NCBI RefSeq assembly: GCF_030845195.1
Contig: NZ_CP132543.1
Location: forward strand, 2,311,501-2,375,500
From: Sanyastnella coralliicola
GTDB taxonomy: Bacteria; Bacteroidota; Bacteroidia; Flavobacteriales_D; Sanyastnellaceae
Direction of reading: 5' to 3'
DNA length: 64,000 nucleotides
Positions 1 to 64,000 of the stretch are shown piece after piece (the stretch's first letter is position 1; every line of letters begins with the position of its first letter). The notes beneath the pieces were generated by a model. It did no database searches, had not been told where the DNA came from, and was given only the letters and a program-made list of their open reading frames with translations. Made by a program: the position numbers and the translations under genes.

Positions 1-3000
1 CTCTATCGTAGTAGAACACGTGGTTAGATTGTCATAGCTATCAGTCACGTTAAATTCGATCGTGTGCGACCCCATTCCTAAAAGCGTTCCTGCGATTGGA
101 GATTGTGTTACCGTTACAGAATGACAATCACTTACCCCAACTGTGTTCGTCAAATCAGGCAGCTCATAGGTGCATCCTGAGATGTTTTCCGTGAAAGGTT
201 CCACGCAAATGATTTGAGGTGCTGTGTCATCGATAACGTCCAGTGTAAAGCTGCATGTACTTTCATTTCCATGGACGTCCAATACTGTGAATTCGATCGT
301 GTACACATCTACATCGAGCGGCAACCCTGGAGAAGGATCTTGTGTAATCGACTGAATACCGCAAGGATCTTCCGCATTTACTAAGGCTGTAAAGTCTTCT
401 AAAACATAAGCACAGTCGGCCGCAATTGATCGTTGAGCATCACTTGGGCAAATCACCACCGGTGCTGTTGTGTCTTGAACTGTAATGGTCCATTCAATTT
501 GATCTGAATTTCCCGCCGCATCTTCCACGTGAATGGTGCACGTATGATCTCCGATATCAAGTATCGAACCTTGAACAGGAGTCTGTTCTATTAGCGTAAC
601 CCCGCAGTTATCATCAAACAGGGCATCAAGGGTGAAGTCAGGCACTTCGAATTCACATTCTTCATTCACTTCGAAAAAGAAGCCGCCGTTGTATGCAACA
701 GCAGGGGCTTGATTGTCTTGAACCGTCAAGTCAAAATTGCATACGGATTGATTGTTAGACTCATCTGTAATGGTAAGCTCAATGGAATGAGTTCCAGCAG
801 TCAATTCTACACCAATAGCTGGTGTTTGCTGAATCGTGACGTTTCCGCATGTTTCGATGTAGATCAATGAAGCGCTGAAATCTTCTACGAAGTAGGTACA
901 GTCATTAGAAAGACTGCGCACGGCATCTGAAGGACAAATAACATTCGGCGCAGTCGTGTCGTTCACGGTGATCTCGAAGGAACAATCTGCGCTATTTCCC
1001 AAGAGATCAGTTGCCTCCAAGGTAATGGTGTGCGTCCCAATTCCAAGATCAGTTCCCGGTGACGGAGTTTGAGTTATTGAGTACGAACCGCATGGCTCAT
1101 AAACAAGCGCACTCACGGTGAAATCGGGAAGTTCATAAGTACACGCCGCTGAAGCATCTACCGTCAGATCGCTTGGGCAGGTAATCACAGGTGCCACTAT
1201 ATCATCAACTGCCACTTGGAATGTACATTCACTCTCGTTGCCGAAAGGGTCAATTCCTGTGATGGTAATTTGGTGCAATCCATAGTTCAAGATGGTTCCA
1301 GGTCCTGGAGACTGGGAATATGAACCATCATCACATCCTGAAGAAGAAGACAGTCCAAGGGTATAGTCTGGCAATACGAATTCACAGTCTGCATTGGCGA
1401 AATGGAACTGATCATTCGGACAGTTAAAAACAGGAGCTTGGGTATCAGACACGACCAAACTAGAAGTACAACTATCACTATTCCCTCCGTCGTCTGTTGC
1501 GGTGAACGTGATTGCATAGCTACCCGGTGTCAATTCTGTTCCAACAGGAATAGATTGTGTTACCACAAAACTGCAATCATCGGTGACAGAAGGCAATGAC
1601 GTCAGGTCTTCCATTGTATACGTACATGCTCCGTTCGTTGATTTATCAATCTGAACTACGCAGGCTACAAGTGGAGCTGTTGTGTCAGAGGCAAAGAGTT
1701 CGATTCCAGCAGAGGTAGAACATCCATTCGCATCGGTGATATTTAATTGGTATTCACCCGCGCTGAGGTTATTGAAGGTGATCAGCCCTGAGTTCGGTGC
1801 TACACCTGAGTAGGCTGCCGGGAGATTGAATCCATCAGCAACCGTAATTTGTGTGAATGAGTAGTTGTAAGGACCTGTTCCTCCAGTAATCTGGAAGGTA
1901 GCACTCCCATCAGCAGACGCACAGCTCGGTGAAGTGACCGATTGCAATGCGACAACCAGTGCCTCTGGTTCCGTGACTGTTACATCAAATTCTGAAATGC
2001 ACGATGAAGAGGTTATGACTGTCAAGGTATATTCACCTGCTGATAGATCCTGTAGATTCAAGGCGGCGTCACCGTCAATTCCTAACTCATCCCATGAGAA
2101 CAGGTAGAGGTCAGCATCGCCGTTGACGTTTACAACGATTTCTCCATCAGAAGCACCATTGCATGACACATGAGTAGTCTCGATATTCAAGTCTGGAGCG
2201 TCTACGCAGAATGAGAAGTAGTCACCATCATTCAATACGATCTCTGCAAAGCGTTTCGAACCATTCGACTGCAGGCAGTATGCTCGATCCAAGGTCGCAA
2301 ATGAAGGGTCACTTGAATGCACGATGAGCGTTGTATACGGGTTAGCAGGTACATCAGGAATTTCAATTCGAACCGTTGATTCGACTCCTTGATTCTGCGT
2401 TTTCCAAACTCGTCCCATTCTTGCGCCTGGCATACCTAACCATTCCACGATAGCGTGACCATTTTGACCATCATGCGTAATACCGAGGTAATCCATGTTG
2501 TCGAGAGTATATGGATCAACCATTTCGATATTCAAGAAATTACCGTTCTCCCATGAACGTGCTTTCCATTGTTTGAAACGACGTTCATCATCGCGACCGA
2601 TCACAGCAGATCCCTGGACGTATTCATCAGAGGAAAAATCAAGCACTTTCGTGCCATCAGAGGCGAGGTAACCATGAGCAACTTCAGCGTCTAAGGTGAT
2701 ACCATAGTTCATGGCCAAACTTGAACGAACAGCTAATAGATCATCTCCTTGCAGCACTCCTTCATAAGCGACCAATTCGAAAAGAACTCCTTCGAATCCT
2801 TCTCCAGCACTATACGCCTCAGCCAACATGCCGAGGGTAAACGGACCTCCATCAATGGCATCTCCATTCATGAAAATAGAGTAGCCCAAATCAGCGGCAT
2901 CTAATTTGTCAAGTCCTACCGTGTTTGACCAAAGCGTGTCTTTCGCGTTGACAATAACCGCTTCGAATTGGTTCTGGGTATCATAAACCCACTCCACGAG

Positions 3001-5226
3001 TAGTGGTCCGATTTGATCATTGTGCGCCGTAGGTTCGCAAGAAACATTCGAAGGACTATTCATCTCAATGGTAGTCTCATCAACACGAAGATCATAGCCC
3101 TCGCTTTGACTTCCCATGGAGAACAGCGGTCCGGCTGCAGCCTCGAGTGAGTCTGGCCATAGCACTGCTAGGACATGCAGTCCATTTCGGTTTCCTGTAA
3201 TTGGAGTCTCGGAAAGGACGAGGTTCTGATCACCATTGAAAAGAATCCCGGCGTGCGCATTGATCAGATTAGGCATGTAGATTGGAGCTACAGCATCTGA
3301 TTCCACATTCATCTCATTGGCCGGTGTGAGTGATTCACCCTTTGCCAATTCTTCAAGTTTAAAGATCTCCGCTGATTGCCCTTCTAATTGGGTTCCATCT
3401 ACACCAAACGCAGTGCTATCAGCTTCCACCCAAAGTTCGAGTCGACATGACCCGGCACCTGGGTTGATGCCTGCATTCTCTTTGTGTGTCACTACCACGT
3501 TGTTAGAGACAAATAGTCCGCAAGCTGGGTCATCAGTCACCACCCGGTATTTCCCGGGTTGAGCATTGGGTACTTCGATGGAAGTTCCATCCAAAGTAAA
3601 AAGCGTGTTCCAGATAATGTCATTCGTACTGAACTGCAGGGCGCGCCCGGTATTTTCTGCAGAGTAGCTCAGGTATAGTGTTTCTCCAGGGCAGATTTCA
3701 GACTCTTCTACGGTCAGTACTCCAGCTTCAGGAGGTGAACAGCACAAGAGACTTCCATTCACGGGATGATCGATCAGTGCAATGACTGCGTTGTGAAGTT
3801 CAGGCACTTCTGCATCGGTGAAACTTCCAAAACCAGCTCCCCCAGTTCCACCAAAGAAACTCAGTGAATCATTGACATGTGCAATGGAGCAGAGGCGATC
3901 ATCACCAGAACCGCTCAAGGCTTGAGACCATAGAAGTGATCCGTCAGTATCGAAAGACATTGTCAGTCCTTCCGTGTCAGCTCCGCTTTCGACAATATTG
4001 CCGTTCACATAAATATTTGAACTGTAGCTTCCACAAATGACTGGATTGCCGTGGTTATCGCATTTTACATCATATAGATGGTTAGATTGATGTCCACCAT
4101 AATCCACAAGAAGGTTCACCCATTCAGGTGCACCTGTACTTAAATTCATCTTAGCTAAGAAGATATCGTCGTTACTTCCCCAATCTATGTATGCACCACC
4201 AAAATCGGTCGGGTTAAAGAACCCCGCATAGATTGAGCCTGTGACATACACGCCCTCACAATTGATATCGAGTCCAAAGCCTCGTAGTTCATTAAGATTA
4301 TGAAGAAATCGATTCGCCCAAAGTAATTGTCCTTCAGAAGAGAAGGTCAATAAGAAGAGGTCATTTAAGGTGTCAATTGACCAATAGAACATCGAATACG
4401 AGTTCTGACCATCAATTACGGCAAAGTCGTAAGAATTGAAATTTCCCACGACACCGAGTTTACCCTCGAAATAAGCCAATTGCGGATGTCGATCTTCGAT
4501 CTGTGAGATATCAAAGACATTCCACCAATCACCGAAGATGCTTTGCCAGATTGAATTTCCTTCAGGATCAATTTTGCGAAGTAGGAATTGAGCGTTGTTT
4601 CCAAAGGAGTAATCGTCAACTGTCAATCCGAATCCTTCCGAACTGTACAGAACATACCATCCGTCATCTCCTCGGGCAATATCTAAAACAGCCGTATCCT
4701 GAAAATCCGAAACGTGTTGGTTCCAGATGACTTGTCCTTCCTCGGATACTCTTAGAAGTGTGGCTCCCGCATTTCCAATGTTGTAATCATCATCAATCGC
4801 GACATCGATTGACGTTCCTGTGACAGTGGCGTTTCCGCTAGTATAACCTCCCACTAGAATTCCTCCTTCAGGTGCGAGATCTACTGTAAGCATTTTGTCA
4901 TCTCCTGGTGAGGAAATATCCATCATCCAGAGAAGTTCTCCTTCATCGTTGATCGCAACTACCATAGCATCAGCATCGCTTCCAGCCGCGACGGGATTGA
5001 ATTCAAACGCAACATCAGCAATGTTAGTTGAGACCACATCACCCGCTGACCCCACATAGTAACCTACAGCATACAAAATGGAGGCTTCTGCATCATACGC
5101 CATATCGACGAATGTCTGCTCACCTTCACCTTGTGCTGCGAAAGCCCATTGCAACGTCTGTCCGTGCACCGCATTCGATGCTACAGACAAAAGCAGCAGG
5201 ATCAATCCTTTAAGGGTGGTTGTCAT
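1..5226 (-). CDS. Giant secreted repeat adhesin (SprB + HYR-like repeats), 3' end beyond window
   Basis: The minus strand is open without a stop from an ATG at 5226 to the window edge (1742 codons), so the C-terminus is missing. The start begins a signal peptide (MTTTLKGLILLLLLSVASNAVHGQ). The N-terminal ~550 residues form beta-propeller-like repeats about measured values. Next comes a LamG/DUF8202-like region with the motifs SLAMNYGITL and IGRDDERRFKQW. Two SprB-type repeats follow (HVSCNGASDGEI; SPSCASADGSAT). From about nt 1695 to 1 lie seven ~80-residue HYR/Ig-like repeats (DTTAP..CPSD...C.Y..DF...CG...PG..L..G.H.I...D..GN...C). Such proteins are normally exported by the T9SS and displayed for adhesion or gliding; the expected C-terminal sorting domain would lie outside the window. 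It is divergent from the downstream phosphodiesterase gene. The architecture is clear; the ligand is unknown. Confidence 0.88.
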   Translation of the reverse strand, partial: MTTTLKGLILLLLSVASNAVHGQTLQWAFAAQGEGEQTFVDMAYDAEASILYAVGYYVGSAGDVVSTNIADVAFEFNPVAAGSDADAMVVAINDEGELLWMMDISSPGDDKMLTVDLAPEGGILVGGYTSGNATVTGTSIDVAIDDDYNIGNAGATLLRVSEEGQVIWNQHVSDFQDTAVLDIARGDDGWYVLYSSEGFGLTVDDYSFGNNAQFLLRKIDPEGNSIWQSIFGDWWNVFDISQIEDRHPQLAYFEGKLGVVGNFNSYDFAVIDGQNSYSMFYWSIDTLNDLFLLTFSSEGQLLWANRFLHNLNELRGFGLDINCEGVYVTGSIYAGFFNPTDFGGAYIDWGSNDDIFLAKMNLSTGAPEWVNLLVDYGGHQSNHLYDVKCDNHGNPVICGSYSSNIYVNGNIVESGADTEGLTMSFDTDGSLLWSQALSGSGDDRLCSIAHVNDSLSFFGGTGGAGFGSFTDAEVPELHNAVIALIDHPVNGSLLCCSPPEAGVLTVEESEICPGETLYLSYSAENTGRALQFSTNDIIWNTLFTLDGTSIEVPNAQPGKYRVVTDDPACGLFVSNNVVVTHKENAGINPGAGSCRLELWVEADSTAFGVDGTQLEGQSAEIFKLEELAKGESLTPANEMNVESDAVAPIYMPNLINAHAGILFNGDQNLVLSETPITGNRNGLHVLAVLWPDSLEAAAGPLFSMGSQSEGYDLRVDETTIEMNSPSNVSCEPTAHNDQIGPLLVEWVYDTQNQFEAVIVNAKDTLWSNTVGLDKLDAADLGYSIFMNGDAIDGGPFTLGMLAEAYSAGEGFEGVLFELVAYEGVLQGDDLLAVRSSLAMNYGITLDAEVAHGYLASDGTKVLDFSSDEYVQGSAVIGRDDERRFKQWKARSWENGNFLNIEMVDPYTLDNMDYLGITHDGQNGHAIVEWLGMPGARMGRVWKTQNQGVESTVRIEIPDVPANPYTTLIVHSSDPSFATLDRAYCLQSNGSKRFAEIVLNDGDYFSFCVDAPDLNIETTHVSCNGASDGEIVVNVNGDADLYLFSWDELGIDGDAALNLQDLSAGEYTLTVITSSSCISEFDVTVTEPEALVVALQSVTSPSCASADGSATFQITGGTGPYNYSFTQITVADGFNLPAAYSGVAPNSGLITFNNLSAGEYQLNITDANGCSTSAGIELFASDTTAPLVACVVQIDKSTNGACTYTMEDLTSLPSVTDDCSFVVTQSIPVGTELTPGSYAITFTATDDGGNSDSCTSSLVVSDTQAPVFNCPNDQFHFANADCEFVLPDYTLGLSSSSGCDDGSYSQSPGPGTILNYGLHQITITGIDPFGNESECTFQVAVDDIVAPVITCPSDLTVDASAACTYELPDFTVSALVYEPCGSYSITQTPSPGTDLGIGTHTITLEATDLLGNSADCSFEITVNDTTAPNVICPSDAVRSLSNDCTYFVEDFSASLIYIETCGNVTIQQTPAIGVELTAGTHSIELTITDESNNQSVCNFDLTVQDNQAPAVAYNGGFFFEVNEECEFEVPDFTLDALFDDNCGVTLIEQTPVQGSILDIGDHTCTIHVEDAAGNSDQIEWTITVQDTTAPVVICPSDAQRSIAADCAYVLEDFTALVNAEDPCGIQSITQDPSPGLPLDVDVYTIEFTVLDVHGNESTCSFTLDVIDDTAPQIICVEPFTENISGCTYELPDLTNTVGVSDCHSVTVTQSPIAGTLLGMGSHTIEFNVTDSYDNLTTCSTTIE

Positions 5227-5409
5227 GATCTGATAGTTAGTCCGTGTCATTTCGACACCTAGGCTTACGTGCTTTCTTTCTGTAGGTTACATTCTGAAAG
5301 TCCTGTGGTCCTGATCTTCAGTGTTTATCAGATTGTTCTTGCATTTTTTCACGAACGCAGACTTCCAAAATCGAACTGAGCTTACGACCTTCGTGGAAAG
5401 CACCATACG

Positions 5410-6357
5410 ATGAAATCCAAACTCCTCACCTTCTGGCTTGCAGCGGTGTTCCTTCACCTGATCAGCTGCACCGCATCTGCTCCTTCCGAAGATGCTCGGC
5501 ATATGGCCATTTCCGACACATTCGAAATCCAAGGTCATCGAGGTGCGCGAGGCTATCTACCTGAGAATAGCATCCCTGGTTTTGTTTTGGCCTTAGAACA
5601 AGGTGCGCAGGTACTAGAGTTTGATCTTTGTGTTTCTCGAGATTCGCAATTGGTTGTGAATCATGAGCCTTGGTTGAACAAGAAGATTTGCCTCGATCCA
5701 CAAGGAAATCCAATTGAGAATGAAGAAGACTGGAAACTCTTCAGCATGGATATGGAGACCATTCGAGGTTGCGATTGCGGGAGCTTGGGTAACCCGAGAT
5801 TTCCAACGCAGGCAAAGCGTTCCGTATCTCGTCCGGCGTTATGGGAGGTCGTTCAAGTAGCTGAAATGATGCGCACAAAAGGCGATTCAGCCAAGGTTCG
5901 CTACAACATTGAAATCAAATTTGAAGAAGGCGGTGAAGGTATTTACCACCCGACTGCTGATCAGTTCGCTTCGTTAGTTATTGGTGAACTGCTTGAACTC
6001 GGGATTTATGATCGCACCACCGTACAGTCATTCTCTGCCGAGGTTTTGGAAGCTTTGCATGCGATTGACCCGAAGTTATCTACCTCATGGTTGGTTGAAG
6101 ATGACGCTAGCGCGGAAGAGCAATTGGCACGTCTGACCTTCGTTCCGACGGTCTTCAGTCCGGACTTTAGTTCACTTTCTGCTGATGACATTGACTATTG
6201 TCACGCCAATGGCACCAAAGTCATTCCATGGACAGTGAATGATCAAGCAGATATGATTTCGTTGATTGAATTAGGAGTTGATGGAATCATCACAGACTAT
6301 CCGAAAGAGCTTGCCGTTGTTGTGGAAGAGAAAAGAACCGAAACGGAAAGTCTTTAA
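5410..6357 (+). CDS. Glycerophosphodiester phosphodiesterase family lipoprotein
   Basis: A 315-aa protein with a lipoprotein signal (lipobox LISC, Cys20). The GDPD TIM-barrel begins with the signature GHRGARGYLPENS; the HR pair, the Glu of PENS, the ExD of LEFDLC and the following NHEP are the metal and catalytic residues of the family. The C-terminal part ends with the usual strand VIPWTVN and a GVDGIITDYP motif. The family hydrolyses glycerophosphodiesters to glycerol-3-phosphate and an alcohol, here probably at the cell envelope for phosphate or lipid-headgroup salvage. It stands alone, divergent from the giant adhesin. Substrate is inferred from the family only. Confidence 0.9.
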   Translation: MKSKLLTFWLAAVFLHLISCTASAPSEDARHMAISDTFEIQGHRGARGYLPENSIPGFVLALEQGAQVLEFDLCVSRDSQLVVNHEPWLNKKICLDPQGNPIENEEDWKLFSMDMETIRGCDCGSLGNPRFPTQAKRSVSRPALWEVVQVAEMMRTKGDSAKVRYNIEIKFEEGGEGIYHPTADQFASLVIGELLELGIYDRTTVQSFSAEVLEALHAIDPKLSTSWLVEDDASAEEQLARLTFVPTVFSPDFSSLSADDIDYCHANGTKVIPWTVNDQADMISLIELGVDGIITDYPKELAVVVEEKRTETESL

Positions 6358-6555
6358 AAAGGAAAAGCGCACTATAATAGCACGCTCATATTCCTATTTT
6401 GGTTAAGGTAGTAAGGTCTTTTTCTGTAATTCGTCGACGAATATAGGGCTTTTCTCGCTAAAAACCATGCGTTTACCGAATTTTTCCATGATTCAGACTT
6501 TCGGTGCAACTTTGTCGCTGAATCTTGTCACTATAAATGTAAAGCCTGCATCCAG
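6358..6555. other. Intergenic gap, nothing recognised
   Basis: AT-rich spacer between the phosphodiesterase and the Pmp3-like gene. I see no RNA gene, clear terminator or heptad repeat in it; it presumably carries the promoter of the downstream lipoprotein gene. Confidence 0.4.
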
Positions 6556-7188
6556 ATGAATTTAAACCGAATAATTGTCGCTCTCATCGCGATCATTTTT
6601 GCTTCATGTAGCACCTCAAATGACGTGGTAAGCGACCGATTTATCCAGAAAAGAAAGTACCGTAAAGGATACTTTATAGCGAACCACCAAAAGAGTAAAG
6701 CTGACAAAGCTGAAACGGTAAAGGCCCTAGCTCCCCGTACAGATGGAGTGGAACAAATTGCCACTGAACGCAACGAACCACAACTACAAGGCCCCGCATC
6801 ATGGGATCTCCCTCAGAATAGTCCTTCATCAGTCGACCATCAACCATCAACGGTCAACCAACCGTCAACCGTCAACCGTCAACCGTCCACTATCGAAGAA
6901 ATAGCTGTTCAAGAAGAACCTTCGGTAGAGCCAAAAGCGGGTAAACCGCTATTCGACGCTAAAGACTGGGACAAAACTATTGCGCCTCAGATTCAGAAAG
7001 CGCGTGTATCGAATGACAATGCAGAACTGGCGATCTACCTTATCATCGCTTTCTTCCTCCCTCCAATTCCTATTTACATTCTATACGGACTAGAAATCGA
7101 ATTCTGGCTTTCGCTTGTACTATTCATATTGGGTTGGTTACCAGGTGTGATCTACGCATTCGTTAAGATCTTACAGGTATACCGCTGA
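6556..7188 (+). CDS. Lipoprotein with C-terminal YqaE/Pmp3-like membrane domain
   Basis: A 210-aa protein. The N-terminus is a lipoprotein signal (IIFASCSTS, Cys17). Residues ~85-150 are a low-complexity polar linker. Residues ~153-210 carry the two hydrophobic segments typical of the YqaE/Pmp3 family (LIIAFFLPPIPIYILYG, then SLVLFILGWLPGVIYAFV). Pmp3 proteins are small membrane proteins linked to membrane potential and salt stress in yeast and plants; the bacterial role is not settled. The linker is partly encoded by tandem 7-nt repeats like those found between genes elsewhere in the window, giving the peptide QPSTVNQPSTVNRQPST. That segment is probably a repeat expansion inside the gene. 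Confidence 0.75.
   Translation: MNLNRIIVALIAIIFASCSTSNDVVSDRFIQKRKYRKGYFIANHQKSKADKAETVKALAPRTDGVEQIATERNEPQLQGPASWDLPQNSPSSVDHQPSTVNQPSTVNRQPSTIEEIAVQEEPSVEPKAGKPLFDAKDWDKTIAPQIQKARVSNDNAELAIYLIIAFFLPPIPIYILYGLEIEFWLSLVLFILGWLPGVIYAFVKILQVYR
6832..6893 (+). repeat. Heptad repeat (GTCAACC family) inside a coding region
   Basis: About nine degenerate 7-nt units of the ATCAACC / GTCAACC / ACCGTCA type run through codons of the Pmp3-like lipoprotein. The same unit family occurs in the non-coding repeats near 15.3 kb and 17.3 kb. Because the unit is 7 nt, successive copies are read in shifting frames; here all frames used are stop-free and yield a Ser/Thr/Asn/Gln/Pro linker. Confidence 0.8.
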
Positions 7189-7204
7189 GTCTAAATGCAA
7201 TGAC

Positions 7205-7212
7205 TACCTTTG
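7205..7212 (+). promoter_or_regulatory. Putative -7 element TACCTTTG upstream of FKBP gene
   Basis: TACCTTTG matches the Bacteroidota -7 consensus TAnnTTTG and lies 33 nt before the FKBP start codon. No good TTG -33 element is visible at the usual distance, so the call rests on the -7 box alone. Confidence 0.5.
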
Positions 7213-7244
7213 CGGCGAATTTGGTATTCAGATAAAGATCCATA

Positions 7245-7670
7245 ATGAAAGTAAAAAACAACGACACGATTCGTGTACACTACAAAGGGACACTCACTAA
7301 CGGAGACCTTTTTGACTCTAGTGAAGGCCGTGAACCACTTGAATTTACTGTAGGTTCAGGACAAGTGATCCCTGGGTTTGACTCAGCTGTGATCGATATG
7401 GAAGTAGGAGAAGCGAAGGCTTTCCTTATCCCTTGTGATGATGCTTACGGACAAGCTGATGAGCGTCTGGTTCAGGAAGTAGGTCGCGATCAATTGCCGG
7501 AAGATATGCAGCCAGAAGTTGGTATGATGCTTTCTTCTCAATTGCCAAACGGTCAGCAGATTCCAGTGAAAGTTGTGGAAGTAACAGATGCTTCGATCAA
7601 AATTGATGCAAACCACCCACTTGCTGGAGAAGACCTCAACTTTGAGATTACCCTCGTAGAGATTGTATAA
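7245..7670 (+). CDS. FKBP-type peptidyl-prolyl cis-trans isomerase (SlyD-like)
   Basis: A 141-aa cytosolic protein with no signal peptide. The FKBP core is recognisable from VHYKGTLTNGDLFDSS, then a GQVIPGFDSAVIDM segment, an AYGQ motif and the closing strand NFEITLVEIV. Between them sits an insert-in-flap chaperone domain (about residues 68-122), as in SlyD, but the His/Cys-rich metal-binding tail of E. coli SlyD is absent. The family catalyses prolyl isomerisation and assists folding. A TAnnTTTG box lies upstream and a strong hairpin terminator follows. Confidence 0.92.
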   Translation: MKVKNNDTIRVHYKGTLTNGDLFDSSEGREPLEFTVGSGQVIPGFDSAVIDMEVGEAKAFLIPCDDAYGQADERLVQEVGRDQLPEDMQPEVGMMLSSQLPNGQQIPVKVVEVTDASIKIDANHPLAGEDLNFEITLVEIV

Positions 7671-7690
7671 TCTCCAATGATAACATTGAA

Positions 7691-7717
7691 AAGGGCCGCT
7701 GATGCGGCCCTTTTTTA
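7691..7717. terminator. Bidirectional hairpin terminator
   Basis: A 9-bp perfect stem (AAGGGCCGC / GCGGCCCTT) with a TGAT loop, a T-run on the plus side and an A-run on the other side. It sits between the convergent FKBP and reductase genes; the reductase stop codon lies in the T-tract, so it serves both. Confidence 0.9.
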
Positions 7718-8356
7718 TTTCAGCAATTTAAATGCGTGACTCCATCGATTCTCTCTGAATCCCGGAATACACCAGAGCATACACAAGGGCTCGATGGCTC
7801 TCGCCCCTTCTACTCCGCCCATGTCTTCAATGTCGTGGCCAAATTTTAATAGCATTTCTCGAACTTCTTCTTTGGCTTCATCGCTATTCCCTGCGATGAA
7901 CATCGTTGGCTTTCCTCCTTCAAATTGAGGGTCAACCATAAATGCACTTCCGATACTGTTAAACGCCTTGACGAAGTTCGCCTCAGGCTGCGCTTCCTGA
8001 AGTTCCTCCATCAACGAACGGTTAATTGAGCTAAAGAATCGCAAGACTCCATTATCAGGTGCGGAAGTATCGATGGGGTTGGTAGCGTCAATCACTGTTT
8101 TCCCTTTTAGGTAGTTACTATCAATACCTTCAAGAGCCTCTTTAGCTACCGTTCCTTTCACCGCGAAAATCACGATGTCTCCAAATTGTGCCGCATCATC
8201 AACGGATCCCAATTGAACACTTGAGTTATCCTGATGCCATTCTTCGAGCTTCGAAGTATCTCGCGAAGCGATCATCGCTTCATATCCATGTGAAATAGCT
8301 CCAGCTGCTAGGGTTTTCCCAACGATGCCTGAGCCTATTATTCCTACTTTTTTCAT
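7715..8356 (-). CDS. NADPH-dependent F420 reductase-like Rossmann protein
   Basis: A 213-aa protein starting with a dinucleotide-binding fold (VGIIGSGIVGKTLAAGAISHGY), followed by an SRD segment after beta-2 that suits NADP(H) binding. The overall form matches the NADP oxidoreductase, coenzyme F420-dependent (NpdG-like) family, whose bacterial members mostly act on unknown substrates since these bacteria generally lack F420. Later motifs VIDATNP and VKAFNSIGS are typical of the family. It faces the deiminase gene divergently and shares a terminator with the FKBP gene. Exact reaction unknown. Confidence 0.75.
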   Translation of the reverse strand: MKKVGIIGSGIVGKTLAAGAISHGYEAMIASRDTSKLEEWHQDNSSVQLGSVDDAAQFGDIVIFAVKGTVAKEALEGIDSNYLKGKTVIDATNPIDTSAPDNGVLRFFSSINRSLMEELQEAQPEANFVKAFNSIGSAFMVDPQFEGGKPTMFIAGNSDEAKEEVREMLLKFGHDIEDMGGVEGARAIEPLCMLWCIPGFRENRWSHAFKLLK

Positions 8357-8403
8357 TTGTTAGAGCATTTTTGGAGGGCATTCTCCATGAACAAATGTGC
8401 ACT

Positions 8404-8418
8404 AGGTATGCCATACCT
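8404..8418. promoter_or_regulatory. Perfect 15-nt palindrome in a divergent promoter region
   Basis: AGGTAT-GCC-ATACCT is a perfect inverted repeat located between the divergent reductase and deiminase genes, 48 nt before the reductase start. It has the size and place of a dimeric-repressor operator. No regulator gene is next to it, so this is only a candidate. Confidence 0.35.
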
Positions 8419-8508
8419 CCAAGCGATTAACAGGCTTTGGCGAATGACGTCCTATGCTCGTGTTATGGTCAGAATTCCGTATTTTTAAGGAGACTTAACC
8501 AAGATGCT

Positions 8509-11340
8509 ATGATGCGATCACTATTGATGATGCTCCTCGTTCTAGGGAGCTCAGTTGTTTTTGGACAGAATAACGATCAATTTCTCCCGCACGAATTAAC
8601 GAGAGAAGAAAAGGCTCGTGCGAATGCGGAGGGATATGCCTTCCCAACAGATCGTGGAATTGAAACTCCTCCAGACTTTCCGAATATCCGTACTGCTGCT
8701 GAGTGGGAGGAAATCCAGGCACTCACCATCGCGTGGCAGAGCTACACTGGAATTCTAAAGCAAATCGTGCATGCGGCAGTCAATGAATGTGAGGTCATCA
8801 TTCTCTCAGAAAACGTATCGTCTACCCAGAACTTTCTGTTGAATAACGATTGGGGTGGCCCCGTTGATCTCACCAACGTTACCATCATCAACACAGACCT
8901 TAACAGCATCTGGATGCGTGATTACGGCGCAAACACCGTTTACGGAAATGAAGTAGATGACCTCTTTCTTGTTGACTGGATTTACAACCGTCCAAGACCA
9001 GACGATGATGTTTCTCCAGAAGCCGTTGCAAACTACTTGGGACTCGATCTTTACAGCACGACTGGTGCGCCCAATGACCTGATGAACACTGGAGGAAACT
9101 ATATGTCTGATGGTTTCGGTCAGGCCTTCTGTTCTGAACTTGTTCTCAATGAAAATGAAGGTGGAAATACAGGTTGGGGCACCACTTACCCTAACCATAC
9201 GGAAGCCGAGATTGATGATATCATGAACCAATTCATGGGGATTGATACCTACATCAAAATGACACCGCTTCCATTTGATGGGATCAACCACATTGACATG
9301 CACATGAAGCTGATCAATGAAGAGACCATTCTAGTCAGCGAATATCCTGAAGGCGTAGCAGATGGACCACAGATTGAAGCGAATATTCAATACATCCAAG
9401 ACAACTTCACTACCAAGTACGGTACGCCTTATAACATCGTGCGAATTCCTGCTCCACCACAACAATCGAACGGAAACTACCCTGACCAAAATGGATGGTA
9501 CTGTACCTACACAAACTCTGTATTCGTTAACAACTCTATTCTTGTCCCGACATACTACGAACAGTACGATACGACAGCACTCCGCATTTACGAAGAGCTA
9601 CTTCCAGGGTATAACATTGTTCCGATCGATTGTGATAACAGCGGTCAGGCGATCATTTCAGCAAGTGGTGCCATTCACTGTATCACCCAAAGTGTGGGTG
9701 TTGAAGATCCTCTCTTGATCTCTTACGAATGCTTACCTGATACTGATGATGAGTTGAATGACTACACGTTGGAAGCCTACATCAATCACCGAACTGGTAT
9801 CGCGAATGCAACGCTTTACTACAAAACAGACCTTAATGATCCATACACCTCGGTAGCGATGACCGATCAGGGCAATAATAACTGGTCTGCTTCAATCCCT
9901 GCTCAACCTTTTGGAACAACTGTTTACTACTACGTTGAAGGTGTGGCGAACAGCGGAAAGACGCAAACTCGTCCTATGCCAGCACCTGCCGGATACAAAG
10001 AGTTTAGAGTAATCAATGCGGTATTTGGATGTACTGACCCAGATGCATGTAATTACGACGCATCAGCCAACATCGATGATGGTTCGTGTGAACTGGCAGG
10101 GTGTACTGATGTGAATGCATGTAACTACAATCCGAATGCAGTGTGCGATAACGGATCATGTGCCATCGGGTTCATCAACCTCGCTATTGACACTGACTGT
10201 TGGGGTAACGAGGTAAGTTGGAATGTTTCTGATGATAACGGAAACATCGTTGCGAACGATGGCAACTATCCCGATCAAACAACGATCAGCGAAGACATCT
10301 GTATCTCCAACGGGTGTTATACCTTCAACATCTTCGATAGTTTCGGAGATGGAATGAACGGTACCGCTTCCGGATGTAATGTCAATGGAAACTACCAAAT
10401 GACAGACACTGAAGGGGCACTGCTCTTCGAAATGGGAGCCGCTGACTACGGTGATGGTACTAGCCATGAGTTCTGTGTCGAGGTTGCGGTTGATACTCCA
10501 GGGTGTACAGATCCAACAGCGTGTAATTATGACCCATTCGCCGTGCTAGATGATGGTAGCTGTATCTACCCTGACGGTTGTACAGATCCGGCAGCTTGTA
10601 ACTATTTCGAGTTCGCCCAATGTGATGATGGTAGCTGTATCATGCCTGATGGTTGTACAGATCCAACGGCTTGTAATTATGATGCTTCCGCACAGTGTGA
10701 TGACGGATCATGTGATTACCTGTCGTGCTTAGGTTGTACAGATCCTACGGCATGTAACTACGACGCTGCCGCTACGCAAGACGACGGTTCATGTTTGACG
10801 ATTTACGGTTGTACAGATACCAATGCGTGTAATTATGACGCTAGCGCGGAATGTGATGACAGCAGTTGTGAGTACCTGTCGTGTTTAGGATGTACTGATA
10901 ACACCGCTTGTAATTACGACGCTTCAGCTACACAGGAAGACGGTTCATGTACCTACGCCGTTACCTACTATCTAGACAATGACATGGATGGATTCGGTAG
11001 CAGTACCTCTCAAGACTTCTGTGATGATCCGGGTCTTGGATGGTCATTGAACGATAGCGATTGTAATGATGACAATCCAGCGATGTATCCTTTTGCTCCT
11101 GCTACCGCGGAAGGAATAGATAACGATTGTAGCGGAATGATTGAAGAAGATGAAGAGGCACCAAGCCCTTGTCTAGGAGACTTTGATAACGATGGAATCA
11201 TCACCACATCGGATCTTCTTGTTCTACTTGGCAATTACGGATGTCTAGAAAACTGTGTTGCTGATCTTGATGGAAACGACATCGTTAACACCGCAGATAT
11301 GCTTGTGATGTTAGGAATTTATGGTCAAACGTGTGAATAA
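8509..11340 (+). CDS. Secreted agmatine/peptidyl-arginine deiminase family protein with Cys-rich repeat tail
   Basis: I choose the ATG at 8509 because it opens a signal peptide (MMRSLLMMLLVLGSSVVFGQ); the in-frame ATG at 8437 would bury it. Residues ~30-410 form a PAD_porph domain: WMRD (135-138), TGGNYMSDG, H261-x-D263 and the nucleophile Cys391 in AIHCITQS. The family hydrolyses guanidino groups of agmatine or peptidyl-arginine. After a beta-sandwich come eight ~24-residue GCTD..ACNYD...DDGSC repeats, interrupted by a ~100-residue D.WG.E domain. A MopE-like DxDxDG segment and two dockerin-like EF-hand motifs (DFDNDGIITTSDLL; DLDGNDIVNTADML) follow. There is no canonical T9SS C-terminal domain. 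Substrate (agmatine versus protein arginine) is not decidable here. Confidence 0.85.
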   Translation: MMRSLLMMLLVLGSSVVFGQNNDQFLPHELTREEKARANAEGYAFPTDRGIETPPDFPNIRTAAEWEEIQALTIAWQSYTGILKQIVHAAVNECEVIILSENVSSTQNFLLNNDWGGPVDLTNVTIINTDLNSIWMRDYGANTVYGNEVDDLFLVDWIYNRPRPDDDVSPEAVANYLGLDLYSTTGAPNDLMNTGGNYMSDGFGQAFCSELVLNENEGGNTGWGTTYPNHTEAEIDDIMNQFMGIDTYIKMTPLPFDGINHIDMHMKLINEETILVSEYPEGVADGPQIEANIQYIQDNFTTKYGTPYNIVRIPAPPQQSNGNYPDQNGWYCTYTNSVFVNNSILVPTYYEQYDTTALRIYEELLPGYNIVPIDCDNSGQAIISASGAIHCITQSVGVEDPLLISYECLPDTDDELNDYTLEAYINHRTGIANATLYYKTDLNDPYTSVAMTDQGNNNWSASIPAQPFGTTVYYYVEGVANSGKTQTRPMPAPAGYKEFRVINAVFGCTDPDACNYDASANIDDGSCELAGCTDVNACNYNPNAVCDNGSCAIGFINLAIDTDCWGNEVSWNVSDDNGNIVANDGNYPDQTTISEDICISNGCYTFNIFDSFGDGMNGTASGCNVNGNYQMTDTEGALLFEMGAADYGDGTSHEFCVEVAVDTPGCTDPTACNYDPFAVLDDGSCIYPDGCTDPAACNYFEFAQCDDGSCIMPDGCTDPTACNYDASAQCDDGSCDYLSCLGCTDPTACNYDAAATQDDGSCLTIYGCTDTNACNYDASAECDDSSCEYLSCLGCTDNTACNYDASATQEDGSCTYAVTYYLDNDMDGFGSSTSQDFCDDPGLGWSLNDSDCNDDNPAMYPFAPATAEGIDNDCSGMIEEDEEAPSPCLGDFDNDGIITTSDLLVLLGNYGCLENCVADLDGNDIVNTADMLVMLGIYGQTCE

Positions 11341-11360
11341 CGCAATGTTGACCACATAGA

Positions 11361-11391
11361 AAAGCCGCTCCTTTCGGAGCGGCTTTTTCAT
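11361..11391. terminator. Hairpin terminator between convergent genes
   Basis: An 11-bp stem (AAAGCCGCTCC / GGAGCGGCTTT) with a TTTC loop, followed by a T-run, 20 nt after the deiminase stop. An A-run on the other side could also serve the convergent BNR gene. Confidence 0.88.
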
Positions 11392-11406
11392 TTCCTGGTG
11401 GAACGA

Positions 11407-13479
11407 TTAACGCTTCATCACTATGGTTGAGTAATTGATCTCTGCAATGTGCAGTACATAACTACCCGTAGGTAATGCACTTAAATCAAGTACTTGTTGA
11501 GTTGAGCTAAGCGTGAAAGAAGCTACTGCTCTGCCAGAAAGATCCCATACAGTTAACACCTTACCTGCTGGGAGATCTCCTTGAATATTGACCAAACCGC
11601 TTGAAGGGTTTGGATACACCGTAATTTCGTGTGCGAATGACTCATCTACATTGATGGTTCCGCCTTCGCCGTAGACCCAAACACTTGACTGTGTGGTACC
11701 AGCGTAGATATTGCCATTGTTCGTCTGAATGAGCTCATTGACCACTACTGGGATCGATCCCATCTCCGTTGCTTGCTCCCAACCACCGTTTGCGCCGATC
11801 TTGAAGAACATGCCCGGGAATTGCCAATCAAACGGACTGGTTTGGAAGTAGGTATCGCTTCCCAAGGTCCAAATGTTGACTGGAGAGTAGATTGATTGAT
11901 TCGGCACTCCGTCCATCATGACTGTCCAAGTAGCGCCGTTATCAGTTGATTCACGGTATTCGATTTGACCTGTCCAGCTCAAGGTAAATGCACCGATCAA
12001 ACGATCAGCCGTTCCTTGAATTTGCACGGCGAAATCGTTCCATGTGTGATCCCAGGTCACTCCGTTATCACTCGAAATAGCATATCCTTTGCTTGTGCTC
12101 GCGTATAAGTTTGAACCAATCTTTTCGATATGGTCGATGGTGACCTGAATCAATTCCTGCTCTGCATTGATCGTTGATGCATTGAATGTGTTACCTCCAT
12201 CTGTTGAGTAGTAGATCGCTCCGTAGTAGTTGTCTACTCCTCCAATGAGGAGAATATCATCGTTGTAAATTTCGCTGACCTGACCTACGAATGGATTGTC
12301 TAGGTTAGTCCAGCTGGCACCATTGTCAGTACTTGTATAGAGCTCGTATGTCAATTCCGCGCTAGCGAACCAAGCATCATCACCATAGCTTACGAGAACC
12401 ATCGCCTGGTCATCAACGTTTGCAGAAATGTTGTCCCAGTCATTGGCGCCTTCTGCATTTGTATAGAGTTGACCGTTGCCTAAGGCCATCATCAAACTAC
12501 CGTTGGAAGCGACTTCTGTGATCGTAGCAAACGGAAATCCTGGAGCGTATGAATCACCTGTTTCTGGGTCGTATTCTACCGGACCTCCGTTTGTTGCGAA
12601 CCATAACACGCCGTTGTATTCTACGATCTTGCCGTATCCTCCGCCACCGGTAAAGCCTTCCCAAACGAGATTCCAGCTTTCGCCGTTATCATCGCTTCTC
12701 CATAGACCGTCGAGACCTGTTGCGTATACAGAACCTTCATAGACATAGAGGTCGACGATGACATTCAGATCGTTATTTGAAACGAATGTTTCACCCATAT
12801 CATCAGTGTAATAGAGTCCTTCACCTCCACTCATATTGGTTCCAGCGAAAATGCGATCACCGAGCTGAGCTACACAAGTCACGCTGGTTCCAAAACCTAT
12901 AGACGGGTTGTCGCTCGTCACCGTCCATGTAGCTCCGTTATCTGCTGTGTAATTAATTTGACCATTGGGAATGGCCCACACATGGTTTTCTGTGGCATCA
13001 AGACCGTAACAAATTCCATCAATGCCTACTGCTTCCCATGTTTGTCCTTGATCTGTCGACTTGCGGATGAAGTTGGTTCCACTCATGTAAATGTCGTCAC
13101 CAAGAGTGGTCGCATGTGACGGAACCGCAGAAGGAAATCCTGCGATCGTAGGCATGCCTTCGAAGCTTGGGTCCCAGTTCAAACCACCATCTGTCGAACG
13201 GTAAACACGATCACCGTTATTGGTTCCCATGACTATCGCGTTGCCCACGCTGGCAAAGCAATAGGGGTTCACGTAATCAGGAACCGTTTCAATGATATCC
13301 CAAGTTTGTCCGTCATCAGTGGAGCGGTACAGAGAAGTGTTCACCCCAGCGAGCAAGAAATCATCGCCTGCGTAAAGTCCGATGCACGTTCCCCCGCCGA
13401 TGGGACCACCCATCGGAGTGAATTGAGCGAAGCTGGTTGCCGCGATGAGAGATAGAAAAAGTGTAGCCAGTGTTTTCAT
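11407..13479 (-). CDS. T9SS-secreted BNR/WD40-like beta-propeller protein
   Basis: The start is set at 13479, where MKTLATLFLSLIAATSFAQ gives a signal peptide; upstream in-frame codons would overlap the SulP promoter and lack a signal. The ~690-aa mature protein is built of many sialidase/VPS10-like BNR repeats (S.DNG.TW motifs such as STDDGQTW, STDGGLNW, SSDNGVTW). It ends in a type A T9SS sorting domain (VYPNPSSGLVNIQG ... LPTGSYVLHI ... KR). BNR propellers occur in glycosidases and adhesins; no sialidase catalytic set is visible, so a binding or structural surface role is more likely. Confidence 0.85.
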   Translation of the reverse strand: MKTLATLFLSLIAATSFAQFTPMGGPIGGGTCIGLYAGDDFLLAGVNTSLYRSTDDGQTWDIIETVPDYVNPYCFASVGNAIVMGTNNGDRVYRSTDGGLNWDPSFEGMPTIAGFPSAVPSHATTLGDDIYMSGTNFIRKSTDQGQTWEAVGIDGICYGLDATENHVWAIPNGQINYTADNGATWTVTSDNPSIGFGTSVTCVAQLGDRIFAGTNMSGGEGLYYTDDMGETFVSNNDLNVIVDLYVYEGSVYATGLDGLWRSDDNGESWNLVWEGFTGGGGYGKIVEYNGVLWFATNGGPVEYDPETGDSYAPGFPFATITEVASNGSLMMALGNGQLYTNAEGANDWDNISANVDDQAMVLVSYGDDAWFASAELTYELYTSTDNGASWTNLDNPFVGQVSEIYNDDILLIGGVDNYYGAIYYSTDGGNTFNASTINAEQELIQVTIDHIEKIGSNLYASTSKGYAISSDNGVTWDHTWNDFAVQIQGTADRLIGAFTLSWTGQIEYRESTDNGATWTVMMDGVPNQSIYSPVNIWTLGSDTYFQTSPFDWQFPGMFFKIGANGGWEQATEMGSIPVVVNELIQTNNGNIYAGTTQSSVWVYGEGGTINVDESFAHEITVYPNPSSGLVNIQGDLPAGKVLTVWDLSGRAVASFTLSSTQQVLDLSALPTGSYVLHIAEINYSTIVMKR

Positions 13480-13561
13480 AATCATTGGTTTTAATGCAAA
13501 TGTCAGTTGCAAGGTGGCGCATGTCACTACGCCATATGACGCATTTTTGATGTAGTACCGC

Positions 13562-13594
13562 TTGGGTCCAATCCAGAAGTAAAGCGTATCTTTG
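13562..13594 (+). promoter_or_regulatory. Putative sigma-A promoter of the SulP gene
   Basis: TTG (13562-13564), a 22-nt spacer and TATCTTTG (13587-13594) fit the Bacteroidota TTG-N17..23-TAnnTTTG promoter. It decides the start of the downstream gene: the upstream TTG codon at 13592 lies inside the -7 box, so translation must begin at the ATG at 13619. Confidence 0.65.
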
Positions 13595-13618
13595 CCCCTT
13601 TTTTCCAACGACTTAGCC

Positions 13619-15235
13619 ATGCTGCAAAGACTGTTTCACAACTTCACCCACAACCCAAAGAATGACATCCTTTCAGGACTCACAGTAGCGCTCGCGCTGG
13701 TACCTGAAGCGGTAGCCTTTGCCTTTGTTGCGGGACTAGACCCTCTTGTGGGACTCTATGGTGCCTTCATCATGGGACTTCTCACAGCACTTTTGGGTGG
13801 TCGTCCAGGAATGATTTCTGGAGCAACGGGAGCAACGGCGGTTGTAATGATTCCATTGATCGCGAAGGGAAATGAAATCGGACTTGGTCTCGATAATCCT
13901 ATCGCTGATTTGGGTGTGCAATGGCTCTTTGTGACACTACTCATTGTAGGGGTAATCCAAGCTAGTGCCGGATTCTTAAGACTTGGCAAGTTCATACGTC
14001 TCATCCCCTATCCGGTAATGCTCGGATTTGTGAATGGATTGGCCATTGTGATTGGTAAAGCCCAGCTTGGGATGTTCTATGAAACAGTAGATGGCGAAAG
14101 TCAACTCCTCAGCGGAAATGATCTCTGGATCATGATTGGTCTCGTGGCTTTAACCATGGGAATCATGGTTGGGTTGCCTAAGCTCACGAAAGCAATTCCA
14201 GCGGCTTTGACAGCCATCGTTGTGGTGGCATTAATTACCATCTTCGGGGGCATTGACGTAGCTACGGTTGGGTCATTCATTCGCGACGGAGGTGGTGACG
14301 GATTGAAAGGGAGCATGCCAACCTTGAACCTTCACATTTTTGATAACCTCGGTACCATTTCTGGGCATTGGGGACTCGTCTTCTTGGTAGCTTGTCAGAT
14401 CGCAGCGATTGGTTTGATCGAATCGCTGATGACCCTGAACCTCGTTGATGAATTGACCGAAACACGCGGAAGCGGAAATCGTGAAAGTGTAGCCCAAGGA
14501 TTGGCCAACTTTGTGAATGGTTTCTTCGGTGGAATGGGTGGTTGTGCCATGATCGGTCAATCGATCATCAATGTCAATAGTGGTGGACGTGGCCGTCTAT
14601 CAGGTGTAACAGCAGCCGTGATGCTGTTGGTGTTCATCCTTTTCGCTTCCGAATACATCGAACAGATTCCGATTGCAGCACTTGTTGGGGTAATGTTTAT
14701 GGTGGTGATCGGAACATTCGCATGGAGTTCATTCCGCATTCTACACAAGATTCCGTTGAGTGACGCTATTGTCTTGGTTGCTGTATCTGCCATCACCGTA
14801 TGGATGGATCTGGCAGTAGCTGTACTTGCCGGGGTAATTATCAGTGCATTGGTATTCGCTTGGAAGAATGCAACGATGATTCGAGCACGCAAGCGCACCA
14901 AGAATGACGGAACGAAAGTTTACGAGATCTGGGGACCACTTTTCTTCGGTTCTGTGACAGCCTTCAACTCAAAGTTTGATGTAAAGAATGATCCTGACAA
15001 GATTGAGATTGATTTTATTGAATCTCGTGTGAGTGACCACTCTGGAATTGAAGCTATTCGCGGTATTGCCAACAAATACTTAGAACAAGGAAAAGAGGTG
15101 AAACTAACGCACCTCAGTCCTGAGTGCAAAACCATCTTGCTGAAGGCAAACGACAAATTCGAATCGATCATTGAGACATCCATCGATGATCCGCGTTACC
15201 ACGTGGTAACAGATTTGATGGACGCCGAAGCATAG
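13619..15235 (+). CDS. SulP family inorganic anion transporter with STAS domain
   Basis: A 538-aa inner-membrane protein. Residues ~1-400 contain the 12-14 transmembrane core of SulP/SLC26 transporters, with the N-terminal signature ALALVPEAVAFAFVAGLDPLVGLYGAF. The C-terminal ~110 residues look like a cytosolic STAS domain. SulP members move sulfate, bicarbonate or other anions, usually with Na+ or H+; the N-terminal motif resembles bicarbonate and sulfate carriers alike. The ATG at 13619 follows a clear promoter. The gene is monocistronic and is followed at once by heptad repeats. The transported ion is unknown. Confidence 0.88.
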   Translation: MLQRLFHNFTHNPKNDILSGLTVALALVPEAVAFAFVAGLDPLVGLYGAFIMGLLTALLGGRPGMISGATGATAVVMIPLIAKGNEIGLGLDNPIADLGVQWLFVTLLIVGVIQASAGFLRLGKFIRLIPYPVMLGFVNGLAIVIGKAQLGMFYETVDGESQLLSGNDLWIMIGLVALTMGIMVGLPKLTKAIPAALTAIVVVALITIFGGIDVATVGSFIRDGGGDGLKGSMPTLNLHIFDNLGTISGHWGLVFLVACQIAAIGLIESLMTLNLVDELTETRGSGNRESVAQGLANFVNGFFGGMGGCAMIGQSIINVNSGGRGRLSGVTAAVMLLVFILFASEYIEQIPIAALVGVMFMVVIGTFAWSSFRILHKIPLSDAIVLVAVSAITVWMDLAVAVLAGVIISALVFAWKNATMIRARKRTKNDGTKVYEIWGPLFFGSVTAFNSKFDVKNDPDKIEIDFIESRVSDHSGIEAIRGIANKYLEQGKEVKLTHLSPECKTILLKANDKFESIIETSIDDPRYHVVTDLMDAEA

Positions 15236-15240
15236 CTCTT

Positions 15241-15339
15241 GTGGTAGGCGTTAGGCTTTAGGCGTTAGGCGTTAGGCGTTAGGCGTTAGATAGCTTCAAT
15301 TCGTCTACCGTCAACCGTCCACTGTCCACCGTCAACCAA
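15241..15339 (+). repeat. Heptad repeat block (GGCGTTA and CCGTCAA families)
   Basis: About seven units of GGCGTTA/GGCTTTA type are followed after ~15 nt by about five units of CCGTCAA/CCGTCCA/CTGTCCA type. It occupies the gap after the SulP stop codon. Confidence 0.85.
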
Positions 15340-15426
15340 TCAGCAGATTCGAACACAAGAAGAGTAGATTCGGACACATCAGAGCGAATGGTTCATCTGA
15401 CCTTTGTACCAACAAAGACTTAGAAC

Positions 15427-16188
15427 ATGAACAATCAAAAAATCGCTCTCGTAACGGGAGGTAGCAGAGGTATCGGACGTGAAATCGTAATGAGCCTTGC
15501 GCAACAAGGGACAAATGTGGTATTTACTTACCACTCAAATCAAGAAGCAGCCAATGAAGTGATTGCTGCGGTGAAAGAAACAGGAGCCCATGCAGAGGCA
15601 TTACAACTCGACTCTCGTGATGTAAAGTCGTTTGAAGCATTTGCTAATGGCTTGAAAGAGACGCTTTCCTCTAGTTTCAATTCAGATAAACTAGACTACC
15701 TAATCAACAACGCCGGAACAGGAGCTTTCGGAACAGTAGATCAGACAGCGGAAGAGCAATTCGATGAAATGATGAACATCCACTTCAAAGGAGTCTACTT
15801 CCTGACTCAGCAGCTTTTAGGACACTTGAATGACGGCGGAAGCATCGTAAACATCTCTTCAGGATTGACGCGCTTCTCCTTCCCTGGTTTCTCAGCTTAC
15901 GCTTCAATGAAAGGTGGTGTGGAAGTCTACACACGTTACTTAGCCAAAGAACTAGGGTCACGCGGTATCCGTGCCAACAGCCTAGCTCCTGGAGCTATCG
16001 CAACAGAATTCGGAGGCGGAGTTAACAAGCACGACGAAGAAAAGCGAGGTATCATCTCGTCGATCACAGCCCTCGGTCGCGTAGGCGAACCAGAAGACAT
16101 CGGCGGCGCCGTAGCCTTCTTATGCTCAGACGCCTCAAAATGGGTGAACGGACAACGAATTGAGGCTTCTGGGGGGATGCTCGTCTAA
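15427..16188 (+). CDS. SDR family NAD(P)-dependent oxidoreductase
   Basis: A 253-aa classical short-chain dehydrogenase/reductase: cofactor motif TGGSRGIG (10-17), structural NNAG, catalytic Ser in VNISSG, and YASMK as the Tyr-x-x-x-Lys pair, then the PGAIATEF loop and a C-terminal GQRIEASGG. It is close to 3-oxoacyl-ACP reductase-like and glucose-dehydrogenase-like SDRs; substrate cannot be read from sequence. The AraC regulator gene follows on the same strand after a repeat-filled gap and may control it. Confidence 0.9.
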   Translation: MNNQKIALVTGGSRGIGREIVMSLAQQGTNVVFTYHSNQEAANEVIAAVKETGAHAEALQLDSRDVKSFEAFANGLKETLSSSFNSDKLDYLINNAGTGAFGTVDQTAEEQFDEMMNIHFKGVYFLTQQLLGHLNDGGSIVNISSGLTRFSFPGFSAYASMKGGVEVYTRYLAKELGSRGIRANSLAPGAIATEFGGGVNKHDEEKRGIISSITALGRVGEPEDIGGAVAFLCSDASKWVNGQRIEASGGMLV

Positions 16189-16291
16189 AGGCGTAAGGCC
16201 TATGGCTTATGGCTTAAGCCTTAGGCTATGGTCTTCTGTTCCCGGATTCAAAACAGCATACAGCCTACGGCCTACTGCCTACAATCCCATG
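16189..16291 (+). repeat. Heptad repeat block (GGCTTAT / GCCTACG family)
   Basis: Degenerate 7-nt units of AAGGCCT, ATGGCTT, AAGCCTT type, then after ~45 nt inverted-sense units (ATACAGC, CTACGGC, CTACTGC). Because both orientations are present, the two halves can partly pair. Confidence 0.75.
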
Positions 16292-16311
16292 TATTAATTA
16301 ACTTCCAACCA

Positions 16312-17223
16312 ATGAACGCACCACGCAAAATCAATAGCATTTCTGAATTCCATAAGCTGCATGGCTTGGGGAGTTCTTTGCACCCCATGATCAGTTTAGT
16401 TGATTATACCGAGTTGACTAGAAGCGCTGACTATTATGGTGAAGACTGGATGATTGGGTACTATTCCATCGGCATGAAACGCAATGTAGGGACGATGCGG
16501 TACGGACAGACCAGTTATGATTTTGATGAGGGCGTGATGACCTTCATTGCTCCCGGTCAGGTGATTCGCATAGAACCGAATCAACGAGAAGACAGAACAC
16601 CGAGTGGATGGCTCTTACTGTTCCATCCTGATTTCATCTTGAATTCCGCGCTAGCGGAGAAGTTCAAACAATATGAATTCTTCGGATATTCAATCAATGA
16701 GGCCCTTTTCCTCTCTGAACGGGAGGAGAAGGTCATCATTGACATCTTGCACCAAATTGAACAGGAGTATCAATCGAATATTGACAACTTCAGCCAAGAC
16801 ATTATCCTCGCTCACCTCGATGTGCTCCTCACCTACGCCGAGCGATTCTACCACCGCCAATTCAACACCCGTAAACCTGAAGGACACGCTATTCTAACGC
16901 GTCTTGAAAAGGTATTGAATGAGCAATTTGAAGCCGATGATTTGATCCACAAGGGAATTCCGAGTGTCAATGATGTGGCGAATACACTGAATCTCTCCCC
17001 GAATTATCTAAGCAATCTGCTGAAGGTCCACACAGGACAAAGCACGCAGCAACACATTCACGACAAGCTGATTGAAAAGGCAAAAGAGAAACTCGGCAAA
17101 AAAGAACTCAGCGTCTCAGAGGTGGCTTATGAGCTCGGCTTTGAGTATTCTCAATCGTTTTCAAAGCTGTTTAAGGCGAAGACGAATATGTCGCCAAGTG
17201 AGTTTAGGAATTCTTTGAATTAG
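16312..17223 (+). CDS. AraC family transcriptional regulator
   Basis: The start is placed at 16312 (MNAPRKINSISEFHKLHG); upstream in-frame codons are made of repeat sequence and look artefactual. Residues ~1-170 are a cupin-like AraC N-terminal sensor domain. Residues ~205-303 contain the two helix-turn-helix motifs of AraC/XylS (VNDVANTLNLSPNYLSNLLK; LSVSEVAYELGFEYSQSFSKLFKAKTNMSPSEFR). Such regulators often control adjacent oxidoreductases, here possibly the preceding SDR gene. The inducer is unknown. Confidence 0.88.
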   Translation: MNAPRKINSISEFHKLHGLGSSLHPMISLVDYTELTRSADYYGEDWMIGYYSIGMKRNVGTMRYGQTSYDFDEGVMTFIAPGQVIRIEPNQREDRTPSGWLLLFHPDFILNSALAEKFKQYEFFGYSINEALFLSEREEKVIIDILHQIEQEYQSNIDNFSQDIILAHLDVLLTYAERFYHRQFNTRKPEGHAILTRLEKVLNEQFEADDLIHKGIPSVNDVANTLNLSPNYLSNLLKVHTGQSTQQHIHDKLIEKAKEKLGKKELSVSEVAYELGFEYSQSFSKLFKAKTNMSPSEFRNSLN

Positions 17224-17376
17224 ACAAGGGTCCAGGGTCTAGGGTCGAGAGTCGAGGGTCGAGGGTCGAGGGTCGAGAACAAAAGACATCTTCAACGGAT
17301 TCCATTCTATTTCCGTCTACCGTCTACTGTCTAACGTCAACCTCCAGTCCACGGTCCACAGTCCACATTTCTACCG
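17224..17376 (+). repeat. Heptad repeat block (GGTCGAG and CCGTCTA/CAGTCCA families)
   Basis: Seven units GGTCCAG, GGTCTAG, GGTCGAG (x5 with variants), then ~45 nt of spacer, then CCGTCTA, CCGTCTA, CTGTCTA, ACGTCAA and CAGTCCA, CGGTCCA, CAGTCCA. It follows the AraC stop directly. The rest of the gap to 17466 shows no gene. Confidence 0.85.
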
Positions 17377-17466
17377 CCTGCCATCCCCCAAGTCCAATCC
17401 TCCGATTCTCCCTCTTCGTCTCCCCTAAAACCCTAACTTGGTTTCACACATTTAACGCGAACCATC

Positions 17467-17838
17467 ATGTCGAAACAAGAAAAACTGTACGAGACCTTAG
17501 GAGAGTTACTTTACGCTGTAGCGATGGCTGACGGCGTAATTCAGTCGGAAGAGTCTGATGCTATGAAAAGCCTTCTCAAAAACCATCCATGGGCTACTAC
17601 CATTTCGTGGTCGTTCGATTATGAAGTAGCTAAGGAGAATAAGGTAGAAGATGTCTACAAGAAAGCAGTCAGCTACTGCCACAGCTATGGCCCAACACCA
17701 GAGTATGAAGAGTTCATCAGCGCAATGGAAATGATCGCTAATGCACACGAAGGAACAAGCAATGAAGAAGCAGAAATTGTGACTGGGTTCTCACGTGACT
17801 TGATTGCGCGGTTTAGGAGAGATCTTGGGATTAAGTAA
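17467..17838 (+). CDS. TerB-like small helical protein
   Basis: A 123-aa soluble all-helical protein. The segment LGELLYAVAMADGVIQSEESDAMKSLL matches the acidic, metal-binding first helix pair of the TerB/DjlA-like fold (A.ADG.I...E). TerB domains are found in tellurite-resistance and phage-response operons, but lone copies like this are common and of unknown role. It is isolated by repeat blocks on both sides. Confidence 0.65.
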   Translation: MSKQEKLYETLGELLYAVAMADGVIQSEESDAMKSLLKNHPWATTISWSFDYEVAKENKVEDVYKKAVSYCHSYGPTPEYEEFISAMEMIANAHEGTSNEEAEIVTGFSRDLIARFRRDLGIK

Positions 17839-17842
17839 TCAG

Positions 17843-17975
17843 TCTAGGGACGAGGGTCTAGAGACTAGAGACTAAAGACTAAAGACTTTGGTTATTAATC
17901 TATAAACGATAATCGATGGTCGATAACTACGTACCACGAACCACGAACCACGTACCACGAACCACGTACCAAGCC
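17843..17975 (+). repeat. Heptad repeat block with three different unit families
   Basis: Three consecutive arrays with period 7: GTCTAGA/GACTAGA/GACTAAA; then TAATCTA, TAAACGA, TAATCGA, TGGTCGA, TAACTAC; then ACGTACC/ACGAACC six times. Sequence changes completely between arrays, yet the period stays at 7 nt. Confidence 0.88.
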
Positions 17976-17977
17976 CC

Positions 17978-18637
17978 ATGAAGCTCCTTTTGTTCATCCT
18001 CCTAGCTTCCCTGACCACCTTGGCATTTCCCCAGAACTCTACGACAATCACGGTTTCCGTTTTGGACCATAAAACTGAGCTTCCATTGAATGATTTCATC
18101 GTCTCTGTTGAAAAGGGTGAATCTCTGCTCGTAAGTGACTCGTTGTGCCTAGGCTCTACCTATACTTGGAACGTCGAGCAAGAGGAGAAAGGTGAACTTT
18201 GCTTCACCTTCGAACAAGAATGCTACTTTGCCCAGACTTTTTGTGTTCATCTTGATACTTTGACTGGACGTGGCCTCAAACAAAATGTCTACTTAAACAG
18301 AATCCTTGTAGGCCCGCCGGTGTGGGAGATGATTCACCTCAGCCCTGATAACAAAATGGTTGTTGACAGTGCACTCAGCATCCTGGAAGAATACATCGAC
18401 ATCCTAAACGAAGACAGCTCAAATAAGCTATACTTCGGAGTGAACTACTTCGAAGATGCTGACCTCGCCATAGCCGAACAACGGCTACACACCGTCTACC
18501 AAAAGTGCCTTGAAATCGGAATCCATGAATCCAGAATAGATTCGAGTATCTCCTTACTAGACAAAGAAGAACGCGAGTACTACAAGAACATGGAAACTCA
18601 AGTCCTCTCCACCATCACCACCACAAAGTGCAACTAA
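17978..18637 (+). CDS. Secreted protein of unknown function
   Basis: A 219-aa protein with a signal peptide (MKLLLFILLASLTTLAFPQ). The N-terminal half resembles a small beta domain. Residues ~125-195 (VDSALSILEEYID ... LAIAEQRLHTVYQKCLEIGIHESRID) recall the helix/strand spacing of OmpA-like domains, but the peptidoglycan-binding residues are not convincing. I do not recognise the family. The ATG sits 2 nt after the last heptad unit, so the repeat forms its upstream leader. Confidence 0.6.
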   Translation: MKLLLFILLASLTTLAFPQNSTTITVSVLDHKTELPLNDFIVSVEKGESLLVSDSLCLGSTYTWNVEQEEKGELCFTFEQECYFAQTFCVHLDTLTGRGLKQNVYLNRILVGPPVWEMIHLSPDNKMVVDSALSILEEYIDILNEDSSNKLYFGVNYFEDADLAIAEQRLHTVYQKCLEIGIHESRIDSSISLLDKEEREYYKNMETQVLSTITTTKCN

Positions 18638-18641
18638 TGAA

Positions 18642-18690
18642 ATAGGCATAAGCCTTAGGCCTTAGGCCATAAGCCTGACGAAGCGAAGCG
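18642..18690. repeat. Short heptad block (AAGCCTT / AGGCCAT) between convergent genes
   Basis: Units of AGGCATA, AGCCTTA, GGCCTTA, GGCCATA, AGCCTGA type followed by GAAGC repeats. The middle is nearly self-complementary and could form a hairpin between the convergent genes. Confidence 0.7.
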
Positions 18691-18695
18691 AAGTC

Positions 18696-21218
18696 CTAGT
18701 ACTCCCATTCATTCGTGAATGTATTGAAGAAATTGATCCCCACCTTCAAGGTGTAATCCGCTCGTTCGAAGTTATTGTCGGAAGTTACACCATAGACCCC
18801 CAAGCGGAAGAGTTCACCTTTAATACGGAAGGTACGTTCCAAGCCGGCAAAGACCTCAGCATGGCGGAAATCTTCTCCTGTTAGAACTAAGCTTCCACCT
18901 CCTGCAGCGAGCTCTAGTTTGAGTCGGTTCAACAGTGGTACCTTCCCAAGTATCGTCCCGTTAAAATGGTGGATGGCATTCACTTGGAAGTATCCATCGG
19001 CAGTCGTAAGCGTTGGCCCCAATAATTGGAATGTTCCCGAAGGGTCACTGAAGAAGAAGCGGTCGCTACCGCGGAAGTACTTGTACTCCAATAAGCGCAA
19101 ACTCTCCTTCTGGAAGAAGGACCCCATCGAAGCTTGCCAGTGGAGATCTCCGAATCGAGCTAAGGTCATTTCGTGATCCGCGCCAACCTCGAAGAAATCG
19201 AACTTCACCTCACTGTTAAACAGTCCTGGAATTCCCTTGCGGTACTCGAAGGTTAGTGTTGGATAATCCGTCCCTAACACTTCTTTTCTCCCGCGTTTCC
19301 AGACGTACTTTTGGTTGATTCTCCACTTAACTTCCAGCTGCACTTCAGACTTGGTATAACGCTGGAAATCTGAGGGTTGATTCAGTTCACCGAACAATTC
19401 ATTTGACCATACTGCAAAGGCTATATCCTTCAATGGAATTTGATCCGCATAATCGAATCGCGCCTCGGCATAGAAGCCGTTAAATAGCTCCATGCGCTGC
19501 GAGATCAAGAAGGTCTGTTTGCGAGAGTAGTTACTCCGACTGAAGTACTGCTCAATGCTCGCTCGGTCATTGATGATCTCGTAAATATCTCCTACTCGGA
19601 CGTAGGTGCGCATGGCTTTGTCAGGACGATAAGTGTAGCCCAATCCGACACGTCCTTTGACGTCCTTGTTTCGGAAACCGTAGTCGACGAAACCATCTAC
19701 TTCAATTAAATCATCATTGGCGAAGGTGTGCTGGTAATATCCAGGAAGTCGGTGACGGTAACCACCAATTCCCACCGGATTGACCTGACTAACCAATCCT
19801 TCGATATACCACTCGTTTCCTTTGACGCGATTGCGATGTCCCAGCCCGACTAAGGGTGACCACCATGTGATTCGGTTAAAGGCACTATCAAGCTTGTGGA
19901 AGTATTCATCACTTCCGAGGTATTCTTCAATGCTGTCAGCGCGGGCAACGAACTTTGCCTCGAGCGTATCTAGGGTAATCGGACGAATCTCTGTCCAGAA
20001 TTCTGGGTTGCGTTCCCAAGCGTCCTCCTCGAATTTCTTGACCTCACCAGAGAAGTGTCCTAGGCTGAAATCTCGGTTGATCACGAAGTCATCTTGTTGC
20101 ATGATGACCTTACCGATAATCCGTTGCCAACCATCTGGGATACTGTAGTCAATCACTCGACGAACGGGAACATAAGCTCCATTCTCAGCACGCTCATAGT
20201 TCTGGATAATCCGGAATCGCTCGCAGTACTCAATGCCCCGAGGATTTAACTCTAAATCTACTCCTCTCAAGGCCCAAGTTCCGTCTTCGATAAAGAGAAT
20301 CCCTTCAAAAAGTGCTTCGGATGAGTTCAACGGAGACACCTTAATTCTATGCACCAGCTGCTCCCCTTCGTAGAGCATCCCATCGTAATCGTAGCGGTAA
20401 GTCAAGCCTGAATTCGCTGCAATCGGACTTAAGATCGGCTTCGATGAAATTTTGTCAAAGTCGATGCGGTTCTCATAGAAATCGAAGTCACAATCTGGAA
20501 GGCCATTCCACAAGACATATTTGTTCGGCGCTCCTCTTCTAATTGGTGCAATGTCTTCCGGACCAATGCTCGCTTGAAGGGTTAAACTCTTACCAGTGTA
20601 TACCTCTTTCTCCTCGTAATTTCGGTAGCCTTCGATGAATTCATAGTACTTCTCAGCCCGTTGGAAATCTACTCGTCCGGTAGATTCGATCATGATGATT
20701 CCTTCCTTGGCCAACCCTACTTCTTCTCCCAACGGCAACGAATCAATCTCAGGCTGAAACTCCTTCTCGAGCTTGATCTTGGTGTACATGGAACTCGAAT
20801 ATGTCTTAAGAGAATCGCGGAAGCTCCTTCGCGCCGCTCGCACCTGATCCATGATGGCCTTTGCTCGATCTTTAGTATCACCTACGATCTCCGCAGTCTT
20901 GATCTCATTGCTCGAAACCTCTAATTCTACACTGACAAAGTGCGTCTCAAAAGATGCTGGAAGTGTAATGGTTTGCGGCTTGTACCCAACGAAACTCATC
21001 ACCAATCTTTCGGTTCCTTCAGGCACCTCCATTCGGAATCTCCCCTTGATATCCGTAGACACCCCAATGGTCGTACTCTCGATGTAAACACTCGCGTATG
21101 GAAGTGGCGCACCGTCCATATCCAAAACAGTGCCTTCCACCACCTGCGCAGCTACCGCCGCTGGTAAAACCATCATAAAAAAGAATAGAAAAGTAACGAG
21201 TAGCGGTTTCGGTAGCAT
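18696..21218 (-). CDS. DUF5686 outer-membrane protein with carboxypeptidase-regulatory-like domain
   Basis: An 840-aa protein with a signal peptide. Residues ~25-110 form a CarboxypepD_reg-like beta-sandwich (VEGTVLDMDGAPLPYASVYIESTTIGVSTDIKG... is the characteristic opening; only parts quoted here in the mature chain). Then comes the DUF5686 region, beginning with AKAIMDQVRAARRSFRDSL and ending in a long C-terminal beta-barrel. The family is specific to Bacteroidota and localised to the outer membrane; its function is unknown though TonB-like folding of the N-terminal domain is shared with SusC proteins. No plug domain is seen. It is monocistronic. Confidence 0.85.
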   Translation of the reverse strand: MLPKPLLVTFLFFFMMVLPAAVAAQVVEGTVLDMDGAPLPYASVYIESTTIGVSTDIKGRFRMEVPEGTERLVMSFVGYKPQTITLPASFETHFVSVELEVSSNEIKTAEIVGDTKDRAKAIMDQVRAARRSFRDSLKTYSSSMYTKIKLEKEFQPEIDSLPLGEEVGLAKEGIIMIESTGRVDFQRAEKYYEFIEGYRNYEEKEVYTGKSLTLQASIGPEDIAPIRRGAPNKYVLWNGLPDCDFDFYENRIDFDKISSKPILSPIAANSGLTYRYDYDGMLYEGEQLVHRIKVSPLNSSEALFEGILFIEDGTWALRGVDLELNPRGIEYCERFRIIQNYERAENGAYVPVRRVIDYSIPDGWQRIIGKVIMQQDDFVINRDFSLGHFSGEVKKFEEDAWERNPEFWTEIRPITLDTLEAKFVARADSIEEYLGSDEYFHKLDSAFNRITWWSPLVGLGHRNRVKGNEWYIEGLVSQVNPVGIGGYRHRLPGYYQHTFANDDLIEVDGFVDYGFRNKDVKGRVGLGYTYRPDKAMRTYVRVGDIYEIINDRASIEQYFSRSNYSRKQTFLISQRMELFNGFYAEARFDYADQIPLKDIAFAVWSNELFGELNQPSDFQRYTKSEVQLEVKWRINQKYVWKRGRKEVLGTDYPTLTFEYRKGIPGLFNSEVKFDFFEVGADHEMTLARFGDLHWQASMGSFFQKESLRLLEYKYFRGSDRFFFSDPSGTFQLLGPTLTTADGYFQVNAIHHFNGTILGKVPLLNRLKLELAAGGGSLVLTGEDFRHAEVFAGLERTFRIKGELFRLGVYGVTSDNNFERADYTLKVGINFFNTFTNEWEY

Positions 21219-21263
21219 GTCGGTGTGACGGTGGGCGTGGTTTGAAAGTTACAATTTCGCTTG

Positions 21264-21395
21264 TTAGGCGTTAGGCGTTAGGCTATAGGCGTTAGGGTTT
21301 CGCATTCTACCGCAATCCGCGTTCCGCGTTCTGCATTCCGCAATCCGCAATCCGCGATCCGCATACAGCCTACCGCATACCGCATACCGCTTACG
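21264..21395 (+). repeat. Heptad repeat block (GGCGTTA and CCGCAAT/CCGCATA families)
   Basis: Four GGCGTTA-type units, then about sixteen CCGCAAT, CCGCGTT, CCGCGAT, CCGCATA-type units. It lies between two divergent genes, so repeats are not confined to gene 3' ends. Confidence 0.88.
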
Positions 21396-21440
21396 TCGTA
21401 CTCCCAACCATACCCAAAAGCTGATAACTTGCACTGTGGT

Positions 21441-21474
21441 TTGCAACCTTTTAGGCTGGGAAGTTGTATCTTTA
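21441..21474 (+). promoter_or_regulatory. Putative promoter of the lectin/T9SS type B gene
   Basis: TTG (21441-21443), a 23-nt spacer and TATCTTTA (21467-21474) resemble TTG-N-TAnnTTTG with one mismatch. The ATG is only 8 nt downstream, implying a very short leader. Confidence 0.4.
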
Positions 21475-21481
21475 ACACTTA

Positions 21482-23722
21482 ATGCGTCATCTCTTAATTC
21501 TCATATGTTTTTTGCCCACCTTGCTGTGGGGCCAGAGTAGCAACCCCATGGGGGATGCTTATGCTCAGGGAGATGACTGTTATGTCATTACCGATAACAC
21601 CGCTTGGGAGCTAGGTGCCGTGTGGTTTAACGACCCCGTTAACTTGACCGAGGCCTTTGAAATTGAACTCGAGATCAACTTTGGATCACTCGACGCCACT
21701 GGAGCAGATGGCGTCGTTTTTGTTTTTCAACAGGTAGGAATTAACGCTCTCGGTATTGCCGGAGGAGGTATCGGTTACGAAGGATTTTCGCCATCTATTG
21801 GAATCGAAATGGATACTTGGTCGAACGTTGACTTAGGTGATCCAGCTGCAGATCACATGGCCTTGTTCGCTCATGGAAATGTCAACCATAACTCCGCCTT
21901 GAACTTGGCGGGGCCAGTGAATACCTCAGCTTTATCGCTGAACGTGGAGGATGGACAATTCCATGCTTTCAAGCTGACTTGGGACCCTGCAACGAATACA
22001 CTTGAAGTCTTCTTTGATTGCTTCTTGCGTATCTCATATCAGATCGATCTGATCAATGTGATCTTTGAGGGAGACCCTATTGTCTACTGGGGTTTCACAG
22101 GTGCAACGGGTGGTTCAGTTAACCAGCAAACGGTCTGCATTAGTGAATACGCACTAGGTCTCCCGGATGAATTTGAAATCTGCAACGGAGAATCTGTTGA
22201 GCTCGGACTAAGCGGCTCTCAATCTGATGATTACCTCTGGACTCCTGCAGAAGGTCTTGATGATCCTACTTCTCCCAATCCGGTGGCCTCGCCAGACGAA
22301 ACCACTACCTACGAGATTACGATCACTGATCTATGTGGAGAAGAAACAACGCTCTCAACTACCGTTGAAGTCTTTGATGTTGATGCTGAATTGCCTGAGT
22401 TCATCCTAGCTTGTGATGGAGACGATGTGCAAGTGACCGTGGATTCAAACGCACCAAATATCACTTGGTCTAATGGCGACGAAGGCCCCACCGCTACCGT
22501 GACTGAAGCTGGTCCTCTTACCGTCGAAACAGTGGCAGGCAACTGTTCGGCAGAAGCTACTACTGAGGTGGTGTTCCACCCTCTACCGGTGACTCTCGAA
22601 CTAGAAGACACCTATTCCGCCTGTGAAGGCGAAACCATTACCATCAACGCTGATGCGCAATGGGGACAAGAATACGATTGGGATTCAGGACAAGACACAG
22701 AAAGCATTGATGTAACCGAAGGTGGAACTTATGAAGTGACCATTACCTCTCAAGATGATTGTGTGGCGACCTTCAGCACTGAGGTGGAGTTTATCGCCAT
22801 TCCAACGGTTGATCTACCGGCACTCGTGGAGCTTTGTGATGGCCAAACGACAACCCTTGACCCTGGGAATGCGCAGAACACAAATTGGGACACAGGAGAG
22901 ACCACTCCTACCTTAACGGTTGATGAACCGGGTACCTATACCGTGGTTCTCAGCAACGGCGATTGCACGGCTGAAGGTTCTACAGAAGTTTCCTTCGATG
23001 CAGCACCAAGTTTCTCATGGCCTAACAATATCAGCTACTGCAGTGATACCTTGATCTATCAAGCCCTTCCTGCCAATGATTTGGTATGGACTGTCAATGG
23101 CGATCTTGCTACAGATTCTGTACTTGTCGCTAACGCGGAATCGCTCACCCTCACTGGAACGGACGCGATCACTGGTTGCAGTACTTCATATACCGCCGAT
23201 GTCACCGTGCTCTACGCACCATTGGTTACGCTCCCTGAAGAAGTTGTGCTTTGCGAAGGACAGGCAACAGAAGTGACTGCAGCAACTGACGCTCCTGACA
23301 ACTCTTTCTGGGATGAAGGAACCGAAGGCCCTACGGCAATTCTCTTAAACGAAGGCGAATACATGTTCACGGCTGTGAATGAATGTGGTAGTACTTCGGC
23401 ATCGCTTATAGCCATTGAAGGCCTTTGTGATTGCCCACTATTCGTACCGAATGCCTTCACTCCAGATCTTGACGGACGCAATGAGCTATTCTATCCATCG
23501 CTAGCTTGCAATGTAGATGACTATACATTCAGCGTCTACAACCGCTGGGGTGAGCAGCTCTTCTTCACGGAAGTTCAAGGCCAAGGGTGGAATGGTGCAG
23601 CCCCAGGACGAACACACTATGTCCAAGATGATGTCTACATCTGGCGTGTGACCTATGAAGTGGTTCTCTTTGACCGCGTGGAAGTCGTGGAAGAGGTTGG
23701 GCATGTGGTAGTGCTTCGTTAA
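21482..23722 (+). CDS. L-type lectin domain protein with Ig-like repeats and T9SS type B sorting domain
   Basis: A 746-aa protein with a signal peptide (MRHLLILICFLPTLLWGQ). Residues ~20-235 are an L-type (legume) lectin-like sandwich (ADGVVFVFQQ ... GIGYEGFSPSIGIEMDTW ... DHMALFAHGN). Several Ig/PKD-like modules follow, each with the W..G...PT.TV pattern. The last ~95 residues are a gliding-motility-associated C-terminal domain (FVPNAFTPDLDGRNELFYP ... VYNRWGEQLFF), the type B T9SS signal. It is therefore a secreted or surface-linked carbohydrate-binding protein; the sugar is unknown. Confidence 0.88.
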   Translation: MRHLLILICFLPTLLWGQSSNPMGDAYAQGDDCYVITDNTAWELGAVWFNDPVNLTEAFEIELEINFGSLDATGADGVVFVFQQVGINALGIAGGGIGYEGFSPSIGIEMDTWSNVDLGDPAADHMALFAHGNVNHNSALNLAGPVNTSALSLNVEDGQFHAFKLTWDPATNTLEVFFDCFLRISYQIDLINVIFEGDPIVYWGFTGATGGSVNQQTVCISEYALGLPDEFEICNGESVELGLSGSQSDDYLWTPAEGLDDPTSPNPVASPDETTTYEITITDLCGEETTLSTTVEVFDVDAELPEFILACDGDDVQVTVDSNAPNITWSNGDEGPTATVTEAGPLTVETVAGNCSAEATTEVVFHPLPVTLELEDTYSACEGETITINADAQWGQEYDWDSGQDTESIDVTEGGTYEVTITSQDDCVATFSTEVEFIAIPTVDLPALVELCDGQTTTLDPGNAQNTNWDTGETTPTLTVDEPGTYTVVLSNGDCTAEGSTEVSFDAAPSFSWPNNISYCSDTLIYQALPANDLVWTVNGDLATDSVLVANAESLTLTGTDAITGCSTSYTADVTVLYAPLVTLPEEVVLCEGQATEVTAATDAPDNSFWDEGTEGPTAILLNEGEYMFTAVNECGSTSASLIAIEGLCDCPLFVPNAFTPDLDGRNELFYPSLACNVDDYTFSVYNRWGEQLFFTEVQGQGWNGAAPGRTHYVQDDVYIWRVTYEVVLFDRVEVVEEVGHVVVLR

Positions 23723-23751
23723 CTTCACCCCCCGGAACTCACGACCAAACT

Positions 23752-24663
23752 ATGGCAGGTAACTCGAAAATTGCGATCTACGGCGCTATTGGTGCCAATC
23801 TCGGTATTGCGATCATGAAATTTGTGGCTTCTTTCTTCACCGGAAGTGCAGCCATGCTCTCAGAAGGTATTCACTCAACAGTTGACTCACTGAACGGTGT
23901 CCTTCTCCTCTACGGAATCAAACGAAGTAAGCGAGACCCCGATACCAAACACCCCTTTGGGTATGGGAAAGAAGTGTACTTCTGGGCTTTCATTGTAGCC
24001 ATGCTCATCTTTGCCATTGGTGGAGGAATCGCCATCTATGAAGGTATCGAACACATCAAACATCCAGCGGAAAGCACAGGGAATAAGATGTGGAAGTACG
24101 GCGTGCTGATCGTCGCGATCATTCTTGAGGGAATCAGCTTCTACATCGCATTGCGTGAGTTCAAAAAGAGTAAACCAGAAAAAGCGACTTGGATGGGCGC
24201 TCTTCGTCAAAGTAAAGACGCTGCTACCTTCGCCATCATTTTGGAAGATTCTGGTGCCATGTTCGGTCTGATCATCGCGCTAATTGGTGTCAGCCTATCA
24301 GATTTCCTAGAAATGCCAATGATCGATGGAATCACCTCAGTGGTGATCGGAATTCTTCTCTGTGTCATTGCCATATTCCTCGCTAGAGAAACCAAAGGAC
24401 TTCTCATTGGAGAATCAGCAGTGCATAATGATTTGAAAGTGGTAAGAGAGATCCTTGATAGCGACGAATGGGTATTGAAATACCGCGATGTCAACTCAAT
24501 GCACCTAGGCCCGGCAACCGTGCTATTGGCCATGGAAGTAGACTTTTCCGATGACATGGACAATCCAGCCGTTGAGGCTGAAATTCTCACCATTGAGCAA
24601 AGGATCAAGGAAAAACTGCCACATATTTCTAAAATTTATATCGAATCAACTTCGATTAAATAA
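23752..24663 (+). CDS. Cation diffusion facilitator (CDF) family transporter
   Basis: A 303-aa inner-membrane protein with six predicted helices. The first metal-site motif SEGIHSTVDSLN (HxxxD) and the downstream KHPFGYGKE motif are classic CDF features. The second intramembrane site reads EDSGA in place of HxxxD, as in a distinct subgroup. A short C-terminal cytosolic domain follows. CDFs export Zn2+, Mn2+ or Fe2+ in exchange for protons; which ion is not clear because of the second-site change. It is first in a run with the holin-like, SPFH and zinc-ribbon genes. Confidence 0.85.
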   Translation: MAGNSKIAIYGAIGANLGIAIMKFVASFFTGSAAMLSEGIHSTVDSLNGVLLLYGIKRSKRDPDTKHPFGYGKEVYFWAFIVAMLIFAIGGGIAIYEGIEHIKHPAESTGNKMWKYGVLIVAIILEGISFYIALREFKKSKPEKATWMGALRQSKDAATFAIILEDSGAMFGLIIALIGVSLSDFLEMPMIDGITSVVIGILLCVIAIFLARETKGLLIGESAVHNDLKVVREILDSDEWVLKYRDVNSMHLGPATVLLAMEVDFSDDMDNPAVEAEILTIEQRIKEKLPHISKIYIESTSIK

Positions 24664-25023
24664 ATGAAAACACTTCGTGTAATCATCGCCAACATGCTGG
24701 CGGTCCTCCTTGGAGCATGGCTTTTTAGCGGAATCCATATTGACACTTCATGGTGGAACGTTGTCATTGTTGCGATTGTGATTGCCTTGATGAACGCGAT
24801 TGTTCGTCCAATTTTGATCTTTCTTACCATTCCAGCCACCATTATCACTCTGGGTCTATTCCTTCTAGTGATCAACGCTGGAACGCTCATGCTTGCCGAT
24901 TGGATCCTAGACGGATTCCGTATTGATGGCTTCTGGTGGGCACTCTTATTGAGCTTTATCATATCCTTTGTCACTTCCTTCTTCGCTCGCGCGGAAAAGA
25001 AACACGGCAAGGAATACCGCTAA
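24664..25023 (+). CDS. Phage holin family / 4-TM membrane protein (PF04020 type)
   Basis: A 119-aa hydrophobic protein with four predicted transmembrane helices and the motif NAIVRPILIFLTIPATIITLGLF split across helices 2 and 3 (VRP..I..LT.P..I.TLGLF is the family hallmark). The ATG directly follows the CDF stop codon (TAAATG), indicating translational coupling. Despite its name this family is widespread in chromosomes without phages and its role is unknown. Confidence 0.82.
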   Translation: MKTLRVIIANMLAVLLGAWLFSGIHIDTSWWNVVIVAIVIALMNAIVRPILIFLTIPATIITLGLFLLVINAGTLMLADWILDGFRIDGFWWALLLSFIISFVTSFFARAEKKHGKEYR

Positions 25024-25060
25024 TTCGTAACTTGAACTACTCACTATAATCTAACCTGAA

Positions 25061-26200
25061 ATGGGAATCTGGGATAAACTGAAAGGCGAACTCATTGATA
25101 TCATCGAATGGCTTGACCCTACGCAAGACACGATGGTATACCGCTTTGAGCGCTACCAAAATGAAATAAAAAACGGTGCACAACTCACGGTGCGTGAATC
25201 ACAAATGGCTGTCTTCGTTAGCGAAGGACAAATTGCCGATGTGTTCGGACCTGGGATGTACGCGCTCAATACTCAAAACCTTCCTATCCTCGCGACACTG
25301 AAAGGATGGAAGTACGGATTCAACTCGCCATTCAAAGCGGAGGTATACTTCGTCAACACGAAGAATTTCACCGACCGCAAATGGGGCACAAAGAACCCAA
25401 TCATTTTGAACGATGATCGTTACGGAATGTTGGAGATCCGTTCATTCGGTACATACGCCATTAAAATTGATGACCCAGGCAAGTTCCTGAAGGAGATTGT
25501 AGGTACTGACGGTGAATTCACCACTGATGAAATCGATCAGCAGCTGCGCAGTATCGTCGTTACAAGATTTACAGATGCTGTGGGTGAGTCGCGCATCCCA
25601 GTAGAAGGTTTCGCAGGAAATGTGAATGAACTCAGCGAGTTCGCGTTGCAGCAACTGCATCCTGAATTCATGGAATACGGGATCAACCTCACGAAATTCC
25701 TCGTAGAGAATGTGTCAATGCCAGAGGAGATCAAGAAAGAGATCTTCGAACTGAGCCGACTAGAAAAAATCGATCTCGACAAGCTCGCTAAACTCAAGGC
25801 AGCGAAAGCCATGGAGAAAGCAGCAGAGAACCCAAGTGGCGCTGCGGGCGCTGGAGTTGGTATGGGAATGGGCTTCGCTATGGCGAACCAAATGGGCAAT
25901 ATGTTCAACCAGCAAAACCAGCAACAGCAATCGCAAGGACAAGCACAACAAGCACCTGCTCAAGGTGGTGGTGCAACTCCTCCTCCGCTTCCGCAAGCAG
26001 CACAGTACTGGGTGGCTATTAACGGACAACAATCAGGTCCGTACGATATGGCTACTATCCAGAATATGATTGCTGGCGGACAGATTTCACGTGAATCATT
26101 GATGTGGAAGCAAGGGATGGCAGATTGGATTGCGGCTTCGCAAATCCAAGAAGTATCAGGCTTCTTCGGAAGTGTTCCTCCTCCCCTACCTAACGCATAA
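25061..26200 (+). CDS. SPFH domain protein with C-terminal GYF_2 domain (YdjI-like)
   Basis: A 379-aa protein. Residues ~1-235 are an SPFH/band-7 domain of the YdjI ('virion core') type (DTMVYRFERYQNEIKNGAQL ... GPGMYAL). Residues ~270-310 are a Gln/Gly/Ala-rich linker. Residues ~318-372 form a GYF_2 domain (YWVAINGQQSGPYDMATIQNM ... W). In Bacillus subtilis, YdjI acts with YdjG and YdjH in membrane-stress protection with PspA. The next gene resembles the zinc-ribbon partner, starting 6 nt downstream. A membrane-stress role here is inference. Confidence 0.82.
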   Translation: MGIWDKLKGELIDIIEWLDPTQDTMVYRFERYQNEIKNGAQLTVRESQMAVFVSEGQIADVFGPGMYALNTQNLPILATLKGWKYGFNSPFKAEVYFVNTKNFTDRKWGTKNPIILNDDRYGMLEIRSFGTYAIKIDDPGKFLKEIVGTDGEFTTDEIDQQLRSIVVTRFTDAVGESRIPVEGFAGNVNELSEFALQQLHPEFMEYGINLTKFLVENVSMPEEIKKEIFELSRLEKIDLDKLAKLKAAKAMEKAAENPSGAAGAGVGMGMGFAMANQMGNMFNQQNQQQQSQGQAQQAPAQGGGATPPPLPQAAQYWVAINGQQSGPYDMATIQNMIAGGQISRESLMWKQGMADWIAASQIQEVSGFFGSVPPPLPNA

Positions 26201-26206
26201 TTAGGG

Positions 26207-27319
26207 ATGCCGGAAGCTGAAATAGAACAAGCAGCGGAAGGAGCTCACAAAATTCATTGTTCGAAGTGCGGTGCTGAACTGCGCTACCAACCGGGAACCA
26301 CGGAATTAGTCTGTGATTACTGTGGTACGCGCAACCACATCGAAGAATCGGCCGTTGAAATTGAAGAGCAAGACCTCCACGAGTTCCTTCGAAAGGAGAG
26401 CGAGCGTGTGGTTACTGAAACCGTAGAAACGGTGGAATGTAACAGCTGCGGCGCCATCAACCCTTTCGATGAAACGAACGTGGCCAAAGCCTGTATTTTC
26501 TGTGGTGGACACCTCATCGTAAAAGATGCGGCGAAGATCGAGCAGATCAAACCGCAAGCACTTGTCCCATTTCAGGTAGAACACCGACGTGCCATCAAAC
26601 TCTACAAAGATTGGTTGCATTCACGCTGGTTCGCACCGAATGACCTCAAGCGCATGCAAAACCTCCCTGATAAGCTCAAGGGAATCTACATGCCCTTCTG
26701 GACCTACGATGCCATGACCGTTTCTGAATACACCGGTCAACGAGGTATTACCCGAACGGAAACGGAAACGTACACTGTAAGCGGCGAAGATGGCCCTGAA
26801 ACCCGCACCCGTACCAAGACCCGTACAGACTGGTATCCAGCTGCTGGAGTGGTAGAGCATTTCTTTGACGATGAATTGATTTTGGCCAACCCGGCAGTCC
26901 CTTCTGAAATCACAATGAAATTGCGCCCATGGGATTTGTCTATGCTAGTTCCATTCGAGCACGACTACCTCCGCGGTTTCCTCGTGGAAAGCTACTCCGT
27001 AGGCCTCGAAGAAGGCTATGGCATCGCCAGACAACGCATCGATTCTCAAATCAGAACCCTTGTCCGCCGTGACATTGGTGGAGACCAACAACGCATCACC
27101 ACCCTACACACAGACTGGAGCGATCAAACCTTCAAACACATCTTATTGCCAATCTACGTTTCGGCATACAAGTACAAAGGCAAAACCTACCGCTTCCTCA
27201 TCAACGGACAAACCGGCGAAGTCCAAGGTAAACGACCATACAGCGCATGGAAAATCACCTTCTTGGTACTCGCGATTCTATTGGTGATTGCGATTATCGT
27301 GATGTTTGCGCAGGGATAG
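26207..27319 (+). CDS. Zinc-ribbon membrane protein (YdjG-like)
   Basis: A 370-aa protein with two CxxC-CxxC zinc ribbons (CSKCGAEL...CDYCGTRN at 18-42; CNSCGAIN...CIFCGGHL at ~77-104). A conserved middle domain follows (WFAPNDLKRM ... LKGIYMPFWTYDA) and one C-terminal transmembrane helix (ITFLVLAILLVIAIIVMF). The zinc-ribbon-plus-membrane layout and the place next to an SPFH gene match the YdjG/YdjI pairing of the B. subtilis pspA-ydjGHI operon, where the zinc-ribbon protein helps recruit the SPFH protein. It overlaps no gene and is followed by heptad repeats. Confidence 0.72.
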   Translation: MPEAEIEQAAEGAHKIHCSKCGAELRYQPGTTELVCDYCGTRNHIEESAVEIEEQDLHEFLRKESERVVTETVETVECNSCGAINPFDETNVAKACIFCGGHLIVKDAAKIEQIKPQALVPFQVEHRRAIKLYKDWLHSRWFAPNDLKRMQNLPDKLKGIYMPFWTYDAMTVSEYTGQRGITRTETETYTVSGEDGPETRTRTKTRTDWYPAAGVVEHFFDDELILANPAVPSEITMKLRPWDLSMLVPFEHDYLRGFLVESYSVGLEEGYGIARQRIDSQIRTLVRRDIGGDQQRITTLHTDWSDQTFKHILLPIYVSAYKYKGKTYRFLINGQTGEVQGKRPYSAWKITFLVLAILLVIAIIVMFAQG

Positions 27320-27625
27320 ACACGGTTCGTGGTTCGTGGTTCGTGGTTCGTAGGATCAAAATGTCAAAATAAGAGGCGTTAGGCTTTACGCTATAGGCGT
27401 TAGTAAGGATTGGGAAATTGGTCTTTGGTTATCGATTCTAGCAGCGCATATATGCGCCGCTACCTCGAATATTACCAACGCACGAAGGTAGGGATGGATG
27501 AAATCCATCCAATCCCCCTTAGGGAATAGAAGGCGTTAGGCTATAGGCGTTAGGCTTTAGAATGGTCTTAGGTAATTGGTTATTGATTATCGTTTATAGA
27601 TTATCGATTGTAACCCCTAGTCACT
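27320..27625. repeat. Repeat-filled gap: heptads plus two palindromic elements
   Basis: This gap holds four GGTTCGT units, GGCGTTA/GGCTATA units (twice), a palindrome GCGCATATATGCGC (27444-27457), a hairpin GGATGGA-TGAAA-TCCATCC (27492-27510), and finally TTATCGA/TTATAGA units. The palindrome and hairpin recur together at 29.3, 30.5 and 30.8 kb. No gene is visible. Confidence 0.85.
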
Positions 27626-27630
27626 CGTCT

Positions 27631-27906
27631 CTAGACAGCCGAAGGACCCTCCGGAATCGGTGCCCAATGCGTGACATCTGCAAAAAAGTGATTGCTATTC
27701 CCTTCCCCCTGCCAGAAGTGTAAGCCGTGTTTTTCCTGCTTGTCTGGTCTATCGATGTAGAAGTCTTTGAGGAAACGTAAGACAATGACTTCTCGGATCT
27801 CGAATTGGAGATCTTTTCCGGGGAGGAAGACTTTGTTCTTGGGAATGTATGCTAAGACGCGTTGTTCGTCTTCAGGCAATTGATCGTTGATATCAATCCA
27901 ATTCAA
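27631..27906 (-). CDS. DUF551 domain protein
   Basis: A 91-aa protein matching the DUF551 pattern: an N-terminal W-I-x-x-x-D-x-L-P motif (NWIDINDQLPEDEQRVLAYI) and a C-terminal VTHWAPIPEGP. The family occurs in phages and bacteria and has no known function. Its start codon overlaps the end of the upstream response-regulator gene by 14 nt, so the two are likely co-expressed. Confidence 0.75.
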   Translation of the reverse strand: MNWIDINDQLPEDEQRVLAYIPKNKVFLPGKDLQFEIREVIVLRFLKDFYIDRPDKQEKHGLHFWQGEGNSNHFFADVTHWAPIPEGPSAV

Positions 27907-28297
27907 TTTCGCTGAATCTTTGCTCTACCAGGTACTTCTTAATCTTCTCTTCTGTCAGCGGCTTTTCGATGTAGCACTTGACGTTGTCATAACTCTTCGC
28001 TTTTTCAATGTCATCCCAGTGGATTGACGACGAGAGAATCATAACATCGCTTTTCACTCCCAATTGTTCTAGGAAGAATAGGAATTCCCACCCATCCAGC
28101 TCAGGCATGTTAATGTCGAGCAAGAAGAGGTCTGGACGTTCTACTTTTCCTTCTCGCAAGTACCGAAGTAACAGGCGAGCATCTTGGAAAGTATGAATCG
28201 ATGCCTTTGGTAAGACGAAGGTCAAAAACTGCCTATTGAGTAGGTTGTTAATGGCATCGTCATCGATCAGATGAATGCGTTTGTAAGGAGAGGTCAT
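27893..28297 (-). CDS. Single-domain response regulator
   Basis: A 134-aa receiver domain with no output domain. The acidic pocket is D12-D13-D14, the phosphoacceptor is D61 in LFLLDINMPELDGWEF, a Ser-rich switch position lies at LSSS (88-91) and the conserved Lys is K112 in EKPL. Such CheY-like stand-alone receivers in Bacteroidota relay signals by protein contact. No histidine kinase lies next to it; its partner is elsewhere. Confidence 0.9.
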   Translation of the reverse strand: MTSPYKRIHLIDDDAINNLLNRQFLTFVLPKASIHTFQDARLLLRYLREGKVERPDLFLLDINMPELDGWEFLFFLEQLGVKSDVMILSSSIHWDDIEKAKSYDNVKCYIEKPLTEEKIKKYLVEQRFSEIELD

Positions 28298-28388
28298 TAG
28301 CTATACGCTTTTCAGCATATCTAAGCTAGTGAGCTCGATCTAGTGTAAAACCTACACCCTGAATAGGTTATCAAATAAGAAGTGTGAG

Positions 28389-29165
28389 TTATTCACCTTT
28401 GAAGGCCGGTTTACGCTTCTCTAGAAAAGCATTTACGCCCTCGTTGTAATCGTAAGTTTTGCTGGCCGCGGTCTGTAGCTTTTCTTCTATATCTAACTGA
28501 TCCTCAAGGGAATTGGTCAACCCTTCATTGAAGGCTCTCTTGGTAAGCCCCAATCCTTTCGTTGGCATCGAAGCAAGCTTCAAGCTCAGCTTATTCAAAG
28601 CCCCTGAAAACTCTTCGTCGCTGAACCATTGGTAAATCATTCCTAAGCGTTCTGCTTCTTCAGCTGATACTTTGTCGCCTAACATCGCTAGCGCGGAAGC
28701 TTTCTGGAACCCGATGATACGAGGCAAGAAGTAAGTTCCTCCGCTATCAGGAATCAACCCAATCTTCGAAAAGGCTTGAATAAAGGAAGCACTCTCCGTG
28801 GCGATGCATACGTCACAAGCCAAGGCAATGTTGGCTCCTGCTCCTGCAGCCACTCCTTGCACACCAGCCACTACAGGCTTCTCCAAGTTGCGGATGCGCA
28901 TGATAATCGGGTTGTAATGATCACGCACAATCGATGTCAACTCCGGACCGTTTTCGTCCATCACTTCTGCCAGGTCTTGTCCGGCACAAAAGGCCTTCCC
29001 CTCTCCCGTCAAAACAACACAACGGATCGCAGGATCTTTCGCAGCCTGATCAAGGGCAGCCTGCACTTCCATAGCCATCTCTTTGTTGAAGCTATTAAAC
29101 ACTTTCGGACGATTGAAGGTGATCGTAAAAACCCCTTCACTTAATTGGGTGCGGATTGTTGACAT
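28389..29165 (-). CDS. paaG: Enoyl-CoA hydratase/isomerase family, PaaG-like
   Basis: A 258-aa crotonase-fold protein. It has the CoA/oxyanion motifs FCAGQDL and GVAAGAGANIALACD, and the PaaG-typical GLIPDSGGTYFLPR in which the Asp is the isomerase catalytic acid in place of the hydratase Glu. PaaG converts ring-1,2-epoxyphenylacetyl-CoA to the oxepin in phenylacetate breakdown and can also isomerise other enoyl-CoAs. No other paa genes are in the window, so a broader isomerase role is possible. It stands alone. Confidence 0.78.
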   Translation of the reverse strand: MSTIRTQLSEGVFTITFNRPKVFNSFNKEMAMEVQAALDQAAKDPAIRCVVLTGEGKAFCAGQDLAEVMDENGPELTSIVRDHYNPIIMRIRNLEKPVVAGVQGVAAGAGANIALACDVCIATESASFIQAFSKIGLIPDSGGTYFLPRIIGFQKASALAMLGDKVSAEEAERLGMIYQWFSDEEFSGALNKLSLKLASMPTKGLGLTKRAFNEGLTNSLEDQLDIEEKLQTAASKTYDYNEGVNAFLEKRKPAFKGE

Positions 29166-29192
29166 GCGCCAAAGGTAGGGATTAGGGGAGAG

Positions 29193-29470
29193 TCTAAAAT
29201 CTATAAACTAAAACTAATAACTGATTATCTACTAATACCTTTTGTTCTGCGGATGGATTTCATCCATCCCTACAATTAGGCGTTGGGAATTTATGTTGCA
29301 GCTGCGCATATATGCGCAGCTACAGAACCGATAGAAAGTGATTCATCGCCCCTCAAATTCATTATTCATTAATCACGATTCATTATTTATGATTCAATCT
29401 AACGAACCCCGAACAAACAATCACCTAAGCCTTAAGCCATAAGCCATAAGCCATAAGCCCTATAAACAAC
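29193..29470. repeat. Repeat-filled gap: heptads, 20-nt palindrome and hairpin
   Basis: Contains TATAAAC/TAAAACT-type units, the hairpin GGATGGA-TTTCA-TCCATCC (29251-29269, opposite sense to 27.5 kb), the perfect 20-nt palindrome at 29301-29320 (core GCGCATATATGCGC), ATTCATT/AATCACG heptads, and CATAAGC/CTTAAGC heptads. It separates divergent genes; no gene is seen. Confidence 0.85.
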
Positions 29471-29521
29471 ATTCCTACCTACCACCCCGTTAACCCCATA
29501 TACCTGCAAACAAAAAAATCC

Positions 29522-30376
29522 ATGAAGCTACAGAGAAAAGTGATCCTTTTTTCTGCCTCCATGTTACTCGTTACCAACCTGATTTCACAACAGCGGATTG
29601 ATCTACTTGAAGCCATAGATCAAGGACTTGTCACCGCTGAATTCCTGAGTACAGGAAGTTCCTCTCAAGATTGTGTTGATGTGACCGTCAACAATGTTTC
29701 CAAACGCGATCTCGTACTGACCGTGAATACTGGATTTCAACTCGCCACCCTGGAAAAAGGCGATCAAGATATCCTGATCACAAAAGAAGAAGAGATCATT
29801 GCTGATGCCGGCGAATCAACCTCAGAACGACTTTACGGTTTCTGCGCCCAAGCCTTAAATGCAGTCCCTACTTCGGGCTCGGGGTTTGTTCCTAACGGCT
29901 ATGCGCAAAACGATATGGCGAAGTTGGCTGTGTACTTGAATGACCACAAGCTGGAACCTGAGCTAGAGCAAGAAGCCGTCTGGACAATGTTGGAAGGACT
30001 CCCTATCGCCGGGATTTATTCCGATGCCTCACAAGAAGACAAGGATCTACGTGCCTTTTGCGCCGATTTACGGGGTGAAGAGGCCCCTACATATAACATA
30101 GACTATGGTGATGTACTCGACACTCAGTTCTCGAATGAAGTGGTTGAGCTCAACGGAGAAATGAACTACCGTATCACCGAAAATTCAACCGCTTCCCTCC
30201 GCCTCCTCGCCCCAGACGGATCGGAAATGGTCTCTTACTTCGAAGACCGTCCGCTGTCACCAGCAAATTACACCCAACGCTTCACCTTCAGCGGACACGG
30301 ACTTCAAAAAGGCGAATACAAATTCGTATTGCTGATTGATGGGGAAGAGTTTAGGGAGATGATAATTGAGGTTTAG
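29522..30376 (+). CDS. Secreted protein with ARPP-like/thioester-type domain, function unknown
   Basis: A 284-aa protein with a signal peptide (MKLQRKVILFSASMLLVTNLISQ). Residues ~25-160 follow a pattern seen in uncharacterised bacterial proteins: V.V.N.S...L.L.V..GFQLATLEKGDQDIL, then a YGFCAQALNAVP motif and a LEQEAVWTML helix. A separate C-terminal beta domain (~200-284) ends the protein. I cannot name a function. It lies between two repeat-rich gaps. Confidence 0.6.
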   Translation: MKLQRKVILFSASMLLVTNLISQQRIDLLEAIDQGLVTAEFLSTGSSSQDCVDVTVNNVSKRDLVLTVNTGFQLATLEKGDQDILITKEEEIIADAGESTSERLYGFCAQALNAVPTSGSGFVPNGYAQNDMAKLAVYLNDHKLEPELEQEAVWTMLEGLPIAGIYSDASQEDKDLRAFCADLRGEEAPTYNIDYGDVLDTQFSNEVVELNGEMNYRITENSTASLRLLAPDGSEMVSYFEDRPLSPANYTQRFTFSGHGLQKGEYKFVLLIDGEEFREMIIEV

Positions 30377-30385
30377 AGTTCTTAG

Positions 30386-30890
30386 TCTTTGGTTCGTGGT
30401 TCGTGGTTCGTGGTTCGTGGTTCGTGGTTCGTGGTTCGTGGTTCGTGGGATTAAATCGTAAATAATGAATCATGATTAATGAATCATGAATTTGATTTAA
30501 CGACGAATCACCTACCATCGGTCATGTAGCAGCGCACCTGTCCCGTTCTTCGGGATATATACGCCGCTGCAGCATAGATCACCAACGAACGATTGTAGGG
30601 ATGGATGAAATCCATCCAACCCAGCCGTAAGGTTTAAGGTGCGTGGTGCGTGGTGCGTGGGATTAAATCGTTAATAATGAATCGTGATTAACAAATCATG
30701 AATTTGATTTGACGATGGATCACCCAATATTGGTCCTGTAGAAGCGCACCTGTCCCGTTCTTCGGGATATATGCGCCGCTGCAGCATAGATCACCAACGA
30801 ACGATTGTAGGGATGGATGAAATCCATCCAACCCAGCCGTACGGTTTAAGGTTCGTGGTTCGTGAGATTAAATCGTAAATAATGAATCAT
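30386..30890 (+). repeat. Composite ~211-bp intergenic repeat, two copies plus a partial third
   Basis: Order of parts in each copy: GGTTCGT or GGTGCGT heptads; GATTAAATCG; TGAATCA-type heptads; a ~42-nt stem-loop (30529-30570 and 30741-30782) with core TCCCG-TTCTT-CGGGA; and the GGATGGA/TCCATCC hairpin (30599-30617 and 30811-30829). The GATTAAATCG landmarks lie 211 bp apart, with a third, truncated copy from about 30850. The second copy has diverged slightly, with the 3' half best conserved. It fills the gap after the secreted-protein gene. Confidence 0.88.
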
Positions 30891-30913
30891 GATTGATGAA
30901 TACGAAGTGCACC

Positions 30914-30976
30914 CTTCATTCTAATTCTCACTCTAATTCTAATTCTCACTCTAATTCTAATTATAATTCTTCCTCC
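30914..30976 (+). repeat. Hexamer repeat (TCTAAT/TCTCAC)
   Basis: About nine 6-nt units of CTAATT / CTCACT type, just before a transcription terminator. The same hexamers, read as Ser-Asn/Ser-His codons, occur inside the lipoprotein gene at 31.86-31.98 kb. Confidence 0.85.
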
Positions 30977-30990
30977 CCCCCTTCCTCTAA

Positions 30991-31018
30991 AGCCAGCCTA
31001 TCGGGGCTGGCTTTTTTA
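30991..31018 (+). terminator. Hairpin terminator
   Basis: AGCCAGCC / GGCTGGCT stem with a TATCGG loop and a run of seven T. It ends whatever transcript comes from the 29.5-31.0 kb region; the next gene starts 45 nt later. Confidence 0.85.
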
Positions 31019-31062
31019 TGGCACATTTTTGGAGACGGATTGAATCAAATACATTTGGTTTT

Positions 31063-31605
31063 ATGTCTGGATTCAAGTCGTTTCTTTTTTCTCTGGCGTT
31101 ACTATCTTCTTTCGTGGGTCTGGCGCAAGAGCGAATCATCACTGTCGCTCCAAATTTGTCTTTTGAAAATTACGAGCACTTCAAACGCTTGGTTTTGGAT
31201 TCACCTGATTCAGAAGTTGTGTTTCTAGAGGGCTTTGAATATGAATGGGGCTACACATATGAGATCCGAGTCAACGAACGGAAACTCCCATCTACCCTTT
31301 CTGATGGTACTCGATTTGAATACGAATTCATTGAAGTTGTTTCTAAAACCAAAGTAATCGAGGATACCCGCTTCCAGCTTTTCATTGATCCAGACCGGTA
31401 TTTCGAAGAAGATGCAGATGAAGGGATGAATCAGACGCTGGTGCATGTAAATGATAGCACTTATCGTTATTTCGACATGGTCAACATCCTCGTCTCGCCC
31501 AAGTTGAAAGCGAAATTTGACAATGCTTACATTCAAGGCAAAGCTCGCCTCGGGCATTTCGAATATGTCTCGGGAGATACGATTCGCTTTCTTGGGTTTA
31601 AATGA
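31063..31605 (+). CDS. DUF4377 domain secreted protein
   Basis: The ATG at 31063 opens a signal peptide (MSGFKSFLFSLALLSSFVGLAQ); the earlier in-frame ATG at 31018 lies at the terminator edge. The mature part shows the DUF4377 hallmark FLEGFEYEWGYTYEIRV, preceded by a strand ending in VTVAP-like residues (IITVAPNLSFEN). DUF4377 occurs in lipoproteins related to META/HslJ proteins; the function is unknown. Confidence 0.75.
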   Translation: MSGFKSFLFSLALLSSFVGLAQERIITVAPNLSFENYEHFKRLVLDSPDSEVVFLEGFEYEWGYTYEIRVNERKLPSTLSDGTRFEYEFIEVVSKTKVIEDTRFQLFIDPDRYFEEDADEGMNQTLVHVNDSTYRYFDMVNILVSPKLKAKFDNAYIQGKARLGHFEYVSGDTIRFLGFK

Positions 31606-31622
31606 GTTTTTCTGCTCATGAA

Positions 31623-31673
31623 TCAAAGATCGATAACCGATAATCTATAAACGGTAACTGATAATCTCTAACA
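31623..31673 (+). repeat. Heptad repeat (TAATCTA/TAACCGA family)
   Basis: Seven units, GATCGA-, TAACCGA, TAATCTA, TAAACGG, TAACTGA, TAATCTC, immediately after the DUF4377 gene. The same family occurs at 17.9, 27.6 and 62.0 kb. Confidence 0.85.
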
Positions 31674-31786
31674 GGTGGGGTTTGTGTAAACGATTACTCT
31701 ATCGGTCATGATCTCAATGATTGTCTAATAGTTAACTTAGAATCAGACACAGTCAAAATGGGCTTCAGATTCTTCAAATAACGAGA

Positions 31787-32530
31787 ATGAACATGACTAT
31801 CAAGACAATAACGATTACGATCCTCACTGTGATTACCCTCGGCTGCGTTAATACCACTTCCAACTCTGATTCCAATTCTCACTCTTCCTCCACCCCTCCT
31901 TCTAATTCTCATTCTAATTCTCATTCTAATTCTAATTCTAATTCTAATTCTTCCTCTCCCTCTCCCTCTCCCTCTTCCTCTAAAATCGACACTTCTCTCA
32001 TCTACCGCACAGACACCTACCACGAATCTAACGGCGACATCATCATCCAGCATGGTTATCCACGAGGTGGTGGTGATTTGGATGGCTTAAGAGGCTACCA
32101 GAATCAAGAAGGACAGCAATTCGGACACGCCTTCTTCTGGACGCGGTTAGTCAATGAAACGTCAGAGTCCATTGACCTAGATATCTCCTTCCCCGGAGAC
32201 TCCATTAAGTACGACAAGAGCGATAGCGCTTACCTGAAGTTCTTCATTGTCCCTTCCCCGTTTGACCTTAGCCAACTTGAAGAATATAGCTACGGCATAA
32301 AGGGATTCAGGTATCACCTTGACACTGCCTTCTACGAACCGCAAATCGCTCAAAGCTCCATCCCTCCCGGAGGAGACTTCGGATTCTACATGGCAGTTCT
32401 CACACATGAAGGATTCTACGCTTGGCGCAACACCTTGCTCATCGACGGCGACTCATTGAAATACTCCGTACGCACCAACGCCACAGATTCATTGGTGATT
32501 GATTTGGGGAGGTTGCGGCGTAATTGGTAG
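31787..32530 (+). CDS. Lipoprotein with repeat-encoded Ser/Asn linker
   Basis: A 247-aa protein with a lipoprotein signal (ITLGC, Cys20). Residues ~25-65 form a Ser/Asn/His/Pro linker coded by a 6-nt tandem repeat. The remaining ~180 residues are a compact domain (QFGHAFFWTRLVNETSESIDLDI ... SIPPGGDFGFYMAVL) that I do not recognise. The repeat number is a likely site of length variation; because units are 6 nt, changes would keep the frame. Confidence 0.7.
   Translation: MNMTIKTITITILTVITLGCVNTTSNSDSNSHSSSTPPSNSHSNSHSNSNSNSNSSSPSPSPSSSKIDTSLIYRTDTYHESNGDIIIQHGYPRGGGDLDGLRGYQNQEGQQFGHAFFWTRLVNETSESIDLDISFPGDSIKYDKSDSAYLKFFIVPSPFDLSQLEEYSYGIKGFRYHLDTAFYEPQIAQSSIPPGGDFGFYMAVLTHEGFYAWRNTLLIDGDSLKYSVRTNATDSLVIDLGRLRRNW
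31861..31980 (+). repeat. In-frame hexamer repeat inside lipoprotein gene
   Basis: About twenty 6-nt units (TCTAAT, TCTCAT, TCTCAC, then TCTCCC) give Ser-Asn, Ser-His and Ser-Pro dipeptides. It matches the non-coding block at 30914-30976. Confidence 0.88.
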
Positions 32531-32540
32531 CTACGAGGTT

Positions 32541-32592
32541 GCATCCCGCAGGGATGCCCTACTTAAGCCTTATGCCATAAGCCTTACGCCCG
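32541..32592. repeat. Small palindrome and AAGCCTT/CATAAGC heptads between convergent genes
   Basis: GCATCCC-GCA-GGGATGC (32541-32557) is a perfect hairpin without a T-run, followed by four AAGCCTT/ATGCCAT/AAGCCTT heptads. Confidence 0.75.
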
Positions 32593-32598
32593 AAGAAT

Positions 32599-33645
32599 TC
32601 ATTCTTCCAACCATTTCTTCGGCGGCACCAAAAAGATCCCGAATCGAAAGAAGGGCGCCCCGCCTATTGTATTCGAAATGGCGAGGTTGTCTGAGTTTCC
32701 GAGATTGAAGGCCCGGTCGAAGAAAGCGTCTGAATCAGAGACATCAAAATTGATGTTCCAGCGGTAGCCTCCAGAAGCAGAAACCCAGAAGAAATCATAG
32801 ACTTCATGTTCGTAAGTGAACATGGCTTTCACATCGGCTTTTTCGAGGTAGAGTGGGACCTCTGAAAAGCCATCGAGATTAATATTGTAGTTGTCTCCTT
32901 CAAGCTTTGTTTCGACGTACAGATTGTTCTTTTCATTGGGTCGATACAGCAATCGTGCTGAAAGCGGTAGGAGTAGTTCCACAGCCCACTTCGGACGATA
33001 ACGATGCTTCAAAAAGAACACAGGGTAGACGCTTGATCTTCCAAAGCTGTTGCTGTAGCTCACCCCAAATCCCCATGTCTTGTAGCGGTGTTGTTTGATT
33101 CCGTACAACCCAGTGAATGATGTCTTTTGATGAGACCGAATTGTTCCTGTTTCGAAGTCGCCATTTAAGCGAAGCGTTCCGCGAAAAGCGAGATACTTAT
33201 TACCAATAAAGGAATGCACGCTGTACAACGACAACCCCATGCTACGCAATGGCTTGTCTTCAATGCTACTGTGGAAGGGATTGCCCTCTAGCACCGGCTG
33301 CTCGAAGGCGAACTCTTGTTGGTAATACTTGAAACCGACGATGAATTTGAAGTAGTCTTTATTAACCACCGGAATTCTCAAGCGAGCACTCCAACTCTTG
33401 GTACGACGAATCGCATTGTTGAAGGTGGAATCAGTCTCGGTGAACTGACTATTCAAATCGTAATTCGGAATGCGTTCTTGAAAAACCTCCAAGCCTTTTG
33501 ATCGAGGAAGACCTAAGATCGATGGAATCGTAAAACCATGAGGTGTACACACACCAAGCTGAGCCAACGAATCAATGTCAGGTTGGGCCCGGAGCTCTGA
33601 ACAAATGCTCAAGGATAGGAACAGTAGCAGTATACAGTGTCTCAT
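32599..33645 (-). CDS. DUF6268-type outer-membrane beta-barrel protein
   Basis: The start is set at 33645 (MRHCILLLFLSLSICSELRAQ, a signal peptide); the next Met upstream adds only MLLRGVR. The ~320-residue mature chain is made of alternating amphipathic strands with aromatic ends, ending WLEE rather than a T9SS domain. The pattern fits DUF6268 barrels. It is last in the minus-strand ppk1 operon, 39 nt after the HD-PycTM gene. Function unknown. Confidence 0.65.
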   Translation of the reverse strand: MRHCILLLFLSLSICSELRAQPDIDSLAQLGVCTPHGFTIPSILGLPRSKGLEVFQERIPNYDLNSQFTETDSTFNNAIRRTKSWSARLRIPVVNKDYFKFIVGFKYYQQEFAFEQPVLEGNPFHSSIEDKPLRSMGLSLYSVHSFIGNKYLAFRGTLRLNGDFETGTIRSHQKTSFTGLYGIKQHRYKTWGFGVSYSNSFGRSSVYPVFFLKHRYRPKWAVELLLPLSARLLYRPNEKNNLYVETKLEGDNYNINLDGFSEVPLYLEKADVKAMFTYEHEVYDFFWVSASGGYRWNINFDVSDSDAFFDRAFNLGNSDNLAISNTIGGAPFFRFGIFLVPPKKWLEE

Positions 33646-33684
33646 GCGCACGCCGCGTAGCAGCAATCGGTGTTTACAGCCTAT

Positions 33685-34896
33685 TTATGTTGTTGGAACT
33701 CCGCCTTCAGGAATACTCAATAAGAAGAGCACAATCGAAACGATCAGTCCGATCACAAACGTATAATAGCTGTAACGCAACAGCACATATTTTCTGTTCA
33801 AGACTTTCCCAAGGAAATATAAATCGCGAGTCAAACTCTTGTAGAGGTATTCCTTGTCACGCATCAACTCTCCGATACCCCACTCGTAGTCATCTAACGA
33901 CATGCTATGGAAATTCCCGAAGAAGATTAGGTTACCTTCACGGTTGATGACTTGCTCTCGGGTTAGTTTCCCATGTGTCGTCTTCGGAATCGTAGACAGA
34001 ATTGAAATGATAATGGTTATGATACTGAAGATGATCAACGACAACCCCGGGTAGATGATGTACGGATTGGTATCCATCTTCGGGAACATTGTCGATAACA
34101 CGATAGAGATGATAATGGCATTGACACTAATGAGCGTGTTCGCCTTATTATCTGCAATACGACTCAAGTTAACGTGGTTCCGTAGGGTCACACGGAACAT
34201 TGTCTCAATCCCCTTCTCAGGAATATTAGAGTCTACTTTATTCTTCTTCTTCCTCCCCTTCTTAGTCTTCCCCTCCACAATCTTATCAAGCTCATCCGTC
34301 TCAAGCATGGCCTTCAAAGTCTCAATATTTCGATCCTTCTGCGCGGTGAAATTTTCTTGAGCGTATTTCGTCTTAAACTGGTGATCACGCATGAATTTGA
34401 GGCTCATGCTTTTCCAATCATGTTCCTTCAGATCCATGCCACCGCAGGAGTTCATCTCATGAAGAAGGTTCTTAAACGTGGTTTCGAAGTACTTCTCACT
34501 ACCTAGGTGAGCGAGGTCAGCATCTTGAATGATCTGTTCAAGTTTATCCGATGCTTCCGTCCCCATTCGGGTTGCTTTAATCACACGTTCGATAACGGCG
34601 ATTTGTTCTGGATCTACTTCTTCCTTCGTCAGGAACGCATTCGCTTCTTTTGCTCCTTGGGCTTCGTGATCTACCTTGCCTTTGTAGTAAGCTACATCAT
34701 GGAACAAGGCCGCAATACGCAGGCAGTCTAGCTCGTCCTGTGAAACGCCTTCAGCTTCACCGATCTGCTTTGCAGCATCGTGCACCATCATGGTGTGCTC
34801 CCAGTTATGATAGGTAAGATCAGCTGTAGCGTGCTCATCAAAGACCGACTTTACATACTCGGCGCACTTGCTGATCAATTCATTTTTATCACTCAT
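33685..34896 (-). CDS. HD phosphohydrolase with C-terminal Pycsar effector (PycTM, DUF5706) domain
   Basis: A 403-aa protein. Residues ~1-195 form an HD domain with H34 in YHNWEHT, H66-D67 in LFHDVAYYKGKVDHE and a later Asp in IQDADLAHLG. A Lys-rich linker (~210-228) follows. Residues ~230-400 are a PycTM/DUF5706 domain: IETMFRVTLRNHVNLSRIADNKANTLISVNA (quoted in parts: IADNKAN is the hallmark), two adjacent helices, an FFGNFHSMSLDDYEW motif, and a last helix. In Pycsar defence, PycTM effectors sense cCMP/cUMP and perforate the membrane. The HD fusion is frequent in Bacteroidota and uncharacterised; the HD part could degrade the same signal. A class III cyclase is in the same operon. Confidence 0.85.
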   Translation of the reverse strand: MSDKNELISKCAEYVKSVFDEHATADLTYHNWEHTMMVHDAAKQIGEAEGVSQDELDCLRIAALFHDVAYYKGKVDHEAQGAKEANAFLTKEEVDPEQIAVIERVIKATRMGTEASDKLEQIIQDADLAHLGSEKYFETTFKNLLHEMNSCGGMDLKEHDWKSMSLKFMRDHQFKTKYAQENFTAQKDRNIETLKAMLETDELDKIVEGKTKKGRKKKNKVDSNIPEKGIETMFRVTLRNHVNLSRIADNKANTLISVNAIIISIVLSTMFPKMDTNPYIIYPGLSLIIFSIITIIISILSTIPKTTHGKLTREQVINREGNLIFFGNFHSMSLDDYEWGIGELMRDKEYLYKSLTRDLYFLGKVLNRKYVLLRYSYYTFVIGLIVSIVLFLLSIPEGGVPTT

Positions 34897-34908
34897 TTCT
34901 TGCCTTGT

Positions 34909-37900
34909 TTAAAAGTAGAATCGTGTTCCAATCAACAGGATCTCATCCACGTCAGAGATTGAATACGTTCCTACCAAGGTGAATACGTCGATGAAGTTCA
35001 AGAAGATACCTCCTCCATAACTTGCATGCCAACGATCGGAATTCTCATTGTCTTCCCACACCCTCGCGACGTCTGAATGTCCGACCACACCCACCTTGAA
35101 AGGTACAATGTAGTTCTTGACATTGAACAAGTTAACACGTAGGTCCAGGTTATTGTATGAACTTGTTCTACCAGAGAAGCGATTACGTTGCACTCCGCGG
35201 AAATTTTGGAATCCATTGAGGAACGCTGCTTGGAAGAACGCGTAATCTCCGAAATTATGTTCTCCTCCCACTCGGAAATTCAAAGATGCTTTGTTTCTCA
35301 AGAAGGAAATCGGGATGTAGAAGCGAGCTTCAGACGAAACCTTCACATAAGAAACATTGTCATTCGTCATGCTACTGTTAGCGAACGCTCCGGCCATGAA
35401 ATACACGCCACGCTTAGAGAAATTGATCACTTCCGTGTTCTCATAAACGTACTCAAAACCTCCTCCTACGAAGTCTTGTCCTTGGTATTCCCATGGGTTC
35501 ACTTCATCTAAGGGTCCGTCGAGCACATCGGCATATTGATATCCTAAGCTGAACTGAAGGTATTGAGAACGACTCTTAGAGGTGAAACGCAAGCTCGCTT
35601 GCCCTTGGAAATCGTTCATTCGAACTTGGTTGTTCTCGATCTCTTGATTCTCAACCTGGGTCTCGTTCCCTGCTCCAAAGTACTGGAAGACCAATGGCTG
35701 CGTTAATTCCAGCTTTCCTGCGAGGTCTGCTTTCCCGAAGACATCCACGTACTGGAACTGATAATCAATGTTATATCCTTCGGATCCAAAGGCGTAGTGT
35801 GCCGTTAGCTTGTGCTCTTGCGCAAATGGCGACTTCTTAAAGCCTTGTTTCACGAGTCTAAACCCAGGACCTATGTAGAAGCCATCATTCGGGTTAAATC
35901 CAAGAGAAGCAGAAGGTGCAAGCACATTGGTCTTGTAGTCTTTTCGATCATAATCCATCGGATCAATCTCGTCGGCTACGACCATCTTCGCTTCTTTACC
36001 GAATTCGATTTCGTTGTTCCCTTCTACTTCGTAGATACGCGTCATTTTCTTCAAGCCACGCACCTTCGATTTGTCTTCGATATGATCACTCTGGTCTCCG
36101 GCGATAATGCGAATCAGAATACTCTCATCCACCTTCCCTTTGATCTTGTACTCATCGTTTCCTTCGATTCCATAGAGTCTGATTTCTTTAGTCTCGTCTG
36201 GGTAGAAGATGCGGTGGTAGTACTGCTTCTTTTCTTTCTTCTTCCCTTTCTTTCTAGGGTAGACATTCACCTCCACTGACCCATCGTCATGGCGCTTTAC
36301 GTCGAAGTAGTCGTCTTTCAAGGTTCCTGCAATACTCACTTCTTTGGCTAGAATCTCGTAGTACTCTTCAGCAAATTCGACCAAGTTGGCTCTTCGTGCT
36401 TTTAATACTTCGATGATTTCTTCTCCATTCACTTCAAACCCTTCGGGTGGAAGATCTGCAAAGGCGGCAGCGATCACCTCATCAGTGACATTCTCCTGTA
36501 AGTACTTGGCAGCGGCGATGAAGTCTTCACGAGAGGCTTCCACCAAGAAAGAGCGATCGAAGTAGCGCGCGTTGAAATTCTGCCCAATCATATCGCGAAT
36601 CTCTTCACGGAATGGCTGGAATTTTCTGATGGTCCACTTACGATTTGCCAAGTTCAAGAATAAGCCATCAAACTGGAAAAAGGCCTGGTCACGATCTCGA
36701 GGGATGGCGCGGTAGTAGGTGTATTTCCCTTCTTTGAATACGCCCCATCTCCACTGGTCGTCGTGACGATCCCAATCTCCGATCAAGACATCGAACAGAC
36801 GTGCTTTGACCATATACTCTTTGTCAACCACGTGCGTATAGTGATCATGCATCTCTTCGATGGCTTCGTGGTAGTTGATCACTTCTTCTGAGTTCCCGAA
36901 TGAATCAGCGTCGCTCATGTCGTCATTCGGACGTTCTTCAAATAAGCAGAACATTCCGCCAAACTCCTCTTGATAGTCACCTAAAATTGGATCATCTGGA
37001 AGGTAGACCAGCGTTGGGTTACTGTGGTACACCCCTGCTGCCGACGACAATTTTGGGATCACTACAGAAGCATAAGGGTGCGAACCAGCCATACCATCAT
37101 AGATAATGTCTTGGGCCAAGGTTCCTCTCAAGTTCTTCGCTGTCAAGAAGGTTGAATTCTTCTTGATTCCACGCAAGACGTATTGCTTGCCATCTCCTCC
37201 TTGCATGCGCAACGATAACGTTTGCATCCCTCCTCCTTTCTTGATCGGAGTGAGTCCGCCATGAACGTAATGGATATCGAGGTAAGGAACCTTTACCGGA
37301 GTACACCATAGGTCTCTGTTCAAATCTCCAAAGAAGACACGTTTGAGGCCGCTTGCGTCGAAGCTACTATCTGGTACTACTGTGGCGAACTGCCCTTCGT
37401 AAGACACCTTCTCCACTTCGGCGATAGCCTTCACCCCCACCAAATCACGCTGAAACAACATCTTACGGAAGGCAAGCGTCTCCTGGCGCGTTTCCACGTT
37501 AGTGGTATAAAACTCAACCCAAACTTCACCGTTATCGTAGACATTGATCTTTGAATAACCACGCTCTTCAGCACCAAACTGAATCTGGTTGTCATACTTG
37601 AGGTGGGTGACTTTGCTACCCGCACCACTTACGATGTGATGGATATTGTTCTTTGAAACATACTGGAGATTGTGTTCGTGTCCAGCTACATAAGTCACGT
37701 TCTCGTACTCGTTCATTGCTGACAATAGCTGATCACGCATCTCCCAATACACCGGGTGAGCGATGTCTTGCGGATGCCCAAAAAACTTGCGGTACAGCGG
37801 GTAAATACTACCGATGACTGGTAATGGAATGTAGGCCTTGTCAGCCACAGCCGTCAAAGGAAACAAGTGGTCTTTCACTTCGAAATGGCCACCATGATGT

Positions 37901-38601
37901 CCATTGCTGTACAAGGGATGATGCCCTGCTACGATCACGTGCTGATTGCGGTACTTCTTCAATAGATCTTTGAACTGAACCATGAGCTCAGACGCATTGC
38001 GCACATCACAACCATCTTTCTCTCCGCTCGGACGTTCAAATTCATGCAGCCACCATTGAGTATCAATGATGATCAGAACCACTCCAGGAGCCAACTTAAT
38101 ATCTTCTGGTCCCGGACAACCGTGACTTGGAAGGAATACGTTGCCTTTATCGAGGTACTCTTGAACGTACTTCTCTTGGCGCTTTACATGCTTCCAACCT
38201 CCAGAACCCTGACGGTCCCAATCGTGATTTCCTGGAATGACGAAAATGTCGCCTTCGAAGTATTTTACCGCGTCTAGCTGCACATTCAAACGTTCCTCGT
38301 CGAGCGGACGTTTTTTGCTCTTCTTCTTGTGCATACCTTCAGGGTAGATGTTGTCTCCCAGAAGAATGACACCAGAACGATCAGCTGGAGCCGCATCAAG
38401 TTGATCTTGAAGTCGATCCATCACTGGAGTAGAGTAAGCCGTGTCTCCTCCTGCATCTCCAACGAGGTAGAAAGAATAAACCAACTCAGATGTTGGTAGC
38501 GGCGTGTCTTCCCATCCGCGTTCAGCGCGTTGGTAGAACATGTCTTGCTTCGCACATGAAGCAAGTAAGATGACCGTAAGAATGAGCAGAATTCTATTCA
38601 T
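34909..38601 (-). CDS. Metallophosphatase - kinase-like - outer-membrane barrel fusion
   Basis: A 1230-aa protein with a lipobox (LLASC, Cys16). Residues ~40-370 are a calcineurin-like metallophosphatase with all motifs: GDAGGD (48-53), GDN (82-84), GNHD (124-127), GHHP (226-229), GHEH (307-310). Residues ~440-700 contain a segment like FAM20C/HipA-type kinases: a candidate nucleotide Lys near YVLRGIKKN (~480), a catalytic-loop-like LIGDWDRHDDQW (DRH 611-613) and a metal-Asp-like PRDRDQAF (636-638). The last ~400 residues are a surface-antigen-like beta-barrel ending in RFYF. It overlaps the SdiA-regulated-like gene by 8 nt. The phosphatase and barrel are clear; the kinase-like call is my inference from motifs. 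Confidence 0.8.
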   Translation of the reverse strand: MNRILLILTVILLASCAKQDMFYQRAERGWEDTPLPTSELVYSFYLVGDAGGDTAYSTPVMDRLQDQLDAAPADRSGVILLGDNIYPEGMHKKKSKKRPLDEERLNVQLDAVKYFEGDIFVIPGNHDWDRQGSGGWKHVKRQEKYVQEYLDKGNVFLPSHGCPGPEDIKLAPGVVLIIIDTQWWLHEFERPSGEKDGCDVRNASELMVQFKDLLKKYRNQHVIVAGHHPLYSNGHHGGHFEVKDHLFPLTAVADKAYIPLPVIGSIYPLYRKFFGHPQDIAHPVYWEMRDQLLSAMNEYENVTYVAGHEHNLQYVSKNNIHHIVSGAGSKVTHLKYDNQIQFGAEERGYSKINVYDNGEVWVEFYTTNVETRQETLAFRKMLFQRDLVGVKAIAEVEKVSYEGQFATVVPDSSFDASGLKRVFFGDLNRDLWCTPVKVPYLDIHYVHGGLTPIKKGGGMQTLSLRMQGGDGKQYVLRGIKKNSTFLTAKNLRGTLAQDIIYDGMAGSHPYASVVIPKLSSAAGVYHSNPTLVYLPDDPILGDYQEEFGGMFCLFEERPNDDMSDADSFGNSEEVINYHEAIEEMHDHYTHVVDKEYMVKARLFDVLIGDWDRHDDQWRWGVFKEGKYTYYRAIPRDRDQAFFQFDGLFLNLANRKWTIRKFQPFREEIRDMIGQNFNARYFDRSFLVEASREDFIAAAKYLQENVTDEVIAAAFADLPPEGFEVNGEEIIEVLKARRANLVEFAEEYYEILAKEVSIAGTLKDDYFDVKRHDDGSVEVNVYPRKKGKKKEKKQYYHRIFYPDETKEIRLYGIEGNDEYKIKGKVDESILIRIIAGDQSDHIEDKSKVRGLKKMTRIYEVEGNNEIEFGKEAKMVVADEIDPMDYDRKDYKTNVLAPSASLGFNPNDGFYIGPGFRLVKQGFKKSPFAQEHKLTAHYAFGSEGYNIDYQFQYVDVFGKADLAGKLELTQPLVFQYFGAGNETQVENQEIENNQVRMNDFQGQASLRFTSKSRSQYLQFSLGYQYADVLDGPLDEVNPWEYQGQDFVGGGFEYVYENTEVINFSKRGVYFMAGAFANSSMTNDNVSYVKVSSEARFYIPISFLRNKASLNFRVGGEHNFGDYAFFQAAFLNGFQNFRGVQRNRFSGRTSSYNNLDLRVNLFNVKNYIVPFKVGVVGHSDVARVWEDNENSDRWHASYGGGIFLNFIDVFTLVGTYSISDVDEILLIGTRFYF

Positions 38602-39403
38602 GATTGGTCTTCATTTCGAGGTGGACAATGGTTGGGGTATCATCGCCTTGTTCGTTGGCGATGTACATTTTCCCGTCCGGAGCGAAGGTGATCCCTTCGG
38701 GCTGCGGATAGATATAAGGATCCAGTGGTGAAATCTGCTTAAAGATTCCTTTCTCAGAGATGACCAGAATCGATTTCGAAACCGAACTCAAGATGTAAAT
38801 CTCTCCTGTCAACGGATGGATGGCGATTCCCGAGGCTTTGAACTCTGGATCAAATCGTGCTTTGTCAAGTTTCATCAATGGCTTTTCTTCGAAGGCATTC
38901 TTCTCAATTGAAAAAGCATAGATGTATTGATGATCGCGTTTCTTCTTGTTTCCATGCTGCTTGCAAGCGACTAGGAGTCTTTGATTCTTCGCATCAAAAC
39001 ACAAGCCTTCGAACTCTGAGGTTTTGTTTCCTTCAAACTCGAAGTGCTCTGCCTTCTCTCCATCGACCGATAGAAAGATATCTCCATCACTGCGAAGAAT
39101 GTAGCTCTTGTTGCCAATGCGAGCGATTCCTTCGAAGTCATCGTTATGTCCGAAATCGAACTTGTCTTCAATGACTCCTGAGTACGGATCAATCGTATAG
39201 ATATTGGCCTTTTCGTCTTGAATGCAAATGAGCTTATCTCCACCAATCCACTGCAGACCCGACACCTCTTGGAGTGTGTGTCCGAGCGTAACTACTTCTG
39301 AAGGTCGGTTATAATCGTACGGACCTTGCGTTGCAGGAGGAGTGCAGCTAGTTAGTGCCAGTAGGCAGCCGGTGATAACGTTAGGCAACCACATCGAATT
39401 CAT
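38594..39403 (-). CDS. SdiA-regulated-like beta-propeller lipoprotein
   Basis: A 269-aa protein with a lipoprotein signal (LALTSC). The rest follows the SdiA-regulated (PF06977) propeller pattern: EVSGLQWI, DFEGIARIGNKSYILRSDGDIF, EFEGLCFD, PSGIAIHPLTG-like (ASGIAIHPLTGEIYILSS) and QPEGITFAPDGKMYIANE. The family is exported, of unknown function, and was named for regulation by SdiA in enterics. It overlaps the cyclase gene by 23 nt and the metallophosphatase gene by 8 nt, so all three are tightly coupled. Confidence 0.8.
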   Translation of the reverse strand: MNSMWLPNVITGCLLALTSCTPPATQGPYDYNRPSEVVTLGHTLQEVSGLQWIGGDKLICIQDEKANIYTIDPYSGVIEDKFDFGHNDDFEGIARIGNKSYILRSDGDIFLSVDGEKAEHFEFEGNKTSEFEGLCFDAKNQRLLVACKQHGNKKKRDHQYIYAFSIEKNAFEEKPLMKLDKARFDPEFKASGIAIHPLTGEIYILSSVSKSILVISEKGIFKQISPLDPYIYPQPEGITFAPDGKMYIANEQGDDTPTIVHLEMKTNHE

Positions 39404-40478
39404 TCTTCACTTTAAAGATTTCAACTATCTTCTTCTTTCCTTTCAACTCAATATGTCCGCCGGTGACGAACTCATAAGGAGATTCTTCATGCATCACGCT
39501 ATGCAGATCAGAACTCACCAGGAGATGTGATTCGAACACATTGCATTGCTCTTGGATGCGTGAGGTGGTGTTGAGCGTATCGCCATGGTAGGTTATTTCA
39601 CGTTTGATTGTTCCGACTTCAGAAATAATCGCCGGCCCCACATGTGCTCCTGCTTTGAATTCTGGAACTAAGCCGTAGTTCTCGATGTAATAGTCCTTAC
39701 GCGAGTTAATTCTTCTCTGGAACTCAAGGAAAGCGGGAATGATGCGTCCGAAATTCTTCTTCTTCTTTGCTGACCAACTCAGTACTACCTCATCACCAAC
39801 GTATTGGTATACGGCAGCGTGGTACTGGTCAACCACTGCTAAATCTTGGAAGCTATCTCGCAGCAACTTGCTGTATTGGAAATGTCCAAGCTTCTCAGCA
39901 ATTGTAGTGGATCCTTTGAGGTCAATAAACATGAAGATGCGATCCTCCTCACGAGGATTGTAGAATCGTCCAAGGATGAATTTCCAGAGATTTCCAGGAC
40001 CAAGTTTTCGATCAATTTCAATAAGAATTCGAGAAATGATCATCGCAGAGAAGAGCTGTATCATACTAATCGCCAGCTCGGCTCGATTTACTCGCATGGT
40101 ATCTCCTCCAGTTAGATGTTCGAAATATCGATGGATCACCGTATCAAACAAATAAACGAAAGCCAACATCAACCCGAAGTTCACCAAAAACGTAGAAAGC
40201 AGAGTCAAGAGGAACGATCTGGCATGCATGATTCTCGGAATGACATAAAGGTCAGTCAAAGAAAGTAGTGCTGAAATCGCTGCCGAAGCAACGATCATTG
40301 CTGTAGCATAGAATGGAAAACGCTGCCCAATCTCGAGATAAGAAAATTCTAGTGGCTCTATCCCATAAGCTCTTAAGACACCGTTTCTGGTGATGAAGAA
40401 CACTGTATTGGAAAGTACCAATACAATGAAGTAGATGACGAAGTTTCGTTTGAACTGTCGTCTATTAACCCCGCTCAT
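39381..40478 (-). CDS. Membrane-anchored class III nucleotide cyclase
   Basis: A 365-aa protein with four N-terminal transmembrane helices (~12-29, 55-80, 88-111, 135-153). The C-terminal ~185 residues are a class III cyclase catalytic domain: metal Asp D186 in FMFIDLKGST, second metal Asp D229 in YQYVGDEVVL, and the transition-state pair N303/R307 in HGDTLNTTSRIQ. All catalytic positions are present, so it should be active as a homodimer. Whether it makes cAMP, cGMP or a cyclic pyrimidine cannot be told from sequence. It overlaps ppk1 by 14 nt and is upstream of the HD-PycTM gene. Confidence 0.88.
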   Translation of the reverse strand: MSGVNRRQFKRNFVIYFIVLVLSNTVFFITRNGVLRAYGIEPLEFSYLEIGQRFPFYATAMIVASAAISALLSLTDLYVIPRIMHARSFLLTLLSTFLVNFGLMLAFVYLFDTVIHRYFEHLTGGDTMRVNRAELAISMIQLFSAMIISRILIEIDRKLGPGNLWKFILGRFYNPREEDRIFMFIDLKGSTTIAEKLGHFQYSKLLRDSFQDLAVVDQYHAAVYQYVGDEVVLSWSAKKKKNFGRIIPAFLEFQRRINSRKDYYIENYGLVPEFKAGAHVGPAIISEVGTIKREITYHGDTLNTTSRIQEQCNVFESHLLVSSDLHSVMHEESPYEFVTGGHIELKGKKKIVEIFKVKNEFDVVA

Positions 40479-42453
40479 AAGCTTTAATTACATCAAACAT
40501 TTGGCGCTGAGATGAGTGCTTTTTCCTTCCCTTCAAATAGGTATTGGTCATGACGTCTCGTCCTTTGACATTATCACTCAACTGAAGCTCCATTTCTTTG
40601 AGAAGCAATTGTTTCATTGCCTCATTGGTAATTGGGAAAGCGACCTCTACGCGATGTGAAAGATTCCGCGTCATCCAATCTGCAGATGCCAAGTAAACCT
40701 CAGGCTTACCGTTATTATTGAAGTGGAAGATGCGTGTATGTTCCAAGAAGCCATCGACTACACTCACCACCTTGATGTTCTTCTTTTGAGCATCATTGAG
40801 CGGCGTGTAGCAGCAAATTCCTCTTACGATCATATTGATTTTCACTCCGGCGTCGGCGGCGCTTCGGATAGCATTGATCATTTCCGGGTCTTCCAAGCTG
40901 TTGACCTTGATTTGCATCGAAGCGTCTTTCCCTTTGCTCGCTAGATCAATCTCTCGTTGGATCTTTTCTAGCATTTGCGAGCGCAAGTTAAATGGTGAGC
41001 ATAGCAACGCCGCCGGCTTAACTTTCTTTTTGTCTCCCTTCAAGAAATCGAAAAGTTGGTCAAGATCATCTGTCAATGCGTTGTCTGTAGTGAACAATGC
41101 ATGGTCACCATAGATCTTGGCAGTTTTTTCGTTGAAGTTTCCTGTTCCGAAATAGGCGTAGCAGACTTCTTTATCTCCCTCTTTCCGCTTCGCGGCGAAT
41201 ACCTTAGCATGCACCTTCAGATCAGGGACGCCGTAGCGAACCGTTGCACCTGCTTGTTCTAGTCGCTCACCCCAATAGATGTTAGACTCTTCATCAAAAC
41301 GGGCTTGCACTTCGTCAAGAACGAATACTTTCTTACCCATCATGGCCGCCTTCTCTAAGCTCTGGCAAATGGCTGATTCACGGGCAACACGATAAAGAGT
41401 GATATTGATTTCAGTGACATCAGGATCAGTGCATAGTTGATCAAGGTACTGTGTCACGTAATCGTATGGTTGGTAGGGAAAGCTCAAGAATACATCTTGC
41501 TTCTTCAGCAATTTCATCCAGTTCTTCTTTGACTCAAGCTTCGAACTCAAGATCAATTCAGGGTCATTACTCACTTCATCAGAAGGCTTCGGAAAGCCCA
41601 TAAAGTCATAGAAGTTGTGGTAACGTCCACCTGGGATCAATCCGCTGGTTTCGATTTGAACCTTCTTTCGAAGGATATTCAAGTGGCGGTAAGGGATCTC
41701 TTGATCAAAAAGTAAGCGTGCTGGAAGACCGGTTTCTCGTTTCCCTACACTCTTCTTGATCTTCTTTACGATGTCTAGCTCCTGTTCCTCTTCGATGTAG
41801 AGTTCAGCATCGCGAGACACCTTGATGGCATAAACTTCAGCGTCTTTACCAAGGAGTTCTTTTATGTTGTATTTAACGATGTCATCGAGCTGGGCAATCT
41901 TTCTTCGTGAACCATTGTTGTGCAATTCAATGAAGCGTCCGTGACGTTCGTAGTCTAGATCAATTATCCATTGCTGGTCTTCCGTTACCGCATAGAGATA
42001 GACATGCTGGTTACGGAGTTCGATTCGGTCTTCCTTGGTGATGTCTTTGAATACCACATCCTTTTTCAACTTCTCATCGAAGATTGAACGCATGTTTCGT
42101 TTATCGGTGCGTGTGTAATCGCCATTTCCAGCCAGCAGGATTCCGCGTTCAGCGTACATCGGAAGAATCTCGTCGACAAAGACCTTCCCAAGCCGTTCTT
42201 GTTGGCGATCGACGATTTCACTCACTTCATTCAAGACGAAAGAAGGTTTGAAACCGAATTTGTTCTTCTTGTCTCCTTTGAACTTCTGAGCGAAGCGGTG
42301 GCTCGCCACGCGTACTTTATAGAATTCTTCAAGGTTGGATGAGTAGATCGCCAAGAATTTCATGCGATCTGTCAAGGCGTTGTTCTTGTCTTCAGCCTCT
42401 TGAATAATACGTTCATTGAATGCTAGCCAACTAAGGTCTCTATCCTGGTACAT
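40465..42453 (-). CDS. ppk1: Polyphosphate kinase 1
   Basis: A 662-aa protein of usual PPK1 length. The N-domain opens with RDLSWLAFNERIIQEA and LAIYSSNLEEFYKVR. The phospholipase-D-like catalytic half has the phospho-accepting His415 in PDLKVHAKVF, YFGTGNFNEKTA and the second conserved His region SADWMTRNLSHRVE. PPK1 polymerises the gamma-phosphate of ATP into polyphosphate. It is the first gene of a six-gene minus-strand operon with the cyclase and HD-PycTM genes. A weak -7-like TACCTTTC (minus strand, 42479-42486) lies ~26 nt before the start. Confidence 0.95.
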   Translation of the reverse strand: MYQDRDLSWLAFNERIIQEAEDKNNALTDRMKFLAIYSSNLEEFYKVRVASHRFAQKFKGDKKNKFGFKPSFVLNEVSEIVDRQQERLGKVFVDEILPMYAERGILLAGNGDYTRTDKRNMRSIFDEKLKKDVVFKDITKEDRIELRNQHVYLYAVTEDQQWIIDLDYERHGRFIELHNNGSRRKIAQLDDIVKYNIKELLGKDAEVYAIKVSRDAELYIEEEQELDIVKKIKKSVGKRETGLPARLLFDQEIPYRHLNILRKKVQIETSGLIPGGRYHNFYDFMGFPKPSDEVSNDPELILSSKLESKKNWMKLLKKQDVFLSFPYQPYDYVTQYLDQLCTDPDVTEINITLYRVARESAICQSLEKAAMMGKKVFVLDEVQARFDEESNIYWGERLEQAGATVRYGVPDLKVHAKVFAAKRKEGDKEVCYAYFGTGNFNEKTAKIYGDHALFTTDNALTDDLDQLFDFLKGDKKKVKPAALLCSPFNLRSQMLEKIQREIDLASKGKDASMQIKVNSLEDPEMINAIRSAADAGVKINMIVRGICCYTPLNDAQKKNIKVVSVVDGFLEHTRIFHFNNNGKPEVYLASADWMTRNLSHRVEVAFPITNEAMKQLLLKEMELQLSDNVKGRDVMTNTYLKGRKKHSSQRQMFDVIKAYERG

Positions 42454-42555
42454 GGTTGTCCGATTGGTATAGTAAAGCGAAAGGTATTCTAGATCAAAGT
42501 AACGAATTCGCTTTCAAGTCGGATAACACAAATTGCGGGAGTGGTAACACTTCTT

Positions 42556-42730
42556 TGGTAGACGGTGGACGGTGGACTGTGGACGGGGGGAGTTGGTTTT
42601 TGGTTGTTAGTTCTTAGTCTTTGGTATCAGACTACGAACCATGGACCACGAACCACGGACTACGAACCACGAACTACGAAAACACCCAACCTTCCCCCCT
42701 AATCCTAGTCTCTAGTCCCTAGTCTCTCGA
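42556..42730. repeat. Heptad repeat block between divergent genes
   Basis: Period-7 arrays: GGTAGAC/GGTGGAC/TGTGGAC; then TTGTTAG/TTCTTAG; then ACTACGA/ACCACGA/ACCATGG type (nine units); then AGTCTCT/AGTCCCT. It fills most of the 339-nt gap between ppk1 and the next gene; no gene seen. Confidence 0.88.
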
Positions 42731-42792
42731 CTACCAAGCAAAATAAGGTGAATCCGCTCTGCGTTAAGGAAACAAACCAACTAGACTCAGTC

Positions 42793-43455
42793 ATGAAAAC
42801 GCTTAGAAGCCTGACCTTCATGGTCACACTGCTCGGCTTCTCTACCACCCTGTTTTCACAACAACAAACCGTCGGACTACGTTTCGGGGATCTCACGGGC
42901 ATCAGTTACACTCGCGGTGATGATCGTGGAGCTTGGGAAGTTAATTTGGGGAGAACTTACCTCAAATACCACAACCGAAAACGCAGTACAGAATTCGATC
43001 AATGGTTAGAGGATCAAACCTTCTGGCAGGAGGCGAATGCAGATCCGTCGTATGAAGCGGTGTTGCTTCGAAGTGATATTGAACCTGAACTGGCACTTCA
43101 AGTTCGAAGACTTTTTCGTGGGTTCGTAGTAGACCCTCGAACCAATTCTGCCACTCGCATGAGTTGGTATGCAGGAGGTGGTGCGCAATTGCGCTATGAG
43201 CGATACTCCTATATCGTCTATGAGATCAAACCGAGTCCAGTGCCTGAATCAGAGCGTTACATTCAGGTGATCAATGACCCCTCTCACTACTTAGGCCTTG
43301 GTATGGACGTTACGGCTGGGCTAGACTACGCTTTGATGCAATTCCCATTTGTTGTATTCCTTGATTTCTCGATGTACAACCGTATTTCAAACTTCTCCTT
43401 TGAGCCTATTGCTCATGCTGGTTTTGGTGCTCGATATGTATTCCGACAGGGATAA
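42793..43455 (+). CDS. Putative outer-membrane protein
   Basis: Start at 42793 (MKTLRSLTFMVTLLGFSTTLFSQ, signal peptide); the earlier in-frame ATG at 42748 lies 45 nt upstream and would bury it. The 220-aa rest has strand-like alternating residues and a C-terminus typical of small barrels (GARYVFRQG). The pattern GLRFGDLTGISYTRG is shared with many uncharacterised Bacteroidota barrel proteins. Function unknown. Confidence 0.65.
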   Translation: MKTLRSLTFMVTLLGFSTTLFSQQQTVGLRFGDLTGISYTRGDDRGAWEVNLGRTYLKYHNRKRSTEFDQWLEDQTFWQEANADPSYEAVLLRSDIEPELALQVRRLFRGFVVDPRTNSATRMSWYAGGGAQLRYERYSYIVYEIKPSPVPESERYIQVINDPSHYLGLGMDVTAGLDYALMQFPFVVFLDFSMYNRISNFSFEPIAHAGFGARYVFRQG

Positions 43456-43516
43456 CGCAATTATCCTCCTATCTTGAGTTGTCGTTCTATGATAAGACGA
43501 TCGCAACTCAACGCAA

Positions 43517-44383
43517 ATGGAAACAGCCAAACAAGCCGGAGAAATCACCTGGGAGATTCTCAAGATCATTGGTGAGATTGTCTGGAATAACCTCCCCACA
43601 TTCATGTTGTGGGTGTTTATCGGATTCATCGTTGGCGTGGTTCTAGGGATTGTGACCGTGCGTTATTGTAGAAAGAAAGGTGTGTATTCACGTCCGGTAA
43701 CCAAGAAGATTGGTAAAGTGCTGAACTTCATGTACTCGCCGATCATGTTCCTGTGCGTGCTATTCCTGAGCTTGACTTTTTTCACTTACGTGGGAACCAA
43801 GAAAGTCGTTCGAAACGAGATTCACCATGGTGTGGATGTCTCGATGAACCTGCTCGGAGAGTACTTAGTTGAAGATGACGAAACGAGAAGACTCCTATAC
43901 GAGCGAGCCAACTTCATCCTTCAGAGCGGAGCCTATGTCAAGGAGCTGAATCACACGATGGCCGAAGCTGCTATTGAGGCTTCCAGCGAAGCTGAAGGTA
44001 ATGGATGGCTGGTAACCCAATTCGCCAAGTTTGTGTTGGTTGATGATATTGAAGAAAATCTTCTTGAATACGAAAAGGGTGTCTCCTACTACTTTGCCAT
44101 GAAAACCCTAGACAAGGCTGGAGTGGGTGAAAGTCTAATGATCGAATACGAGACCTTCGAGGCTGCCTTTGATGCCTGGCTAGAGGCTGATTTCGCGGCC
44201 GACGTTCAAGAACTAGAAGACACCATCACCGACTACTGTTGTGGATTTATCAACCCATATATCCTCGGGTTCTTTGTTCCTTTCTTGCTCTTCACCTTCT
44301 TCATTTTTGCGATTCCGTTGCTGCATTACTTCATTGCGATGAGGATGTTGAAGAAGAGTGAGGCGGGGTTGGAATCATTATAA
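43517..44383 (+). CDS. Membrane protein of unknown function, four predicted helices
   Basis: A 288-aa protein with helices at ~28-50, ~72-92 and a long C-terminal hydrophobic stretch (~246-275), separated by an acidic soluble domain (~95-240; many Glu, Asp). I see no enzyme motif. It is the last native-looking gene before the metal island. Confidence 0.6.
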   Translation: METAKQAGEITWEILKIIGEIVWNNLPTFMLWVFIGFIVGVVLGIVTVRYCRKKGVYSRPVTKKIGKVLNFMYSPIMFLCVLFLSLTFFTYVGTKKVVRNEIHHGVDVSMNLLGEYLVEDDETRRLLYERANFILQSGAYVKELNHTMAEAAIEASSEAEGNGWLVTQFAKFVLVDDIEENLLEYEKGVSYYFAMKTLDKAGVGESLMIEYETFEAAFDAWLEADFAADVQELEDTITDYCCGFINPYILGFFVPFLLFTFFIFAIPLLHYFIAMRMLKKSEAGLESL

Positions 44384-44555
44384 AAACTTCAATTGACCGA
44401 AGATGACAACTACAAATACAGTTGAATCACCTCTGGCCAGTTCAAGACTAAATCGACGTTGCTCGTCTCGCTCAATTATTAATAAAAATTTCGATGATTA
44501 TCTCTTCCCCTTTATATTCCCTAACCAGAAAACACATCTCTTTAGCCTCCTGCAA

Positions 44556-45122
44556 ATGAAAACTAAACTTTATATCAAGCACATGGTCTGTCCAAGATGC
44601 ATAGAAACTGTTAGGGAGCTCCTTCACGATTTGAAGATTGAGATCGCATACATACAACTAGGTGAAGTAGTCACGTTACATGTATTGAATAAGGAAGAAA
44701 AGCAAGTCATCCAAAACCAATTATCCCAGAGAGGTTTTGAACTTCTTGAAGACAAGACTTCGAAACTGATAGGACAAATAAAATCCATAATTATCGGCGC
44801 GATTCACCATTCCCAAGAACCCTTTGTAGGCAATTATTCTGAGCTCTTGAGCAACCAACTCCATCACGACTACAGCTACTTAAGTCGTCAATTTTCATCT
44901 GTAGAAGGCATCACCATTGAGAAGTTTGTGCTTTCTCAAAAGATTGAAAAGGTCAAGGAGCTACTTTTTTACGGTGAGTTGACCCTATCAGAAATTGCCT
45001 TTCAACTCAACTACAGCAGTTTGGCTCACCTTTCATCTCAATTCAAAAAAGAAACTGGAATGACCCCAACGGAATTTAAGAAGCAGCGAAAGCCTAGACA
45101 CCGTTCACTGGATTCCATTTAG
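44556..45122 (+). CDS. HMA-like sensor fused to AraC HTH, metal-responsive regulator candidate
   Basis: Start at 44556 (MKTKLYIKHMVCPRC); the ATG at 44403 adds 51 residues without homology. Residues ~1-70 form a heavy-metal-associated ferredoxin-like domain with C12-x-x-C15. Residues ~85-189 are an AraC-type DNA-binding domain (LSEIAFQLNYSSLAHLSSQFKKETGMTPTEF). The cysteine pair could bind Cu+ or another soft metal and control the efflux genes downstream. This is the first gene of the metal island and is followed by a 69-nt gap that may hold its operator. Regulation is inferred from fusion and position. Confidence 0.78.
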   Translation: MKTKLYIKHMVCPRCIETVRELLHDLKIEIAYIQLGEVVTLHVLNKEEKQVIQNQLSQRGFELLEDKTSKLIGQIKSIIIGAIHHSQEPFVGNYSELLSNQLHHDYSYLSRQFSSVEGITIEKFVLSQKIEKVKELLFYGELTLSEIAFQLNYSSLAHLSSQFKKETGMTPTEFKKQRKPRHRSLDSI

Positions 45123-45191
45123 TCAAAATTCTGAAACATATTCACCGAATTTCATAACACAAACCTTTGGCTTCCTAACGACCTTTGTTGT

Positions 45192-45914
45192 ATGGAAAAA
45201 CAATACAACATATCTGGAATGACTTGTGAAGGATGCGTATTCAAAGTCAAAAAGACCTTGGAAGCTATCCCGGAAGTGAAATCTGCCCAGGTTCAACTAA
45301 AGGCCCCACAAGGAACTCTTGTTTTGCTAAAAGAAATCCCTGTTGGATTATTGAATAACAAACTAAGCAGAGTAGGCAACTACACCATTGAAAAAACAGT
45401 TCCTTTATCAAATATCGAAATAGTCCTACCGGAGAAGTCCATCAATACCTATAAACCACTTATACTTATCGTTGCGTTTATCTCCGGAGTGAGCTTTTTG
45501 GCTCAATATCCCTTTGAAGCATTTTCTGGTATGCTTTGGATGAGACATTTCATGGCAGGTTTTTTTATTGTCTTCGCATTCTTTAAGTTCCTAAATCTTG
45601 AAGGCTTTGCTAACTCCTACCGGAAGTATGATATTGTAGCTGCAAAGCGGAAAGAATGGGGATACATTTACCCATTTGTCGAATTAGCTCTTGGTATTTT
45701 ATACCTACTTAATTTTGCTCCATTTGAAACCAACCTAGCCACCGTCATCGTTCTCGGAATAAGCAGCATTGGCGTAATAAAAAGCAACTTGGATATGCAA
45801 AAAATTAAATGTGCCTGCCTGGGTGATGTCTTTAATCTGCCTATGAGTACCGTTACGATTGTAGAGAATTTGACAATGGTAGGCATGGCAACATTGATGC
45901 TTTATATCCTGTAA
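45192..45914 (+). CDS. HMA domain fused to MauE/DoxX-like membrane domain
   Basis: A 240-aa protein. Residues 1-70 are an HMA metal-binding domain (ISGMTCEGC, Cys12 and Cys15). Four transmembrane helices follow, of MauE/DoxX type, with a paired cysteine motif at IKCACLGDVFNLP near the last loop. The arrangement suggests metal or thiol handling at the inner membrane. It is expected to act with the nearby CusABC and P-type ATPase genes. The start lies only 6 nt after a GACCTTTG sequence, a one-mismatch -7 box, so the transcript could be nearly leaderless. Confidence 0.78.
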   Translation: MEKQYNISGMTCEGCVFKVKKTLEAIPEVKSAQVQLKAPQGTLVLLKEIPVGLLNNKLSRVGNYTIEKTVPLSNIEIVLPEKSINTYKPLILIVAFISGVSFLAQYPFEAFSGMLWMRHFMAGFFIVFAFFKFLNLEGFANSYRKYDIVAAKRKEWGYIYPFVELALGILYLLNFAPFETNLATVIVLGISSIGVIKSNLDMQKIKCACLGDVFNLPMSTVTIVENLTMVGMATLMLYIL

Positions 45915-46049
45915 ACATGTCAGTACTCTGAAAAAAAGTTAGAATTATGTAACAACTGATAAGAATCAATGCCCTAAATTCGGATTGATGACACGCATCA
46001 TGTTCGAATAAAATCCAATCGGTTAATTTTACTTTACCAAGAATGTAAA

Positions 46050-46469
46050 ATGAAGAAAGTCTTAGCCATATTCCTGTCGGTGCTGATGCTTACATCTAAT
46101 GTAGGCATCACACTTGCTACGCACTACTGCGGAGGAAAGGCGGTCAAGACCAGTATCATGTTGGGACAGGAAGATTTGAGTTGCGGAATGACCGAAATGG
46201 AACCATACTGTGAAAAACACCATGAATCACCAACTATAACGTCAAAAAGCTGTTGTGAAAATCAGTATGTTCGGTTTGAGATTGAGGATGACTATAGAAG
46301 CTCGAGCATTGTTGAAATCCCATTACAAATTGGCTTTATAGCCGCGTTCATCATCGGCTACATTAATCTTTATTTTTTTGATGCTTCAACTGAAGCCGAG
46401 TATTTAAAATATTCTCCCCCCTTGCTGGATTTGGACATCCCTGTCTTCATTCAGTCATTTCTTCTTTAA
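46050..46469 (+). CDS. HYC_CC_PP family protein
   Basis: A 139-aa protein with a signal peptide. The three landmarks that name the family are present: HYCGGK after the signal region, SCCEN in the middle, and YSPPLLDLD at the end. One internal hydrophobic helix (~98-114) lies between. These proteins regularly precede CusA-like genes in Bacteroidota and carry Cys, His and Met residues suited to copper or silver binding in the periplasm; no function is proven. Confidence 0.82.
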   Translation: MKKVLAIFLSVLMLTSNVGITLATHYCGGKAVKTSIMLGQEDLSCGMTEMEPYCEKHHESPTITSKSCCENQYVRFEIEDDYRSSSIVEIPLQIGFIAAFIIGYINLYFFDASTEAEYLKYSPPLLDLDIPVFIQSFLL

Positions 46470-46567
46470 ACCAAATACCATTTCATGTGGCACCGCATAA
46501 TACATCATGCAGTGCACGGAACAAATGCGTTCCAGAACTTAGTAATTATTTGTTGTAATGGTATGTT

Positions 46568-49500
46568 ATGTTGAACAAAATCATCCGTTACTTTCTTGTA
46601 AACAAGTTAGTAACACTTTTAATCATCATCTTGTTTGTAGGATGGGGATTAGTAACCGCTCCCTTCAATTGGAAAATTGGGGCACTCCCCTCTGATCCGG
46701 TAGCGGTAGATGCAATCCCTGACATCGGAGAGAACCAGCAGATTGTGTTTACACAATGGATGGGTAGGTCTCCTCAAGACATCGAAGACCAGATCACCTA
46801 TCCGCTCACTACTTCCCTGTTGGGTATTCCCGGAGTGAAGTCTATCCGAAGTTCTTCCATATTCGGATTCAGCAGCATCTACATCATTTTCAATGAGGAC
46901 ATTGACTTTTATTGGTCTCGTTCGCGGATAATGGAAAAACTAAATTCATTGCCTTCCGGTTTACTGCCCGATGGTGTGCAACCCTCATTGGGGCCGGATG
47001 CCACCGCTTTAGGACAGGTTTACTGGTACACATTGGAAGGGCGTGATAAAGACGGAAATCCCACCGGTGGGTGGGATTTACATGAGACACGTACCGTCCA
47101 GGATTTTTATGTAAAATACGGCTTAAATGCTGTGGATGGTGTTTCAGAGGTCGCGTCTATCGGTGGTTTTGTGCAGGAATACCAGGTAGATGTCAATCCG
47201 AATGCACTGAAAGTCTATGACATCCCCTTGCACAAGGTGATGATGGCTGTTAAGAAGTCTAACAAAGACGTAGGAGCCAAAACCATTGAGATCAACCAGG
47301 CCGAATACCTGGTAAGAGGATTGGGGTACATCAAGTCCATCGAAGATTTGGAGAAAGCGGTGGTCGCTGTTCACGATAATGTACCCATCCGCATTAAAGA
47401 TATTGGGGTGGTAACATTGGGACCAGCTACCCGCCGAGGCTTGTTGGATAAAGACGGAGCTGAAGTAGTGGGTGGTGTGGTAGTAGCCCGTTACGGCTCC
47501 AACCCACTAAAAGTCATTAATAATGTAAAGGAAAAGATCAATGAGATTGCTCCAGGACTACCTAAGAAAACATTGGTCAATGGCGTCGAAAGCCAGCTCA
47601 CCATTGTTCCTTTCTATGACCGTGCCCAACTTATCCATGAGACATTAGGTACACTAGAAGAAGCCCTTTCGCTGGAATTGCTCATTACCATTCTGGTGGT
47701 AATAGTGATGATGCTGAATCTACGGGCATCCATCTTAATTTCCAGCTTGTTACCTATAGCGGTACTCATGGTGTTCATCGCCATGCGCTACTTTGGCGTA
47801 GATGCGAACATTGTAGCACTATCTGGTATTGCCATCGCTATCGGTACAATGGTGGATTTAGGGATTGTGCTGTCTGAAAATATCATCAAGCATTTAAAAG
47901 AATCCCCACCTGGACAAAAACTCGTAGATACCATCTACAATGCAGCAGCCGAAGTAGGTTCAGCCATTTTAACTGCCGTAGGCACTACCATTGTGAGCTT
48001 CGTGCCAGTATTCACAATGGAAGCTGCCGAAGGAAAACTGTTCCGGCCACTGGCCTTTACCAAAACCTTTGCATTAATCGCTGCCCTTATTGTTGCCCTG
48101 ATCATCCTGCCTACACTGGCGCACTGGGTATTTGGTATTAAAATCAATAAGAAAGCGAAACGAAAACTGTTCAATGCGCTGTTGCTTTTAGGTGGTTTAA
48201 TAACTGCCGTTTGGGCAAGCGTTTGGGGAGGCGTTACCCTGATGGCTTTTGGAGCAGCCTGGTTTATTACCGAATACAGCCCGAAGCAAAACTTCTTTAC
48301 CCGTAACCTGGCACTAATCGTTACAGTGGTTTCGGTAATCTGGTTATTGGCCAACTATTGGATGCCCTTGGGAGCAGGAAAGTCGCTCTTGTGGAACTTC
48401 ATTTTCGTTGCCCTGATTGTATCAGTTATACTGGGTTTCTTCTATCTATTGGAAAGATACTATAAGCGCATACTGAACTGGTGTCTGGTCAATAAAAAGA
48501 AATTCCTATTGCTTCCTGCCTTTGTTATTCTTTGGGGAACGGTTATCTGGTTTGGTTTTAACAGTGTCTTTGGCTTCATCGCCAAAGGCATTGATAAGCT
48601 CGATGTCAACATCCGAACCACTTCGGTATGGTCAGGACTAACCCATGCCTTTCCCGGTGTTGGTAAAGAGTTTATGCCTTCGCTGGATGAAGGGAGTTTC
48701 CTGCTCATGCCAACCTCTATGCCTCATGCTGGAATCGAGCAGAACAAACGGGTGGTACAACAACTCGATATGCTGATGGCCAACATCCCGGAAGTGGAAT
48801 TATCAGTCGGAAAAATGGGACGTGTAGAATCTGCCCTTGACCCTGCACCCATTTCCATGTATGAGAACATCATCAACTACAAACCCGAATACAAACTGAA
48901 TAAAAAGGGGCACCGGGTGCGGTTCAAAGTAGATAACGATAACCGGTTCATTCTAACTTCCGGTGATACCCTGACCAATGAAGATGCGCTTGCGCAAGGC
49001 ATCACGGAAGACGAACTGATTCCGGATGAATCCGGGCAATATTTCCGCAACTGGCGGTCTCATATCAAAAGTCCTGACGACATCTGGAACGAGATTGTAA
49101 AGGTGACCAACATACCAGGCGTAACCTCCGCACCTAAGTTGCAGCCCATTGAAACCCGACTTGTGATGCTCCAAACCGGTATGCGAGCACCAATGGGCAT
49201 CAAAGTATTTGGCCCGGATTTAAAAACCATTGAGGACTTCGGGATGAAACTCGAAAACATCCTGAAAGAAGTGCCATCGGTAAAGAAAGAAGCCGTATTT
49301 GCCGACCGGATTGTAGGTAAACCCTACATCCATCTGAACATTAACCGGGATGCTATTGCAAGGTATGGCCTGCACATCGAAGACGTTCAGCAAACCATTG
49401 AAACCGCTATAGGAGGTATGAAAATTACCTCTACGGTGGAAGGCCGTGAGCGGTTCCCGGTTCGGGTGCGTTATCCAAGAGAGCTGCGGGATGATCCGGA

Positions 49501-50368
49501 CGAACTGAAAAAGATATTCATTCCTACCCCTACCGATGTTCAGGTTCCATTAACCGAATTGGTGGATATAGAATACATAAAAGGCCCGCAAATGATAAAA
49601 AGTGAAAACACCTTTTTAGTGGGTTATGTCTTACTGGACAAAAATGACGGCTATGCAGAAGTAGATGTGGTGGAAGAAGCACAACGCTTCATTCAGAACA
49701 AAATAGACCAGGGAGAGCTGGTAGTACCTTCGGGAGTAAGCTACAAATTCTCCGGGAGTTATGAGAACCAGGTACGGGCAGAAAAACGACTTTCCATCAT
49801 TGTGCCGGTGGTATTTGTTATCATCTTTTTAATACTCTATTTCCAGTTTAAATCCGTGAGCACTTCGCTAATGATCTTTACCGGAATCGCAATGGCTTTT
49901 AGCGGAGCTTTTGTGATGCTTTGGTTCTATGCACAGGATTGGTTCTTCAACTTCTCGGTATTTGGAACCAACATACGGGAGCTGTTCCAGATGTACCCCA
50001 TTAATTTAAGTGTGGCTGTTTGGGTGGGATTTATTGCCCTCTTTGGAATTGCTACCGATGATGGTGTGCTGATGGGAACCTATCTCGACCAGAGCTTTGC
50101 AAAACACAAAACCACTAGCATCCCTGAAATACGAGCAGCAGTGGTCAAGGCCGGCCAACGAAGGATTAAACCGGCTATTATGACTTCTGCTACGACCATT
50201 ATAGCACTATTACCGGTACTCACCTCCACAGGCCGGGGGGCTGACATTATGATACCGATGGCCATTCCCGCCTTTGGTGGAATGATAGTGGCTTCCATTA
50301 CCTATTTCATCGTGCCGGTACTCTACTGCATGAGGGAAGAAAGAAAACTTAAAAAACAACAACCATGA
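46568..50368 (+). CDS. cusA: CusA-type heavy-metal efflux RND transporter
   Basis: A 1266-aa inner-membrane pump, about 200 residues longer than E. coli CusA. HME-RND hallmarks: VAVDAIPDIGENQQIVFTQW (near the N-terminus), SRIMEKLNSLPSGLLP, RGLGYIKSIEDLE, and late TTIIALLPVLTSTGRGADIM. The extra length lies mostly after the first hydrophobic half (about residues 525-680), where additional helices are predicted, as is usual for Bacteroidota homologues. It exports Cu+/Ag+-like ions with CusB and the TolC-type protein. Its stop overlaps the start of the TolC-type gene by 4 nt (ATGA). Confidence 0.93.
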   Translation: MLNKIIRYFLVNKLVTLLIIILFVGWGLVTAPFNWKIGALPSDPVAVDAIPDIGENQQIVFTQWMGRSPQDIEDQITYPLTTSLLGIPGVKSIRSSSIFGFSSIYIIFNEDIDFYWSRSRIMEKLNSLPSGLLPDGVQPSLGPDATALGQVYWYTLEGRDKDGNPTGGWDLHETRTVQDFYVKYGLNAVDGVSEVASIGGFVQEYQVDVNPNALKVYDIPLHKVMMAVKKSNKDVGAKTIEINQAEYLVRGLGYIKSIEDLEKAVVAVHDNVPIRIKDIGVVTLGPATRRGLLDKDGAEVVGGVVVARYGSNPLKVINNVKEKINEIAPGLPKKTLVNGVESQLTIVPFYDRAQLIHETLGTLEEALSLELLITILVVIVMMLNLRASILISSLLPIAVLMVFIAMRYFGVDANIVALSGIAIAIGTMVDLGIVLSENIIKHLKESPPGQKLVDTIYNAAAEVGSAILTAVGTTIVSFVPVFTMEAAEGKLFRPLAFTKTFALIAALIVALIILPTLAHWVFGIKINKKAKRKLFNALLLLGGLITAVWASVWGGVTLMAFGAAWFITEYSPKQNFFTRNLALIVTVVSVIWLLANYWMPLGAGKSLLWNFIFVALIVSVILGFFYLLERYYKRILNWCLVNKKKFLLLPAFVILWGTVIWFGFNSVFGFIAKGIDKLDVNIRTTSVWSGLTHAFPGVGKEFMPSLDEGSFLLMPTSMPHAGIEQNKRVVQQLDMLMANIPEVELSVGKMGRVESALDPAPISMYENIINYKPEYKLNKKGHRVRFKVDNDNRFILTSGDTLTNEDALAQGITEDELIPDESGQYFRNWRSHIKSPDDIWNEIVKVTNIPGVTSAPKLQPIETRLVMLQTGMRAPMGIKVFGPDLKTIEDFGMKLENILKEVPSVKKEAVFADRIVGKPYIHLNINRDAIARYGLHIEDVQQTIETAIGGMKITSTVEGRERFPVRVRYPRELRDDPDELKKIFIPTPTDVQVPLTELVDIEYIKGPQMIKSENTFLVGYVLLDKNDGYAEVDVVEEAQRFIQNKIDQGELVVPSGVSYKFSGSYENQVRAEKRLSIIVPVVFVIIFLILYFQFKSVSTSLMIFTGIAMAFSGAFVMLWFYAQDWFFNFSVFGTNIRELFQMYPINLSVAVWVGFIALFGIATDDGVLMGTYLDQSFAKHKTTSIPEIRAAVVKAGQRRIKPAIMTSATTIIALLPVLTSTGRGADIMIPMAIPAFGGMIVASITYFIVPVLYCMREERKLKKQQP

Positions 50369-51600
50369 GCACATTCAAAAAATACATCGTGAGCGTCCTG
50401 CTGGTGTGCGTGTCAGGTTTCTTGAATGCGCAAACCCTGGATGATTATTTAAAAGAAGCATCCGAGAACAATCCGGGCCTGAAAGCTAAGTATGCGGAAT
50501 TTGAAGCTGCGATGCAACGGGTGGCGCAGGTCAATGCACTGCCGGATCCCAAACTGTCTTTTGGCTATTTCATTAGCCCAGTAGAAACAAGGGTCGGGCC
50601 ACAACAGGCGAAATTTGGTTTATCCCAGATGTTTCCCTGGTTTGGCACACTGGCAGCCAAAGGAGAAATGGCAACACTTATGGCAGAAGCCAAATACCAG
50701 GTATTCCTGAATGCCAGAAATGAGCTGTATTACAAGGTAAAAGCAGCCTGGTATCCGTTGTATGAAGTCAATCGGACACTGCTATTGCAAGAAGAAAACA
50801 GGGACATCCTGTACACCTTCAAGCAATTGGCGACAACCGGTTTCAAGAACGATAAAGGAAGCATGGTGGACGTGATTCGGGTGGATATTATGATCGAGAA
50901 CACCGAAACAGACATCAAGCTGTTGCAGGATAAAAAGATATCCCTGCTGACACGGTTCAATACCTTGCTCAATCGAGCGGATACCATTCAGGTGTCCGTA
51001 CCGGATTCAATTCCTTTACTGCAAGTTGAAAACGGTTACAGAAAGGATAGCTTGCTCACCCAACACCCTATGCTGGAAGCACTCAACCTAAAAATGCAGT
51101 CGGTACAGACAAAGGAAGAAGTAGCTAAAAAAATGGGCTTACCGAGTTTTGGTGTCGGGCTGGATTATGTGATCGTAGGTGAAGGGCAAATGAATGTTCC
51201 TGATAACGGCAAAGATGTGGTGATGCCAATGGTAACCATGAGCCTGCCTATTTTCAGAGGGAAATACAAAGCTGCAGTTAAAGAAGCACAATTCACCCAG
51301 TCGGCTATTGCCTTATCCAAAGAGGACTTTGAAAACAACCTGGTCAGCTCCTATGAAATGGCTTGGTTTGAACTGGACAAAGCCTTAGAGCTTATAGAAC
51401 TGTACAGGGCACAAAGTAATAAAACCGAACAGGCAATTGAACTATTGCTCACCGCATACAGCAATTCAGGAAAAGATTTTGAAGAAATCCTTCGGATGCA
51501 ACAGGAATTGCTCAAATATCAAATAGCTGATGCTATTGCATTAAAAGACTACTACACCGCATTAGCCAAACTCGATTACTTAACGGCAAAATCTGAATGA
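50365..51600 (+). CDS. TolC family outer-membrane efflux channel (CusC-like)
   Basis: A 411-aa protein with a signal peptide (VSVLLVCVSGFLNAQ). Two OEP-type repeats are visible: long alpha-helical segments starting at LDDYLKEASENNPGLKAKYAEFEAAMQRV (in parts) and a second set near YRKDSLLTQHPMLEALNLKMQS. It forms the exit duct of the CusABC pump. It is coupled to cusA by an ATGA overlap and to cusB by a 1-nt gap. Confidence 0.9.
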   Translation: MSTFKKYIVSVLLVCVSGFLNAQTLDDYLKEASENNPGLKAKYAEFEAAMQRVAQVNALPDPKLSFGYFISPVETRVGPQQAKFGLSQMFPWFGTLAAKGEMATLMAEAKYQVFLNARNELYYKVKAAWYPLYEVNRTLLLQEENRDILYTFKQLATTGFKNDKGSMVDVIRVDIMIENTETDIKLLQDKKISLLTRFNTLLNRADTIQVSVPDSIPLLQVENGYRKDSLLTQHPMLEALNLKMQSVQTKEEVAKKMGLPSFGVGLDYVIVGEGQMNVPDNGKDVVMPMVTMSLPIFRGKYKAAVKEAQFTQSAIALSKEDFENNLVSSYEMAWFELDKALELIELYRAQSNKTEQAIELLLTAYSNSGKDFEEILRMQQELLKYQIADAIALKDYYTALAKLDYLTAKSE

Positions 51601-51601
51601 C

Positions 51602-53377
51602 ATGAAGAATCTAAATAAAAACACCATCTACATTGCATTAGGAACCCTTGTTTTGGGGCTTCTTTTGGGCTGGTTTTTCTTTGGCGGAACACCGGAGAAC
51701 AAGGCCAGTGAACACCAGCACGAACAATCCGAAAACACCATCTGGACTTGCTCCATGCACCCGCAGATTCGGCAACCAGAACCGGGCCAATGCCCGATTT
51801 GCGGGATGGACTTGATTCCGTTGAACAATGAATCTTCGGACGAAGAAAACCCGATGGAGATAAAAATGTCACCAACAGCGATGCAACTGGCCAATGTGCA
51901 GACTTCGGTTATCACCAAACAAAAACCGTTAAAGGAGGTACGCATGAACGGTAAGGTAAAAGCCGATGAGCGAAAAATTTCCTCTCAATCTTCTCACATA
52001 CCCGGACGAATTGAGAAGCTCATGGTCAGTTTTACCGGAGAGCAGGTTTCCAAAGGACAGGTATTAGCCTATGTCTATTCACCGGAACTGGTTACCGCCC
52101 AGGAAGAACTCTTTGAGGCATATAAAATCAAAGACGACCAGCCACAGCTCTATCAGGCTGCCAGAGGAAAGCTCCTGAACTGGAAACTCACCGAGAAACA
52201 GATTGACAACATACTGGAGGCCGGTGAACCACAGGAACAGTTTCCGGTACTGGCCGATGTATCGGGTGTGGTATTGACCAAAAAGGTGAACCTGGGTGAT
52301 TACATCAAAAAAGGACAAACCCTGTTTGAAGTGGCCGACCTTTCTAAAATATGGGTGTTGTTTGATGTGTATGAAAGCGATATGCCCTGGATAAAAAAGG
52401 GCAACGATGTGGTTTTTACCATTCACTCTCTGCCCGGAGAAACCTTTAAGGGCAACATCACTTTTGTGGATCCGGTCATCAATCCCAAAACACGGGTAGC
52501 TACCGCAAGGGTGGAAATGACCAATCCGGGCATGAAACTCAAGCCGGATATGTTTGCGGTTGGCATTGTAAAAAGCCCGATACAGCAAATGAAGGAAGAA
52601 CTGATCGTGCCTAAGTCGGCTGTGATGTGGACGGGAGAACGGTCAGTAGTGTACATCAAACAAAGCAACGCATCCGGTATCAGCTTTATGATGCAGGAAA
52701 TTGTCCTTGGCCCGGCTCTGGGGGATAGCTACATTGTAAAAGAAGGGCTGGAAGCAGGCGTTGAAATTGCTACACATGGCACGTTCAGCATTGATGCAGC
52801 AGCTCAACTGGCAGGTAAGCCAAGCATGATGAACCCGGAAGGTGGCCCGGTTTCTATGGGGCATAATCATGGTGGTAGTTCCACCAATACTTCGGCTGAC
52901 CACTCCGGCCATTCCAAAACGGTGGCGATAAGCAAAAAAGCCAAACAAACCTTAATTCCACTGTTCGATGAATACCTCTTACTGAAAGATGCACTGGTAG
53001 CGGATGATTTGGAAAAGGGCAAAGCTATTGCCGGTACTTTTCTGGATAAGTTGGGCAAGGTCAATATGAGTGTATTTAAAGGAGAAGCTCATAATGTCTG
53101 GATGGAACACAATAGCCAGGCAGAAAAAGCCCTAAAAGTTATCACCAGTGCAGAAAACATTGGTCAGGCACGGAAAGGGTTCAAGGACTTATCCGACCAG
53201 TTTGTAATGATGGCGAAGTCTTTCGGGCCATTTGACCAGGCTCTTTACATCCAGCATTGCCCAATGGCCAATAGCAACAACGGAGCTGACTGGATCAGTA
53301 ACAACAAGGAAATAAGAAACCCCTATTTCGGTCAGGATATGCTGACCTGTGGGGAGGTAAAACAAAAAATTCAATAA
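51602..53377 (+). CDS. cusB: CusB-type adaptor with HMBD and C-terminal DUF3347
   Basis: A 591-aa periplasmic adaptor. After a membrane anchor (~9-27) comes a heavy-metal binding domain (TCSMHPQIRQPEPGQCPICGMDL, quoted in parts: CSMHP and CPICGMDL at ~49-73). The adaptor core has HlyD/CusB hairpin and barrel parts (GRIEKLMVSFTGEQVSKGQVL; ISKIWVLFDVYE-like LSKIWVLFDVYE). A His-rich linker (HNHGG...DHSGHS) leads to a C-terminal DUF3347 domain (~440-591) with metal-type residues HCPMA and CG. DUF3347 also occurs as its own gene in this island, so the fusion is likely a duplicated copper-binding module. Confidence 0.9.
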   Translation: MKNLNKNTIYIALGTLVLGLLLGWFFFGGTPENKASEHQHEQSENTIWTCSMHPQIRQPEPGQCPICGMDLIPLNNESSDEENPMEIKMSPTAMQLANVQTSVITKQKPLKEVRMNGKVKADERKISSQSSHIPGRIEKLMVSFTGEQVSKGQVLAYVYSPELVTAQEELFEAYKIKDDQPQLYQAARGKLLNWKLTEKQIDNILEAGEPQEQFPVLADVSGVVLTKKVNLGDYIKKGQTLFEVADLSKIWVLFDVYESDMPWIKKGNDVVFTIHSLPGETFKGNITFVDPVINPKTRVATARVEMTNPGMKLKPDMFAVGIVKSPIQQMKEELIVPKSAVMWTGERSVVYIKQSNASGISFMMQEIVLGPALGDSYIVKEGLEAGVEIATHGTFSIDAAAQLAGKPSMMNPEGGPVSMGHNHGGSSTNTSADHSGHSKTVAISKKAKQTLIPLFDEYLLLKDALVADDLEKGKAIAGTFLDKLGKVNMSVFKGEAHNVWMEHNSQAEKALKVITSAENIGQARKGFKDLSDQFVMMAKSFGPFDQALYIQHCPMANSNNGADWISNNKEIRNPYFGQDMLTCGEVKQKIQ

Positions 53378-53403
53378 TTATTCACTTTAAAATTCAAATA
53401 TCA

Positions 53404-53967
53404 ATGGAAAACAAACACAATCACAACAGCAGTTATCTGAAATTTTTTGCAATGATCGCCACATCGATGGTAGCAATGTTTTTTTTAATGTATACACACT
53501 CGTACCAGATTATCGATCATTTCTGGTTCAGTGAAACCCGCTTCTTCATGACACTTATTATGGCAGGTTCAATGATTATCATCATGCTACTTTTTATGCT
53601 CAATATGTACAGAAAGCACAATGTCAATATCGCTATCACTATTCTGGGCATCTTATTAATCGGGGGTGGAATAGGTCTGGTGAGAAGTCAAATAACTGTA
53701 ACTGGGGTAGATTATATGGAGGGCATGATCCCTCACCATTCAATTGCCATTCTAACCAGTGAGCGTGCTCAAATAGAAGATGTAAGGGTTAGGAAACTCG
53801 CTGATGAAATTATTAAAGCACAACGTAGGGAAATCATGGAAATGCAGTGGCTAATCAACGATATCAAAGAAAATGGTGTTGTTCGAACGGATGAAGAAAA
53901 AAAGTATCGATCTGTGCCAAAGTTCAATGGCTTCCTTGAAAAAGAAACTCGAAATCTAAATAAATAA
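53404..53967 (+). CDS. DUF305 membrane protein
   Basis: A 187-aa protein with three predicted N-terminal helices (~12-29, 40-66, 72-93) and a periplasmic C-terminal DUF305 core: MEGMIPHHSIAILTSERA, LADEIIKAQRREIMEMQWLI. The paired His and Met residues of DUF305 are thought to bind copper. The small helix bundle next to a CusABC pump points to periplasmic metal handling. Confidence 0.82.
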   Translation: MENKHNHNSSYLKFFAMIATSMVAMFFLMYTHSYQIIDHFWFSETRFFMTLIMAGSMIIIMLLFMLNMYRKHNVNIAITILGILLIGGGIGLVRSQITVTGVDYMEGMIPHHSIAILTSERAQIEDVRVRKLADEIIKAQRREIMEMQWLINDIKENGVVRTDEEKKYRSVPKFNGFLEKETRNLNK

Positions 53968-54028
53968 GCTCTAAACATGCGACTTACAGAAACACTAATC
54001 AATCAAAATTCTAAAATGTAATAAAAAA

Positions 54029-54547
54029 ATGAAGACAATGAAATCAACCTTAGCTATGGCACTTGCAATCGGATTTGCAACAGCCTTTACGTCATGTGGT
54101 AATGCACAGGACAATGCAAACACAGAAACAACGGTACAAACCAGCATAAGCAAAGCACAAGCTACTAAAATACTGAACAGTTACCTGGAAATAAAAGATG
54201 CTTTAGTAAAAACAGATGGTGAAGCTGCGAGCAAAGCAGCCGGGAAATTGGTAGAAGCATTGGGTGATAACCAGGACAAACTGGCCCAAAAAATTCGCTT
54301 TGATGCAGAACACATTTCCGAAACCAAAGATGCAGGACATCAACGGGATCATTTCAATACACTTTCTGACAACATCTATGCACTGGTAAAAGCTACCGGA
54401 GCAAATGACAATAAACTGTACAGGCAGTATTGCCCGATGGCAATGGACAATAAGGGAGCTTATTGGTTAAGTGCAGAAAAGCAAGTCAACAATCCCTATT
54501 TCGGAGACAAAATGCTGCACTGTGGTAGTGTAAAAGAAGAACTTTAA
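54029..54547 (+). CDS. DUF3347 periplasmic lipoprotein
   Basis: A 172-aa protein with a lipoprotein signal (FTSCGN). The DUF3347 domain (~40-172) repeats the order seen in the CusB C-terminus: ILNSYLEIKDALVKTD, a HISETKD helix, YRQYCPMAMDNKGAYWLS and MLHCGSVKEEL. Cys/Met/His positions CPMA and HCG suggest metal binding. It is likely a soluble or anchored form of the pump-linked module. Confidence 0.82.
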   Translation: MKTMKSTLAMALAIGFATAFTSCGNAQDNANTETTVQTSISKAQATKILNSYLEIKDALVKTDGEAASKAAGKLVEALGDNQDKLAQKIRFDAEHISETKDAGHQRDHFNTLSDNIYALVKATGANDNKLYRQYCPMAMDNKGAYWLSAEKQVNNPYFGDKMLHCGSVKEEL

Positions 54548-54556
54548 TCTGGACAA

Positions 54557-54673
54557 ATGAAGGCATGTTGTAGAACAGGAGATTCCCCAAAATCAGGTAA
54601 ATACAGGAAATATTTCAATTGGTTTATCTACGTGATTTTGGCAGGAATTGTTGCCTTCGCTTTTGTTCAATAA
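54557..54673 (+). CDS. Small 38-aa single-helix membrane peptide with CC motif
   Basis: ATG at 54557, stop at 54671-54673, 9 nt after the DUF3347 gene. The peptide begins MKACCRTGDSPKSG and ends in a helix (NWFIYVILAGIVAFAFV). The adjacent cysteines and the helix resemble small membrane helpers often seen in metal-efflux operons. The reading frame is short, so the call leans on spacing, start context and composition. Confidence 0.5.
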   Translation: MKACCRTGDSPKSGKYRKYFNWFIYVILAGIVAFAFVQ

Positions 54674-54700
54674 AAACAACAGGATGATGAAAAACTCAAA

Positions 54701-55643
54701 CAAATTACCCATTTACTTCTGAAGTACCTGAATCCCTTACGTTCTGAGGCTAATTATTAGCTAAAAATCAATAGCTATGAAGAAGTATACAGATATAGTA
54801 TCGTTCATGCGAGACTTCCAAATGGAAGACGACTGTCGTCCTTGTGGCTACGAACATTCTATAAAAGGAAGAACATGGTATCATAAGAGGTGTCAACGAT
54901 GTCATTATGATGAATCTTTCACCGCACACACCCTATTTCACAAGGTCAAATTTAGCTTGGTCGAAGCTTTTGTCATTACCTATCAGTAGTCTATGATGAA
55001 GAAAGCCATGGCAACCACAGAGATTGCTAGACAGTTCAGTTTTAAGCAACAAACCGCATGGTTTTTCAAGCGAAAAGTACAACAAGCAATGAAATCAACG
55101 GGGCCTCAACGGTTGCTTGATAATGTAGAAGTAGATGAGACCGTCATTGGTGGCGCAGAGAAAGGAGCTCCTTGAAGGAGTCATGGAAAGAAGAAGAAAG
55201 TTCAAGTGGCTATTGAGGTTGAGTACCCTGAAGACTCAGGTCAACGCCCAAAGATTAAAAACGCAAACGCGATCATCATAGAGAGTTATAGCTCAGAGCA
55301 ACTAAAGAAAGGCATCGATAAAATGGTTGATGTACACGCAGTGAATGCAACAGATGGCTGGAAAGCATATGAAACGGCTGTCGGAGAACGCTGGCACCAA
55401 TACTTACCTACTGCTTCGGGAAAGAACTTCGAATTACTTCATTGGCACATCTTCAATTTGAAGAACTGGATTCGGGGCATACATCACCATGTGTCTTTGA
55501 AACATCTGGATTACTATCTCAGAGTCTCCATACAAATTCAATAGACGAAATCGAACCCACTGGTCTCCATGTCATCTTCTAAAAACGATGACCAAAAGTC
55601 CTTGGCTCCCCTACAGAAAAGCTATTGAGAGGTAAAAGGGTAA
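54701..55643 (+). mobile_element. Degenerate IS1595-type insertion sequence
   Basis: The element holds the broken transposase and is bounded by a candidate inverted repeat: CAAATTACCCATTTACTTCT at 54701-54720 and the complement of 55624-55643 (CATATTACCCTTTTACCTCT), 17 of 20 positions matching. No clear 8-bp target duplication is seen. It interrupts the efflux operon between the small peptide and the P-type ATPase gene. Confidence 0.6.
54777..55635 (+). pseudogene. IS1595 family transposase, inactivated
   Basis: About 286 codons of an ISXO2-like transposase in one frame. There is a zinc ribbon (CRPCGYE...CQRCHYDESF), then TTEIARQFSFKQQTAW, then the DDE-type start VEVDETVIGG, ending in the FNRRN motif. 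It is broken by two in-frame stops, TAG at 54987-54989 and TGA at 55173-55175 (the latter replaces an Arg codon in a GARGRSHG-like site), and a +1 shift near 55525 just before YKFNRRN. Intact flanking reading shows decay is recent and mostly by point mutation. Confidence 0.85.
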
Positions 55644-55676
55644 TATGTCTATTGAAAAATAAAAAACCAAAGGAAT

Positions 55677-57770
55677 ATGGAACATCAACACAAAAAACAT
55701 TCAGAGCACCAAAATCACAGTCACCATAACCACCATACTCACCAGGGGCATGAACATCAAGGATATGGACAGCATGGCGGGAACCCACCGCACGGCCATG
55801 CCCATCACGACCATCACAAAATGATGATTGAAGACTTTAAAAAACGGTTTTGGGTCTCCCTGGTCATCTCCATTCCTGTTTTGGTCCTTTCCCCTATGAT
55901 ACAGGATTTTATGGGCTTTGAATTGGTATTCAACGGCAACTTGTATGTCCTTTTTGCCCTTTCATCTCTTGCTTTCTTTTATGGAGGCTGGCCATTCCTG
56001 AAAGGGTTGAAGGATGAAGTAAAAAAGGGTGCTTTAGGCATGATGACCCTCATTGCCGTTGCCATTACCGTAGCATATGCGTACAGCACTGCCGTAGTAT
56101 TTGGGTTGGAAGGGAAAATGTTCTTCTGGGAGCTGGTAACACTTATTGACATTATGCTGGTTGGTCATTGGATAGAAATGAAGTCCGTCTTGGGAGCTTC
56201 CAAAGCACTGGAGCTGCTGGTCAGTATGATGCCATCGGAGGCTTATCGAATTAGCGGTGATGGCTCGGTTGAAAAAGTAAAGTTGGATGAATTACAAAAA
56301 GGCGACCACATACAAGTAAAACCTGGAGCACAGATACCTGCGGACGGCCTCATTTTTAAAGGAGAAAGCCACCTTAACGAAAGTATGCTCACAGGTGAAT
56401 CCAAACCGGTAAAAAAGAGAGAAGGCGACACAGTAATTGGCGGAGCCATCAACGGTAACGGCACATTACGTATAGAAGTGAAGGGAGCGGGAAAGGACAG
56501 CTATCTGAATAAAGTGATTACAATGGTACGGGAAGCGCAGAAAACAAAAAGTAAAACCCAAAATCTGGCAGATCGGGCAGCCAAATGGCTTACCTACATT
56601 GCGCTCACAGTTGGTTTCGGAACGTTGGTGGTTTGGATAGCGTTAGGCTTTGACTTTGTATATGCCCTGGAGCGAATGGTAACCGTCATGATTATTTCCT
56701 GCCCCCATGCGTTAGGACTGGCCGTGCCACTGGTGGTAGCTATTTCCACAACCATTTCCGCACAAAACGGTCTGCTCATACGCAATCGGACGGCATTTGA
56801 GAACAGTCGTAGAATCAGTATTATCGTTTTCGATAAAACCGGAACGCTTACCCAAGGTTCTCATGAAGTGATACGAATAGTGCCTCTACAAGACGGAATA
56901 AATGAGCGAGAACTATTACGATTAGCTACTGCTGTAGAGCAATATTCTGAGCACCATATTGCCAAAGGACTCCTAAGAAAGGCCAAATCAGAGGGTATTT
57001 CCATTCCCCATGCAGAAGACTTCAAATATGAACCCGGAATTGGTGTTAGCGCGATTGTAGAAGGGCAAAAAATAGAAGCCGGAGGCAATGGTATATTGAA
57101 AAAGATCAACCGCAGTGACACGGAATACACGGATTCAAGCGCCGAAACAAAAGTGTTCTTTTTATCAAACGGTGAGATAATCGGATTTGTCTCCTTCGCT
57201 GACCAAATCAGGAAAGCTTCTTTCGGAGCCATAAAGACACTGCATAAAAACAACATAAAAACCCTTTTACTAACTGGTGATAGTGAAGATGTTGCCCAAG
57301 ACGTGGCCAACAGATTAGCTATGAATAAGTTCATGGCCAATGTATTACCTCATGAAAAACAAGAAAAATTAAGAGAACTACAAGCGCAGGGTGAATTCGT
57401 AGCAATGGCGGGGGATGGTGTAAATGATGCCCCTGCTTTGGCACAAGCGGATGTAGGGATTGCTGTAGGTTCAGGTGCAGATATTGCAGCTGAAACAGCT
57501 GATATTATTCTTGTTAATAGCGACCCACAAGATATAGTTAACCTCATTCTATTTGGAAAAGTTACTTACAGGAAGATGATTCAAAATCTCATATGGGCCT
57601 TAGGATATAATGTATTGACTATTCCTTTGGCAGCAGGCGTGCTATATTCCTACGGCTTCGTTCTCGAGCCTGCTATTGGCGCTATCTTTATGATTTTGAG
57701 TACGATTATAGTAGCCCTAAATGCCCAAATCCTAAAGAATAAAATTAAAAAATCTCAAATCAACATTTGA
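55677..57770 (+). CDS. copB: Copper/silver-type P1B ATPase with CPH motif (CopB-like)
   Basis: A 697-aa pump. The N-terminus has a His-rich tail (~1-48, about twenty His) in place of HMA domains. P-type motifs: TGES-type MLTGESKPVKK, transmembrane C342-P-H, phosphorylated D386-KTGTLTQGS, SEHHIAKG nucleotide loop and MAGDGVNDAPALAQADVGIAVG. CPH and a His-rich tail are typical of the CopB (P1B-3) group that exports Cu+/Cu2+ or Ag+. It is the last gene of the metal island and is followed by a bidirectional terminator. Confidence 0.92.
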   Translation: MEHQHKKHSEHQNHSHHNHHTHQGHEHQGYGQHGGNPPHGHAHHDHHKMMIEDFKKRFWVSLVISIPVLVLSPMIQDFMGFELVFNGNLYVLFALSSLAFFYGGWPFLKGLKDEVKKGALGMMTLIAVAITVAYAYSTAVVFGLEGKMFFWELVTLIDIMLVGHWIEMKSVLGASKALELLVSMMPSEAYRISGDGSVEKVKLDELQKGDHIQVKPGAQIPADGLIFKGESHLNESMLTGESKPVKKREGDTVIGGAINGNGTLRIEVKGAGKDSYLNKVITMVREAQKTKSKTQNLADRAAKWLTYIALTVGFGTLVVWIALGFDFVYALERMVTVMIISCPHALGLAVPLVVAISTTISAQNGLLIRNRTAFENSRRISIIVFDKTGTLTQGSHEVIRIVPLQDGINERELLRLATAVEQYSEHHIAKGLLRKAKSEGISIPHAEDFKYEPGIGVSAIVEGQKIEAGGNGILKKINRSDTEYTDSSAETKVFFLSNGEIIGFVSFADQIRKASFGAIKTLHKNNIKTLLLTGDSEDVAQDVANRLAMNKFMANVLPHEKQEKLRELQAQGEFVAMAGDGVNDAPALAQADVGIAVGSGADIAAETADIILVNSDPQDIVNLILFGKVTYRKMIQNLIWALGYNVLTIPLAAGVLYSYGFVLEPAIGAIFMILSTIIVALNAQILKNKIKKSQINI

Positions 57771-57970
57771 TTTCTCAATCTGACAGAGTTGACCATTAGA
57801 ATCATTTGATAAGTTCCTCAAGAAGCGATAACAATTAACCAACTAAATGCCGTGGCATCCAGATCTCTCCCTAATTATTTGAAAATGCCCAAATTGAATA
57901 ACCAAACCCAATCACCATTGACCTCACCACCCATTTTGAAGAAATAGAATCAACATGTCTGAAATTAAAA
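57771..57970. other. Gap without gene
   Basis: A 200-nt AT-rich spacer between the ATPase stop and the terminator; no heptad repeats or open genes seen. Confidence 0.4.
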
Positions 57971-58002
57971 AGGACGACAATTTGTCGTCCTCTTTTTTTT
58001 TT
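57971..58002. terminator. Bidirectional terminator at the end of the metal island
   Basis: AGGACGAC / GTCGTCCT stem with an AATTT loop, a T-run on the right and an A-run on the left, placed between convergent genes. Confidence 0.88.
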
Positions 58003-58012
58003 ACGTAAAACG

Positions 58013-60043
58013 CTATTGGATAATCAATCTTTTGTTGATCAAAAATTCCGATCCACCGACCTCAAGAACATAAACTCCTCTAGGTAATTGATGCGTTAGA
58101 ATCGTAAATCGATCTGAACCATTGAGTTTCTCGGTATGTACAATTTCACCAGATGCTGAGTAAAGATTTATATATCCATGCTCGAATTGCTTGTCTATAC
58201 GAACACTAAAAAACTCTGATGCGGGGTTAGGAAAAACTTCTACTATAGTCTCTGAAGCCTCTGTCGTATTCAGGATGACTGAATCTGGAATAAGCCGACC
58301 TACTTCGTTGGTTATAGAATTCACGTACCATAAGAAACCGTCAGGTCCAATTACAATTCCTTGTATGCCAGGAGCGCCTGTGCTTACTCTTCCAATTTCG
58401 TTAGCAGGGAGTTCACTGATATCAAAAAATATGACGTCTCCATTGGCATGGTCGCTGACTACCATGTAGCCATCCAGAATTTCAATTCCACTAGGTTCTA
58501 TGAGACCTTCTTGAACAACAACATCCCACTCGACTCCAGTAACGTTTGCATATTCTGCTAAAGATTCATGTGGTCCCCAAGACGGAACTCCTGATAAATT
58601 TCCCGAAGCAGAATTAAGTCGCAAAACTCTACCTTGCCCTCCATCAACGATGTACAAATCTTCTTTATCCTCGTCGAACTCAATATGGCAGGAGATTCCC
58701 TGTTCAATCCAGCTTACCTCGACCTCTGGAAATCTCCAGATGATTCCATCAGCATGATCGGAATTTCCTGGACCGTGATCTTCAGCAAAATCATAGCGAG
58801 CAATATCTCCATTAAAGTGGTCAAAAACCCAATAAATATTATCCCTTTCCCAAGCTATACCCATTGAATACGGACTTTCATGAAGCATGTCCAAATGACT
58901 ACCATTTCCTCCTGACGGCTGGGCATATATGTCAGGATCACTTGACCATAAAGCAGGTCCGGTGAATGGTTCTCCCCCGTCATGATTGGCATCAAAAACC
59001 GCTGTAGAGGTGGCAAAATTAGTATTCAACCCAAAAGCGATCGCACTCGGTAGTGACATAAAATGCCAAGCATTACCATCTTGCTGCCATAGAGAATTCT
59101 GATTTTGAGAACCCGGATCTGTAATTTTTACAGTTGAACCACCTGTATTTTCAGTACCTTGATTAATTATCCAGAGGTCACCACCCGGGTGAAAATCCAA
59201 ATCACGTGGATGATCAACTTGATCAGTGTTATCAGCAATCACCTCAATTTCAACACTTTCAGTATCTAAGAAATAACTCGGCAAGATGTTGGGTTGAATG
59301 TCCAATACAGTGAGATCAATATTCTGCATGTCATTCATTGGATTCTCATCTCCCGTTAATCCATTTACTTCAAGAATTTGAACGGATAGCTCATAAGAAC
59401 CCGGAGACCATGCTCCCCAAAGAATCGGATGCACAAAAGTGTATTCTTCAAAAGGGGCAATACTTAAATCATTTAGACTCCCAACAATCCATTCCTCATT
59501 ACCCACCCAAAATGCCAGTGTTAACGAATTTATCGACTCTAATCCACTATTCAATACATGACCTTGTACTTCGACCTCACCTTGATTAAGATAGGGACCC
59601 ATTGTAAGTTCATGAATCCCTACGTCAAGATTTGGAAGCTCAACAACGTCGAATATAAACTCATCCTCTGCCCCAGTTGCCTCAAAACTGTATACCGTAT
59701 ATCCACCAATTTGAATATCAAATATTGCTCCTCCGTCGCCCCAATCATCGATAAAGATTACTTTGTAGCTTCCTCCAAGCTCTAAATCCCATGGACCTTC
59801 AGATATGGTCGAGTTATTGGGATAACCTCCTGCTGATTGTTGTTGGCCGCCTCCTCCTTCGCATCCTACATTTGTATTTCCGCCGACAAAAATAGGCTCC
59901 TCTCCACAATCATTTGAAGCATCAGAAAGCTCCCAATATATTTCGTAACCCCAGTTGTCGGTATGAACTTCTATGCTTACCTCCTCAGCAATAGCCACAG
60001 TGCATAATAGTAAGAGATAGAATAAAATCACAATTCTTAACAT
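58013..60043 (-). CDS. T9SS-secreted protein with NHL/SMP-like propeller
   Basis: A 676-aa protein with a signal peptide (MLRIVILFYLLLLCTVAIA). Residues ~22-130 form a D.WG.E..W..S domain (TDNWGYEIYWELSD ... YPNNSTISEG ... IDDWGDGGAIF) that also occurs in the middle of the deiminase-family protein at 8.5-11.3 kb. Residues ~135-250 are CARDB/Ig-like. The middle (~275-590) is a propeller of six-bladed NHL/SMP-30 type (HPRDLDFHPGGDLWIINQG; PSGIEILDGYMVVSDHANGDVIFF). The end is a type A T9SS sorting domain (VEVFPNPASEFFSVRI ... LPRGVYVLEV). Confidence 0.85.
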   Translation of the reverse strand: MLRIVILFYLLLLCTVAIAEEVSIEVHTDNWGYEIYWELSDASNDCGEEPIFVGGNTNVGCEGGGGQQQSAGGYPNNSTISEGPWDLELGGSYKVIFIDDWGDGGAIFDIQIGGYTVYSFEATGAEDEFIFDVVELPNLDVGIHELTMGPYLNQGEVEVQGHVLNSGLESINSLTLAFWVGNEEWIVGSLNDLSIAPFEEYTFVHPILWGAWSPGSYELSVQILEVNGLTGDENPMNDMQNIDLTVLDIQPNILPSYFLDTESVEIEVIADNTDQVDHPRDLDFHPGGDLWIINQGTENTGGSTVKITDPGSQNQNSLWQQDGNAWHFMSLPSAIAFGLNTNFATSTAVFDANHDGGEPFTGPALWSSDPDIYAQPSGGNGSHLDMLHESPYSMGIAWERDNIYWVFDHFNGDIARYDFAEDHGPGNSDHADGIIWRFPEVEVSWIEQGISCHIEFDEDKEDLYIVDGGQGRVLRLNSASGNLSGVPSWGPHESLAEYANVTGVEWDVVVQEGLIEPSGIEILDGYMVVSDHANGDVIFFDISELPANEIGRVSTGAPGIQGIVIGPDGFLWYVNSITNEVGRLIPDSVILNTTEASETIVEVFPNPASEFFSVRIDKQFEHGYINLYSASGEIVHTEKLNGSDRFTILTHQLPRGVYVLEVGGSEFLINKRLIIQ

Positions 60044-60273
60044 AATCCGAAATTTCCGTGAACCTATCTTTTTTCAGTCGTTGATTCAAATCGTTCGAAT
60101 CTTATTATTGCAGTCCTGTTTTACATAATATCCAGTGAATTAGCACATGGTAGTTCTCTTCAACCACTTTTTAAATTAATCTTGATTGAACATTCACTTA
60201 TTCAAGAATAGCGCACTCCGTTAGTAAGCAACTTTGGTTTCCAAATCGCCGTGCTCCCCAAGAAAACCTCCCA
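60044..60273. other. Gap without gene
   Basis: AT-rich spacer upstream of the T9SS gene. Short open frames here have no start context or recognisable domain. It ends at the duplicated tmRNA 3' segment. Confidence 0.4.
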
Positions 60274-60343
60274 TCCCCAATGCAAAAAAGGGACCTCCCA
60301 TAATGAATAGGAAGTCCATTTTATAAGTCTAGCTGGCGGGAGT
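60274..60343 (-). repeat. Decayed second copy of tmRNA 3' end and terminator
   Basis: About 70 nt that align with 60379-60449: TCCCCAATGC, an A-run, the terminator hairpin GGACcTCC...GGAaGTCC and AGCTGGCGGGAGT (the last 13 nt match the tmRNA acceptor and T-arm exactly). Similarity stops inside the T-arm. Such direct repeats mark sites where an element integrated into, and left, ssrA. Confidence 0.75.
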
Positions 60344-60389
60344 TTCCGAATCACTCCGTTCTCGGAATAAACTTCTCCTCCCCAATGCA

Positions 60390-60424
60390 TAAAAAAAGGA
60401 CCTCCTAAATGATTAGGAAGTCCC
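60390..60424 (-). terminator. tmRNA terminator
   Basis: Hairpin GGACcTCCTAA / TTAGGAaGTCC with a run of U on the minus strand, 10 nt beyond the tmRNA 3' end. Confidence 0.75.
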
Positions 60425-60433
60425 TTTTATTAG

Positions 60434-60833
60434 TGGAGCTGGCGGGAGTCGAACCCGCGTCCAAACGAGGAATATCTATGGTTTCTACATGTTTAGCTGA
60501 TGATTAATTTTCGACTTGAAGCCGGACATCAGCGCCCAACCTAAAGCTTAGCCTAGTAAATTTCGCATTAGGCGTTAGGCCCGCCCTCTGCTAGTCCCAT
60601 TTTTACGATGCCCGTTGTCTATAGGAAAGGAACAATACCCATAGACCGGACAACTCGTTCCGTCCTACCTAGAGGACTCGAATTAGGCAATCTGTCTTAG
60701 ACTAGATTAAGCCGCGAGTGCGTAAGAAGTGTTGTCATTTCTGACTCATGCCCTTGGATTTACGAGGTAAAGCAAGAAAACCTCGACATGCTTGCTTAGC
60801 GATTCATCTCGCTGTCAAAGCCAGTTCAGCCCC
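60434..60833 (-). ncRNA. ssrA: Transfer-messenger RNA (tmRNA)
   Basis: One-piece tmRNA of ~400 nt. The 5' end GGGGCTGA (from 60833) pairs with CAGCTCC at the 3' end, followed by discriminator A. The next bases are CTA, so CCA must be added after transcription. The T-arm reads GGTTCGACTCCCGCC. The tag frame is at 60742-60707: AGA AAT GAC AAC ACT TCT TAC GCA CTC GCG GCT TAA, giving (A)RNDNTSYALAA; alignment with E. coli places the resume codon at AGA. It rescues stalled ribosomes and tags their products for proteolysis. Confidence 0.93.
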
Positions 60834-60912
60834 AGAAATCAAAGATCGTTTGCCATGTATACATCAAATTTCATACCGATGACACTTTGGCAGAGCAGGC
60901 AAAGATAGGGAA

Positions 60913-60976
60913 TTCCGGCATCTGGCGTCCGGCGTCCGTTGAATAGGGAGACGGATGCCGGACGCCGGACGCCGGA
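60913..60976. repeat. Inverted pair of GGCGTCC heptad arrays forming a long hairpin
   Basis: Left arm (three units of CATCTGG, CGTCCGG, CGTCCG) and right arm (GATGCCG, GACGCCG, GACGCCG) are nearly reverse complements over ~24 nt with an 11-15-nt loop. It follows the merC-side terminator and precedes the tmRNA start region. Confidence 0.8.
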
Positions 60977-60977
60977 A

Positions 60978-61003
60978 ACAAAAAGCCCCGCAAATGCGGG
61001 GCT
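60978..61003 (-). terminator. Terminator of the MerC-side transcript
   Basis: AGCCCCGC / GCGGGGCT stem with an AAAT loop; a U-run follows on the minus strand (positions 60975-60983 read AAACAAAAA on the plus strand). Confidence 0.88.
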
Positions 61004-61051
61004 GGTCACAGAGAGAGGGGTTGTTGAGAACCTTTCTAAAACTGTGTTTGC

Positions 61052-61105
61052 GAAATGAGTCTTAAGAGTGACATGAGGAAACGCCTTAACCGTGTGACTC
61101 ATTTC
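61052..61105 (-). other. Stem-loop between merC stop and terminator
   Basis: GAAATGAGTC (61052-61061) and GACTCATTTC (61096-61105) are perfect 10-nt arms; inner TTAAG...CTTAA segments could extend the fold. It lies in the 3' UTR of the MerC-like transcript. It might be a stability element or small RNA; only the structure is seen. Confidence 0.4.
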
Positions 61106-61130
61106 TCGTAACCAATCGTTGCAGTCTTTT

Positions 61131-61537
61131 CTATGTCGTGGCCGGTACACAGCACTCGTCGTCTTGGCAACGGCAAAACTTCAAGTTGTAGATGTGTACT
61201 GCTACCAATCCGATAGCGGCCGAGTATTTGAACCAATGCGAGGCAGCAAACCACCCCAAGTTTTCATTCATTACAGCTACAGCAAGAGCGATCCATGTAA
61301 TCCAGAGAAGCCATTTCACGGCCACTTTGGTTGTGTGCTTGCCTGAGTGCATCACGGCAAAGAAGGATATGATCAAAAACCGATGTCTATCCATCTCCAC
61401 CAAGCTGGTGCCGTTTCACAACAGGCAGCCGTACAACTGTGCGCAATAAAGATGAATGGAGTTGCCATGCAGTGAATCATACACAGACCGCTTGCCGCGG
61501 CTCCCATAACATCTGATTTCAATTGAATCGACTTCAC
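61131..61537 (-). pseudogene. MerC-domain membrane protein with a frameshift
   Basis: Start taken as GTG at 61537 (MKSIQLKSDVMGAAASG), just inside the divergent promoter. The first ~48 codons carry the metal-site helix GLCMIHCMATPFIFIAHSC and AACCETAPAWWRWIDIGF. The reading frame then needs one extra T in a run of five (about 61389-61393) to continue into LIISFFAVMHSGK ... VHIYNLKFCRCQDDECC. With the shift repaired the protein is ~136 aa with four helices and terminal Cys-rich residues. Whether this is a true mutation, slippage site or sequencing error in a homopolymer cannot be told. MerC moves mercury; genomic copies next to Fur genes may handle zinc or other metals. Confidence 0.7.
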
Positions 61538-61543
61538 TCTTAA

Positions 61544-61596
61544 TGCAACTGTGTTGCAAATATAGCAAGTGAATTTGTTATCGCAACCTAGTTGCG
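61544..61596. promoter_or_regulatory. Two perfect palindromic operators between merC-like and fur-family genes
   Basis: TGCAAC-TGT-GTTGCA (61544-61558) and CGCAAC-CTA-GTTGCG (61582-61596) are perfect 6-3-6 palindromes whose centres are 38 bp apart. Each is close to one of the divergent genes (7 nt before the merC GTG; 14 nt before the fur ATG), ideal for repression of both by the adjacent Fur-family protein. Confidence 0.8.
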
Positions 61597-61609
61597 CTAA
61601 ATTCGAACC

Positions 61610-61990
61610 ATGGGAATTGTACGACGCACGAAATCTCTTGACCTCCTTTTGAGCCAATTCGCTGATAGCCATGACGCTATTTCAGCCGTATCACTGATTG
61701 AGTCGTTGAAAAAGGATGTCAATAAAACAACAGTCTATCGATTACTCGATCGTTTAGAAGACGATGGTATCCTTCATTCCTTTATGAGCTCAGATGGCAT
61801 TAAGTGGTACGCCAAATGCCAAGGCTGCTCTTCTCACGGACACGCTGATGTCCACCCCCACTTCCAATGCACTGATTGCGGCAAAGTTGATTGCCTAGAT
61901 CTTGAAGTGTCTATACCATCAATCCCTGGAAGGAAAATCAATTCATCTCAAATCCTGATCCAGGGGACGTGTGATAATTGTTTGAATTAG
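61610..61990 (+). CDS. Fur-family metalloregulator (Zur-like)
   Basis: A 126-aa protein. The winged-helix half has the family core SLIESLKKDVNKTTVYRLLDRLEDDGIL. The C-terminal metal half has HADVHPHFQCTDCGKVDCLDL and ends with a CDNC motif, so both CxxC structural zinc pairs are present. It lacks the longer His cluster of classical Fur. It most likely represses itself and the divergent MerC-like gene through the two palindromes in the 72-nt gap. The sensed metal (zinc is likely from the motif set) is inference. Confidence 0.88.
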   Translation: MGIVRRTKSLDLLLSQFADSHDAISAVSLIESLKKDVNKTTVYRLLDRLEDDGILHSFMSSDGIKWYAKCQGCSSHGHADVHPHFQCTDCGKVDCLDLEVSIPSIPGRKINSSQILIQGTCDNCLN

Positions 61991-62114
61991 CAGACGAGAG
62001 TCTAGGGTCTAGAGGCAGGAATCGATAATCAAAAATCGATAATCTATAACTGGTCAATCTCGAGACCAGGAACAAGAACTTAAGCCTTAAGCCTTAAGCC
62101 ATACGCCTTAAAAG
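61990..62114. repeat. Heptad repeat block (GGTCTAG, ATCGATA, AAGCCTT families)
   Basis: Units GAGTCTA/GGTCTAG; then TCGATAA/TCTATAA type; then AAGCCTT three times and CATACGC. It fills the gap between the Fur-family gene and the convergent glycosyltransferase gene. Confidence 0.85.
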
Positions 62115-62115
62115 G

Positions 62116-63528
62116 TTATTTCCCGCTCCCCTTAAGCACGATAAGTATCGTGTAGAACAGAATCTTAAAGTCTACGGCTAGGCTCATGTTTTCAATGTAG
62201 AGTAGATCGTACTTCAGACGTGCGATCATTTCGTCTACGTTTTCTGCGTAGCCGTATTTGACTTGGCCCCATGAGGTGATGCCAGGACGAACCTTGTGTA
62301 GGTGGCGGTAGTGTGGTGCTTTTTCGGTGATTCGGTCGATGTAGAACTGGCGTTCTGGACGTGGACCTACGAGTGCCATCTCCCCTTTCATGACATTCAC
62401 GAATTGTGGGAGCTCATCCATTCTTGTTTTGCGGAGGAACCTTCCGATCGGTGTGATACGGCTATCAGCACTACTTGAGAGCTGTGGACCGTTCTTCTCC
62501 GCATCTTGATACATCGTTCGGAACTTAATGATCTTGAATGGCTTGCCATGGATTCCGATGCGTTCTTGAACGAAGAAAATCGGTCCTTTCGAAGAGGTCT
62601 TGACGAGGATGGCGAGCACCAAGTATACTGGCGTCAGTAACGCTACGGCAATCGCTGAGAATACGATATCCATCACACGCTTGATGCTGAATTGCCATGC
62701 CGGCATGATCTCTTGGTTCACTTCGATCAGTGGCGCTCCGAAGATGCTCGTCATCTTCACTGAACCGCGCATGATATCGTGAATACCTGGGATGATTTTC
62801 ACCTTCACGCCTTGTCCTTCAAGCATGTTGAGGATGGCGCCAATTTCTTTGTGATCTGAAGATTCAACCGCAAGGATGACTTCCTCTACGTTCTTCAACT
62901 TGATCAATTCAGGAAGACGCTGGTACTGCCCTAAATACGGCATGTACTTGCTTAGCAGATCGTCTTTCCCATTCACTCGCACGAAACCAAGGAACTTGAA
63001 CCCAGGCGACTTGCGCATGGCTTTGATCTCTTCATACATCGCTAAAGCGCGCTCGTTTCCACCCACGATAATGGTATTGAACCCAATTTCGCGACTGTGG
63101 ATCCGTTTCACTGTGCGCGTGGTGAGCATGTAGCGAAGCGTGAAAGTCAAAAGGAAATGCGCCCCGAATAGTACCAACAAGGATTGGTAGTAATCACGGT
63201 ACGAGGTAATCTGATCGTTCAGAAGTAAGACAAAGAACAACGGAATCACTCCCAACATGGTGATCCATAGCGTTTGACTCAGCTCCTTCAGACGGTGTCT
63301 CCGGTAGATGTGATTGTACTGTCCTACCATGGTGTAGAGCGTGACCCAGAAGATGGGAATCAGCAAGAGACCATAATAGAAGTTGTCGTTAAACTCCAAC
63401 GGGATGTCATATCCGTACTTGTTGGATTCGATGACCTTCTTTCGGAAAATGTAGAGCACGGTCCATGCCGCAGAGGCGCTGAGCCAGTCTGCGATAAGAT
63501 ACTTTACGACCTGTTGCCCTTTGTTCAT
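62116..63528 (-). CDS. Polyprenyl glycosylphosphotransferase (exopolysaccharide initiation)
   Basis: A 470-aa protein from the ATG at 63528. Four or five N-terminal helices lead into a nucleotide-sugar-like CoA-binding fold ([20 protein letters not shown]). A further helix (~282-302) starts the bacterial sugar transferase domain: [63 protein letters not shown]. It transfers a sugar-1-phosphate to undecaprenyl phosphate to start EPS or O-antigen-like synthesis. Its start overlaps the stop of the upstream gene (TGATG), so translation is coupled. Confidence 0.9.
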
Positions 63529-64000
63529 CAAAAGTGTACGATCTTGATATTATCGAAGTAGAGCTCTACCTCTTTTCCAGATTCATCTTCCACCGACTCA
63601 ATGAAGACTTCGAAATCACTGAAGGTCGAATACGTAGCAGCGATGGTACTGAGATCCACATAGACCTTATTCCACTCTTCTTCACCTGCGTCGTTGGTGG
63701 TTGGATTCAATATCACGAGATACTCTCGCTCAGTAGAAGCAGGACTCACTGCTAGCAGTCCGACTGCCATCGAGTTGTTGCTTCTGAAGTTCATTTCGAG
63801 GTATGACAGACGGTTACCTGGTAGATCGAAATCTTGCTCGTTGGTCACGATACGCGTCAACGCCTCATCCGCAGTCAATGTGGCCAGTCCTGATCCATCG
63901 CCTTCGAACACCACCGCATCGTCCGTAGTACGCACGATCTCTCCTTCCACACCGATATCGACAGTGAACACTGTGTTGTTTTCGAAATCATCGACGTTGA
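63528..64000 (-). CDS. Secreted beta-sandwich-like protein, 5' end beyond window
   Basis: The frame is open from the right edge (64000) through NVDDFENNTVF to the stop at 63528-63530; the N-terminus is not in the window. The visible ~155 residues form a jelly-roll-like C-terminal domain (LSYLEMNFRSNNSMAVGLLAV ... WNKVYVDLSTIAATYSTFSDFEVFIES ... ELYFDNIKIVHF), as in carbohydrate-binding or lipoprotein domains near EPS genes. It is translationally coupled with the glycosylphosphotransferase gene. Confidence 0.65.
   Translation of the reverse strand, partial: NVDDFENNTVFTVDIGVEGEIVRTTDDAVVFEGDGSGLATLTADEALTRIVTNEQDFDLPGNRLSYLEMNFRSNNSMAVGLLAVSPASTEREYLVILNPTTNDAGEEEWNKVYVDLSTIAATYSTFSDFEVFIESVEDESGKEVELYFDNIKIVHF

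Follow-up and report, generated by a model that had tools for sequence, protein, structure and literature searches.

The DNA analysed here is a stretch of 64,000 nt (the window), in whose numbering all positions are given. An open reading frame on the minus strand (34909-38601) starts with ATG and encodes a protein of 1230 amino acids, to which residue numbers refer. The sequence begins with a signal peptide and lipobox, LLASC (residues 1-16; 38554..38601), in which Cys16 is predicted to be lipidated. This is followed by a metallophosphatase of the purple acid phosphatase type (residues ~40-385; 37447..38484), a kinase-like domain belonging to an unannotated family (residues 411-768; 36298..37371), a linker that is β-rich by eye (residues ~769-905; 35887..36297) and an Omp85-type outer-membrane barrel (residues ~906-1230; 34909..35886), all on the minus strand. 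Pfam placed Metallophos and Omp85 both above cut-off, in agreement with the N-terminal phosphatase and C-terminal barrel proposed in an earlier sequence-only reading, and detected no family at E ≤ 1 in the stretch between them. This intervening segment was confirmed to carry the two motifs noted in that reading, the first at exactly the residues given there: the catalytic-loop candidate LIGDWDRHDDQW (residues 606-617; 36751..36786, minus strand) and PRDRDQAF (residues 634-641; 36679..36702, minus strand), which contains the candidate metal-binding Asp D636, 25 residues beyond D611.

The ORF lies in a run of minus-strand genes. Twelve bases downstream is a gene encoding an HD domain and PycTM (33685..34896; PF18967 1e-30, HD 4.8e-8). 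Overlapping the start of the ORF by 8 bases is a gene for an SdiA-regulated-type protein (38594..39403; PF06977 2.5e-12), presumably a propeller, followed by a class III nucleotide cyclase (39381..40478; PF00211 1.9e-10, PADLOC PycC 3.4e-8) and ppk1 (40465..42453; TIGR03705 579.5 bits, cut-off 465.85). The overlaps along ppk1, cyclase, propeller gene and ORF are 14, 23 and 8 bases. Neighbours were counted within 4 kb of 36 loci with the long architecture and of 16 others that encode the barrel but lack the phosphatase part. Among the five neighbours looked for, the HD-PycTM homologue was the commonest at long-architecture loci (30/36); an SdiA-regulated-type gene was near 17/36, and ppk1 was near 3/36 long-architecture and 5/16 phosphatase-less loci. 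The ORF had been described as encoded beside ppk1; the shared gene run stands, but the two genes are not adjacent, as the cyclase and propeller genes separate them, and ppk1 is an occasional neighbour only. We also considered a Pycsar defence system, since the HD-PycTM and cyclase genes match PADLOC models, and rejected it, as the cyclase was near only 3/36 and 2/16 loci.

Within the N-terminal part, PF00149 matched residues 45-246 (36.5 bits, cut-off 21.5), and the closest PDB matches were tartrate-resistant and purple acid phosphatases (E 2.4e-5). The motifs GDAG, GDNIY, GNHD, GHH and GHEH, which we take to supply the metal ligands, are all present. Across 36 aligned rows the ligand set D, D, Y, N, H, H, H of purple-acid-type metallophosphatases was retained (D49 in 32, D83 in 35, Y86 in 30, N125 in 32, H228 and H308 in 36 each, H310 in 33), and PF00149 matched 33/36 long N-termini. 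At the other end, PF01103 matched residues 977-1199 (25.8 bits, cut-off 24); NCBIfam Omp85_fam gave E 5.1e-19, yet below its own cut-off, and Pfam found no POTRA match in the protein. An HMM of the linker matched 8/9 ORFs that have no barrel (E ≤ 4.1e-15), the ninth, L176, being without a match, which suggests that the linker goes along with the kinase-like domain even where the barrel is missing. A lipobox on a barrel protein had been called odd. The lipobox is present, but it is no oddity: a strict lipobox pattern was found in 15/36 relatives with long N-termini, and lipoboxes are frequent in other Omp85 proteins. Forms that are phosphatase-less or stand-alone mostly start with apparent signal sequences or lipoboxes, as judged by eye beyond the strict pattern.

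We examined the kinase-like domain in an alignment of 64 homologous copies (A2). D604, D609 and R736 were invariant, and in the candidate catalytic loop D611 was kept in 58, R612 in 62, H613 in 58, Q/N616 in 64 and W617 in 63 copies. This conservation argues that the motif is not a chance resemblance. The loop thus has the form DRHxDQ, with the Asp, the His and a candidate metal residue at D+5, which is Gln in 59 copies and Asn in 5. A candidate for the second, DFG-type metal Asp follows downstream, with D636 in 63 and D638 in 61 copies. Poor conservation of D611, R612, H613 and D636/D638 would have spoken against the sequence-only reading, and these residues were retained in 58-63 of the 64 copies. 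D611, H613, Q/N616 and D636 occurred jointly in 58/64, at least one of them being lost in the other 6, and inspection of the distant relatives L183-L186 revealed no DRH motif. Candidate N-lobe residues, with roles assigned by eye, were G456 (60/64), G457 (61), R477 (62), K481 (61), D502 (64) and E555 (62). The Gly-rich stretch covers residues 456-458, and the catalytic-loop candidate with its flanks spans 604-619.

Profile searches supported kinship with kinases, and together with the conservation they agree with the catalytic loop and metal Asp of FAM20C/HipA-like kinases that had been proposed. The PADLOC PDC-M03A model PDLC04340 matched 30/64 copies at E ≤ 0.1 (best 6e-8); in one copy the match spanned 127-272 of the 280 profile positions (30.9 bits). 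All 8 matches to PDC-M03A outside the family coincided with HipA_C matches (shared genomes, by eye), 5/5 scanned PDC-M03A-matched proteins exceeded the HipA_C cut-off, and 11 such proteins aligned with 25 HipA proteins at an hhalign E of 5.3e-60; PDC-M03A is a detector of HipA-type kinases. When PF06702 (Fam20C) was run against 198 genomes, its top match was a member of the kinase-like family, L086 (E 4.8e-4, 20.4 bits, over a stretch ending DWDRHQ). A phmmer search of the PDB with L086 returned 4kqa (E 0.028), listed as Protein H03A11.1, which we take to be C. elegans FAM20, and human FAM20C (E 0.66). With profile A2 as query, the best PDB chain was CtkA (E 0.15), with LLGNFDRHNGNW aligned. 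Among the 64 copies, matches to kinase families at E ≤ 1 amounted to only one each for Fam20C, CotH and HipA_C. The Fam20C match (E 6.9e-4; 19.8 bits for the domain alone, cut-off 26.8) and the HipA_C match (PF07804; E 0.23, 11.5 bits, cut-off 30.5) fell in the same copy, L129, and both were below cut-off; the domain would thus be related to HipA_C without being filed as a member. CotH (PF08757, cut-off 23.8 bits) matched one copy at E 0.013, and the window's own domain had no match to it at E ≤ 1.

Direct comparisons were less clear. By hhalign against HipA and CotH the catalytic Asp was in register, and 35 and 5 of 100 block-shuffled templates, respectively, reached an equal score, which is not significant; when the CotH sequences were reduced to the subset A4, the top-scoring alignment lay off the motif. 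We also ranked 696 ORFs, of which 553 served as background. Outside the family, the four that profile A2 scored highest comprised a HipA protein and three of the CotH type (AUC 0.68 and 0.55), and in the reverse direction the HipA and CotH HMMs did not lift the family above background (AUC 0.45 and 0.56). HipA and CotH are related by fold. These methods have little power here, because HipA and CotH also miss each other. An AlphaFold model of residues 408-775, made from the single sequence without an alignment, had a pLDDT of 35.8. Three PDB matches were judged to be chance: a histone deacetylase (E 1.3-1.5 with profile A1, absent with A2), 1wlz (E 0.64 and 0.31 with A1 and A2, away from the motif) and 4zef (E 0.0026 with L086 alone, absent with either profile). 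The unrelated 4zef outscored FAM20 in the L086 search. Taken as a whole, the profile evidence supports a kinase-like segment that groups with HipA-like and FAM20-like kinases, and we infer a kinase fold.

Members of the family were found in 144/395 genomes searched from the window's phylum, and no Pfam or NCBIfam model covering it was found. A homologue search of genome contigs returned one 98% copy, L035, and none of 13 pattern matches in viral contigs was confirmed as a homologue. The kinase-like domain also occurs with the barrel alone, or without either partner. In L148 and L149, from one genus, the kinase-like domain, phosphatase and barrel are encoded by three consecutive genes, and this arrangement in two genomes suggests that the parts probably work together. 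An HMM of the family's phosphatase found a separate phosphatase gene near 0/19 phosphatase-less, barrel-bearing ORFs and 2/9 barrel-less ORFs.

We consider it probable that the protein is an exported pair of enzymes, a purple-acid-type phosphatase and a putative kinase of the HipA/CtkA/FAM20 branch, anchored by a barrel. After export, the Omp85-type barrel, assisted in the window's copy by an N-terminal lipid, would hold both domains at the membrane, most likely facing the periplasm. A phosphate donor may be held between the Gly-rich loop and R477/K481, with D611 as putative catalytic base and Q616 and D636 as probable metal ligands. The acceptor of the phosphate would be a hydroxyl group on a protein or glycan of the envelope, and the phosphatase may strip phosphate from that substrate or a related one. 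Counted against this reading were the AlphaFold pLDDT, the non-significant hhalign result, the scarce kinase-family matches, with Fam20C and HipA_C below cut-off, Gln at D+5, the background-level HipA and CotH HMM rankings, 4zef outscoring FAM20, and the periplasm itself, which is thought to lack ATP. Counted in its favour were the domain order, motif conservation, HipA-type profile homology, the Fam20C, FAM20 and CtkA matches, the three adjacent genes in two genomes, the retained phosphatase metal ligands, the apparent signal sequences or lipoboxes of most other forms, and the periplasmic location of the analogous PlpD enzyme domain, as described in PMC11116518.

Of three alternatives, two would keep the kinase fold. 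The segment could be a pseudokinase, which transfers nothing and instead serves the phosphatase or the barrel in binding or regulation. FAM20A, named a pseudokinase in its PDB listing, is a partner of FAM20C. The six copies lacking at least one of the four scored residues, the missing DRH motif in L183-L186 and the supposed absence of ATP are consistent with such a module; however, retention of all four positions in 58/64 copies and the invariance of D604 and D609 exceed what binding alone would seem to need, and we regard this possibility as rather unlikely. SelO and SidJ are kinase-fold enzymes with other chemistry, and by that precedent the domain might transfer AMP, or use a donor other than ATP such as polyphosphate. 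The presumed lack of ATP at that location and ppk1, in the same gene run and near the loci counted above, fit this proposal, but ppk1 was not found nearby in 44/52 loci and the sequence indicates no donor; we regard it as improbable. Least of all do we expect an outer-membrane assembly or quality-control factor whose soluble domains only recognise clients, along the lines of the 'Metallo' proposal of Heinz & Lithgow. The Omp85 barrel is present, and assembly is the most conservative guess for Omp85 proteins of unknown function in PMC4104836; against it, PF00149 is a metallophosphoesterase rather than a metalloprotease family, its metal ligands are kept, and, to judge from PlpD, an enzyme in the periplasm can be borne by an Omp85 barrel (PMC11116518).

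The outer-membrane protein thus combines a phosphatase with a relative of kinases, the latter from a family present in 144/395 genomes searched, yet without a Pfam or NCBIfam model found. If the kinase-like part is active, phosphates would be added and removed outside the cytoplasm, where ATP is thought absent, raising the questions of what is phosphorylated there and where the phosphate comes from. As a speculative extension, which we consider unlikely, such a kinase-phosphatase pair would be widespread at the outer membrane of Bacteroidota and would phosphorylate proteins or glycans of the envelope reversibly, outside the cytoplasm, with polyphosphate or another donor other than ATP. If true, bacteria would possess an equivalent of the FAM20 kinases of the secretory pathway.

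The phosphatase shares with tartrate-resistant and purple acid phosphatases five metal-ligand motifs, including the GDNIY tyrosine, and differs in being joined to a kinase-like domain and barrel. HipA_C kinases, including CtkA (3akj) and 7ab3, which we take to be HipT, have a LIGNxDRHxxNW-type catalytic loop; in CtkA and the HipA_C protein L190 an Asp follows the loop Asp by 24-25 residues (by eye), the D611-D636 spacing being matched in L190, and PDC-M03A models match both groups. HipA_C kinases are cytoplasmic or stand-alone, whereas the domain described here is apparently exported, mostly has Gln at D+5 and is joined to a phosphatase and barrel. FAM20 kinases are extracytoplasmic, and those of the secretory pathway (4kqa, 5yh3) share the DxLIG[ND]xDRH motif; they are eukaryotic, however, and the similarity covers only ~60-80 residues at marginal E-values. 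CotH kinases belong to the same atypical group, with one weak match to a copy, and differ in catalytic-loop spacing (by eye) and in having no significant profile match. The combination of PF00149 and an Omp85 barrel in a non-POTRA architecture, both above Pfam cut-offs, is that of the 'Metallo' subfamily of Heinz & Lithgow (2014; PMC4104836), which very probably includes this protein. The phosphatase-Omp85 fusion itself had already been described there; no report of the kinase-like domain was found in the literature searched, and the word 'kinase' has 0 occurrences in the available part of PMC4104836, so that the middle domain seems unrecognised there. That source calls the fused domain a metalloprotease, whereas Pfam defines PF00149 as a metallophosphoesterase family. 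A parallel in layout is the patatin-Omp85 protein PlpD, a lipase with a POTRA domain; there too a soluble enzyme domain, shown for PlpD to be periplasmic, is joined to an Omp85 barrel. PlpD is the prototype of type Vd autotransporters, a class with a surface-delivered passenger, but its own passenger was found not to cross the outer membrane (PMC11116518).

The ORF at 34909-38601 on the minus strand encodes a protein of 1230 aa. Pfam matches and the sequence show a lipobox signal at its N-terminus, followed by a metallophosphatase, a middle part without annotation and a C-terminal Omp85 barrel. The calcineurin-like phosphatase proposed by the sequence-only reading was confirmed. It was assigned to the purple-acid type, with tartrate-resistant acid phosphatases as its best PDB relatives (E 2.4e-5), and each metal ligand was conserved in 30-36 of 36 aligned rows, counting the window row. 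The genome carries the middle domain as a single copy, together with nine CotH matches, and a model search of the genome gave no HipA_C match.

By protein search, 22 of the 247 genomes examined in the class had the middle domain; with profile A1, built from 30 copies, 144 of the 395 examined in the phylum had it. We picked 60 regions for diversity before their neighbours were inspected; 58 contain family copies, and the remaining two are centred on a weak Fam20C match (L177) and a HipA_C gene (L178). The fetched regions hold 64 ORFs with the domain. Alignment A2 comprises the window protein and 63 of these, one 110-bit copy being omitted; outside it lie the window's own locus (L005), its near twin (L035, a 98% identical locus from a Flavobacteriales MAG), two loci that are cut or contain unknown letters (L010 and L011), and other A1 copies that were not refetched. 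Five plasmid-collection records (H1-H5, 0.1 to 1.6 Mb) from Persicobacter, Hymenobacter and Parabacteroides also carry the family, with annotation hypothetical or absent.

The residues that the sequence-only reading had placed in a kinase-like catalytic loop and metal site are conserved in A2: D611, R612, H613, D636 and D638 were kept in 58, 62, 58, 63 and 61 of 64 copies. D604, D609 and R736 were invariant (64 each), W617 was kept in 63, and position 616 is Gln in 59 and Asn in 5. Also conserved were G456 (60), G457 (61), R477 (62, with Lys in the other 2), K481 (61), D502 (64), P509 (64) and E555 (62). D611, H613, Q/N616 and D636 are jointly intact in 58/64 copies and not in 6/64. In four distant relatives with a barrel (L183-L186) the kinase motifs are gone, and these are likely pseudokinases. 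Stand-alone kinase-like paralogues lie side by side at two loci, two at L139:4436-7775 and three at L140:3629-8648, in each case one with SRR replacing DRH.

Five lines of evidence, in decreasing order of strength, bear on kinship with atypical kinases. PADLOC model PDLC04340 (PDC-M03A) matched 30/64 copies at E <= 0.1 (best 6e-8; window domain 2.6e-4), and in a scan of 198 genomes one family member scored 30.9 bits against it, aligned over positions 127-272 of the 280-position profile. This model detects HipA-type kinases: all 8 non-family matches coincide with HipA_C matches (genomes shared by both searches, compared by eye) and 5/5 proteins drawn from its matches passed the HipA_C cut-off. 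Run over 198 genomes, the Fam20C model matched in three at E <= 0.01, none over its cut-off; the best (E 4.8e-4) is a family member, matched over a stretch ending DWDRHQ. A phmmer search with this member matched PDB 4kqa, which we take to be C. elegans FAM20, at E 0.028 over DYLIGNQDRH, and human FAM20C at E 0.66; an unrelated ABC-transporter chain outscored the FAM20 structures (E 0.0026). Searching PDB with the A2 profile placed CtkA as top chain (E 0.15), aligning DTLLGNFDRHNGNW against DmllgDwDRhedqW and continuing for 144 profile positions. The weak PDB matches of a HipA_C protein (L190) were likewise CtkA, a HipA_C structure and FAM20A. Lastly, the 64 copies weakly matched 24 Pfam families, three of them atypical kinases (Fam20C, CotH and HipA_C), each matching one copy and two of the three falling in the same copy. 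Against the kinase-like reading, direct profile-profile comparisons with HipA and CotH gave no significant scores, and HMMs of HipA and CotH did not single out the family. Taken together, homology to HipA/FAM20-related kinases is well supported by these sequence comparisons.

Architecture classes were assigned by length among the 64 ORFs. A long N-terminal part precedes the kinase-like domain in 36, and 33 of these parts matched PF00149 at E <= 0.01. Another 19 consist of the domain and a barrel, and in the remaining 9 the barrel is missing as well; 8 of these 9 have the beta-rich linker that follows the domain. A tree of the 64 domains required 8 architecture changes against a mean of 24 in shuffles, and parts have therefore been gained or lost repeatedly. 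Two genomes of the same genus (L149:4551-8597 and L148:2341-6329) carry the kinase-like domain, phosphatase and Omp85 barrel as three consecutive separate genes. The L149 phosphatase and barrel genes matched PF00149 (2.3e-8) and PF01103 (7.7e-13), the family barrel HMM matched the L148 and L149 barrel genes at E 2.6e-80 and 3.7e-80, and both the kinase-like and phosphatase genes have lipoboxes (those of the phosphatases by eye). These runs are the best evidence for one common function of the three parts. ABC-2 exporter genes lie upstream of the L149 run and, by eye, of the L148 run, there with one ORF between.

A lipobox had seemed odd on a barrel protein; it is present in the window ORF, and in the fetched regions the strict pattern occurs in 15/36 long-architecture, 0/19 domain-and-barrel and 3/9 barrel-less ORFs. 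Inspected by eye, many pattern-negative ORFs have a Cys, or an end resembling that for signal peptidase I, and in most forms the kinase-like domain thus appears to be exported.

In the window, ppk1 (40465-42453) belongs to the same gene run, with two genes between; elsewhere it is an occasional neighbour. As raw counts of homologues of five window genes within 4 kb, the 36 long-architecture loci have HD-PycTM nearby in 30, the SdiA-type protein in 17, ppk1 in 3 and the cyclase in 3; for the 16 domain-and-barrel loci the counts are 6, 6, 5 and 2, and none of these homologues was found within 4 kb of the 6 barrel-less loci. Since ppk1 is nearby in so few loci, the polyphosphate link is weak outside the window's lineage. 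In the window, HD-PycTM (33685-34896) and a class III cyclase matching Pycsar PycC models (39381-40478) flank the gene in one run. DUF6268 (32599-33666) and DUF4377 (31018-31605) proteins lie close to this run, and neighbouring ORFs contain Ser/Asn/His-rich low-complexity stretches (30893-32053, SNSNSHSN...); read from the opposite strand, these are Arg-rich repeats.

An Omp85 'Metallo' subfamily has been defined through PF00149 and taken as metalloprotease (Heinz & Lithgow 2014, PMC4104836); a term search of that paper returned no 'kinase'. The same paper describes 'Lipo' Omp85 proteins, 386/513 with lipid anchors. In PlpD, an enzyme domain linked to Omp85 remains periplasmic (PMC11116518). 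Among the literature matches listed, judged by titles and abstract openings, none described Omp85 joined to a kinase-like domain. HipA is not known to be exported, whereas the kinase-like domain apparently is. As far as our searches show, this HipA/FAM20-related family of kinase-like domains is undescribed; its sequences suggest export, and it occurs together with a phosphatase and a barrel of the outer membrane.
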